64,000 nucleotides of DNA from Sipunculus nudus (taxonomy: Eukaryota; Annelida; Sipuncula; Golfingiida; Sipunculidae): the NCBI GenBank assembly GCA_026874595.1, contig CM049307.1:72828643-72892642 (forward strand). Direction: 5' to 3'. The notes beneath the pieces were generated by a model, which saw nothing but the letters and a program-made list of their open reading frames with translations, ran no database searches and had not been told where the DNA came from. The position numbers were made by a program, and so were the translations under genes. Below, one piece after another: positions 1-64,000 of this stretch; position 1 is the first letter of the stretch, and every line of letters begins with the position of its first letter.

Positions 1-1446
1 ATATATTTACTCCCTTAACAAGAGGATTGCTGAAGCTAGAGATTTTTTGTCAGGGATGTAACATTATTTAATCAAGATTCAATCATGAATACCCAAAATT
101 AGAATTTTTCAAATTATATAAGTTATTAGTATAGATATAAAATTAGTACCTTAAATTTTGCCCAACTTTGACCATGGCACGTTTGTTTCCTGTGAGCACT
201 GTTGATATAATTTTCATATCATGCACACATAAGGATTTCAGCTTTTTAAATTAGAAAGTTGAAAGAAATTGGCCAAAAGTTGTAGCCTTTATTAATGTTT
301 TATAAGACCATGTCAGACCCAGGCTCTCCCAGCCCCTCTTCAGTCACCTGTATGTTGACCTTGTTGACCTTTCAGAAAATTAAGCAAGCTTGAAGGGAGG
401 CATACACTGGGGCAGCCAGGAAGCTTATGGCCAGCCACAGCTGATCCAGGTGTCCAACCCAACTCATCTTGTAGTTGTTTTGACCAACAAAATAACAATA
501 AATTAATAAATCTTTATTGGTTTTTAATAACAAATTAAAGAAAAATTAATAGAAAAGGAATTTTTTAGTTGATGAGTAACAGAAAGATAACTTGCAGTTA
601 CTGATGATGTAAGAATCTTGTATGGATGGATAGAATGTCATATATTCCAAATAACACCATGCAACCACCTATGGTATTTTTCAGTTCAATTTGAATGATA
701 ATAAAAATAAATAATATTATTCATAACTAATCATTAGGGATCATATGAAGGGAATTAATGATAGACAAAGATGCAGTTGATAATTTTAATCTAGATTCCT
801 ACCGTGTCTAGTGTGTAGATTGATGTGAAAGTGAATATATTAATTTTTTTTAATATAAATAAAAGCCATAAAACCAGGTACTTCTGATCATTATTTAAAT
901 TTGTGATCATTATTTAAATTCGTGAATTTTGTATATTCTGTATTCTCAACATCATTGTTTGGCTAAAACTGAATAAATACCAGACATGGTGCGAATACTT
1001 TGCAAAGGTATTTGAATACGAATATGAATCATTATAAAATTTCTGGCATAAGAATGGGAATTCTTTTAATAATCATTTCAGTTACATTTTATTAAGAAAA
1101 ATCATATGATTCTCTTATTATTTTAATTAAAATTATATTTGGCACAATATATGTTATTAAATTTACATAAATAGTTAAACTCTTATATTACATGTGCTGC
1201 TTATAAGTTACATGGCCAAGTCAAAATCTGTGTGACAATAGCACTCCATTTGTTAATAAAATAAATGAAATCAATCCTCTTCCCTGTCTCCAAAGATACT
1301 ATCAAAATCATACATAAGCTAAACACCAACAACTTATAATACAGCTTATATTTATTACCTCACAAAACCAGCATGAGCCTCGTTTTCCAGATCATATTTT
1401 TTATCATATATAACAGCTGAGCGCCGTGACCCATGGGTCCCTTGTT
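1..1446 (+). mobile_element. Helentron-like (HINE-type) repeat, left part cut off by window edge
   Basis: AT-rich repeat with no coding capacity. It ends in a conserved terminus: CAGCTGAGC, a spacer, the perfect palindrome GACCCATGGGTC (1428-1439), then CCTTGTT. Two blocks recur downstream: 1-330 resembles 2287-2620, and 935-1440 resembles 3540-4140. The same terminus recurs near 3542, 4142, 42020, 51683 and, inverted, 56313. A subterminal GCTCAGCTG inverted repeat plus a 3' hairpin is typical of non-autonomous Helentrons (HINEs, such as bivalve 'pearl' elements). The class assignment is inference; the repeat itself is clear. Confidence 0.6.
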
Positions 1447-1737
1447 CATTAGTCCTCCTTGGTTCGAACCCCCCCCCCCCTCCCCTTTTCCTAAATCCTC
1501 ACAGTCTTCAAGGATTGATTTGCTACACCATACAACATTTCATATAAAGACAAATGCCTTCAGGTAACTGTTACATCTGTAACAAAAATAAATCTGAAAA
1601 AAACCCTTAAAATAGATAACAAACTGTTATTCCAATAACTTAAGTAGATAATCTTTCCAGTTTCTCACCAATTTTTACTCGTTAAATCATATAATCTCAA
1701 ATTTTATGAAATGTATAACACAACCTCCATATGTATT
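1447..1737. other. Unassigned spacer with a C tract
   Basis: No gene is visible. A short piece reading GGTTCGAACC runs directly into a C homopolymer (about 1469-1480). It resembles a tRNA B box but has no matching A box upstream. The rest is AT-rich and featureless. Confidence 0.4.
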
Positions 1738-1850
1738 GTATGAATGAATGAATGAATGAATTTTATTCAGAAAATATAAGGCCTCGGGCCCATTTTTCTA
1801 TAAGTGCATGAAAAATACAATAATAATAGGTGATAAATATAAATATCAAA
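1738..1850 (-). mobile_element. LINE 3' end with (TTCA)n tail
   Basis: Read on the minus strand, a GGGCCCGAGGCCTTATA stretch is followed by CTGAATAAA and then five TTCA repeats. The same GGCCT(g/c)AGGCC...CTGAATAAA tail lies at the 3' end of the recognisable LINE at 29445-30300. This is probably the severely 5'-truncated tail of a related non-LTR retrotransposon with a microsatellite end. No coding part remains. Confidence 0.45.
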
Positions 1851-1885
1851 TTTTAACAAATAATGCATTCAATAATATCAACAAT

Positions 1886-4142
1886 TTTTAGCTCAGCTGA
1901 CTATAAGTCATCTGAGCTATAGTCGTGGTCCTTTGTCCGTCGTCCGTCCGTCCGTCCGTTAACAGGGCACGTTTTAAAACTGTTGGACCTACGAATCCAA
2001 AATTCTGCATACCATTAGATGTCCCCAAAATCTCCTACCATACCAAAAATTGGGTCATTAGAACTTCGTTCCTTCGAGATATTTAGGAAAAACCTCCGTT
2101 TTCCATAAAAAACCATTGTTACACTTCAAGGCTGCCTAATATCAAAACAACTGATCTGTTTTTGATCAGATTTAATATTCATATTCTTCCATACATTTTC
2201 TGTGAACATACCAAAAATTAGGTCAGTATTGGGTATTATTTTGAAGTTATAGGCCCAAATATAATGCAATTTTTTAAAAATCAGGAAATATATTTGCTCA
2301 CTTAACATGAGAATTGCTGAAGCTGGAGACTTTTTTTCAGGAATATAACTTTATTTAATCAAGATTCAATTGTTTACCCAAAATTAGATCTGAATTTTGC
2401 AAATTGTTAAAGTTATTAGCATAAATAAAAAATTAATACCTTAAATTTTGTCCAAATTTGGCAGTGGCACGTTTTTTCCCTGTAAGTACTGTTGATTTTA
2501 TTTTCACAGCATATATACATAAGGATTTAATCTTTTAAAATCTGAAATTTCAAAGAAATTGTTTGAAAAGAGTAGCTTTTATTCAAGTTTTCATACACCA
2601 TGTCAAGTGTTGTTTACATCTGGCCCACCTAGAAGTACAGCCTTCACTTGCATTATGTAACCCACCCCAGGCAGCTTGCCTTGGCCCAGCTTGGCCACTA
2701 CTAGCAGGCTTCCCCTCTGCCCTGCACTCAACCCCCCCCCCCCCCCCCCCCCCCCCCCAGCTGGTGCATAAACTAGATGAATGTTATAATTTTCTGTATT
2801 TTATTTTATTCTTGGACATGCTACATTTTAGATTTTGTATTGTACCACCAGGGTTACAATGATTAAAGTGCACATTTAATTGTGTCCACAAAGTGATGTA
2901 TTGCTATGAAAGTGTGGATGTTCATCAGATAAATAATGCTTTACTTCAGAAAAGTAAAACTTCACCAGGTGTGAAATTGACTATTAATTCCAGTAATTAA
3001 TTATAGCTGAGATTGTAATTAGCATAATGATATTGTTTGTCCCTCATTCAACCAACAGTGTGTATACTTTATTTGAAAAGATGTTTTTATTTTATCAAAT
3101 GTACTGAATCTTTTATTTTATTTCGGTGAATAAAATTAAGCATGTACTGAAAACTCCAATGTGCAAAACGTTTTAATATGGATTCAAGGAATAATTTTGT
3201 AGATGCCATGTTGTTATATATAAACTTAAATGCATTATTCCCTTGAAAGTGAAATGAAAGTATTAGTCCATTCTGTCCACTTGCCTGCCCATCTGTAAAT
3301 TTTTCATATGCATCACAGTATCTCAAAACTTTTACTGTTTTTCTTCATGACAGTCTTGTCAGAGTATAAGTTTGCAATCATATATTGAGAACTTTACTAT
3401 AACCAAGTAGGAGGGCCCTTTCCTCTTAGCTTCTCATATGCTTATATAAATTAAAAACATTACAATAGAATATTTTTCATATTTTGCATTTGCAAAAATT
3501 TCAAACTTAAGCTGGTTGTCGTGACCCATGGGTCCTTTGTTTATATTCTGGATTCTCAACATCATTGTTTGGCTAAAACTGAATAAATACCAGACATGGT
3601 GCGAATACTTGGCAAATGTATATGAATATGAATATGTACTCCATTATAAAATTTCTTGCATAAGAATGGGAATTCAGGTAAAAATGAAAGTATTTGAAAA
3701 CCAGTGCAAATACTTTCAAAATGTATTCATGAATGCATTCATGAATATATTCTATAATATTATTTTAATAATCATTTCAGTTATATTTTATTTAAAAAAT
3801 CATGATTCTCTTATTATTTTTAATAAAAATTATATTTGGCACAATATTTGTTATTAAATTTTAATAAATAGTTAAATTCTTTATCTTATATGTGCTGCTT
3901 ATCAGTTATATTGCCAAGTCAAAATCTGTATGACAGTGGCACTCCATTTGTTAATAAAATAAATGAAATCAATCTCTTCCCTGTCTCCAAAGAAACTATC
4001 AAAATCATACATAAGCTTAACACTAACAATTTATAATACAGCTTATATTTATTTCCACACAAAACCAGCATGTGCCTCATTTCAAAATCATATTTTTTAT
4101 CTTATATAACAGCTGAGCACCGTGACCCATAGGTCCCTTGTT
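1886..4142 (+). mobile_element. Helentron-like (HINE-type) element, apparently full length
   Basis: The 5' end (TTTTTAGCTCAGCTGACT...) forms an imperfect hairpin with AGTCATCTGAGCT and is followed by a GTCC microsatellite and GTTAACAGGGCAC. The 3' end at 4142 has CAGCTGAGC, GACCCATAGGTC and CCTTGTT. A second copy of the 3' terminus sits inside at 3511-3542, so the segment may be two nested or adjacent insertions (1886-3542, and a relic 3543-4142). No transposase or Rep/helicase coding is seen. The homologous copy truncated at the window start supports the element's extent. Confidence 0.6.
2732..2758. repeat. 27-base C homopolymer
   Basis: An uninterrupted C run, the longest of many C or G tracts in the window. 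Others lie near 5090, 5911, 10451, 10565, 21096, 23378, 40371, 47330, 50739 and 58887. Confidence 0.9.
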
Positions 4143-4263
4143 TTAATTTGTTAAAAATAGAAATAAGTATATTTTTCATTTGTTCAAATTAAAAAAAAAA
4201 ATCAGATCTATTTTCCTTTTGCAATTTATTTTATTAAGCTCATGGGTCATTATATTATCATTA

Positions 4264-5075
4264 TATAATAGCCTCAATTTCACCTTGTTTTAACTACCAA
4301 CATTACTTTTCATACTCTAAGGACCACAGGAAACATTAAAATAACTCTGATCATGAAGTAAATCCAGACAATTTATTGTGTCTAAACTTTTACTTAAAAT
4401 TTGCTCACATTAAAAAATCATAATTATTTTGGGAATTGGACATTACTACTCTTAATAAGCATGTAATTCATCCAAATACACGCACATTTATATCTATCTT
4501 ATTTAGCAATAAAAGATGAATAATATGGTTTTTTTTGTACTACCATAGGACTAATATAAAGGAAATCAATTTTGTGACCATATTCCCTAACCGATTTCCC
4601 TCAGTCGCAAACTTGGAACTTTGACGCGGTTTTGTAAAAGGACTATTTCTCGAAATATCGGCCTGGTTTCATCCACCAACATTAATTTTCATATATTAAA
4701 GACCTCAGGAAACAATGGAAACTCAGGTTAACAAAAAAAATCATACACATTGTGTCAAAATTTTTGGTTAAAAAAATTGTGCACATAAAATATTTTTTTT
4801 TGTTAACTGGATAGAATTGTACCTAATAAGCATGTATCTCGTCCATGTACAATGACCATTATATCTAGCCAGTTCACCAATAAAAGGGTAGTAAAAAGTG
4901 TGTTTGTTTCAACACCATAGGATTAGTATTAAAGACGTTATATTCGATTTTTTTACCATATCGCCTTATCCGATTTACGTCAGTCACAAACTTATTACTT
5001 CCATTTCTCGAAAAATCAGCCTTGTTTAGGTGCCAACATTCATTTACACAAAGTAGGGACCTCTTGGTATAAGAA
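4264..5075. repeat. Tandem repeat, unit about 360-390 bp, two full copies plus a partial third
   Basis: Copies begin near 4271, 4661 and 5019. Shared landmarks are GCCT...ACCAACATT, a 'GACCTCAGGAAAC'-like segment, AATAAGCATGTA, and an ATATCTA...CAATAAAAG segment. Homology decays between copies. No ORF is conserved. The third copy stops at the G tract near 5090. Confidence 0.6.
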
Positions 5076-5084
5076 AATTTTTTT

Positions 5085-5924
5085 TTTTGGGGGGGGGGGG
5101 GGGGATACCCCTATACTGGTCCATGGATCAGGACTTTCGTGAAGCAAACCCAACCAATGTAAGCAAACCACTGTTCACACGCCATCTGAACAAGATCATA
5201 GGTAGCAGAAACGGGACAGGCTGATTTGACTGGTTCGATTCTCGATGACTTGCAATGTTTTACTTTTGGTCAAAACATCGCACCATGTAGACATCCGCGT
5301 GAAACGAGTGTGCGCAAGCCATTTTACTATTCATGGGTCCCGGCATCAAGGATGTGAATGCGTGGTCATGTCATAGATGGGGAATAGTGCGTGCTTCGAT
5401 TAGGAAATTCCTCTGTAATAACACTTGTATTTTAATGTCAGGTATAATGACATTAAGTGTCACGGATCGGCCGAGACCAAAATTTCAGCAAGCAGTATGA
5501 ACCCCTTGAGTTTGCTGATAAATATGGATTTGACTTTTTAATTCCGGTTACTACCGAGCTTTTTGTGCTTTCCATGAAGAAAGACTTCCCAGTGATAAGT
5601 GGTGGATGGACGTTCGCTCATTTAATTTTTAGTCCGATATGGCACTATAGTGCCCTTCTGGGTTTACTTGGATGGCGTTGCTTTTAGCTAGCAATGCCGG
5701 CAACACCGAGCGCTTCGCTGCTTAAAAAATGTTTAGTACATTCAAACAGCGGGCACCGCCAGAAGGAACGTGCCCGGAAGGGAAATTAATTTGTTGGTCC
5801 TATTATTAACTTTATTCCTGCTTCATTGCAAGTTCGATATGCCATTATGGAGTATGAATATTTCTCCTCACTTTAACACCCTCAATTTAAGGTCCATTGC
5901 ATAACTGCCCCCCCCCCCCCCCGG
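5085..5924. other. Low-repeat stretch; one unassigned 76-codon ORF
   Basis: A G tract opens the region (about 5088-5104) and a C tract closes it (about 5911-5922). In between the sequence is less repetitive. An ORF at 5457-5687 (+) ends in a hydrophobic stretch, but I recognise no family, motif or flanking splice pattern, so it is not called a gene. Confidence 0.4.
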
Positions 5925-6090
5925 ATCCTCGGCGTGGCAATGAGAGTTGTAGTTGCTCGTCGAAGGTCGGTATTTTTCTCCGGTTTCCTCCACCTCCAAA
6001 AGACTATCGACCACCATCATCCGAGCCATGGAGAGTGCCCCGTATTAGTTTTTGTAACTAGTTTGTACATCCATGTAAAGTTCATACAAA
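5925..6090 (+). mobile_element. SINE fragment (3' body)
   Basis: Shares the core CTCCGGTTTCCTCCACCT and GAGCCATGGAGAG with the tRNA-derived SINE at 53824-54005. The downstream tail (ATTAGTT...AACTA..TTGTACA.TCCATGTAAA) recurs at 17735-17810. The tRNA-like head is missing here. Confidence 0.5.
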
Positions 6091-6947
6091 ATTATGTAAC
6101 AAAAAACGCAAACACATTTTTCATTTGTGACCGTTTATTGTGAAAGTTGCTAAATTACAACCACTCACACGCAAAGATATAAATCATTTATGGCCATGGG
6201 AATTATATATACAAGGTGACTGTTGCAGGTGAAAACGGCCTCAATATATTATACGTGCATTACGAGGGTGCACGTCTAGGGATTCTGAGGGGAAAATACT
6301 GGAGTGTAATGAAGATTCCAACACACAGCCACTATATGAAAGACCAATATAACAAGACATTATCACTAAGATCACAGTCAAAGCTCGCTCCCTACTGGAC
6401 ACATGCCCCGCAATTCAACCCCCCGATAAAAGTCCTTGTTGCACACATCAATAATTATAATAATAAAAATAATAATACTGGTCGTGAAGTCCACAGTGCA
6501 TTATGAAAACGCACATCGAAGAGTGGGTATGGGTTTTGATGAGCAGTTTCATTGTGATTCGAACAGTTTTAAAAATTATATAGATAAAACAGCTTCCCTC
6601 ATAATATTACAAGACTAGGGAACCTTTATTTTGCAGGGTATGTACGGCCTAAATATTATTACTATGAATATAGTTGGATAAAAAGAGTATGTTTGTGCTC
6701 AATAAATACTGATAAAACGCGGTAATTATGACTGGTGTAGAAAGAAGAGACAAAATTGTCAATCATATACATAAACTTGGATCAAACAACAGCTACAACA
6801 AAAGTAACGGATTTATGAAGAACACTCGCAAAATATATATCCAGTTTCGACATTCGAAAAGCTGTAATTCCATGCGTGTATACCGTATACCGAAATGATC
6901 TTGCAGAACCACATTTAATACGGCATTACAATGGAGCTTCACCGAAA

Positions 6948-6953
6948 TTTATT
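6948..6953 (-). promoter_or_regulatory. Candidate poly(A) signal of the tektin gene
   Basis: AATAAA on the minus strand, about 130 nt beyond the tektin stop codon at 7081. Two more AATAAA hexamers lie farther out near 6630 and 6135, so the cleavage site is uncertain. Confidence 0.4.
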
Positions 6954-7080
6954 GTAACGAACCCTAAAGAAAAGGCGCAATATGCCAATACATCAATATC
7001 AAATGGTATGAATCAGCAAAGGGAAAGTCCCAACCTCTTCTCTTTTTTTCTCGTACAAACACCTAGTCATATGGCTACAT

Positions 7081-14681
<7,601 letters not shown>

Positions 14682-14694
14682 GATGCTGGGCTAT
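14682..14694 (-). other. Tektin 5' UTR end and 3' splice site
   Basis: On the minus strand, TGTTTCAG immediately precedes ATAGCCCAGCATC and the start ATG. A good acceptor 13 nt upstream of the ATG implies at least one upstream noncoding exon. Confidence 0.6.
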
Positions 14695-17623
14695 CTGAAA
14701 CAGAATGATGACACGTTACAAATAGTTTTTTCCAAGTAGTAAATAACCATGTGGATGAAACAGAATTCTTTACAAAAATAATCGTAAAGCACCAATCAGA
14801 CAGATGTATCCTCGTACTGAAAGGCAATAAAACAGAGTTCAGACAATGTAGATTCGTAAAGATAAAGTCTGCAACACAAATCTAAATGCGGTGTTTGATG
14901 TTCGTCAGTCCACATACACTGTGCAGGCATTTTGCATTTGCTCCTCTTGACAAGAAAAATAACCTCGACTCCAAACGGTAGAAGAAGATTAATGATGCAA
15001 ATTCAAATTTTAAAACAAAGATACAGAGAGCAAAGAACACTGGGAAAGTTGTCATTTTAACGTCAATATATGGTAGCAGGGGTATCCATAAGTACAGTTA
15101 TACAAATTAACAGGTAAACTATCTTTTTTGTACATTTTTTATCCATAGACTGGTATATATTTACATTCCTGAAGATATGGATAGATATATGCGTGGTTCG
15201 TTTCCCAAATAAAAAATTAAAAGTGTATTGATCCGCTTGCTAAACCGGTTGGCAAAAGCTTGGCAAACGCTGAACTTCAGACCTGAAGTGTGCGTGTTAC
15301 CCCCGCAGCATCCGGCCTTGCGGGGTCTGCAATAAATCCTAGCCACATTTACGATACTACAGTTACAGCGTGACCACTGCATTGGAGATGAGAGGTCAAA
15401 AGTCAATTATATTCACAGCATATATGAAAATGATTCCGAAAGACCCGGCAGTAGGACTGGATGCCTCTGAATGCCTCCGAGATCGACTTGTTAACTAACA
15501 GTATAGCCTATCCCATGGCGGCGTGCCGATTAGATTTCATTGGAGAGGGGCCTAAGGGATTTCCCACACTGACTGAAACCATGGGGCACTTTTTCACAGC
15601 ATTTAATTATTCAACAGTACACAACTGCCGCGAGGCTCCAATGTTGATAGTCATATCTCGTAAAACACGTCAATAACACATGGACTTTTGGCTTTGTGTG
15701 AAAAATTGATCACCAAAAACCAGGATTGCACTTCAGGATATATATTTCCTATGTAAAAACCTACATTGACCTAATTATTCTCGTGGCGACTGAATAAATA
15801 AAATTATACTGAATATATTATTCAGCTTAAGCGGCAATTTATACTCAAACTGGTGTCAACCTTAAGAATTTTTGGTTCGAAATCACCGATATGAATATTA
15901 TTGCTTCGACTTCCCGAGCTTATGGATCCCTTTTTAAGGTCAAAGGAAATACGTAATGGCAGTCTCTATAAATGTAAAAACTAATAATCATAATGTGTGA
16001 GAAGGTATATGTATATTTATACTCGCAACACTGTGTAGGTTTACAGACAACTGAGAAAAAAAAAGCTACACGCAAGGATAAATTAAGGTAGTACATGCAC
16101 CGAGCCTACATATCTTAAATTTACACACGTTTTGTCCATGTATCATAATTAACAAACAAACATAAATCCTGTTAAATGTGCGTGTGTATATGTGGACCAT
16201 AAAATATTCGGGTGGTGAACATTTCAACGTCCATCCCTGGCAAACCTTGTAAATATATATGACAGAGTGGTGCGTAGACTGACACAATCACTCCCTCGTG
16301 TATATATGTCCGCCACTAAATCGGCACATCAAACGTTACATTTTATGAACATATACCACCCTGGTGGCTTAAGGTGTTTAGCAAATACCAGCGCCACGCA
16401 ACCAATAGCAACCCGGTGGTTTAATCCAAGGCCTGGCTAAGATGTGGGCACTCCAGACAATATGTCATGCATGGTCTGAACTCATACCGCCCGTCACTAT
16501 GTTCGCACAAGAAAATGTTTGCCAAGACACAGTGGAGAAATGAAATAACAAAACAGGTTAACACGAGACTTAAACAAAATATGATCATATTGCTGCGGAA
16601 TTAGCTTTTGGCCATTCAAGCTGGTGTGTTGACTTAACTCAGGCCGGCTTATACCTGAGGAGAGTGCTAACACTCCAGGCAGGGTCCCTGGCAGGCGTTC
16701 CATGAGGAATCAAGGTCCATACGGCTTCGGTAAACGGCCGAAGTGGTAACGGCAAAGGAAGGGAATTGTCTAGGTAAATATATAGCTGTACATGAATAAA
16801 TGTATCAACAAGTCTGTACCTTACTCACCACCAGATTTATACGGATAGGACCATGGCCTGAAGTCGGCAGTGGTCAATGAGAGGATGAAGACCACGTAGG
16901 AATCCGAATTACAATGTCGTCAGTGAAAAGACACCTGTATTTAAGCTTTACGTTAACACATAATTATTGTTAACTATAATCATTACATGAGAGGGGCTCT
17001 GTATACACTCATTAAACAGTGGCCTTACTTTTCCGCGTTCTGTAAGAGTAAAAAGAGAAACGGAACGAATATCACGTGACCACAAGATAACAGATAAAGT
17101 CACGGAGATGACAACCACCATATAACGATTACTACACCAATAATGGTACCACTGCTGGTGCGTGGTGTCTTTTGACATTATATTACGATAACTTTAAATT
17201 AATATATGGCTATAATCCTCTAAGAACATAAATGCCAGAACTCGGCTTCTTCATCCATTTGAAGCTGACCAAGGGATGGAATTATTAATTCATACACTGT
17301 GCAGTGCAGTTTGATTTTTCTTTTATTTTTATAAATGGTTTTAATGGCAAAGTGTGAGATAAAATCATAAAGACTGCATTGACCGACTCGCACATTAACA
17401 TCATTCAGTCGGGATTCCCAGCATGCAATGATAACCAGCCTAAAAAGCCGTGTTGTCTCACTAAGTGATCATATTGATCAACAGAGGCCCTTCATCTAAA
17501 GTGCACCCGCGCGCCGCAGATTGCAGAAGCAAATTAACTGTCTACGTCAAGGATGCTAAATGGCAACCACGTGATTAATACCAATCCCGACTTGAACAGT
17601 CCTGGAGAGGAACTGGATTAACA

Positions 17624-17627
<4 letters not shown>
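14695..17627. other. Noncoding DNA upstream of tektin coding exon 1
   Basis: No coding exon was recognised. The stretch is probably 5' UTR intron or intergenic. Weak donor-like GGTGAGTAAGG (minus, near 16829) and TATAAAT (minus, near 16838) were seen but are unsupported by any further evidence. Confidence 0.45.

Positions 17628-17689
<62 letters not shown>
17628..17689. repeat. (AT)n microsatellite
   Basis: About 30 uninterrupted AT units. Comparable arrays lie at 18643-18690, 20494-20536, 20904-20961, 25238-25276, 25468-25522, 27861-27917 and 54719-54770. Confidence 0.95.
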
Positions 17690-17691
<2 letters not shown>

Positions 17692-17734
17692 TCAACTTCA
17701 ATGGCTGCTGACTAAAAATACAGATTCAACGGTA

Positions 17735-17810
17735 AATAGGAGCCATGGAGAGTGTTTTGATTAGTTATAAAAACTATTTGTACAATCCATGTAAAATATA
17801 TGTTTAAATT
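17735..17810 (+). mobile_element. SINE tail fragment
   Basis: Shares GAGCCATGGAGAGTG, ATTAGTT and TCCATGTAAA with the SINE copy at 5925-6090. Only the tail is left. Confidence 0.4.
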
Positions 17811-18629
17811 TAAACAGTTGCTGCCACCCCATATATGACCCTCCCCCCCCCGAGAATTCGCCATGATCTCTCTCTCTACACTACATATTAGGTATATACA
17901 TCGTAATAAAATGAAAGATTTAAGGATAAAATCCCCTTTATATCTATCTAGCTATATATAATTCAATTTATTGCACAAAAACATATATCAACACATTTAA
18001 AAAAAAAGAGTAATATGGTGGCTGACTTCAGTTAATTCACCAGTGTAACAAACTGTTAAATAAATCCGCACATTCCCCACAGCGTAGGCGGTGAATTTAA
18101 TAGATGAGCACTGCACATGTATTCTTTTCAATCTGCTGCTGGGATCACGAAATCCCTACATCTTCAAAATAAAAAATCCCAGAGAGTGCACGGTAAAATT
18201 CATCTATACCGCTTCAAATGATCGATCCTTGTCCATAAATGCAGACTTTTCGTGGTCAGAAAAAAATACAAAGGCTGAGCTCCGAGTGACATGGTATATG
18301 AAGGTATACGAAATATGAATAGAAGATTTATAATGTTAAACAGCTTGTAGATACCGTGGCCGGGTTACACTGTTTACTTATTCTGCACAGCCCATTACCT
18401 GCGACAGTATAAAGGCGATATCAGGCGACATTCAAACACACATACCTATATAAAACAACATGAACTTCATGACGCTGCTGTTGTTACGTGCGTATGGCTG
18501 ACTCTTAATACCTGGTGTCGTGTGCTTATTTGTTTAATGCATTTATGCACGCACCAGTGATAATCTGACATGATACATGAACACAAACAAGTATACAAGA
18601 AAGATCCAACATTATCTATCATTATAAGT

Positions 18630-18642
<13 letters not shown>

Positions 18643-18693
<51 letters not shown>

Positions 18694-18965
18694 CACCTGA
18701 ACATATAAAACTTCCTAAGTTTTGTTGTGTAGCCTGACCATGTATAAAGTTGATATGTATACTTTTTTATTGATCAGATGCATATTAATCTGCCATTAAT
18801 AACTTCCTGACTCTGTTCCTATTCACTGATGTAAAATTTTGCATAGGTATTCAGTTTATATATAAATATAAATATATATACATATATACATGTATATATA
18901 TATATCTGATATATGTCTGATATTCATGTATATATATGTATATATATATGTATATATATATAGTA
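18643..18965. repeat. (AT)n microsatellite and degenerate AT/GT-rich repeat
   Basis: Pure (AT)n to 18690. Then, after about 165 bp of ordinary sequence, an imperfect TATATG-rich stretch at 18856-18965. No gene. Confidence 0.85.
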
Positions 18966-19542
18966 TATGTACATAACCTTTGGAAATGTGGGGCCATAAA
19001 AACCTACACACACATACAGTAAAAATTAGTTTGTATAAACCATAAAAAAATTATATGTTCTGTTAAAAGGCTATATATTCTGAATACCTGATTAAGCAAT
19101 GAATACTTTTAAAATTAAATTAAGAATTATTATAAAGTCAGTCTTTACTAACCAGAGCTACTTTTAACAAACATAATCCCTTGGTCTGATATGGGTATTT
19201 CGTTGATTTGAGCTGAAGGCAAGAAAACTGGAACCGTGAGTGACGAATTCATCAATAACGCTGCACAAGTGTTCCTCTCAGATTATAAGAATTATCATGA
19301 TTTCACTGATTGTTGCCAAACATCCATGAAGAACCCCCTCTTTCTATTTAAGTAGGGTCCCACTGCAGCTCTGTTGTACCGTTCGTGCCCAAGAGCTCAG
19401 TAGCTACACTTTGTTACCTTAAGTTGTCAACGTGTGGACACCTGCATGGTCCTTCACACAGGTATCAGTATATCAAGTTTATGACATATCTGTTATCTAA
19501 ACAACATTAGCTACCTCAGTGAGTAAAATTAAGTTTTCTTAC

Positions 19543-19740
19543 CTGGTATATCCACTACAACTATTTCCCCCACAAAATGACCAATCTGCTGACCAAACGG
19601 GTAACTCTTATCTTGACGGGTCGAGTTGCCACGGCTAATATGGGCCCCGACTCCTACCTATGTTTACAGCTCCTTGGTTACGGGCGACACTAGGCAACCG
19701 AGACCGAGGCTGGCGCACGTGGGACCCGACGCCATCAAAT
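19543..19740 (-). promoter_or_regulatory. Candidate tektin promoter and 5' noncoding exon with X-box-like site
   Basis: A GC-rich island in AT-rich surroundings. GTTGCCACGGCTAA (19625-19638) matches the RFX X-box consensus GTYRCCATRGYAAC at 11 of 14 positions, and a second GGCAAC half-site lies at 19693-19698. On the minus strand a consensus donor CCAG|GTAAGA ends at 19543, about 80 nt downstream of the X-box. Tektins are axonemal genes and RFX/FOXJ1 control is expected for them. The exon would join the acceptor at 14694; this link is inferred. Confidence 0.35.
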
Positions 19741-20491
19741 GAACCCGCCAAGCACAAATGGTCTTCGCCTGACCCTGAATATTTGATTCCGCATTAAACC
19801 TATGTGAATATACAATGAGTTAAATGAATAAGCTTTTGAATCACCGTGACATACGATTATGAGGTGCTAGTCGTTTGTAACAAATGTACAATTTTGTACA
19901 CAATATACTGACCTGAATGACGTGTAACGCTTCGAACTTGATGATTGATCCATGTCTATATACGCTATGCATGATCTAAAAGTCAGATTACTTGATTGCG
20001 GGTGGCCAAATACATTGGACTTGACCCAGTACCATGAATATTTAGTGCATAAACGTGTACGCTAGATCCGCAAGGGAGCAAAAATATGAAGAAATAAAAA
20101 TCGCGCTGCATGGTCTGATTCAACAGCATTGAAGGACCGATTGTTTCTTGGTATAATATAGTCTCAGAGTAATTAAACATCATACCGCGCAGTCGTAAAT
20201 GCTACTGCAATATAAAATCTACACATATTATTGTTAACATAAAACATACACTGTCTGCGTCCTGATAAAATTACCATGCGCATATATTCAAAGCTATATA
20301 AGTACATTTATATTAGTATAATAAACAATTTAATTTATAATTTTGTAAATATACAAGTATATATATATATTGTTTGGAACATATTTTTTATTATATATAT
20401 TGTCATTTTATATAAAAAAATATAATAGTTCAGTGCCACGGAGAGAGACTTGTATATAGCGCTAAAACCAAACACTGCCAATGTAATATAA

Positions 20492-20493
<2 letters not shown>
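19741..20493. other. Intergenic, no recognised feature
   Basis: AT-rich, with several short ATATAT runs (near 20358 and 20395). A 66-codon ORF on the minus strand (19983-20183) has no recognisable similarity. Confidence 0.5.

Positions 20494-20536
<43 letters not shown>
20494..20536. repeat. (AT)n microsatellite
   Basis: About 21 AT units, 77 bp before the inverted repeat at 20613-20820. Confidence 0.95.
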
Positions 20537-20539
<3 letters not shown>

Positions 20540-20612
20540 CTTAGTGGGTTTCAGTGCTTGTAGCATATAGTGCTCGACACAGCTAAGGTAGAGCAGGTTA
20601 GCTAAACTTTAA

Positions 20613-20820
20613 GCACGTTGGAGCATCGAGTTATTTCTCCGCCGTTTCAAGCGTAGTGAATAAGTCTCAAAATGCGAACACCTGAAACTAACGAACTGTG
20701 CTAAAAGAAATAGCAGCAACAACTGGGTCCCCCCAAAACGTCAATTATCTGATGATCGCCCGGGTGTCGAGACCAGGAACGGCGTGAAATTCGGAGTAAT
20801 AACTCGATGCTCCAACGTGC
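20613..20820. repeat. Inverted repeat, 29-bp arms, 150-bp spacer
   Basis: Arms 20613-20641 and 20792-20820 are complementary at 28 of 29 positions (GCACGTTGGAGCATCGAG...). (AT)n arrays lie on both sides (20494-20536 and 20904-20961). No ORF. Possibly a foldback or MITE remnant. Confidence 0.7.
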
Positions 20821-20896
20821 CAAAGTGTATATTTCAAATATAAATGCTTTGTATAGAAGGATAACTGACAAATCATGTCTTACTAAAATTGCTGCC

Positions 20897-20903
<7 letters not shown>

Positions 20904-20961
<58 letters not shown>
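20904..20961. repeat. (AT)n microsatellite
   Basis: About 28 AT units, flanked by CTTTAT and ATAAAG, so the array and its edges form one near-perfect palindrome. Confidence 0.95.
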
Positions 20962-20965
<4 letters not shown>

Positions 20966-20984
20966 ACTATAGTATTATTAAGAT

Positions 20985-21195
20985 ATCAGAAGCGGATCTG
21001 GTGGGAGTGGGGGGTCACGGGGTCCGCCCCCCCCCTCCCATTTGTCAGCCGCTGCAACCTTTTTTTAAAGGGTTTAAGACTAATTTTAGCGGCCTGCCCC
21101 CCCCCCCCCCCTCAGGACATGAAGACCTATGTTTTTGTATTGTCATTAATCCTCCTAATTTGGACCCCTCAGTTGAATCAGACCTTTATTACATT
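20985..21195 (+). repeat. Dispersed repeat with C tracts (copy A)
   Basis: Shares AGAAGCGGA, CAGCC.C.GCAAC, an ATTTT.G.GGCCTG segment and TTGTCATTAATCCTCCT with 24480-24690. Contains two C tracts (about 21028-21037 and 21096-21112). Class unknown; non-coding. Confidence 0.5.
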
Positions 21196-21276
21196 AAACG
21201 TACCTTTATATATATATAAGAAGAAAACGACGGTAGATTTACGTGAAATGGATCTGCTATTGTTTAGATGGGCGAT

Positions 21277-21278
<2 letters not shown>

Positions 21279-21317
<39 letters not shown>
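21279..21317. repeat. (GA)n microsatellite
   Basis: About 19 AG units. Confidence 0.95.
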
Positions 21318-21319
<2 letters not shown>

Positions 21320-21597
21320 TTGCCGATCCGTCCCAGAATTAAACAATTTATTCTCGGCTTATATTGACCTATCTTCTCGCGAGATGTAGTTACACGTAAT
21401 TGAGTACTTTTTTCAATTTGGAGATATTATTGTTTGTAGATATTGTTATTGTGAGCAACAAAATAACCTCTGTGGGTTCACTGAACCCTTGGGAGTATAT
21501 CGTCAGACAAACTGCTAATATACAAACCATAATATTTGTTTTCCCAGTACACAGACCAGATTAACAGGTGAGTCTCAGTACAAAGCCAGATCCTATA

Positions 21598-21680
21598 ATA
21601 CCACGGGAAAAGCCCACAACAGAAAAGAGGCATTTTTAATTAAAATGACTCTTTTCTGTTGTGGGCTTTTCCCCTGGTAT
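21598..21680. repeat. Long near-perfect hairpin (32-bp arms, 19-nt loop)
   Basis: Arm 21598-21629 is complementary to 21649-21680 at 31 of 32 positions (core AAAAGCCCACAACAGAAAAG). The loop is AT-rich. No ORF and no obvious terminal duplications. Confidence 0.85.
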
Positions 21681-22489
21681 CATAGTTATATATTGTACCT
21701 TACCATATAAGTTAGCGTGATTCAGATTATCCCTTATATTTATTGTATTGTTCCTTGGCTGTTACCTATAGCCCACGAAATGTCAACCAAATGATGATCT
21801 GTTCAGAACTTTAAGTGTAAAGTTTCTACCAGACGAACCAAGAGGGATATATAATACCTCGTCACCATGCAGGCGATAGTCTATAATTAATGCAAGTTGT
21901 ACAAAAGAAATCATTGATTAATCTGCCAATCATGAGTGGAGCAAACCCACAGCAAGCGTTCATTAGTGACGAAGTGATAATAAACATTGACACGGGTCAC
22001 TGGTTGTCTATAACGGGTTAAGACCTCGCATGACCGATCTACCGGTCAGTAGTCTATAATTATACAGTAACTGTCGATGACGACTCTGGAGTGCGAGCAT
22101 GCAGAGGGCATTATAAACTGAACATGTGAAAATAACAGACATCTATATATTGTACAGACAGTGTCTCACATTCATTAATGCATGCTGATATGCTATAAAG
22201 ACGTGCCTAATTATCATCTGCCATCCAAAGGAATCTATATACAAGTGTGTATATTTAATCGGACCAATCTCAATCATTTTTATTATTGTACTTCTCATAA
22301 TAAACAATATGGAGAAACCCCAGATATAGCAACAGATAAGACAGGATAAACTAGAATGGCTTTGTTTTTGCGGGTGCAAAAACAATCTGTTTATGTCTCC
22401 ATTCCCCACCCCCCGAGCCATCCTAAAATGTGAGGAAAAATAAAATATGCTCTATCTCAAGTTATGCCTGGTGATTGTTATGGCAATTC

Positions 22490-22900
22490 AGAAAACATAT
22501 AAATCCCCATATATCTGACCTTGAAGATCAAGGTCCAAGTTTTCAAACCTCTCTGATAATGTGATGGAAAGATCTTGTGTGTGAAATAAGAGCAAAAAAT
22601 ATATACATGTACAATACTTAAATAGTCATAAGGGTCATCATAATCCTACACTTTACCTTTTGAGATGAAGGTCAAGGTCACCCCTCCTCGAACTCTGTCG
22701 AGGACTCGGTGGAAATAACTTGTGAATCAAATTGGATGGAAACCATGCAAATCTTCATATATATGTTATTGGGTTCATATAATATGTTTGCATTGGCGGT
22801 TTTGACCTTGAAGATGCAAGCCAAGGTTACAAGTTTTTGAACTCGTCAAAGAACTTGGAACTAGCGAATCAAATTTGAGGGGGGAAATTTCTTCAGTATT
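22490..22900. repeat. Degenerate tandem repeat of GACCTTGAAG-type units
   Basis: Three diverged units of about 160 bp, each opening with a 'CCTTGAAGATCAAGGT'-like segment followed by a 'TTGTGAATCAAAT'-like segment. Related in style to the AGGTCA-rich repeats in NUBP1 introns. Confidence 0.5.
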
Positions 22901-24059
22901 TTAACAGTACTTTAAAAGTAATTGAGGTCACAATAATCCTTGACTTGCTCAGAAATATGAAAATGAAACAAAACGATGACCTCCTTTACTTTATGGGAAA
23001 GGTACGTAGAAACTGCACAAAAAAATTCTAACAATACATGATGCCCTCTCCTCCCCTGCATGTTATAAATGGAGCCCTCCACTGGTGTCAGAGCAACAAC
23101 GGAGTGAGAGTAGAATAAATGTTAAACAAACCGGGCTCATACGACCACCACCCGCTGACAAAGGTATGCGCATACTTGTATGTGGCAGTTATAATGGCGT
23201 AGGAGTGACGTGTAAGGCGCAGATATTGAGTGCTTCAAGAAATAATTGACCAACTTGGAGACGGACTTCTTTTTCATCACAATTATCGCTATAGTACCTC
23301 ACATTTACATAATATAAGACCTCTCCCGCGGAGAACGTGCACTTACAACTTATATAAAAGTATATAACTTTTGTCCGGGGGGGGGGGGGGGCGCAGTACA
23401 ATCAGGTATATATCATATCCAGGAGATAATATATAACCTCCTCAATTTCATACCAAAGCCCAATTGCCAGTTGTATTCAAAGCAGATCTATCTATCTATA
23501 GATATATGTGTAAACTGTATTCGTCTCTATAAATACTTCTTAATTCCTTCTTTACTAACTAAACAGCAAAAAATTATTTTCCCATTAGAAAAACGGCCCT
23601 TAATCTTGAAAAACAGAATATTGATTAATGAATATACACTTTTATTTATTTGGTGTACGATATAGATAGTTACCTACCAGCTCAAACCTGCCCATCCCTG
23701 ACATCCACGTCTCACGCACTGAATGCTGGTAAGGACGCGCAGTTATACAGTACGAATGTTTAACCACGACCCGTTACTATATATATATCAAGTGATTTCA
23801 AATAAAGGAAGTCGTTTAGCTGTTTAGTTATTATATGTAAAAGTGGGTCGCGGCGTCCACCAAACACTTGTATAGCATGCCCGTATTTAAATTTTAAAGC
23901 AAGACCACTTTAGTTGTTTGGTAAATTATCATCTCCTGTGGATGTCAATCCATTGTTTTGGAAGGCATGATACTGTTTTTCCATTACACAAGCGCAAACA
24001 AAGGCATCTGCATGTATGATAAATTCCTATGAAACTTTAGATTTTTTTTAGTTTTAAAA
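22901..24059. other. Intergenic, no recognised gene
   Basis: Contains a G tract (about 23377-23391). No coding exon is supported. Confidence 0.5.
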
Positions 24060-24479
24060 CTAGCTGATAAACCCGGTATACCGGGCTTATTACCGGGGTT
24101 GGGGAGATATATTAACTGAGATGTGGAATGTCTGCTCATTTTTATTCTAAAAGTTAACAGAAAATTTAGGTTTTCAGTGCATGGGAAACTGTCTCAATAA
24201 GATATGTATAAATATTTTTACATTTATTTTGTGGCGCTGTGCTCGTGGCATGAAAATTTATACCCAATATGTTAACCTTGAAGACCTGGTCAGTGATGAT
24301 ATTTACATTGCGAACCGGAATGAGACGCGGGGGCATTAGGGTTTTCGATGATATTTGACTGGATTCTATCATTGGACGTATAAAGATTAGGTTGATGAGA
24401 GGAACACACGAAAGATTTATTAAATGTACGTTGCAAGGAAACTGTTCCTGAAGAAAGGAACAGAAATATGCCTACCTCG

Positions 24480-24690
24480 TAAGTAGCAGAAGCGGAACCA
24501 ACGGGACTCCATGCAGTGAGTCCGTATCTCATTTTCAGCCACCGCAACGTATTTTCCTTTTTTCCATCGTATCAGACAAATTTTGAGGCCTGAAACCCCC
24601 TCCACCCCACCCTATCCCTGTTCCTGAAATTGGGACCTTGAATTAGGTTTTGTCATTAATCCTCCTGGGTTGAACTCTCCATTTCATAAA
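24480..24690 (+). repeat. Dispersed repeat (copy B)
   Basis: Diverged homologue of 20985-21195, sharing the ordered blocks AGCAGAAGCGGA, CAGCCACCGCAAC, GAGGCCTGAAACCCCC and TTGTCATTAATCCTCCT. No ORF of its own. Confidence 0.5.
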
Positions 24691-25228
24691 GCGAGAAACA
24701 TGTGTTTTTCTCTTTTATTCACAAAGCACGTGCATGGGTGAGAGCCTCGTTCAAATGTAAGGCCAGACATGCTCAAATCCCTCACTTGAAGCAAGCGGTA
24801 TTCATATGAACAAAAGTCCTTAATAGTGTGTGAGGTGGAGTGACCACGATGCACGCATTCCAGTCATTGCCGAAGGCAGTTCGGCTTAGTTCGGTCTTAA
24901 CTCCGCGCAAGTCAGTAAAAACGGAAAAAAACCACTAAAAATTATGTGTATTATATATTGATACAATGTGGGGGTGGGGATGTCCCCACCTGTATCACAT
25001 ACGGTTGCTGATGTTGGTGGCTGACAATTTTTCCAAGACCAGTTTGATGATAGAAGTCTTTATTCAATAGCAAGCGGTCTGGAACAGTCTAAAATTTACC
25101 CTTTCTCACTCCATAACAATATAACGTTAAAACTTTGTACATGTTATCATACCCATCTGGGTGCCTTCGGGGAAATGATCAGAGTGTACACATGCACTTA
25201 AAGTCAGACGTTTAATCCATATAGATTA

Positions 25229-25237
<9 letters not shown>
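24691..25237. other. Intergenic, no recognised feature
   Basis: Ordinary AT-rich sequence; nothing supportable. Confidence 0.5.
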
Positions 25238-25282
<45 letters not shown>

Positions 25283-25391
25283 TACTATGTATATAGTTAG
25301 CTTGATTTCATGAAGTACTACAGTACTGTTTCGTGGGTTTAGCTTGCTTGCCGGCCCACTCCTCAGGAATCAAGATAACTATATACATAGT
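25238..25391. repeat. (AT)n microsatellite followed by inverted repeat
   Basis: The (AT)n array runs to 25276. Then 24-bp arms at 25284-25307 and 25368-25391 are complementary at 23 of 24 positions (ACTATGTATATAGTTA...), with a 60-bp loop that includes the palindrome AGTACTACAGTACT. The same arrangement, an array beside a hairpin, is seen at 20494-20820. Confidence 0.75.
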
Positions 25392-25465
25392 GAAATGTTA
25401 TTAATGCTCCCCGTACGGTAGAGCACTTTCACTGTGATGTATTGAACCTTAATGTATTATTTTAG

Positions 25466-25467
<2 letters not shown>

Positions 25468-25522
<55 letters not shown>
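25468..25522. repeat. (AT)n microsatellite
   Basis: About 27 AT units at the left edge of the AGTAATTGTAATCG-rich element. Confidence 0.95.
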
Positions 25523-25525
<3 letters not shown>

Positions 25526-26360
25526 TCGGGTTAAAAAAGTAATTGTATTTGAACTATTTGGAAGTAATTGTAATTACAATTACTTTTTCAAGAAACTGTA
25601 ATTGTTATCGATTATTTTTTTCTAATCCTTGAAAGTAATTGTAATCGGTTAAAACCACAATGTTTTTGTTTAAATCATTCTTTACCATTCGTAGAAGGCG
25701 CAAATGAGACTACTTTTATTCACCAGTATATTAGTTTCCGAATGTGGTGTAAGTTGACACTATCTTGATTATATATAAAAGCACAGGAGTCGCTTAATTG
25801 CATGAACCGCCTATTTCTGGAGGACACAGTTGAGTGCAACCATCGAGCTTAAATTGTGACACACATGCATGTTTCTCGGCATGGATTAAATCCCGATTAA
25901 TATATTCTAGCGCTTACGAACCACATATATCACTATAATTGATCAGGATCCTGGTAATATTCCAAAACTGGTTGCTCAGAAAGTTAATGAAAGTATATTA
26001 TATAGGCCTATATGCAGCCTCTGAAGCTTTCGGAGTATCCATTTAAATTCATTTAATTACATTTTGAATAATTTATCTAACTGAATTAATTCAATCGTAG
26101 TTGAGACTGTCAAAACAATTTTAAGACTACACAACATGCAGTCTCTGATGCATATGCTCTTATTATCATAAAGCAAATTTCTGGCCTTGAAGCACAAAAG
26201 TTATTGCAAGCGTAACTGCAGTAACTTTATGAAGTATAATTGTAATCGATCACTTTTCTGAAAACACAAAAGTAATTGTAAATTGATTGTAATCAATTAC
26301 ATTAAAACGTTATTGTATTTGTAATCGATTACTTTAAAAGTAATTGAATTCTGATTTATA
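25523..26360. mobile_element. Putative hAT-like non-autonomous element with AGTAATTGTAATC end repeats
   Basis: Both ends hold clustered forward and inverted copies of AGTAATTGTAATCGATTAC (25535-25645 and 26235-26350), while the middle does not. Subterminal clusters of this motif are familiar from some hAT-type elements. No transposase, and no target duplication could be fixed because the left edge is an (AT)n array. Confidence 0.4.
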
Positions 26361-26920
26361 TAGTCTTGCTAATACAATCTAACAAGATATCCAAAATCAT
26401 AACTTGATATGCATATGGCAGATTTCAAGGAAATTTAATATATTATTTATTTGACAATTGTATGAAATTTTACTCATAATGGGTTAAACTAGTGTAAAAT
26501 TTAAATTTTTCACATTTTTAGAAGGGGTTCGCCTGTCAATCAAATGTACAGTAAACTTTATCATGCAAATCAGGTATATGAGCAAAGAGTTTAAAAGGTC
26601 ACACAAAAGTTAGTTGTCAAAATCTGTATAAAAACATATAGGCCTATATACTTGTAACCCTTATATAATACATACAATGATTATAATGACAGTTAATTAT
26701 TTCAAAATGGGTGTATTACTGAGGAAATAAACCTCAGGAATAAAACTAAACGCCACATTTACCCACTGATATATAGGTGCACGATAAGACTGTATATATA
26801 TATATATATATATAATTATAACCATGGCATTCTCTTGTCAGGATCAATAAAAAATATGTAACAGTTATACTTATAGGACCCATACGGTACTTATATTATT
26901 AGGACAGCTATGGCCAGGGT

Positions 26921-27606
26921 ATATAGGTGCATTATACGGGGTTGAACTTGAGGGGCTAAAAAACAATTGGACCCACATTTTTATGCAGGAAAATGTGGGT
27001 TCAATGCGTAATATAGACACTCAACTATAGTGAACCCACATTATATTTTTATGAAATCCCACATTTCTCCCTATGAACCAACATTTATTTTGTGCAAAGT
27101 GAACCCTCTTTTGCAGTTTTGGTACTTTTGTTAATGACATCGCGTAAAACGTCCAGAAGAATAAGTAAATCCTTAGATAAGTGAGGCTTATTTTTTACTG
27201 CATACTTCTAACTTATAAAAAAAAAACTATTATATATTACATATATTATTATATAGCAAAAGCCTATTATAGGCGTTGAACCCACATTTAAAAAAAGAAA
27301 ATGTGAGTTTACTTCAAGTTTCAGTTGATCTATGTATATATATGTTTATGGTGAACCCACATTTGTTGACATTTTGTCAATGACACCGCGTACACATGTC
27401 ACGCAAAAATAAATAAGTCTAGAAATGATGCTTAATTTTCCTAAACATATTTTATAATGAAAAGATATTGATACCGGTATATTATTTATACTGGGGTATG
27501 GTAGAAGCCTATTTGGCATTGCACCCCCATTTTCTTAACACGAAAATGTGGGTTCAATTACTGTTTTTGCCCCCTGATGTTCAGCCTTGTATAATGCACC
27601 TATATA
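26921..27606. mobile_element. MITE with about 65-bp terminal inverted repeats
   Basis: The left end ATATAGGTGCATTATAC..GG.TGAAC matches the reverse complement of the right end (27541-27606), including AGGGG, AAAA and the ACCCACATTT block. The interior carries repeated sense and antisense copies of AAATGTGGGTTC. TA at both edges suggests a TA target duplication (Tc1/mariner-like), which is uncertain because the flanks are AT-rich. Non-coding. Confidence 0.6.
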
Positions 27607-27859
27607 TAACTAACCATTGCCATGCAGTATAACGGAATTTTAAATGAAATACCGTTTATATAATGCGGCATATAATGCGACTTTTACATCCCGACGTCAG
27701 CAACGTATACTGTATAAACTTATGGCGGACGATCACAAACGTCGATATTTCCGAGTTACAACATATTGTTATTCACATACAAACGGAACAATCATTATAT
27801 ATCCCTTATTTTTTATATAAATAAATGTCTCTTCTTTAAGTTATTATAAGATTTATAAC

Positions 27860-27918
<59 letters not shown>

Positions 27919-28299
27919 TGTCTTACAATAATAAGCCTATTGCATTACAAAAAAAAACCCCGCTAAAATGCACAATTACCACTAATACCAGTATAACTAT
28001 ATTGGCTATATACTGTAGCATAGAAATAGTATAAATTATACCATTAAAGCCTGTCATTTTAATTATATAGGCCTATAGTCGTTAGTACGAGTTTAGTACG
28101 AATATAAAAAAATCATGTGCAGGATATTATAATTTTAAAATATAACGCTTAAGCCTTAGGCCTGAACAGCCGCTGTCAGTATAGTAGTAAAAGTAGAAAA
28201 AGGGACATGAGAGAGTTCCAAGGTTGAAATCCAAATTTACTACAAATTTGTTGGCTCGAGTGGGAAGCGTGCTGTGTTATTTAATTAACTCACGTACCT
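27607..28299. other. Intergenic with (AT)n array
   Basis: Microsatellite at 27861-27917. Otherwise AT-rich DNA leading into the NUBP1 promoter. Confidence 0.6.
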
Positions 28300-28554
28300 G
28301 TTTGTCCATGGACCCTCAAAGATCACTTCGCTCGGGTCCGGTCGCGTGCTCAAGAAGGGTTTTGTCACCAAGGTAAACAAAGCCCGCGAAAACGTGGCAT
28401 TCGGTTTCCCGAAATGCGCTACAGTGAAATCTTTTATAAAAGAGGGAAAATTAGCACAATCGGTGACCACGCTCCAAACAGTTTACTGCGCTGGCGAATG
28501 AAATACATTTGTTCCCTCATATGAAAGGAGGTTATGTCAACTTCGCCCACAGGC
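28300..28554 (+). promoter_or_regulatory. NUBP1 promoter and 5' leader
   Basis: CpG-containing and richer in GC than its surroundings. CTTTTATAAAAG (28431-28442) is a perfect palindromic TATA-like element about 115 nt upstream of the NUBP1 ATG. The presumed leader holds at least two upstream ATGs: one at 28498 starts an 8-codon ORF, and a second overlaps the true start in another frame. A minus-strand ORF (28285-28470) followed by a CAG|GTACGTG donor could mean a divergent transcript, but it has no known similarity. Confidence 0.45.
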
Positions 28555-28585
28555 ATGGCAGATGTTCCAGAAAATGCTCCAGAAC
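28555..28585 (+). CDS. NUBP1: NUBP1 coding exon 1
   Basis: 31 bp encoding [10 protein letters not shown] plus one base, donor C|GTACAT, a weaker donor than the rest. Joined to exon 2 it gives PEHCPGTDSD, the usual NUBP1 N-terminus; that fit, not ORF length, identifies this tiny exon. Confidence 0.85.
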
Positions 28586-31500
28586 GTACATGGTTTACTT
28601 AATGATAAAGATTGTATTCAAGACAGTCTTCTAATCATTTTAAAATATCTTCCGGGAATGTGAATGTTATGATTACACATCTGACGATTACACCGTTAAT
28701 CCAGAATTTTATTTGTTGATACATGATTGACATATTATCGCTCAGCTGATCAACTAAACTTCACGTTTAAAGTTGTATTCAGTGAAACGAATGTAACACC
28801 AGTCACAGTTGTAAACACAAAGGAAACGGTGTGCCCACTGAATCAGATTTATATCGGAAACAGTACATGAACTAATGGAAACTCATAAGTATCAATTGTT
28901 ACTTCTTCCGGAGCAACTATAGAATCATTCACGCACTGACTTTAGACCCAGTTGTGGCTCTGTAGAGTATACAAAGCCACTGGTCATTTGCCTTCATTTA
29001 TCTAGCGGACGTAATGCATACAGGTGGTAGACGCAGCACTTGTTCTGAGTACATCTGATCCTGTGTGTTGGGTACCTGTCCATGTGAGCCGCCGAGCCGG
29101 CATGATTGTTTCAACCAGCGGTGTGCATATGTTCCATCGACACTGCCGTGAATGTACTAGTGACCGGACCACTAGCTAAACACACGATTGTTTCAGCCTG
29201 CGAGGTGCATGTATTACATTTCAGCTAGGTGGGCCAGGAGGTTAGCAGTGAAGATTTAACACATCTGTCTGAAACAATCATGCCGGCTCTCGAGGACACA
29301 TTCCCAACGCCAGAATCAGATGTACTCAAAACTAGTGCTGTATCTACCACTTGTATGCATTCTGTCCGCTAGATAAATGAAAGTAGTGACCTGTGGCTCT
29401 GGATATATACTACAGAGCCAGAACTGGAACTAGCACTGACTTGACAAGAACATAGAACATAGAACAAAAGTTTATTCAGGAAAAAAGGCCTCAGGCCCAA
29501 AGATCCAAACATTTCAACAATAATTTAATCAAATAATTGCATAAATAGAACAAAGTAGCAGTCTTATTATTAATTAATATATAATGTAACAAACTTGAAA
29601 CATGACTGCATACCTTAGTAGTATAGTACAAAATGTATCTATATTGCCATCAGTGAGTATGAAGCCCATACTTTAACCATCTATTATTCTTCCTCTCCTC
29701 AAAAAGGAATTAAATATATGCAGCAACATTTATTATTTCAATATGATTGTCTAAATTGAATAATTTAATAAAATTTTGTTCACCTGGGTAATATTTTATC
29801 ATCAAATCATTATATAATATACATTCTTGCATAAAGTGAGCTTCATCCTCAACAATATTGTATCTATGATGTAAACAATATATACAGATCCTCTCTACAC
29901 GAGATCTATCATTATGACAGCCTATTTCTATAGCCAATTCATGATTGGTGCATCAAAGTTTAGCAAGTGCTATGTGATGTTTCTTATTTGGAATACAATA
30001 TAAATAGTAAATAATTTTCAAGAGTTAGCATAGATTTGAAAGCACCTTAATAATATAATTTACTACACAACTCCATATCACTCTGCCAATTTTGAATAGC
30101 CATGTCTTTTATTCTAATTTCAAATTCTTTTAAAAAACTATTCACATCTCCAACATACTGTGCCATCCAAACATATAAAAAACCAGACTCAAATAGCAAT
30201 GTTCTTACATGAGATACCCAATTTGATTTACCAACTGATTTTCTCAACAGACTTGACAAGGTTATTAGTGAATAAGGAGGGACGATATGATGTTTCGAAG
30301 TCATGTAATGAAGAAGTAAGCAGCAGTTAGAAATCATGTAATGAAGAAGTAATAGGCAGATGTAATAAATGACGAAATCAAGATCCATGCAGTTGGATAT
30401 AAAAACATTTTCTGTTCACACAAGTGTTGGGCCTCTGGGAGGTGCGCAAGTTATTTTATAATCATGCCAAAATGCCCCCATTTGGCATTTGCTCACACCT
30501 GAAGTGTTTTTAAGGCGATTATTGCACTTTCTTTTTGGCTGTTTTTATATGCCCATCTTGGACAACGTATTCTGTTATACCCACCATCCATAAGTCCCTT
30601 AACTTTTGGCTTTTCCTTGATGACACAGCTTTGATGGATTTTCACCAAACTTGCTGAGTTGTATAACTACTTAACTTACCATTAGATTAACCTGCCTGAC
30701 TTTGAATCTAGGCAAGTCCACACATATTTAATTAGGTCAGAGTCAACAAGGCTCCTTTGTGAACTCTGTGATAAATATCAGGAAAATGATGGATTTTCAT
30801 GAAACTCAAAAATATTTACCAATAGAGTTTCTTTCCTGAAGTAAATTCTCCACAAAATCCATGCATATTTACTATTTGGTGAGATCAAAGATCACAAGAC
30901 ATGGCAGGCTTGATTATGTTTTCAGCTGAGATATTGCACACATAATGAGTGATTTTCAAATTAAACTGCTCGTTATTTTACAGTAAGTTTCCGTCTGCCA
31001 ATTTAACAAGTTGCTGTTTATGTTTGCAGACTGTCCTGGTACAGACAGCGATGCAGCAGGCAAGGCAGCAGCATGTCAAGGTTGTCCTAATCAAAACATC
31101 TGTGCTTCAGCACCCAAAGGCCCTGACCCAGGTGATCTTATGTTATATGTGATATTATATACATTTTTATAAAAGAAAACTGGGTATTTTTTTAATATTG
31201 CATGATTTTTTTTCTGCTAAGGTAAATTACCATTGAACCTTATGTGTTAGGCCAAATTAAAAAAAAAGTATGGTTGTCAGGCACTTTTTTCAGAAATCAA
31301 TGCGGTCGGGCAGTTTTTTTATTTTAATTTTTTTTATGTTTTGATAAAATTTTCAAATTACAAGGGAAAAACATCATAATAACAGTTTTAATTTGCTAAA
31401 CATGTATATGCACTACATAACAAAGGAAATTGTATAATTTTATCTTCTTGAAAGAAATGTCCGAGCGGCTGCAGCTCGATATTGGTAAGTTTCTATTGAA

Positions 31501-34500
31501 AATCAAAATAAAAATTTTTGATGTGGGGGTTTAAAATTGATGCGGGCGGTGCCTGAGAACCATACCTTTTATTTTTTTTGGCCTTACTCATAAACTTTCT
31601 GAAAGTGTGTATAGCCAAAATCATACTGTATGTAGTTCGCTTCATATTTGCTTGGTTAAAATTTTGCGATTATTGTTTCCCCTGGGTTTCATTTTTAGGG
31701 TTTTGCCGTATAACCTACACAGTGATTGTCCATTATTATTTAAACTTTTTATACTGACACAAAATCTTATCAATTCAATCAGGAGGAAACAGCATATCTA
31801 TTAAATGGACATTCTTGTTTATTATTGGCAGGTTGTATAAAAAAGATATGAAAATATTTATGTGATCTGTTTTGATTTAATAATCAGGTAACACAAAAGA
31901 TTATTTTTTTATTAATTATAGTCATTTTAAACTATCTATTGGCTTTCAACATTTTAAGTTATAGGTACAGATATTGTTCATGAAATGCCAATGTCTGTTC
32001 ACCTTGGCAGAAGAAACATCTTAGTCATGAAGGTTTTATTTTTATTATAATTCCTTTTCCTATATATCACAATGAACAAAAAGCTAACCACAATATATAA
32101 ACAAATGTATTATACATATTATACATACATATATTGTATATGCAGTATTTCATCTTTTTCTGGTGCCTCATATTAAACGACTTGATATATTTATGATTTA
32201 TCTTCACTTTTACAAAATAAGCTGGTGACCACAGACAAACAATCTTAAGGAGCCTCCTATAAAATCTTTATTTTATCAAAGTTTATGTCTGATACATTTT
32301 TGTTTTTAAACTGATGGATGTCTTTCATCTATTATAAGATTGGTTTGTCCTTTTCACATGTGTGACAGACAGTAGCCAGCGACTGTTGTGTGTGAATGTA
32401 AATTTGTCCATTTACATTTCAGATGTGGCAGATATTGGCCACTGATTGTCGTGTGTGAATGTAACTTTGTCTGGATACATTTCAGATGTGACAGATATCG
32501 GCCACTGATTGTCATGTATTAATGTTACTTTGTCTGGATACATTTCAGATGTGACAATTATCAGCCAGCAACTGTTGTGTGTAAATGTAACTTTTCTGGA
32601 TACATTTCAGATGTGACAGATATCAGCCAGCAATGGTTGTATGTGAATGTAACTTTGTCAGGATACATTTCAGATTTTACAGATATAGGCCAGTGACTGT
32701 CATGTGTGAATGTAACTTTGTCTGGATACATTTCAGATGTGACAGATATCGGCCAGTAACTGTCATGTGTGAATGTAACTTTGTCTTGATACATTTCAGG
32801 TGTGAAAGATATCAGCAAGCTTCTGTTGTGTGAATGTAACTTTGTCTGGATCATTTCAAATGTGACAGACAGTAGCCAGCGACTGTTGTGTGTGAATGTA
32901 ACTTTGTCTGGATTCATTTCAGATGTGACAGATATCGGCCAGCAACTGTTGTGTGTGAATGTAACTTTGTCTGGATACATTTTAGATGTGACAGATATCA
33001 GCCAGCGACTGTTGTGTGTGAATGTAACTTTGACTGGATACATTTCAAATGTGACAGATATCGGCCAGCAACTGTTGTGTGTGAATTTAACTTTGTCTGG
33101 ATACATTTCAGGTGTGACAGATATTGGTCAGCGACTGTTGTGTGTGAATGTAACTTTGTCTGTATACATTTCAGGTGTGACAGATATCGGCCAGCGACTG
33201 TTGTGTGTAAATGTAACTTTGTCTTTATACATTTAAGATGTGTCAGATATTGGCCAGTGACTTGTGTGTGAATGTAACTTTGTTTGGATACATTTCAGAT
33301 GTGACAGATATCGGCCAGCAACTGTCATGTGTGAAGCACAAGATCCTGGTGTTGTCAGGGAAGGGAGGAGTTGGCAAGAGCACCTTCACAGCTCATCTTG
33401 CTCACGGTCTGGCTCATGATGAGAACAAACAGGTCAGTCTGGTCAGAGGCAGCATTCACCATCTATATATTTATCAGGTTCTGAAGGTCCTTGAAAACAT
33501 GGAAAATCAAGGAAATTAAATATAATATTCAAGGCAGTGAATGTCATTGAAAGGATGTCATTGTTGCTGCATATATTTGTATCCTCCAAAACGAAGTTTT
33601 GCGGATACTATGTTTTTGACCGGGTTCCGCTGCCGCCGCCTCCGCTGCGTTCGTTTCCGGAGAACTCCTCTGAGACTACTGGACAGATTTTTCCGAAACT
33701 TACACAAATTATCAGGTCACATGTGAACTGGTGCCTAACCAAGTGACCTTGACCTCTGACCTTTCGTCTCTGCCCAGCGTCCATTTGTGCGTCTGTTTCA
33801 ACACATAAACCTATATATCTCGGGAACCGTTTGTCCGATCCGGAAAAAATTTTTACACAAATGTAGCCCTGGGATAGCTTTATAACATACACAACAAAAG
33901 GTGGCGCCACCTGCAACCATGTTTGCACAGTGTCCATCTGTTCATCTGCCTGGGGTTAAAATCACTCATATCTCTGCAGTGGTTTGACTAATTCACCTAA
34001 AATTCGGCATGCGTATACATCCTAGATAGCTTTCTCAATTTTATGACAGGTGGCGCCACCTACATTCACGTTAACGCTCCACACATAAACCCATATATCT
34101 CGGAAACCGTTTGACCGATCTGGAAAAAAATTTTTACACAAATGTAGCCCTGGGATAGCTTTATAACATACACAACAAAAGGTGGCGCCACCTGCAACCA
34201 TGTTTGCACAATGTCCATTTGTTCATCTGCCTGGGGTTAAAATCACTCATATCTCTGCAGTGGTTTGACTAATTCACCTAAAAATCGGCATGCATATACA
34301 TCCTAGATAGCTTTCTTGATTTATGACAGGTGGCGCCACCTACATTCACGTTAACACTCCACACATAAACCCATATATCTCGGGAACCGTTTGACCGATC
34401 TAGAAAAAAAATTTACGCAAATGTAGCCCTGGGATAGCTTTATAACATACACAACAAAAGGTGGCGCCACCTGCAACCATGTTTGCACAGTGTCCATTTG

Positions 34501-37500
34501 TTCATCTGCCTGGGGTTAAAATCACTCGCATCTCTGCAGTGGTTTGACTAATTCACCTAAAATTCGGCATGCGTATACATCCTAGATAGCTTTCTTGATT
34601 TTCTGACAGGTGGTGCCACCTACATTCACGTTAACACTGCAGACGTCCAAGCTCATATCTTGGGAACCGTTTGACCAATCAGGAAAAAGAATTTACACAA
34701 ATGTAGCCCTTGGATAGCTTTATAACATACACAAAAAATGGTGGCACCACCTGCAGCCATTTTTGCACAGCGTCCATCTGTTTGTCTGTCTTTGGTTAAA
34801 ATCACTCATATCTCTGCAGTGGTTTGACCAAATTACCTGAAATTCAGCATGCTTATACATCCCGCATAGCTTTCTTGATTTTATGACAGGTGGCGCCACC
34901 TACATTCACGTTCACGACGAGACATCCATGCTTATATCTCTAGACTCATTCAACCAATCAGGAAAATTTTTTTACACAAATGTAGCCCTTGGATAGCTTT
35001 ATAACATAAACAAAAATGGTTGCGCCACCTGCAGCCATTTTTGCACAGCGTCCATCTGTTTGTCTGCTGTTGGATAAAATCACTCATATCTCTGCAGTGG
35101 TTTGACTTTTCCACATGAAATTTTGCATGTGTTTATATCTTGGATAGTTTCTCATTCAAATAACAGGTGGTGCCACCTACAATCATGTTTATGTGGCAGA
35201 GATCCATTCTAATATTTAACACATGTAACTCTATATCCCCTTGCCACTCAATCCATGCCTCAATTCACTCGTCCTTCTCTGATTTTGGCGGATACACGTA
35301 GTCCCTTGTCGACTACCCGTCCGTATTCTAGTTTAATAACCATTATATTTTACAAACTTAGTTTTGTTCTGAATAAAATAAAACCTCTTGAAGTGTCACA
35401 CATCCATTTGAATCTTGAGTGATTGTCTGATGTGTATAAAACATTTTTGTCTTGATGATCTCACCAAGTGAAGTGAGAACATCAAAACTGTTTGGTAAAT
35501 GTTTCTCCTAAAACTTTTGGATATTGTTTAGTGATGCTCAGATTGTATTTAAACATCCCACATTAAATATTATCCATAACTGATTTTAAACCTCCAGATC
35601 ATACTGATTTATATGTCCAATATGCTGTATATTCTTTGCTAATCACAACATGATCAGGTTGTTCAGCTGTTGTATGTTACATTCCTAATTGCCCGAGTTG
35701 TTACTTTACAGATAGCTGTGTTAGACATAGACATCTGTGGTCCTTCAATACCAAGAGTCATGGGATGTGACGGAGAACAAGTGAGTTTAAGTTTAGATAC
35801 AATTGATATAATCAATATTGTTAAGTCCTCATGTTATTATTGCATTGTAAAACTAACTTTTACAGATTTTCTTTTTCCAGTTTACACAAATCATGGAAAC
35901 ATAACCCTTAAAGTGTAATTTGCAGTCACCTCTCACTGTAAATCTAAACAAAAGATGTTAATTGTCGTACAGGTATGATTAGGGCCCCATTTGAATAAGT
36001 GGGTGCCCTATAGTAATCACCCTATTAGTCTGTCTGTCTGTCCGTCTGTCCACAAATTCATTTCCGGATGATAACTAAAGGAAGACCCCTATTGATTTTG
36101 GGATCATGAAGTCAAAGGTCAAAGCCACATGACCCACATCTTTGAAAAGTTGTTGATGCATTTTAAGCCAAACTTTTCATCCCAGACCTTCCATTTTGCA
36201 TATATAGCATACCTGCCAATTGGTTAAGATCTCTATCAATTTTTTGCATCACAAGGTCTAAGCTCAAGGTTGCAGGCACCATCTGTCCACATATTCATTT
36301 CTGGATGATAAGTCCAGTTGAGGTTGATATATGGATTTCAAACTGGGCTTATTTATGGGTCGACACTGAAGCAAGAACCCTTTTAATTATGGGGTCATGA
36401 GGTCAAAAGTCAAGGCCACAGGACCAACATCTTTAGTAAGAATGTGGATGCATTTTAAGCCAAACTTTTCATCCTGCCCCTTCCGTCTTGCACGTATAGC
36501 TCGCCTGCAGATATGGGAGAGATCCATTACGATTTTGGGAATTCAACATCAGAGTTCAAGGTCACAGGAGCCATCCCTCCAGACATTTGTTTCAATGGAT
36601 TGGATTTCAAACTTGACTTATATATGGCCAACCACTAAAGCAAGAACCTTTTTGACATTTGGTTCATGAGGTCAAAGGTCAAGGTCACTTGACCCACATC
36701 TTCAAAAAGATTGTGGAGTCATTGTAAAGGTTTCATCCAAAATCTTTCACTTTTGGAGTACCTAACAATAGGGGAAGAGCCACATTGATTTCAACATCAC
36801 AAGTTCATCACAGGACCATCCTACTGATTTATATGTTGACCAGGCTTACAGTTTAATACATCAGATGTAAATCATGTAATTATGCCTCTGTTGCTTGGGA
36901 TGCTCCACGCCAAACACCTTAATACATGACTTTCACTGAATCAAAACTAACATCTTGGTTCAGATATTTAAATATTGTTTTGGGTCAGTTTCCTCGGTCT
37001 CTGCAGTCCTTTGTTGTATTTTTTTTTCAAGCATCACTCAGCCTGCACTGGAAGTATATGGGCCTTTAGTGGGCCCTTTCTGACCTGTCAGTATTCTAGT
37101 TATTTGTAATCTTGTAAAAACTAATATAAGGGCATGTTTGTGTCCGTCACTGTCTGAAATGTGTGAACAATTATTTTATTAACTTACTGACTAGATTCAT
37201 GGTCCACAGTACCCTAAGTAATAGCAGATGTTATTGGCTCACCATATCAATTCATTGAAAAGGCTCTTCCACAGTAACGTTATGTCACTAAAGGGACATG
37301 TCTCTGTAATGTGGAATCTCAACTACTTAGTGGAAAGAAATGATGACACTGGCCTAAAATAAAACTTGTTGTCAAATTTAATGTTATTTTTACAGTGTAT
37401 GAAATTTGATGCCCTATAATACATGTCTGTATAACATCAGATAAATTTTTTTGCCTTGTATATTAACCTTGGCGTGGTAACGTTGAACCCTTACTGTATT

Positions 37501-40500
37501 GTTCCACAGTTTTCTGCCATTCATTAAGTTTGCCATTCGTTCCTTCTTAAACACATTGTATTTTCACAGGTTCATCAGAGTGGGTCTGGCTGGTCTCCAG
37601 TAGTAAGTAGACATCTCACTTTTTCATACTTGTAATGTTCTTCTACAAAATATATATCTCCGGTTATTAGATTTTTTTTTTATACAGTATTTAATTTTAT
37701 TTGCATTTTAAACCACATTCAGTGCTGCTTTTTAAAAAAATTTTTAAGGTTTACACACAAAAAGCTAGGAAGTAGGTAAATGGCCATCACTGGTATTGCA
37801 TCAGAGGACAGGCTTTAATCTGTGTCAGCAAAATTATTGCACCTTGATTTATTGTGTTTAATAACAGAAGTTACTGTGAGTGCAGGTTGAAATGGCTAGC
37901 GCAGGGATATTGTGAGCTAACGTTAACAATAACAGATTCAGTGAGATGAAAAGATGATAATTAAAAGTAGATAATATTTTTGTCAGTATCTGTGGACTGT
38001 ACAAAGAAAACCTGTACAGAGATGCCTTGAGAGACTGTTGCAGATGTTCAGTTATTTTATTCTTTTGTTTGATGACAGTATGTAGAAGACAACTTAGCGG
38101 TGATGTCCGTCGGCTTTTTGTTAGCAAGTCCTGATGATGCTGTGATTTGGCGAGGACCCAAGAAGAATGGTTTGTGTTTATTTTCTGCTCCAACCTGAAC
38201 CCCACTGGAGTGATATGCTGTGTTTATAAGCCTAATAGAGAAGTTTGTAGTCTTGGAAAAAAAAAGTTTCACCAAGGAAACAAGAGTCCCTCTGTCCGTC
38301 CGTCTGTTAATCAGGCACAAACCGTAACCGATGTTCCTGGAATCTTCTTGCTTGACATCCAAAGAGGTCAATGAAAAACCGCCATGGAAACCTGAAATTA
38401 GGTCTCTGTTACCCAAAATTTCTGAGCTATGGGATTTCGAAGTAATCCCCAGAATAATGGAAAATTTAATACAAAAGCTCAAGTATCTAAACAACTATTG
38501 CATTGATTACCATGATTCTATGCATGGATATTGGTCATGGAATGTTTCATTAGTTTCTGCAGACTGTTGGGACCACCTGTATTTTTTTTTTTTTTTTAAC
38601 AATTTTTTTTTCTTCTGTTTTGAGACCTTTAAAGATGTGTTCATCTGTTAACAGGGCACAAATCGTAATCACTGGACCTAGAATCTTTCAACTTGACATC
38701 CTTGAAGGCCCATGAAAAGTCTCTAAGGAAACCCGAAATTAGGTATCTGTTACTCATATCCTACGAGCTATGGTGCTCCTAAGTACCCCCTAGAATAATG
38801 CAAAATTTAATACAAAAGCTCAGTTATCTGAACAACTATTGCATTTATCACCATGATTCTTTGCATGGATATTGATCATGGAGTGTTTCATCAGTTTCTG
38901 TAGATTGGTGGTGCCACCTGTATTTTTGTTATTTTTTTACGATTCTTTTCCTTTTATTTTTGAGACCTTAGTGGGTGCCTCCATCTGTTAACAGGGCACA
39001 AATTGTAACAACTGGACCTAGAATCATCTATCTTGACATGCAGGGAGGCCCATGAAAAGACTCTTTGGAAACTTAAAATTAGGTCTCTGTTACCCAAAAC
39101 CTATGAGCTATGGGGCTTCGAAGTACCCCCCCCAGAATAATTGAAAATTTGATACAAAAGCTCAGATATCTAAACAACTAATGCATTGATCACCATGATT
39201 CTTTGCATGGACATTGGTCATGGAATGTTTCATCAGTTTCTGCAGACTGTTGGCGCCACCTCTATTGTTTTTTTATTTTTTTACAACTTTTTCTCTGTTT
39301 TGAGACCTTTAAAGATGTGTTCATATATCTTTTAATAGGGCACAAATCATAATCACTGGACCTAGAATCTTTCAACTTGATTCCTGGAAGGCCCATGAAA
39401 AGTCTCCAAGGAAACCCGTAATTAGGTCTCTGTTACCCAAAACCTCTGAGCTATGGGATTTCTAAGTAATCCCCAGAATAATGGAAAATTTAATACAAAA
39501 GCTCAAGTATCTGAACAACTAATGCATTGATCACCATTATTCTTTGTATGGATATTGACCATTAATTGTTTTTATTAGTTTCTGCAGACTGGTCGAGCCA
39601 CTTGTATTTTTTTTAAAGTTTACGCATTTTTTACGCATTTACTTGAAATTAGGTCTCTGTTACCCATATCCTTCGAGCTGTGGGGCACCAATTACCCCCC
39701 AGAATAATGAAAATTTTGATAAAAACAAACTGTAACATCTCAATAACTACAAAACTTATGGTCTTGATTTGCGGCATACATATTGATCATGAGATGTTCC
39801 ATCAGTTCTTGCAGACTGGTGGGGCCACCTGTAATTTTTTATTTTTTACGAATATTTTTGTCTAATTTTGAGACCTTTAAAAATGTGAACATCTGTTAAC
39901 AGGGCACAGATTTTATGGACTGGACCTAGAATCTTCATTCTTGACACAGTGAGAGACCTATGAAAAGTCTCCATGGAAACTAGAAATTAGGTCTCTGTTA
40001 CCCATATCCTTCGAGCTATGGGGCCCCAAAGTACACCCCAGAATAGTAAAAAATTTCATACAAAAACTTCAATATCTCATTAACTACATCACTGATGGTC
40101 ATGATTTTTGGCAAACTTATTGATCATGAGATGTTTCATCAGTTTCTGCACACTGGTGGCGCCACCTGTATTTTTCGATTCTTTACGAATTGTTTTCTCT
40201 GTTTTTGAGGTCTTTAAAAATGTGAACATCTGTTAACAGGGCACAAATCGTTAAGACTCGACCTAGAATCTTCATTCTTGACACATTGAGAGACCTATGT
40301 TAAGTCTCCATGGAAACCTGAAATAAGGTCTCTGTTTCCCAAATCCTTTGAGCTGTGGGGCTCCCAATTACCCCCCCCCCCCCCCCAAACTGCAACATCT
40401 CAATAACTACAACACTGATGGTCATGATTTTCGGCATACATATTGATCAAGAGGTGATACATCAGTTTCTGCAGACTGGTGGCGCCATGTGTATTTTTCG

Positions 40501-43500
40501 TTTACTTACGAATAGTTTTCTCTATTTTTGAGACCTTTAAAAATGTGAACATCTGTTAACAGGGCACAAATCGTAAAGACTGGACCTAGAATCTTCATTC
40601 TTGACACAGTGAGAGACCTATGAAAAGTCTCCATGGAAACCTGAAATTAGGTCTCTGTTACCCATATCCTTTGGGCTATGGCACTCCAAAGTACAGCTCA
40701 CAATAATGGAAGATTTCATACAAAACTGAAGTATCTGAACAACTAATGCAGAGATCACCATAATTGTTTGCATGGATATTCATCATGGAGTGTTTCATCA
40801 GTTTCTGCAGACTGGTGGCACCACCTGTATTTGTTCAGCTTTTTTAACGAATTTTTTTCTCTATTTTTGAGTCCTTTAAAGATATGAATATCTGTTAACA
40901 GGGCCCAAATCATAACAACTTGACCTAGAATCTTCATTCTTGACACACAGGGAGACCCATGAAAAGCCTCCATGGAAACCTGAAATTAGGTCTCTGTTAC
41001 CCATATCCTTAAAGCTGTATGGCTCCAAAATACCCCCCATAATAATGAAAAATTTGATACAAAAACTGCAGTATCTCAATATCTACAACACTGATGGTCA
41101 TGATTTTTGGCATACATATTGATCATGAGGTGTTCCATCAGTTTCTGCAGACTGTGTGTGCCACCTCTATTTTTTTTCAAATTTTTACGAATTTTTTTCT
41201 CTATTTTTGAGACCTTTAAAGAATAGGTTATCTGTCAACAGGGTACAAATCGTAATAACTGGACCTAGAATCTTTATTCTTGTCATGCAAGGAGGCCCAT
41301 GAAAAGTGTCTGTGGAAATTAGGTCTCTGTTTCCCATATCCTTCAAGCTATAGGACTCCGAAGTATCCTTCAGAATAATGGACATTTTGATACAAAAGCT
41401 GAAGTATCTAAACAACTAATGCAGAGATCACCATGATTCTTTGCATGGATATTGAATATGGAGTGTTTCTTCAGTTTCTGGAGTCTGGTGGTGCCACCTA
41501 TATTTTATTCAATTTTTCGAATTTTTTCCTCTATTTTTGAGATCTTTAAGGATGCTTCCATCTGTTAACGTGGCACAAATTGTAACAACTGGACCTAGAA
41601 TCTTCATTCTTGTCATGCAAGGAGGCCCATGAAAAGCGTCTGTGGAAACCTGAAATTAGGTCTCTGTTACCCGTATCCTTTAAGCTATAGGACTCCGAAG
41701 TATCCCTCATAATAATGGAAAATTTGATACAAAAGCTGAAGTATCTAAACAACTAATGCAGAGATCACCATGATTCTTTGCATGCATATTGACCATTTAG
41801 TCTTTTTATCAGTTTCTGCAGACTGGTGGAGCCACCTGTATTTTTTACGCATTTTTTTTTCTTTTTTTGAGATATATAAATACAGACACAATCTTGGCCT
41901 GTTGGTTAATCTGTTTGATGCTTCAGTTGAATGAGTATATACTACCATTCAGATGATAAAATTTCCTTTTGCGAATCTCTTCCCATTCAGCTGAGCGTTC
42001 AGACCCATGGGTCACTTGTTAATATTAACCACAATCCTGGTTACGTACAGGTAAACACATTGTACATAGTCTTGAGGCCACATTGGGCTTAGTCCTGAGG
42101 ACACACTGTACAAAACCTCAGTACTCACTGTACATAGTCCTGAGGACACATTGTACATAGTCCTGAGACCTAAGTACACATTGGGCATAGTCCTCAGGAC
42201 ACATTGGGCATAGTCCTTAGGAAACATTGGGCATAGTCCTTAGGATAAATTGGGCATAGTCCTCAGGACACATTAGGCATAGTCCTCGGGACACATTAGG
42301 CATAGTCCTCAGGACACATTAGGCATAGTCCTCAGGACACATTGTTCATAGTCCTTAACACAATGGTTTTTTTAACATCTGTGGCATATAAAAGATTACA
42401 AGAGATACACAGATTGGTATAAGAATCATTATTATTTTTCTAGGTTTGATTAAACAGTTTCTACGTGATGTGGACTGGGGAGATGTGGACTACTTGGTGA
42501 TTGACACTCCCCCAGGCACATCTGACGAGCACCTGTCGGTCAACCAGTACCTCAAGGAAACTAATGTAGATGGCGCTGTCATCATCACCACTCCACAGGT
42601 CAGCTTTTTTTTTCAATTTGTTTCCCCCTCCTTTAAATAACCCAGTGAGTATTAAAGTATACTTACAACAGAGATTTTATCTAATAATTTTGTTTTGTTT
42701 TGTGATACTGCTGCCAGAAATGCATTAAATGTCAAAAATAAATTCAGGAATGTTGCAATGGATAGGTGTGTCTGGAAATTAAATCTGTTATCTTTGCTTA
42801 AAATAATTTTTTTTTTACCACTGTCACTCTAATTGGTCTTGTATGGTAAATTGATAAAGACACTAAAGTGTCTTTTATCCAAATAGCTCAGAGGGACAAG
42901 GCTTTTGATTGGATAAATGATCATTCGTATAAACGATTTTGCATGAGAATCCACCAGGATTGACCAAGATTGCTATTCTGCCAGAGAGTACCAGATGTTA
43001 TCAGAAACGGACAAACTCAACTTCATAAAACTGGGCCATACAAAAGTGGTGAATGTAATCAATATATCATGTTACATAATTAATATTAAAGCTGGGTGGA
43101 TCAGTCTTTGTGGTACTAAATTTATGTAATGCATGGATGCTGTGATGACATGTCGCGACCTAGAAAATGGACAAGAAGAACTTAGAAGTAAATGAAAAGT
43201 TGAATATAAAACCAGTTCACAAAAGAATGCCAACAAAAGTGAATTTAAAATGATTTCATTGTTGTTTCAATGGACTTCTTTAACACAGTCGATTGTTTCC
43301 ATTTTGGATAAACCATCAAATTTTCCCTTTAGGCAAAAAATTTTCAGATATTAAAATAGTGTTAGGAAAAACAATGTTCTAACTGTTACTGTCTGTTTTA
43401 AGTTGTAGCTCTTGTGGTGATGTTAATGTTTTCTGAACTCAACTTAAACCAGTGACCTGTGTTTGCTCTAACCTTAAGTCCCTATTAAGTGCTTGCCGTT

Positions 43501-46500
43501 CCTGAATCTTGCTCACAAGCAGTAAATTTGAAACTCTTAAATTACAATCAACAATGGGACCTTGATAAAATGGTCACATCACATGTTTGAGGTGGTGGTC
43601 TAAGCAAGGTCTGACATAAAGAGCAAAACAGAATTGGGACTGAAAAGTGGTTGTTAATTTGAGGTGGTCAATAAACTGAGGTGGTGGTCAGGGGAGGTTT
43701 TACTGTACCTTTTTGTTTGTCTTCCTGTTCAACAAGAATCCAGTGTGGCAGTTTTGTATTCTAATTAAAGTAGGGCTGTTTCAAACTGTCACCTAAACAG
43801 CTCCATTGGGTTACTGATACCATCAAAAATTGCAGTTCTGTTATCACCATTTCATTGTAGCTCTGCCATAATATTCATGTCCTGTGGACTGTTCTTACTT
43901 TTGCCACATTTGTCGTATGAAAGTTGGCAAACATTCTTCTTTAGAATTTATTTACTTAGTTTAAACAAATCTGAATTTAGGCATTTTTTTAAAGGCATTT
44001 GGATCTTTGGTTATAAATATGCCTCTGAATGATCTGTTTTTAGCCAAGCTGACTGTAAGTCATCTGAGGTTTAGGTATGGCGCTTTTTCCGTCTTCAGTC
44101 TGGCCGTATGTTAGCAGGGCACGAATAGTAACCACTAACCCTAGATGCCTGGAACTAAAAATCTAGTATGGTCCATAAAAAAATCTCCTTGGAAACCTGA
44201 AATTAGGTCACTGCAACCTATATCATCCAAGCTATGGGGCTTGTAAGTACCCCCAAAATAATAAAAAAAATTTGATATAAAACCTCCAATAAATAAATGG
44301 AGGGATTGTCATGAATCTTGCCTTGAATATTGACCATGACTAATTTTGTCAGTTCCTGAAAAGTGGTGTTGCCACCTGTATTTTTTTTGGTATATTTACA
44401 AATATATTTTTATTTCTATAAAATGACAACAATCATGTCAGTTTCTCAGCTGTGATTCCATCTAGTGTCCCAAAGCCTGGTGTGTTTATTGATCACAAGT
44501 GGATGCCCTATTGTGATCACCCTAGCTGTCTGTCTGTCCATCCGTCCACCCACACAAATTTGTTTCAAGATGATAACTCCACGTTGGATTGACATATGGA
44601 TTTCAAACATGACTTACATATGGCCCACCACTAAAGAAAAACCTTTATGATTTTTGGGTCTTGAGGTCAAAGATCAAGTCAAAAGACTCACTTATTTAGA
44701 AAGATTATGGCTGCATTTTAAGCCAAGCTTTTCATTCCAAACTTTCTTACTTGAACATTTAGCTGACTTGCCAGTATGGGGAGAGCATAACTGAATTGGG
44801 GGTCACAAGGTCAAAGGTCAAGGTCACAGGGGCCATCTGTTCACAAATTAATTTTCCAGATGATAACCCCAGTTTGGTTTGACATATTGGTTTCAAACTT
44901 AATTGATATATGGCTTACCACAAAAGAAAGAACTCTGTTGATATTGGGGTCAAAAGGTCACAGGTCAAGGTCACAGGACCTATTTCTTTAAAAAGAATAT
45001 GTATGCATTTCAAGCCAAACTTATCATCACAATCCTTCCATCTTCAATATATTATACTCACCTGCTGATAGGGGAAGATTCTTTTCGATATGGGGTCATT
45101 GGGTCAAAAGTCAAGGTCACAGGGCCCATCCATTCACAAATTAGTTTATGGATGATAATTCTGGTTTGGATAGACAGATTTGCTTCAAACTTGATTTATT
45201 TATGACCCACCACTCAAATAAGAAACATTTTGAATTTCAGGGTCCAGAGGTCAAAGGTGAAGGTCAAAGGAGCCACATCTTTAAATTGAATGTGGATGCC
45301 CTGTAAATCAAACTTTTCATCCCAAACGTTATATCATTCACACATGGCTTACTTGCCCAAAGTGGAGAGATCTGCAGATTTTTAGGTTACCTGGTCAGAG
45401 GTCAAGGTCACTGGACCCACTTTTTAGGGTACCTGTGAGCTTATGCAATGGCGCCGCATCGTCTGTCTGCCGTCCAGTGCTGGCTGTCCGCCGTCCATGG
45501 CTGTAAGTCAGAAACGGTCGGAGCTAGCAGCTCCAAATTACTTGTAAGAATTAGTCACATGTGAAACTTGGTGCCATAGAGCTTATTATTGGGTATCTGC
45601 AACAATTAAGATTTTATAGAGAAAAGCTTAAAAACCTTTAAAAATCTTCTTCTCCGAAACTGTTCATCCAAATTGTCCAATGTTTCACAGAAATGTTCCC
45701 TGGAACAATCTCACTCAAGTTTGTTCGAATGGTTCCAGTTTGGTGATTTTTGGCCGAGTTACAGGAGGTTGAACTTAGTCATCTGTCCAAAAAAGCACAC
45801 TAAAATTAAAATCTCAGAAAAGGCTGGAGCAATCATAACCAAATTTTATGCCAATGTTTTGTCATATAAGTCATATCTAAAATTGAGGTATTGGTGGAGC
45901 CACCTACATTGATCTGTTTTTTACAAGCAAAAATGTAATTTTTGACTCTTCTAGCTTATACACTGTTTTATGATGAAAAGCTGATTGGTTTAAACCAATT
46001 ATTAATTATTAAACCAAGAATTATTCTATGGTAGGGTTCTGCCAGTTTTATAAGAATAGATTGGGTAAATGCAGCTTTAAAAAAGCAGAGTAGGCAATTG
46101 AAAAAGGCTTTCAGTGTTTGAAAACAGATTTGACAACATGCCATGTTTCAGCAGCCAAGTCAAGAGGTCACTTAGTACAACCAGGTGGGGTCCAGACATC
46201 ACCATGGCAACTGACCTGGCTCTATGTGGTGTCTAGACAGGATGTCTAGACGTCTGGACTCATTGTCTAGATGCAGAATGCCCAGATTAGAACTATTGGA
46301 ACTATATCTTTCAACTGTTTGAAAAAACCTGGGTTTGCATTTTTAGCAAATCTGTGAGCTTATGCAATGGTGTGGCATCGTCGGTTGTGTGTCAAACTAT
46401 CTCAAAAAAAGCAGGAGCTAGCATCACCAAATTTTTGCAAAACATTTGTCATCTAAAAATTCTATCAGATTTTGCTTATTTCTTGGCTAACTGCATTTTC

Positions 46501-49500
46501 TTAGATTTTATTGGGAAGAAGCACATAAAAAGAACATATCCAAAATATCCTGACTGATACATCCTAGTTTTAAAATGTCCTAGTCAGAAACTTGCAGGTC
46601 CGAAACATCCATTTTGCTGAAATCATGATGACTAAGGAAGATATGCAGGACAAAAGAGGATCAATATTAAATGTTAAAAATAAACCTCCATTCATACTCC
46701 CAAACTTTGCACAGGTTTGCATTAGGCCAGTAGGCCTTGTTTTAATAAAAGATCGTTTCAATATTCTAAATGCTGAAAGTTCAAGGATAATAAGTTCTCA
46801 GTTTTATTACGTAAACATAATTGTGAGCTGTTTCTGTATTAATGAGAATTTTCTCTGTTAAAGTTTATAGGCCAGAGTAAGCCAACCGAAAATTTTCCCT
46901 TATTGGGCCTATTATCGCCCATCCCGCCTCGTTCCCGTGTATCTAGGTCACACTTCCATTTCCTGGAAACACATTTTTCTTCTGGCGTCAGCCATGATGG
47001 ACGTGTGATCACGCTCTGCGCGATTCGTCCACTGTTTTGGTTTGTACAGTCAGGTTTGCCAACTGAATTGTAAGTAGTGATTCTTTTTCCCTTCCCGCCA
47101 TGGTGACCCCTTTACTGTTCTTCTTGTGGTTAATCCCCACTTGGGATTCTCACCCCACTTGTTTCACCTGTCGTTCACACAATGACATCTGCCGGGGCCC
47201 TGCAGATCCCTGCTTCTTTTGTCAGCCATGGTCGTCTGACAAATGGGCCATGTTCCATGCCTGGTCCCATTCCCCGGTTGTAGGGGTTCCCCGTACACGG
47301 TGACCTTATCTGGTCCTGTTGGTCCCACGGGGGGGGGGGGGGGGGGATCCTACCATGGGTGGACGCAACACGTCCCTGTTACGTTCCCCATCCAAATTAA
47401 CCTGTGAAGTTACTTACCCGGTAGTTCTACTGCTACATATCTTCCTATTATTTTCACCCCCTTCGGCCCCAGTCCGCTTATACCATTTTGAGTAAACTCT
47501 CACGTTTTTGTCTCTTCCATGGTGTCGAATCTAGACGATTCGTCTAGACCCGCGTCTGTGTGCCCGGTTGCCTCTCCTACCCGGTTCTCTGTCTTTGACC
47601 GCTGCCCTCCCTGCCGGCCCCCCGCCGGCTTCCTTCCTTGTTTCCGGAGCCGGCTGTTGCTGTCATGCTGGATTCCTCGGGGCTTCATAGAGCTGAGGTA
47701 GGTAATTCGGGCCCTCCTGCTTCCACTTTCTTTCAGCCGCCCTCGCTTCCTGTGATTCCTGCTGCTCCAGCAGGCTGCTCTGTGATCCTTAGCCGGCCGG
47801 CCACCGCTTTGTTTCAGACTACGGCTGCTGTTCCGCGTGAGGGCCTGGTTCCTGATTACACTAATCTCCTCGCTGTCTCCACGGATCTGCCACACTCAAT
47901 GATATCTGTCAAGTGTCAGCCCATGTCTGTGCTGAACACCAGCAGGTTACTTGGCATATTGTAGATATTGTATTTTACTGCGCCTCTTGGCCTGTATCCA
48001 TTCATTACGTACCTTGAAACCCGAACTCCGGCTGATTTGGCTGCGCTTTCCGCTCAACTTTTTCTGGGGTATCTTCTGTTTGGCGGCCACCTTTTGCCCC
48101 TCTTAGCCCGTACATTGGATCGTTCTGACCAACCCGCCAGCTCCCGTTCCGCAACTCCTCCTCCGCGCCAGTCTTACCACCTTCCATGGTCGCAGCCTTC
48201 CTGTACGGGCCTCTCATCGGCTCGTCAGGTCCACGCTCCGTCGTCCTGTCCTTCCGGCCGTACCAATCATGCACAGCCATTCACGGTCGTTCCTCGCGCC
48301 GCGGTTCGACCCAGAAATGACTTATTTGGTCCAGTTGGCACTCGTCTAAGCGACCTATTTTCCTGCTTGGGCGAGCATGACGTCACCTCGTTTAATTTTC
48401 AGCACAATCACGTTCGGGTTCAGTTTTACGTTTTTGCCCGATCCTCCAGTCACCCTGCAACTGTTCTACCCTCAGCCTTACACCGATCCGATCAAACGTC
48501 TCGCGTTTGCAGAGGCCATTCAGTCTCTGCTCGAGATGAGGGCGATTCTCGAGGTTCCCCCTTCCACCCTGAGATTTTACTCTCGTCTTTTGCTGGTTCC
48601 GACACCGCACGGACGGGGGCGCCGATTATTGATCTCAAGCGTCTCTTGTCAGTCATTACCTCGCCGTCCTTTCGCATGTTCATTATTCATGAGGTTCTCC
48701 GCATTATCAGTCGGAGGGATTGGGCACTCTAACTTAGTCCTTCCGGATGCTTATTGTCACGTTCCGTTCCATCCGTCGTCCCTACCGTTTCTTCGATTCG
48801 CCTTCCAGAACCGCGTGTTTATATTACGTGTCCTTCCGTTCGGGATCAATGTGGGCCCTGGACTTTTCCGCTGCAGAGAATAGCGAAGTTGTCCCCACGG
48901 TCACTTGTTCCCTCCGCTCCCAGGGCCTATCTGTGCTCCCTTTCCTAGATGATTGGCTTATCCATGCGGCCGATCGCTCTCTTCTACTGGCACACCTCTC
49001 CCCGGTTCTCGATTCCTCAGGAACCTTGGCTTTCTTGTCTATACAGTGATGTCCCAGCTCCCTCCCACCCCGTCCTTACGGTTTCTGGGTGTGACTCTCG
49101 ATTTTGCGTCAGGGACTGCGTCTCTACTGCGCGCATTTGCTCTCAAGCTCAGGACGCAGATTCGTTCCTTTCTTGTGTCTCGCCGTATCGATTCTCGTGC
49201 CACTGCTTCTCCTCACGGCCCTCTCAACTGGGCCGCCGATTCGTTCCGTTCGGCCGGTTATATCTCTGTCCGGTTCCGTCTCTCCTGCGCGCTCACGGCC
49301 TTCTCCCTCTCCATTCGGTTCGTCCTGTGGTCCTCCTGTATCCACATACGTGGCGGACCTTTCGCCCCTGACTTGACCTTTCATTCTCCTTCAGGAAGTT
49401 CCTTTCTCTCAGGGGATCGATTGTCTGGTATTTCCCGACACATCTCTCCTCGGTTGGGGTGCCCATATGGCCGATCTCTGCGCCTCGGGGATATGGTCCC

Positions 49501-52500
49501 CGTCGGAACGTCTGCTGCATATCAATATCCTGGAACTGCGTGCCGTACGTCGTGAGATCTCCCGCTGGTCCCCCCCCTTGATCGGCTGTCACATTCTCGT
49601 CCGGACAGACAACACCACGGTCGTGGTGTATATCCACAGGCAGGGCGGTCCTCGGTCTCCCTCACTGATGCAGGAGACCTACCTTTTGTTCGATCTATGC
49701 ATCTCTCTCCGCGCCTCGATTCGTGCGTCGCCTCTTCCGGGCGTGTCGAACATTTTTGCCGACGCCCTTTCCCGTCGCCCTGCGTCTCCTTCTCCACCAG
49801 TGCTCCTTTCGCTCCCGGTTGTTTGGTGTATTTTTGCTCGCCTGGGGCGTCCGGAATTCGATCTGTTCGCTTTTCCGTCCCCCCCCCCGTTCTCGAGCAT
49901 CCGCGCCGCGTCTCCGTCATGACCGTCTCCCCGACACCCCACCGTCCGTGTGGTCTCACCGGTTTCTCTTGCGTTTCCGGTGCCTCATCTCATCCGCCGT
50001 GTCCTTCTCCGCTTGGCCTGCGCGGACAGGATGGGTCTACTTCTCATCCTACCGTTTCATCCTGCGGCTCCCTGATTTCCTCTGTGGCACTCGCTTCTCT
50101 CTCGGCCCCCTCTTTATCTACCGCTCCGGATTGTTCTCCCATCGTTCCCACGGGCCCGTCGCCCATTTCGGTCGTGCCCTCTGTGCGCATGCATACTCTC
50201 CTCGGACACCTCATGGATTAGGGCATTTCCAGTCCGGCTGCTCTCCTTGCCTCGGCTCCCCGTCGCAGTGCTTCGGACCGCATCTATGACTCCCGGTGGC
50301 GTCTCTTCACCGGTTGGGCATCTGCCCGCGGAATCTCTCCTTTAGATCCGTCGCTTGCGGCAGTTTTTGGATTTTTCGTGTTTTTACTGCAGGATAACCA
50401 TTTATCCTATCTGTCTCTGCGTGGCTATCATGCCGCCCTGCTGTCCGTGCTCCGTCCGCTCGGTCACGCTCGTGTCCATCCTCCTTGCTATTACTTCTGC
50501 TGGTCACCGCTCTGAGCTTCATGCCCTGGTGGCCGACTTGCCATTTCCACTCCCTTGCGGCAGACGTTGCTTCGACCACCTTACCTTTCCTTCCGGACTT
50601 TATCTGAAGTACCGTTGCTCCTGGATCCTCCGTTAACCTGGCACGTTCCAGCCCTTCCTCACTGCCAGTACCGTTACGGGGCTCACGTTTGCCCTGTTCA
50701 TGCTTTCCGTTACTCTCTTCAAGCTACTCATTCTCCAAGGGGGGGGGGGGGGGCGCAAGAAGTTGTTTATTTCAGCGAAAGTCACTACATCAAACAAAGA
50801 AATTAACCCTATCTCCATTAGTGCCTGGCTAAAAGCTACCATTGTCTCAGCATATGAATCTGCTTATCAGTCATCATTGGAGCAGCTTCACGTCAAGGCT
50901 TATGACGTCAGGGCCATTTCTCCGTCTTTGGCCCCTTTATTGGGGATTTCCCCGAACCCACTGGTCAGGAAAGGCTCTTGGATATCACCTTCTACCTTCC
51001 CCGCTTCTATCTGTCGGATGTCATGTTACAGGCTTCGGTCCCTTATTCCTTGGGCCCTGTGATTTCGGCGGGTGAGGTCCTACAGTTCTTCAGACCGTCC
51101 TCGACTCCTCCATCTGTTCCGGCGCCGACGTCTTCGTCTGCTTCCTCACTGCTGTGATGTTCTCCTCTTTCGGTCGTTCCTGGTAGGTATCCCCTCCCCA
51201 AGGTATATCTGTTATATTCTCATTAATACAGAAACAGCTCACAATTATGTTTACGTAATAAAACCCCCCCATTCCCTCCCTGTGAATGGTGGTTTTGTTA
51301 GTAAACTGTTGTGAGCTTTTCTGTATTACAAACCACGCTCCCTCCCAGTCCACTTCCTTCCGCCTTCGAAAAATGTGATTACAGGAAACGGAAGTGTGAC
51401 CTAGATACACGGGAACGAGGCGGGATGGGCAATAATAGGCCCAATAAGGGAAAATTTTCGGTTGGCTTACTCTGGCGTATAAACTTTAACAGAGAAAATT
51501 CTCATTAACACAGAAAAGCTCACAACAGTTTACTAACAAAACCACCATTCACAGGGAGGGAATTGGGGGGATTTTTTGGTCACAAGGTCATTCAGGTCAC
51601 AGGGCCATTATTCTGAAAAATTTCTTTAAAAATATCCTTATAGACTATTTCAGCTGATTGTCGAGACCCCTTGGTCCCTAGTTAATTACATAACAATTCA
51701 GAAATACTTGTAGGCAAGTCATAGAAGAGAGACAGGAGAGGCTGATTATCACTGATACAGTGCTTTCTGTTATTGCATCAGCCAGAAGGGTTTGCATTCA
51801 TCCCCTTGTGTGTGTGTGTTTGTTTCACAACATAATTCACACAGTCATGGATGAAATCTCATGAAATTTTCAGGGCATTTCAAGAATAGGCCAGTGAAGA
51901 ATCTGTTTGATTTTGGTGTGGATCTCGCACATTATCAGCAAACAGGAATGTCATCAGTGAATTTTCACAAAATTTACAGTTAACTTTGCAAAAATTATGC
52001 TTCCGGAGGCAGCAGAAATCATGCCCTTCTAAAAAAGCAACTGATTTTCCTGCTGCCTGCTATAACTGTTTCTGATACACTTACACACCAGGTTGCAGGT
52101 CGTGGTCTGCTGAAAACGTGGGTATGATGTGACAAGCAGCAAACCAGATACCAATTAACAAACACTCAACATTCATCCTGGTTCCGCCCATAGCTGCGCT
52201 TCAAGCGCCACTTGATGACAGTTTTATGGTTACACTTAGTAAAGAACAGTCAAATTTTAATTATTCCCTCTGCATTGTCACATCATCGACCATTTTGATT
52301 ATGACATTATGACTATGGTAGCGTAGCCATGTATATGTTGTCTGCAAAACTGAAACCAGCCAGGGAGATGTGCACTGAGCCTTTGTTGTTACATTTCGTT
52401 TGAATTATAGCTCACTGGCCAGGCATCCTATGTGCCCAAGGCCCTAAGCAAACCACGTGTAGGGCCATTCTCTCTAAGCCTGTGGCCTGTTCAAATGGTT

Positions 52501-54716
52501 TCCGGGGCGATGAGCAGTCACTCAAAACGAAATGAACAACATTGGCTCCTTGTAGTCCAAGCTTGGCAGGTAAACTGATTGCATATAGAGCTCGTCTTCC
52601 AACACAGGGTCTCATCTGATTGGAATAAAATACAGTGCTCTCCTCTGATGTAGCGATTCAGGATACGAGGTCAAAACAAACAGCACTTACGATATAGGTA
52701 GTAGGGCTATAGGTAAAGTGCTGTGTAAAGAGAGTATGCAAGAATCAACCTGGGAAAATGGGCTGTTTAAGTGAATGCAAACAGATTCGGGAACATCCCA
52801 CAATAGGGTCCCCAACATGGCGGAGGCTTGCATTCCTTAGAATAGAGATTTGTAGTTATTATTGTTATAATGAGATATTTTCTGTTGGCAGGAGGTGGCC
52901 TTGCTTGATGTAAGAAAGGAGATAAGCTTCTGCAGGAAGGTTCAGCTCCCCATCATAGGAGTGGTAGAAAATATGAGTGGGTTTGTTTGTCCAAAATGTA
53001 AGGTATGTATACTGTATGTACTTATGGACAGTATTTATGAATTATATCACAGTAACATCACATTTCTGTCTCATTTGTTATGGTTTAATTGGTGAATTAT
53101 TTTTGGGATGCAAGCAGGACACCTAGTTTAGAAGTATAACATTTATATTACTAAAAGTTCATTGCCTTTATGTAAACATAATGGTTAATCAGAATCACTC
53201 AAATTTAATAAAAAGCTGCATCTTCATATAGATACACCTGTAAGAGAACTAAGGTGATATATGATTTGACATATTTGCTATAATGTTCATGTGTCATGTA
53301 TAAAGGTTGGCATCCAGAACTACTTCATTTTGCTGAATTCACAGAGGTAAAAGATGTTGCATATTTATTCATTTCTAATATTCTTTTATCCTAAACCAAA
53401 GTAGCTCTGTGGGCAGTTTGGTAAGGATACATTGAAAGTTAATTGAGATATCACTTTTAAATTGAAAATAAAGTGCATGGATTTGTCAGAAATGAATTAA
53501 GGGTAATCCGTAAAGCAGTAAACTATTTTCAAAGACCATACATAATTAAATAGGAAATTGTTCATACATTGAGCAGTGTTAATGTACACATTTACCTATT
53601 TACAGAATGAGTCACAAATCTTCCCACCAACAACAGGAGGGGCAGAAAAGATGTGCCAAGATCTGAACGTTCCGTTCCTTGGAAAGCTTCCACTTGACCC
53701 AAGAATAGGTAGGCTTACATCAGACCTCACAAGATGTGGCCTCTCGGTCAGCCTAACCAAATATGGACTCTCAGCAGACCTCAAAAATTATTGGCTTACA
53801 GTACACCTCCAAAAGCATAGGTTTAGCTGAGGACAGCTGAGGGGTGAAACACTTGGCTTTTTCAGCTGGCCACCCAGGTTCGATCCCGAGGGTGGCCATT
53901 AGAGTGGGTTGTAGTGACGTCCACGGCCAGTGGTTTTTCTCCAGGTTCTCCGGTTTCCTCCACCTCAAGACACTACCGTACACCACGGAGCCATGGAGAT
54001 TTATAGTTAAAACTCATAAATATGGGTTTATAGTAAGGTCCATAAAATACAGGCTTAAAGGATACCCTAGATATAGTTATGGTAGTCTTAACACATTTGC
54101 TGCCAATGACGTGTATACCCGTCGTTTATTATGATTCCCCCAGTGCCAAGCATGTGTATACACGTCATTTATTTATAAGCCATTTTCAGCAGGAATTCTC
54201 GTAAATTTTTCAATAAATTCTTTGCAGATGAGTAGTAGTACATTTATAAACTAGTCTCGCAGTATAAAAATGAATTATTTGTTATTCAACAGTGCGCTGC
54301 ATCATTCTAAAGCAGAAAGATGTGTAGATGGTGACATAATCCACGGCTCCTGTCCATTGCCGTGAAATAACTTTACGACGCGCTTCAGTTTGAAGTCGAT
54401 TCCTTGTAAGAATACTACTTTGAATCAAACGAAAAGGAGAATTGTAAAAACATGTAGCTGGTCTTATATTAAAACATGTTTTGGCCACTTATTCACAACA
54501 AACCCGGTTGGGAGGCCGAGGTGTAATAGATCGCACTTTAGGTGTGAACTCAAGATAGCCAGGCGTGAGGTCGTTCAGGTTTATTGCCCCACGAGGACAG
54601 GGTATTGCGCAATCAACAACAAAGGGCGCGTGCCACATGATTGACACACAGTTCGGCAGTGTAATCAGAACGCGGCTGCAAATGGTTCTTTCGGCTTATT
54701 TCTTGTTCCTTATTTA

Positions 54717-54772
<56 letters not shown>

Positions 54773-57700
54773 TAAATTCACAAACAAGTGCTCGTAAATT
54801 GCAAAACTGAAATAATCTCCGTGTTTCGTGTTACTGTTACAATGACGAGGTCAACTGCCCGTCAAGGCTCAAGCATGTCGGTATATATGTAAACAGTCTA
54901 TGACTATGTTTGAAAATTACATGTGTAAAGTTAAATTATATTATTTTTATAATTAATGATTGGTACAATCGCTGTGTTCGTTATGAAAGTGTGAAAATGT
55001 ATGTTCGAGCACCAAAATTACATGTTTGTAAAAAAAAAAAAATGTCGCTCAGGTTTGAACTCGTTCTGTTTGCAGTGTCATACGTACGTGTGCCACCTGT
55101 GCTAACCACTGCGCCATTCTGGTAATATTTCATAAATGTATAAATCGCACGTGCCCGAAAATACAGTACCGGTATAAAATTTATTTTGGTTAGACATAGA
55201 TCTATATTTGTCAGTGCCTCTCAGTCATTTGACTCTTCCCAAATCAGCATTCGCGCCAAAATACACATTTTCATTTAGTTCATCATTTACAAATATAGAT
55301 CTTTATTTGAATCAGTTGTTAGCTTTATGCTGGTGTCAGCGTAGACTCTATGAGACCAGTCCACCAGAGCCATGCTTTGACTATTATTGCGATCATTTGG
55401 CTCAGTGCCCAACTTCACACCTCCGCCGAGTTTTATTGCCTTTGTGTTATCCATAGTCACACCTTCTTATCAGGTAATTAGCACCTAGTCTTGGTACTGC
55501 TGCACCTATCGGGGCTGCTGGGGTCCCTGTGTATGGCCCTGGCACTGGGGGTTAACATGGGCTTGGCAGTGAATGTGTTAAATGGGTCTTAAAAAAATCC
55601 TTTTCACTTCATGAGAACTGACATGTGCCATCTAAACATTGTTTTGACTACCATGCAAAGAAAAACTATTAAACCATTTCCGTATACTGATATTGTTACT
55701 TTTTAGCCGTCCAGGGCTGGCTTTCCACTGTCCATGGCTGTAAGTCAGAAACCGTCAGAGCTAGCAGCTCCAAATTACATGTAAAAATTAGTCACATGTG
55801 AAACTTGATGCCCTAAAGCTTTTTATTGGGTATCTGCATTAATTTGGATTTTATAGAGAAAAAGCTTCAAAACCTTTAAAAATTTTCTTCTCTTAAACTG
55901 CCCAGCCAAATTGTTCAATATTTGACAGAAATGATCCCTGGAACAATCTCTCTCAAGTTTGTTCGAATGGTTCCAGTTCGGAGATTTTTGGCCGAGTTAC
56001 GGGGTATGAACTTAGTAATCTGTCCAAAAAAGCACACTAAAATTAAAATCTCAGAAACCGTTTAAGCTATAATCATCAAATTTTATACCAATGTTTGTCA
56101 CACATGTCATATCTGATTTTGAGGTATTGGTGGCGCCACCTACAATGATGTGTTTTTTACTAGCGAAAATGTAATTTTCAACTCTTCTTGCTTATACACT
56201 GATTTATGATGAAACTGTTAAGCTGATTGGTTTAAACTTTACAAGAATTATTCTATGGTAGGGTTCTGCCAGTTTTATAAGAATAGATTGGGTAAATACA
56301 GTTTTAAAACAAGTGACCCATGGGTCATGACGCTCAGCTGCCAAGCATGACCTGTGACATCATGGACTGAGATTCACAACTTCCAGTAAAATTTTGAAGA
56401 ACCAATTTGCCAATTTGTTGAAAATTTTCTATGACAACAGAAATATATATCACCTATGTCTGGTTAAAACACAGTGAATTGATGGTCTGAGGAAAATGCA
56501 TGATTGTTAAGCTATCAGGAACTATTCGAACAGCTTGCTTGAAACCTGTCAGTCTCAAAAGGAACACCACAAAGGGCAAATATAAGATCAAAATTTATAG
56601 CAAAAATCAAGGAAATACATGCAAGAATTATTGAGAAACAGGTGCTTCTGTATGAATTTTTATTCAATACAAGCCAACTGTACTGCACTTTTATAAATGA
56701 TAGTAATATTTATTCAGAAATATTTATTAATTCTTTACAAGATTACATAAATATACATCCAACTGCATTCACTTTAACTGTTCTTGAGATAATATGATCA
56801 AAAGGAATTAAAAGATGGTTGCCTGGTGGCCATATTGGACTTCTGACAAGTCTGAAATCAGACAACAAACATTCTCTAAATCAGACCAAACATTAAAGAA
56901 AAATTACTGAAACTGCCCTGAAGAAAGAATTTCTAAGGTGGCTAACTTAACTGGCAGACATAATGGATTTCTGACAAGTATGACATTTGATATCCCACAT
57001 TCTCCAATAAGAGACCAAACTTGGGGCAAATTATCCAGTAATAAATGCCCAAAATAATTCAAAAGGCATGTCCAGGCCCTCATATCAGATTTATAGATAT
57101 GCAATTGTAAAAAGTGTAAGTCCAATATTTTTATTATCACTCTGCTTTTCAATGGGGTCAGCAGGGTAGGTAAACTGCCAAACCTGAAAGAAAAGAAATG
57201 CAGAAAGCATGACTAAGAGTCTTGAAATAAAACAAAAAGCCATCCTAAATCAAGGTACACATCTACATATTATGAGAACAAACACTTGCTTTTATATGTG
57301 GTGATATATATTAAAATATTCAGATATCTAGGAAACTAAGTTTATTGCTAGGATTCCATAAAATAAACTGCAAAATGTTCCCATCATCTTATAAATCAGT
57401 AGCTAAACCTTAATACTATACTCACATAGTCTTAATGCCTGGCTGAAGCATTCTGACAACAGTGTTTTTGTTATGAAGTAACGAGGTACTTATCACTGAG
57501 CCTTATCACTTAATAGGCTGATACAAAGGAGTCATATGAAATCCAGTGTCACTCACAATTACAGCCACACAGGGAGATGTACCAGCTGGAGTGGGATGGT
57601 TATATATACAAGAAAAATAGAGATGGTCTATAAAATAAGTAATTGTGAACATCCCTGACCTATGACCTTGGCCTTTTGCCCATATATCAACTGGATTCTT

Positions 57701-60700
57701 TCTAAATGATGGGTAATTACTGACCACTTAAATCTGGTGTAATTACTTGGCAACCAATGGGTGAATAACTTTGACCTGCAACCTTTAACCTGCTGACCAG
57801 CTGACCCCAAAATCAATAAGTTATTTATTCAAGCAAAAAGACCCATAAATATGAAGTTTGAGTCAAACTGAGGGATGCATAGATGTGGCATATGTGAAAG
57901 ACTGAAGGTTTGGGTTGAACAGTTACACTTGAAATATGCTCACAAGCATTTAGAACAATTAAATATTGTGACCTTGCCCTTTGACTTTTTGACCTCAACA
58001 TCAATAGGCTTCTTTCCTTATTGGTAGGTAAGCCATATATGACAGATAAAAGGTACAGATTGAAAAGTTTGCCTGAAAATGACTCCACGCAAGAAGTGGG
58101 TGCTGTGAACTTGACCTTTGACCTCAGAATCAACAGGTCTTTTCCCCTGTTGGCAGAGAAGCGATATCAGTGCTGGAAGGTTTGGAATGAAAAGTCTAGC
58201 TTGGAATGTGTCCACTACCTTTTCAAAGAAGTGGATCCTGTGACCCTGACCTTTGACCTTGTGACCTCAAAATCTATAGGATTCTTCTCCAACTTAGTAG
58301 GTGAGCTATATGTGAAAGATCAAAGAATTGGGATGAAAGGGTTGGCTTAAAATGCATCCACAGGCTTTTCAAAGAGGAGGCTACTGTGACCTTGACCTTG
58401 GACCTTTTGACCTAAAAAAAATTATGGTTCTTCCCCTGTTGGTAGGTGAGCTGTATGTGAAAGATGGAAGGTTTGGGATGAAAATTTTGTCTCAAAGAGT
58501 TATTTCTGGGGGGTGCAAACACACCCCTTAACTTCCAGAATATAGGTCGCAGTGACCTTATTTCAGGTTTGCAAGGAGATCTTTTTATAACCTCTAAGAC
58601 TGCATAGGGTTCATGGCCCTAGCCCCTACGGTTACGATTTATGCCCTGCTAACAGACGGACGGCCGGCCGGACAGACAGACGGAAGGACGCCGGACAAAG
58701 ACCCATCGCTTTAGCCCAGCATGACTGAAAGTCAGCTGAGCTAAAAACATTGTAGCCAATTGAAAAAGGCTTTCTGTATTTGAAAACAGATTTGACAACT
58801 TGCTGAGTTTCAGCATCCAAGTCAAGAGGTCACTCAGTACAAACAGGTGGGGGTCCAGACATTACCATGGCAACTGATCTGGCTCGGGGGGGGGGGGGGG
58901 GGGACAGTCTAGACAATGTGTCTAGACGTCTAGACACAGCGTATAGACGTCTAGACACAATGTTTAGATGCAGAATTCCCAGATTATTGGAACTATATCT
59001 TTCAACTGTTTGAAAAAACTTGGTTAGCATTTTAAGCGAAATGGGTTTATCATCAGGTCACATGTGAAGTGCTGCGCCCTCATTTTTGGTTGACCTCTGA
59101 CCTTTCCTCGCTGCCCTGCTTCCATTTATGCGTCTGTTTCCACAAATAAACCCCCATATCTCGGGAACAGTTTGACTGATAAGATCAAATGTAGCCCTTT
59201 GATAGCTTTATAACAAACACTAAAAATTGTGGCGCCACCTGCAACCACTTATGCACAGCATCCATCTGTTTATCTGCCTTGGGATAAAATCACTCATATC
59301 TCAGCAGTGGTTTGACTTATCCACCTGAAATTTTGCAGGTTAATACATCCTGGACAGCTTTTTAGATCTATGACAGGTAGCACCACCTACATTCATGTTT
59401 ACTCTGCAGACATCCAAGCTCATATCTCCGGAACCGTTTGACCAATTGGGCCAAAATTTTGCATGTATATAGATCTCACATAGCTTTTCATCATAGGCAA
59501 AACTGGTGGCGCCACTTGCAACTTACCACTTGCACAGCTTCCATCTGTTCATCTGCCTTGGGATGATATTACTTATATCTCAGCATTGGTTTGACTTTTC
59601 CACCTGAAATTTTGCAGGTTTATACATCCTGGACAGCTTTCTCTATTTTATGGCAGGTGGTGCTACCTACATTCAGGTTTACTCTGCAGACATCCAAGCT
59701 TATATCTCAGGAACCGTTTGACCGATTGGGCAAAAGTTTTGCATGTGTATAGATCTCACATAGCTCATTATATGCAAAACTAGTTGCGCCACCTGCAACC
59801 ATTTTTGCACAGCGTCCATCTGTTCATCTGCCTTGGGATAATATTACTTATATCTCAGCAGTGGGTCGACTTTTCCACCTGAAATTTGGCAGGTTTATAC
59901 ATCCTGGACAGCTTTCTTGATTTTGTGACAGGTGACCCACCTACATTCAGGTTTACTCTGCAGACATCCAAGCTCATATCTCGGGAACTGTTTGACCCAT
60001 TGGACCAAAATTTTGCATGTCATTAGATCTCACATAGCTCTTTTTCATAGGCAAAACTGGTGGCGCCACCTGCAACCATTTATGCACAGCATCCATCTGT
60101 TCATCTGCCTTGGCGTAAAATCACTCATATCTCAGCAGTGGTTTGACTTATCCACCTGAAATTTTGCAGGTTTATACATCCTGGAAAGCTTCATTGATTT
60201 TATGTCCGGTGGCGCCCCCAACTTCAGGTTAACTCTGCAGACATCAAAGCTCATATCTCGGAAACCGTTTGACCGATTGGGCCAAAATTTTGCTTGTGTA
60301 TAGATCTTACACAGCTCTTCATCATAGGTCCAGCATTTGAAGCATTATACCTGGTGTAATCTCATTGCACAGGTTCGCATTAGGCCTGTAGGCCTTGTTA
60401 AAATTTAATATTGATCCTTTTAAGTCCTGCATATCTACCTTAGTCATTATGATTTAAGCAAAATGGGCATTTCAGACCTGCTAGTTTCAGACTAGGACAT
60501 TTTAAAACTAGAGTATGGGTAGTCGACAAGCGACTGTGTATCCGCAGAAATCAGAGTGGGACGGGTGAAGTGAGGCATGGATTAAGTGGCAAGGGGAATA
60601 TAGTGAGGTGTGTTGCATATTAGCATGGATGTCTGCAGCGTAAATGTGAATGTAGGTGGTGCCACCTGTCATAAAATCGAGAAAATTGTCCAGGATGTAT

Positions 60701-63700
60701 AAACCTGCAAAATTTCAGGTGGACAAGTCAAACCACTGCTGAGATATGAGTGATTTTATCCCAAGGCAGATGAACAGATAGACGCTGTGCAAAAATGGTT
60801 GCATGTGGCACCACCAGTTTTGCGTATGATAAAGAGCTATGAGAGATCTAAACACATGCAAAATTTTGGCCCAACTGGTCAAACGGTTCCCGAGATATGA
60901 GATTGGATGTCTGCAGCTTAAACGTGAATGTAGGTGGCGCCACCTGTCATAAAATCTAGAAAGCTGTCCAGGATGTAAACACATGCAAATTTTCAGATGG
61001 ATAAGTGTATGTTATAAAGCTTTCCAAGGGCTACATTTGTGCAAAATCTTTAGCCTTATTGGTCAAATGGTTCCCGAGATATGTGGGTTTATGTGTGGAA
61101 ACAGATGCACAAATGGACGCTGGGCAGAGAGGAAAGTTCAGAGGTCAATGAAAAGTGAGGGCGCACCAGTTCACATGTGACTGATCATAATTCTGAATTT
61201 TAAAAAATTCTGCCCAGTGGTTATAAAGAAGTTCTCCGGAAACCTATGCAGCGATGGCGGCAGTGTCGGCGTCTGACTGAAATCATAGTATCCACAAAAC
61301 TCTGCACCACAAGTCTTATATACAATGAAGAGATATATAAATATGCCCAATGTCAGACTGATATGTCAAACCCCTCCTGTGAAATAAGCAGGGACATACA
61401 CTGTGCAAAAATTATTGTAGGTGGCGCCACCAGCCTTGTACACTATAAAGCTACCCGATATGTATAAACATGCCAATTTTAGGCTGATGTATCAAATTCC
61501 TCTGTAGAAATAAGCAGGCGCATACACTGCAAAAGTCAATGTAGGTGGCACCACCTGTCTTATAAGAATACCAACATGTCTTATGAGAATACCATCAAAG
61601 ACACATAGACAGGTCAAAATATCAGTCCAATACATCAAACTTCCCAAGAGTTTGATGCACTGGGCTGACAAGGCTTAGGTGAGTAAGGCAGTTGCCCCCG
61701 AGTGACCTGTGACAAATTGCTGCCTCAAGCTACTGCACTGAGTGAACTCTTGACCTGCACCTGGCTAGACTGAGTGAACTTTTGACCTGTACCTGGCTGC
61801 ACTGAGTGAACTCTTGACCTGTTGCATAATCTGACAAAGTTGGCAGTCTGCCAAAGCTATAAACAGATTCAGGCTGAACTTTGGTACCAACTATGATGCA
61901 GTGAGCCAAAGCTATAAATAGAATGCAGCTACTGCACTGAGTGAACTCTTGACCTATACCTGGCTGCAGTTCTTCCAATCCTGGCACTGTGCCAAAATTA
62001 TTTATAGAGCTGACATCATCTTGGCTAATGGCCAACATCAAGGCACTGGCAATCTGCCAATGGTAAACCAAGTGCTGCCATCTGTACACAAAAGTGGTTC
62101 CTACTTGAAATAACTTTGAAATTTATTTTTCCAATACAAAATGCTTTTCAGCTGACTTTTTAAGAAATCAGGAATATATGTAAAATTATTACAGATGCAT
62201 ACTGAATGCAAAATTAAAATACAGATATATCTCACTGATGGCAAATTCTTGAATTAGTTGAGTAGGGATACCAATAATTTATAATCCACGTTGTCTTTAT
62301 ATAGCCACAGAGAGCTGAATATCCTTGATTGTTACATTGCCTGGTATGATGAATAACTTAAATCATAAATTTAAAATTTTTAAAAGCTTATAAAAAAACT
62401 TTCTTGTCAATATTAACTAAAGATAACCTGAAATCTAAATGTCTAGTGGCATGATGTAATAGATGCTGATAAACTGGTGCCAGGCTAGATGTAACAGCAT
62501 AACACAGCTAACATATATGGTAAAATGACTCAATTCAATCTCCATAATTCAGCCAAAAATCATTCATGTGGAACCATTAATGACAATTATTATAAGAATT
62601 ATGGAAGGGATTATTCTTGTAAAATATTTAACAAACTGGCTTCAGTGGCATCAGTCGAAAAACGTTTCGCAGGTTTATAACTCATATAGGAAGATACAGC
62701 AAACTGGCTAAGTTCAGCTTCCCGTAACTCAGCCTAAAAGCACTGAACCAAAACCATTTGAACAAACTTGAATTATCAACATCTGAGGATAATTAATGTG
62801 CAAGATTTAAGAATTTGGCCCAGTGGTTTTTGAGAAGATCTTTGTAGCCACTGAGCTAAAATGGGCTGTTATGGCATATGATTAAATTCAGCTTCCCATA
62901 ACTTAGCCAAAAGTCACTGAAAAGAGACCATTTGAACAAACTTCAGAAAGCACTACCCTAGGATCATTTCTGTGCGATATTAAACATTTTGGCCATATGG
63001 TTTCAGAGAAGTTTTTTGTAGCCCTCAGTGTGATACAGGCACTGTCGACCCCGTACAAAAAAGGCCGATGCAGGTGGCGCCACCAATACCTCAATTTCAA
63101 ATATGACCTATGTGACCAACATTGGCATAAAATTTGGTGATGATAGCTCCAGCCGTTTCTGAGATTTAAATTTTAATATGCTTTTTTGCACAGTTTACAA
63201 AGTTCAACCTCCTGTAACTCAGCCAAAAATCTCCGAACTGGAACCATTCGAACAAACTTGAGAAAGATTGTTCAAGGGATCATTTCTGTAAAATATTGGA
63301 CAATTTGGGTGGACAGTTTCGGAGAAGAAGATTTTTAAAGCTTTTTTAGCTTTTCCCTATAAAATCTAAGAAAATGCAGTTAGAAAAAAAATAAACAAAA
63401 TCCGATATAGCTTTTTCGATGACTGATTATTTGCAAAAAATTTTGTGATGCTAGCTCCTGCCGTTTTTGAGATAGCGTTGGTTAACGTACAGACAATGCA
63501 TGACGCATGATACACGACGGACACCGCCGCCCATGGCATAAGCTCACAGGTTTGCTAAAAATTAACCTCCATTCATACTCCCAAACTTTGCACAGGTTCG
63601 CATTAGGCCTGTAGGCCTTGTTTGTAATACTTTTAATGACTGCAAGCAGAGCAGATTAATCCAGTATTCCCTGCAGTGTAAAATGAAAGCCCTTTGGTTT

Positions 63701-63822
63701 CCTGATGCAATTTTCCCGTCTTGTTGTGTACATTACAGGTAAATGTTGTGATGAAGGCAAGTCTTACTTATCAGAAGTCCCAGATTCCCCTGCAGCTCAG
63801 GCATTCCTCTCCATCATAACAA
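28555..63822 (+). CDS. NUBP1: NUBP1, cytosolic Fe-S assembly scaffold ATPase; ten exons, 3' end beyond window
   Basis: P-loop NTPase of the Mrp/NBP35 family. With NUBP2 it forms the scaffold that assembles [4Fe-4S] clusters for cytosolic and nuclear proteins. Exons: 28555-28585, 31030-31131, 33299-33432, 35712-35780, 37570-37602, 38079-38169, 42444-42598, 52892-53002, 53606-53708, 63739-63822. All junctions are GT-AG with matching phases, giving about 304 codons of an expected 320 or so. Visible: N-terminal CX13CX2CX5C (C12, C26, C29, C35) that binds a [4Fe-4S] cluster; deviant Walker [10 protein letters not shown] (65-73); [37 protein letters not shown] with the bridging CPxC pair (C238, C241). 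No break is seen. Introns total over 34 kb and are full of mobile DNA; intron 7 (10.3 kb) and intron 9 (10.0 kb) are the largest. Confidence 0.96.
28943..29432. mobile_element. 490-bp MITE with long TIRs and 10-bp target duplication (Mutator-like?)
   Basis: Ends are TAGACCCAGTTGTGGCTCTG and, inverted, TAGTTCCAGTTCTGGCTCTG. The inverted repeats continue for about 165 bp (28943-29113 versus 29270-29432). A perfect direct repeat GCACTGACTT flanks the element (28933-28942 and 29433-29442). A 9-10 bp duplication with long TIRs fits Mutator-like elements. Non-coding; lies in NUBP1 intron 1. Confidence 0.82.
29445..30300 (-). pseudogene. LINE (non-LTR retrotransposon) 3' fragment, ORF2 C-terminus broken
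   Basis: Minus-strand translation gives the C-terminal part of a LINE polyprotein: a [16 protein letters not shown] region, then a cysteine cluster [19 protein letters not shown] followed by C..Y, a well-known LINE tail. The frame is broken by an in-frame TAA near 30047 and a frameshift before 29937. The 3' tail shows GGCCTGAGGCC and CTGAATAAA, ending in repeats of a 7-mer (GAACATA on the plus strand). Inserted immediately beside the MITE in intron 1. Confidence 0.75.
30301..31029 (+). other. NUBP1 intron 1, right part
   Basis: A short direct repeat (TCATGTAATGAAGAAGTAA, near 30301 and 30336), then diffuse repeat-like sequence with AGGTCA-type elements. No coding. Confidence 0.5.
31030..31131 (+). 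CDS. NUBP1: NUBP1 coding exon 2 (N-terminal Fe-S cluster)
   Basis: 102 bp, acceptor TTTGCAG, donor G|GTGATC. Encodes [18 protein letters not shown], then [15 protein letters not shown]: all four cluster cysteines. Confidence 0.95.
31248..31586. mobile_element. Small hairpin MITE in intron 2
   Basis: GTATGGTTGTCAGGCAC (31268-31284) is inverted as GTGCCTGAGAACCATAC (31549-31565). The match extends outward through an A/T-rich run to TAGGCC / GGCCTTA, giving arms of about 37 bp. Inner blocks (ATCAATGCGG / TTGATGCGGG) also relate. No ORF; target duplication not resolved. Confidence 0.55.
32340..33298 (+). repeat. 63-bp minisatellite copying the NUBP1 intron 2 / exon 3 junction
   Basis: The GTGACAGATAT landmark recurs at 32362, 32425, 32488, 32551, 32613, 32676, 32739, 32802, 32862, 32925, 32988, 33051, 33114, 33177, 33240 and finally 33301, which is exon 3 itself. 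Most steps are exactly 63 bp. Most units contain ACATTTCAG followed by the first about 30 nt of exon 3, so each is a decoy acceptor. Because 63 is a multiple of 3 the array is open over long stretches in several frames, which makes spurious ORFs. A TAA near 33234 and a 61-bp last step break the frame that leads into exon 3. Confidence 0.93.
33299..33432 (+). CDS. NUBP1: NUBP1 coding exon 3 (Walker A)
   Basis: 134 bp. Acceptor CATTTCAG, then [45 protein letters not shown], donor CAG|GTCAGT. The acceptor and first 11-12 codons are the last copy of the 63-bp minisatellite that fills the end of intron 2. Confidence 0.95.
33575..35335 (+). mobile_element. Repeat element with five tandem 280-bp units, NUBP1 intron 3
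   Basis: Units start at 33801, 34081, 34361, 34641 and about 34920. Each carries a CATATATCTCGG.AACCGTTT segment, GGTGGCGCCACCTGCA and GGTGGCGCCACCTACATTC. The outer ends (TTTTGCGGATACTATG and GCGGATACACGTAGTC...TTGTCGACTACCCGTCC) recur, inverted, at 60510-61310. No coding; class unknown, though HINE-like elements with tandem cores are a reasonable model. Confidence 0.75.
35712..35780 (+). CDS. NUBP1: NUBP1 coding exon 4
   Basis: 69 bp, phase 0 at both ends: [18 protein letters not shown] then CDGEQ. The [11 protein letters not shown] block follows the P-loop in all NUBP1/NBP35 proteins. Confidence 0.95.
35990..37105 (+). repeat. Repeat element rich in AGGTCA-type motifs, intron 4
   Basis: Begins near GTGGGTGCCCTATAGTAATCACC, then (GTCT/GTCC)n, then diverged units of 200-250 bp that contain clustered copies such as GAGGTCAAAGGTCAAGGTCA. 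Ends near GGGCCTTTAGTGGGCCC...TATTCTAGTT. Related copies: 44475-45420 and, inverted, 57800-58530. Non-coding. Confidence 0.65.
37570..37602 (+). CDS. NUBP1: NUBP1 coding exon 5 (33-bp micro-exon)
   Basis: Encodes [11 protein letters not shown] between acceptor TTCACAG and donor GTAAGT. Phase 0 on both sides, matching the family sequence between GEQ and YVEDN. Confidence 0.93.
38079..38169 (+). CDS. NUBP1: NUBP1 coding exon 6
   Basis: 91 bp: [20 protein letters not shown] then [10 protein letters not shown] plus one base. Acceptor GATGACAG, donor G|GTTTGT. Confidence 0.95.
38270..42020 (+). mobile_element. Helentron-like element with about 11 tandem units of about 335 bp, intron 6
   Basis: The unit landmark GAGACCTTTAAA recurs near 38627, 38964 (diverged), 39303, 39870, 40207, 40530, 40869, 41210, 41540 and 41869. 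Each unit also has CTGTTAACAGGGCACAAATC, GAAATTAGGTCTCTGTTACC and GTTTCTGCAGACTGGTGG. The 5' part starts with GTCCGTCCGTCTGTTAA. The 3' end is the conserved CAGCTGAGC...GACCCATGGGTCACTTGTT at 41989-42020. The many short ORFs inside are by-products of the tandem structure. Confidence 0.75.
42050..42360 (+). repeat. 23-bp minisatellite just upstream of exon 7
   Basis: Unit CATAGTCCTCAGGACACATT plus three bases. About twelve copies, regular from 42170 on and degenerate before. The core TCCTCAGGA is palindromic. The array ends 84 bp before the exon 7 acceptor. Confidence 0.85.
42444..42598 (+). CDS. NUBP1: NUBP1 coding exon 7 (Walker B region)
   Basis: 155 bp. Completes Gly-154, then [51 protein letters not shown]. 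Donor CAG|GTCAGC. A 23-bp minisatellite ends less than 100 bp upstream. Confidence 0.95.
42599..44036 (+). other. NUBP1 intron 7, left unique part
   Basis: About 1.4 kb of AT-rich intron with no recognisable repeat or coding segment. Confidence 0.55.
44037..44470 (+). mobile_element. Helentron-like element, 5' end plus one about 335-bp unit
   Basis: TTTTTAGCCAAGCTGACTGTAAGTCATCTGAGG repeats the 5' hairpin of the copies at 1886 and 58745 (short blocks: AGCTGACT, AGTCATCTGAG). It then contains a single copy of the intron 6 unit (GAAATTAGGTCACTG, ...GTGGTGTTGCCACC). The matching 3' end may be the one at 51653-51683, separated by later insertions. Confidence 0.5.
44475..45420 (+). repeat. AGGTCA-rich repeat element, second copy
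   Basis: Same start as 35990 (GTGGATGCCCTATTGTGATCACC), then (GTCT/GTCC)n, then three to four diverged units of about 210-250 bp containing AGGTCAAAGGTCAAGGTCAC clusters. No coding. Confidence 0.65.
45421..46335 (+). repeat. Dispersed repeat shared with 55695-56300 and 58755-59010
   Basis: 45421-46080 (TTTTTAGGGTACCTGTGAGC, then CCGTCCATGGCTGTAAGTCA) matches 55695-56300, and its inverse is found in 62500-63560. 46080-46335 (AAAAAGGCTTTC...AGGTCACTTAGTACAACCAG, a TCTAGA-rich patch) matches 58755-59010. Non-coding. Confidence 0.65.
46336..46742 (+). mobile_element. Short element with 3' AGGCC...GGCCTTGTT terminus
   Basis: Starts TTTTTAGCAAATCTGTGAGC and ends GCATTAGGCCAGTAGGCCTTGTT, where GGCC..TAGGCC forms a 3' hairpin. 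The same ends occur inverted or fragmentary near 60370-60400 and 63490-63622. The logic (TTTTAG start, hairpin, TTGTT end) parallels the Helentron-like family. Confidence 0.55.
46801..46986 (+). repeat. DIRS left inverted terminal repeat
   Basis: Complement of 51361-51570. The best-conserved part spans TAAGCCAACCGAAAATTTTC through CCCGTGTATCTAGGTCACAC. Confidence 0.9.
47090..48370 (+). pseudogene. DIRS gag-like region, frame-broken
   Basis: Begins at ATG 47100, with a cysteine-rich patch (CFTCRS...CFFCQPW) and tryptophans, as in the N-terminal part of DIRS ORF1, followed by Pro/Ser-rich sequence in shifting frames (47519-47964, 47968-48370). A G tract (about 47330-47346) lies in the region and probably contributes to the frame breaks. 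Function as a nucleic-acid-binding coat protein is inferred from position. Confidence 0.6.
48371..49420 (+). pseudogene. DIRS reverse transcriptase, frame-broken
   Basis: Motifs in order: [12 protein letters not shown] and [12 protein letters not shown] (frame of 48377-48883), then FLDDW, the YxDD-type catalytic box, at 48942-48956 in another frame. A frameshift lies between them, so the domain cannot be made as one chain from this copy. Confidence 0.82.
49421..49920 (+). pseudogene. DIRS RNase H domain
   Basis: [19 protein letters not shown], then [10 protein letters not shown], then [17 protein letters not shown] and NIFADALSR, in the order usual for DIRS/Pat RNase H. The frame is open through this stretch. 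It is followed by a [10 protein letters not shown] segment, the usual link to the recombinase. Confidence 0.85.
50270..51160 (+). pseudogene. DIRS tyrosine recombinase, frame-broken
   Basis: The N-terminal SAM-like part starts [18 protein letters not shown] (from 50285) and continues through [14 protein letters not shown]. The first catalytic Arg box appears as GHRSELHAL in another frame. After a G tract (50739-50752) a third frame gives KLFISAKV and [10 protein letters not shown], where the usual H-x-x-R box reads Y-D-V-R. Inactive in this copy. Confidence 0.78.
51216..51328 (+). repeat. DIRS internal complementary region
   Basis: 51216-51264 is the complement of the element's left terminus (46801-46849). 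51264-51328 is the complement of its right terminus (to 51570). The two complements meet at the C run near 51264. Confidence 0.9.
51361..51570 (+). repeat. DIRS right inverted terminal repeat
   Basis: Inverse of 46801-46986 across its inner 150 bp. The outer 60 bp (ACTAACAAAACCACCATTC...GGGGGG) differ from the left end and are instead complemented in the internal region. Confidence 0.9.
51571..51683 (+). mobile_element. 3' end of the Helentron-like element interrupted by the DIRS insertion
   Basis: Starts with CACAAGGTCATTCAGGTCAC, like the AGGTCA-rich core, and ends CAGCTGATTGTCGAGACCCC...CCCTAGTT, a diverged form of the family 3' terminus. Its 5' half may be 44037-46800. Confidence 0.45.
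51684..52891 (+). other. NUBP1 intron 7, right part
   Basis: No known repeat. A 67-codon minus-strand ORF (52412-52615) is unremarkable. The end supplies the exon 8 acceptor TGTTGGCAG. Confidence 0.5.
52892..53002 (+). CDS. NUBP1: NUBP1 coding exon 8 (CPxC motif)
   Basis: 111 bp, phase 0: [37 protein letters not shown], donor GTATGT. Holds the CX2C pair that binds the bridging [4Fe-4S] cluster. Confidence 0.95.
53003..53605 (+). other. NUBP1 intron 8
   Basis: 603 bp, the second-shortest intron of the gene, with no recognised repeat. Confidence 0.8.
53606..53708 (+). CDS. NUBP1: NUBP1 coding exon 9
   Basis: 103 bp: [34 protein letters not shown] plus one base. Donor G|GTAGGC. Confidence 0.95.
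53824..54005 (+). mobile_element. tRNA-derived SINE
   Basis: A perfect Pol III B box GGTTCGATCCC lies at 53877-53887, with an A-box-like TAGCTGAGGAC about 50 nt upstream. The SINE body follows with CTCCGGTTTCCTCCACCT and GGAGCCATGGAGA. It sits within a short-period repeat in the first 400 bp of intron 9. The body is shared with 5925-6090. Confidence 0.65.
54719..54770. repeat. (AT)n microsatellite
   Basis: About 25 uninterrupted AT units inside the piggyBac-like element. Confidence 0.95.
55029..55123 (-). mobile_element. tRNA-like Pol III unit (SINE head)
   Basis: On the minus strand the A box TGGCGCAGTGG (55106-55116) and the B box GTTCAAACC (55052-55060) both match consensus. A T run (complement of 55030-55042), a plausible Pol III terminator, follows. 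It does not fold into a full tRNA that I can see, so a SINE head or tRNA pseudogene is the better reading. Confidence 0.5.
55695..56300 (+). repeat. Dispersed repeat, copy of 45440-46080
   Basis: About 600 bp of clear homology (CCATGGCTGTAAGTCAGAAA, TTTTTGGCCGAGTTAC, GTGGCGCCACCTAC). Directly followed by the inverted Helentron-like element. Confidence 0.7.
56313..58745 (-). mobile_element. Helentron-like element, both ends present, minus strand
   Basis: On the minus strand it starts at 58745 with TTTTTAGCTCAGCTGACTTT and AGTCATGCTGGGCTAAA, then GTCCGTCTGTTAGCAGGGC. It ends at 56313 with CAGCTGAGCGTCATGACCC and ATGGGTCACTTGTT. The core (57950-58530) is a tandem of about 145-bp units rich in GACCTTTGACCT. 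No Rep/helicase ORF: non-autonomous. This is the cleanest full copy for defining the family. Confidence 0.7.
58755..59030 (+). repeat. Dispersed repeat with G tract and TCTAGA palindromes
   Basis: Homologous to 46080-46335. A G tract at about 58886-58903 is followed by GTCTAGACGTCTAGAC (58920-58935), a perfect 16-bp palindrome, and a further TAGACGTCTAGAC. Confidence 0.7.
59040..60410 (+). repeat. Tandem array of about 280-bp units, intron 9
   Basis: About five units (landmark CATATCTC.GGAACCG near 59155, 59430, 59700, 59975 and 60250), homologous to the intron 3 array but with CAGCAGTGGTTTGAC and ATCCTGGACAGC variants. Ends in CATTAGGCCTGTAGGCCTTGTT near 60400. Confidence 0.7.
60510..61320 (-). 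mobile_element. Inverted copy of the 280-bp-unit element
   Basis: Minus-strand ends match 33575-35335 (GTGGATACTATG... and GCGGATACACAGTCGCTTGTCGACTACCC). It holds about two units instead of five, so the same element varies in unit number. It forms a large inverted pair with the preceding array. Confidence 0.65.
61321..62090. repeat. Diverged units with GTGGCGCCACC and short CACTGAGTGAACTCTTGACC repeats
   Basis: 61321-61600 continues the GTGGCGCCACC units. 61735-61960 has four copies of a roughly 35-bp motif (ACTGAGTGAACTCTTGACCT...CCTGGCTG). Non-coding. Confidence 0.55.
62500..63622 (-). repeat. Inverted copy of the 45421-type repeat with extra tandem units
   Basis: Minus strand: begins TTTTTAGCAAACCTGTGAGC near 63560 and runs through GTCCGTCGTGTATC, then AACTCAGCC-type units repeated three or four times (about 230 bp). 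A separate plus-strand terminus GCATTAGGCCTGTAGGCCTTGTT lies at 63600-63622. Ends about 115 bp before NUBP1 exon 10. Confidence 0.6.
63739..63822 (+). CDS. NUBP1: NUBP1 coding exon 10; last exon outside window
   Basis: 84 bp: completes Gly-277, then [27 protein letters not shown] plus one base. Donor A|GTAAGT. The remaining C-terminus, about 16-20 residues, should lie to the right of the window. Confidence 0.93.
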
Positions 63823-64000
63823 GTAAGTACTCTAATCAGTATCACTCACTGCACAAGTACTTACTTATACATAATTAACGGGTTTGTTTAATATTGCATT
63901 TGTATTTACCTGAGGGCAATTAAACGGCCCGAGGCCTTCAGAGCCCGGAGACATTAAGGCTATCTAAATGTATCAGAATTCCCATGAAAGTACTCTTCTT
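63823..64000 (+). other. Start of NUBP1 intron 10
   Basis: Opens with the GTAAGT donor. No further exon is recognised before the window ends. Confidence 0.7.

Follow-up and report, generated by a model that had tools for sequence, protein, structure and literature searches.

A 63-bp minisatellite built from the intron 2/exon 3 junction of a NUBP1-type gene in Sipunculus nudus

The window analyzed here is a stretch of 64,000 nucleotides from the Sipunculus nudus assembly GCA_026874595.1 (contig CM049307.1, positions 72,828,643 to 72,892,642 of the forward strand), and coordinates given without a locus or contig name are positions within it. On its plus strand lies a gene in which exons 3, 4, 5, 6 and 7 match the ParA/Mrp-type P-loop domain PF10609 above the cut-off and exon 8 matches it below the cut-off (Table 1). 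When joined, exons 2–8 encode 255 amino acids with no stop. Exon 2 carries in frame a cysteine cluster (DCPG...) and joins exon 3 in phase 1; an N-terminal cluster of this kind is, we take it, the feature that separates NUBP1 from NUBP2. The PF10609 exons, the alignments to PDB entries and the open frame support a host gene of the NUBP1/Nbp35 type, in agreement with the gene named in the original prediction, which had been made from the letters of the window. In the PDB search exon 3 aligned without gaps to archaeal Mrp/ApbC-type proteins from about its third residue and to CFD1 from about its eighth. That the start of the exon can be aligned with these proteins supports an ancestral exon from which the array described below was derived, and not the reverse. 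Elsewhere in the window, GC content measured in 2-kb steps rises to as much as 0.565 across 47000–51000, a block whose open frames are long and overlap one another and which may be a mobile element.

Table 1. Predicted features of the NUBP1-type gene, its junction array and a second junction array in the window.
Feature	Position	Strand	Basis or detail
Tektin donor array	12144..12435	-	49-bp copies of 8 exon nt, GTAAGT and intron; TRF (repeat 12144-12386), Pfam
NUBP1 exon 2	31030..31131	+	Cys-rich N-terminus, phase-1 donor GTGATC; without a Pfam match of its own
63-bp minisatellite, NUBP1 exon 3 start plus intron 2 end	32361..33335	+	TRF, alignment, genome search
14 upstream acceptor copies	32421..33237	+	AG kept in 12/14, lost at 32860 and 33049; first exon-like bases of copies 1-7: 32423, 32486, 32549, 32611, 32674, 32737, 32800; of copies 8-14: 32860, 32923, 32986, 33049, 33112, 33175, 33238
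In-frame TAA	33234..33236	+	ends the predicted products of seven positions: 32800, 32860, 32923, 32986, 33049, 33112, 33175
In-frame TGA	33258..33260	+	ends the predicted product of acceptor 33238; inside the 61-bp frame-shifting last unit
Authentic intron 2 3' splice site, as indicated by the open frame	33273..33298	+	TGTAAC (inferred branch region), pyrimidine-rich stretch, ATTTCAG
NUBP1 exon 3	33299..33432	+	P-loop GKGGVGKST, donor GTCAGT; Pfam PF10609, PDB alignments
NUBP1 exon 4	35712..35780	+	PF10609; edges and open frame
NUBP1 exon 5	38079..38169	+	PF10609; edges and open frame
NUBP1 exon 6	42444..42598	+	PF10609; PDB match to CFD1; edges and open frame
NUBP1 exon 7	52892..53002	+	PF10609; edges and open frame
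NUBP1 exon 8, 3' edge approximate	53606..53707	+	PF10609 weak, below cut-off; open frame

The end of intron 2 is occupied by a tandem array with a period of 63 bp, 15.6 copies and 85% matches (TRF). Each unit is comprised of 37 nt resembling the start of exon 3 (33299–33335) followed by 26 nt resembling the end of intron 2 (TGTAACTTTGTCTGGATACATTTCAG), and the unit consensus differs from the real exon start at three of the 37 positions. The acceptor at 33298 forms the end of the last unit, placing the array directly beside the authentic junction. Fifteen copies of the exon start are found upstream of the real acceptor; the 5'-most of them has no preceding acceptor, which leaves 14 upstream acceptor copies. 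Thus, the fifteen acceptor-plus-exon copies originally predicted, each with about 30 nt of exon 3, are correct as to the number of exon starts and their inclusion in the unit, but the exon part is 37 nt long and only 14 acceptors, 12 of them with AG, accompany it. The acceptor dinucleotides of the 14 copies lie in the contexts CAG (ten copies), TAG (one), AAG (one) and CAA (two), and an exact ACATTTCAG is present in nine. Acceptor-to-acceptor steps are 63 bp in 11 of 14 cases and 62, 60 and 61 bp in the remaining three, so that two steps (62 and 61 bp) change the frame.

The units are similar but none are identical: among 15 units the mean pairwise identity is 0.846 and the maximum 0.97. Identity to the consensus is lowest in the 5' edge unit (0.828) and reaches its highest values, 0.95–0.97, in units 32923–33049; it is 0.841 in the inner unit at 32800 and 0.905 in the 3' edge unit. 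Compared over 34 nt, the copies at 32486 and at 32737 are each one base away from the real acceptor, and five further copies are two bases away. A BLAST search with 33236–33432 against the whole 1.43-Gb assembly, in which only the best candidates were scored and very common words were skipped, returned 15 matches, all within the array; the 14 non-self matches had E values of 1.6e-30 to 2.4e-14. A dispersed satellite or mobile unit was rejected on this basis, and the predicted origin of the array from NUBP1's own intron 2/exon 3 junction is upheld, as the unit matches this locus only. No Rfam family was found in the window at gathering score, and the predicted RNA fold over 33049–33432 showed nothing unusual (z 0.46).

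To describe the outcome of splicing to the copies, we joined exon 2 to the 14 upstream positions in turn and followed each predicted product as far as the donor of exon 3. All 14 contain an in-frame premature stop, located 174–989 nt before that donor. For the first six positions (32423–32737) the stops fall at 32443–32757, within or shortly after the unit concerned, and the other eight products end at the TAA and TGA listed in Table 1. An open reading frame results at just one of the 15 acceptor positions, 33299, which is joined to the exon body. The period of 63 bp, equal to 21 codons, is as had been predicted, and the consensus unit is open over these codons in the exon frame. The proposed insertion of 21-residue repeats through an upstream acceptor is contradicted, however, since a stop in 14 of 14 products means that this allele does not make such insertions, and protein repeats of this length were accordingly rejected for it. 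The accompanying forecast that upstream products would be truncated or frameshifted agrees with the stops in all 14. Its explanation, a TAA near 33234 and one 61-bp step, is right about the TAA but incomplete: a TGA at 33258 also ends a product, two steps change the frame and the stops come in addition to them, which led us to reject the single-frameshift account.

The uniformly unproductive outcome does not need selection to explain it. Simulating neutral change, with substitutions and indels as numerous as those observed, left all 14 products unproductive in 35% of 4000 runs. Stops internal to the unit occur in six of 14 units compared to 2.8 expected (P 0.043). This excess could reflect selection against readable products, and decay of a CpG at a CGA codon may give the same excess; the four CpG columns show 5–6 changes each among the 15 units.

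Substitution patterns were examined for other traces of selection. The 43 distinct substitutions fall into synonymous, nonsynonymous and stop classes near expectation in all three frames (counts compared without a formal test), with 14, 26 and 3 in the exon frame versus 12.2, 28.7 and 2.1 expected, and selection for the coding frame was rejected in view of these classes. Retention of AG in 12 of 14 upstream acceptors compares with 11.6 expected. Singletons are not unevenly placed between the exon and intron parts of the unit (20 versus 14, p 1.0). When all changes are counted the exon part has 63 and the intron part 21 (p 0.003), an excess that is driven partly by shared variants and CpG columns; with these columns removed, the deficit in the intron part loses significance (p 0.12, or 0.056 when the edge unit is also removed). 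The 19 columns of the branch-site and AG core contain 10 changes versus 25.3 expected (p 0.002) and 9 distinct changes versus 14.8 expected (p 0.02), and exclusion of CpG columns gives p values of 0.013 (all) and 0.043 (distinct). When the comparison is confined to the intron part and leaves out the edge unit, p for the core rises to 0.11 and 0.24. When the core column set was slid round the unit, the true placement ranked third of 63, two of the 62 others being as cold or colder. The units share ancestry, which makes the p values for the core too small, and its coldness is a weak hint of possible constraint.

Two further junction arrays were found in the genome, both repeating a donor. The first lies on the minus strand of the window in a tektin gene (Table 1), where four distal copies read GGC/GTAAGT and one reads TTAAGT. 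Adding the exon at 12428–12498 extended the Pfam tektin match from profile position 122 to 146, and the copy adjoining this exon was taken as the real donor. The second is in a myosin-head gene (locus L061, 523–1522), where the end of the exon and the donor recur in a 36-bp array; 27 donor-like copies are present including one at the exon, 24 with CAG/GTCAGT and 3 with CTG/GTCAGT, and again the copy adjoining the exon was taken as the real donor. In both arrays, reading on in frame from the exon meets a stop within a few codons.

By self-BLAST, junction copies are present at three of 44 exons, or two of 43 when the NUBP1 index case is left out, in a survey of 12 window exons (two positive), 30 of the 75 myosin-head matches (one positive) and two other P-loop exons (none positive); arrays may have been missed, as the search reached 1.5 kb from each exon (5 kb in the window) and the myosin edges are the ends of profile matches. 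At two of the 30 myosin loci TRF detected a repeat no more than 60 bp from the match; one of them, L059 (22 bp x 2, AT-rich), has no exon copy. Tandem repeats are dense: TRF recorded 19 rows, overlapping ones included, with three or more copies and a period of 10 or more in 104 kb. The window together with its two flanks accounts for 84 kb of this length, and the random genome sample beside those flanks consists of two stretches. Some of the other arrays are also close to NUBP1. A 23-bp x 12.8 array (42055–42355) ends about 90 bp upstream of exon 6 and has no copies of exon bases. Arrays with units of 277–339 bp occupy 33801–35189, 40060–41844 and 59222–60317, the first two inside NUBP1 introns, and at least some of them share GGTGGCGCCACCTG-like motifs. 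A 61-bp x 40 array (L032, 3577–5985) ends some 4 kb before the window begins.

Repeats spanning an exon-intron boundary have already been described, in the available text of two papers, as amphioxus 'mirage' minisatellites (PMC3087553, PMC3902484). Their units measure about 10–160 bp, and they are found in the globin genes BflGb6 and BflGb9 and in Adh3; regular splicing is reported there to be undisturbed, on RT-PCR for the globins and on data for Adh3 (PMC3087553). The portion of the second paper available to us likewise states that the Adh and TnC mirages yield no aberrant mRNAs, and likens repeats of PGBD5 to them (PMC3902484). In PMC7960049, as far as its accessible text goes, 'mirage' is the name of a transposon class. 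The NUBP1 array has four features of mirage anatomy: a unit of minisatellite size, a content of its own gene's exon and intron across the boundary, adjacency to the authentic junction and partial retention of splice signals, which in the mirages as described also persist in many but not all units (AG in 12 of 14 at NUBP1). Like BflGb6, it is on the acceptor side. Mirages are also marked by strongly diverged edge units and homogenized inner ones; at NUBP1 the 5' edge unit and units 32923–33049 follow this pattern, and the inner unit at 32800 and the 3' edge unit depart from it. Its unit identity averages 85% where 81–100% is given for amphioxus, and its 15.6 copies compare with 6 and 3 given for BflGb6. 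It differs from the amphioxus arrays in belonging to another gene and another genome, of 1.43 Gb. The amphioxus genome is about 0.5 Gb. As mirages of this kind are reported in the sources at hand only from amphioxus (PMC3087553, PMC3902484), their recurrence here suggests a process that is not peculiar to cephalochordates.

Two human systems are related, as far as the accessible parts of the papers on them describe. In the IFI6 (6-16) minisatellite, downstream repeat units are used as donors (PMC4526556). As at NUBP1, a tandem repeat there offers many copies of a splice site, although on the donor side. Units of the IFI6 minisatellite are about 12 bp long, and its multiple splice donors were reportedly described by Turri et al. 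in 1995. Variable internal tandem repeats in human segmental duplications lie in some cases at exon-intron boundaries and may make novel introns (PMC2812944). They resemble the NUBP1 array as minisatellites able to change gene structure and, unlike it, belong to recent paralogues (PMC2812944).

Collectively, the NUBP1 array is very probably a neutral or near-neutral minisatellite of the mirage type, with position 33299 expected to make essentially all productive mRNA and upstream leakage to be removed by NMD. In origin, 63 bp of sequence lying across the boundary of intron 2 and exon 3 would have been duplicated in tandem and expanded into the intron, bringing with it the branch-point region, the polypyrimidine stretch, the AG and the first 37 nt of the exon. 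The spliceosome would mostly choose 33299, because this site opens a normal-sized exon (134 nt) with a downstream donor, and use of any of the 12 AG-keeping upstream acceptors would give an mRNA with a premature stop, destined for NMD. The near-identity of the real acceptor to its copies over 34 nt means that local sequence hardly explains why 33299 should be chosen. Exon definition, through where this site lies with respect to the donor downstream, and NMD of the remaining products would likely account for it. In a reporter study, as seen in its available part, the first of duplicated consensus donors was used and two consensus acceptors showed no order preference (PMC6783452). The rule that the last site wins is thus not guaranteed, and some upstream leakage is plausible. 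We propose that the array persists because its cost is low and not because it is needed. Given two more junction arrays and dense tandem arrays in this genome, an array seeded at a junction needs no special function.

The original prediction had left the choice between a neutral array and a copy-number modulator. The evidence agrees better with the former, and none of it calls for a regulatory role. As a modulator the array would be a ladder of poison acceptors that compete with 33299 and send a copy-number-dependent share of pre-mRNA to NMD, and would thereby adjust how much of an Fe-S assembly factor is made. Twelve upstream acceptors with AG, including a pair that each differ from the real site by a single base, premature stops in every predicted product, the slightly cold acceptor core and the lack of positional preference between acceptors in the reporter, in the part of that study available (PMC6783452), are consistent with such a ladder. 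It is nevertheless unlikely, as AG retention is at the neutral expectation, the all-unproductive outcome arises in 35% of neutral runs and the amphioxus mirages, in the sources cited, are reported not to disturb regular splicing (PMC3087553, PMC3902484). The broader claim that junction mirages are widespread in this genome (three of 44 exons) and that those on the acceptor side are copy-number-tunable poison ladders is quite unlikely; if it were true, near-identical acceptors would compete, all but the last would lead to NMD and array length would set the dose of productive mRNA.

Very unlikely is a role of the array as a seed for intron gain or sliding, in which the exon part of a unit would become a new exon. 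Each unit has an acceptor-like site, the consensus contains a weak donor-like GTAACT and the available text on the amphioxus globin mirages proposes this model (PMC3087553), but including a pseudo-exon, at about 38 nt, would not preserve the frame, and the start of exon 3 looks ancestral. An assembly error or collapse would be a more improbable explanation again. Tandem arrays are prone to such errors and the true array may have some units more or fewer; the array is, however, shorter than 1 kb, two other junction arrays exist in the genome and no two units are identical (maximum 0.97), which argues against simple duplication in assembly. Finally, the chance that upstream acceptors of this allele add 21-residue repeats to NUBP1 as a coding minisatellite is virtually nil: the 21-codon consensus unit has no stop in the exon frame, but in-frame stops follow all 14 acceptor positions, two steps change the frame and synonymous changes (14 versus 12.2 expected) show no clear excess.

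With the near-neutral mirage reading preferred, the NUBP1 locus is a natural experiment on splice-site choice, in which acceptors almost identical over 34 nt differ mainly in position. Together with the tektin and myosin donor arrays, this acceptor array would test in real genes the rules of donor and acceptor order drawn from the accessible part of the reporter study (PMC6783452). Two observations were made on other loci. Neighboring partial myosin-head matches at C2:44845229-44856291 cover approximately the same part of the profile (109–153), as in an alternative-exon cluster. At loci L009–L021 and L025–L031, on contigs C60–C124 of up to 3.3 Mb, COX1 and ParA-family genes are unbroken and occur as several similar copies, and these contigs look as if they were bacterial genomes, from symbionts or contamination, assembled with the animal.
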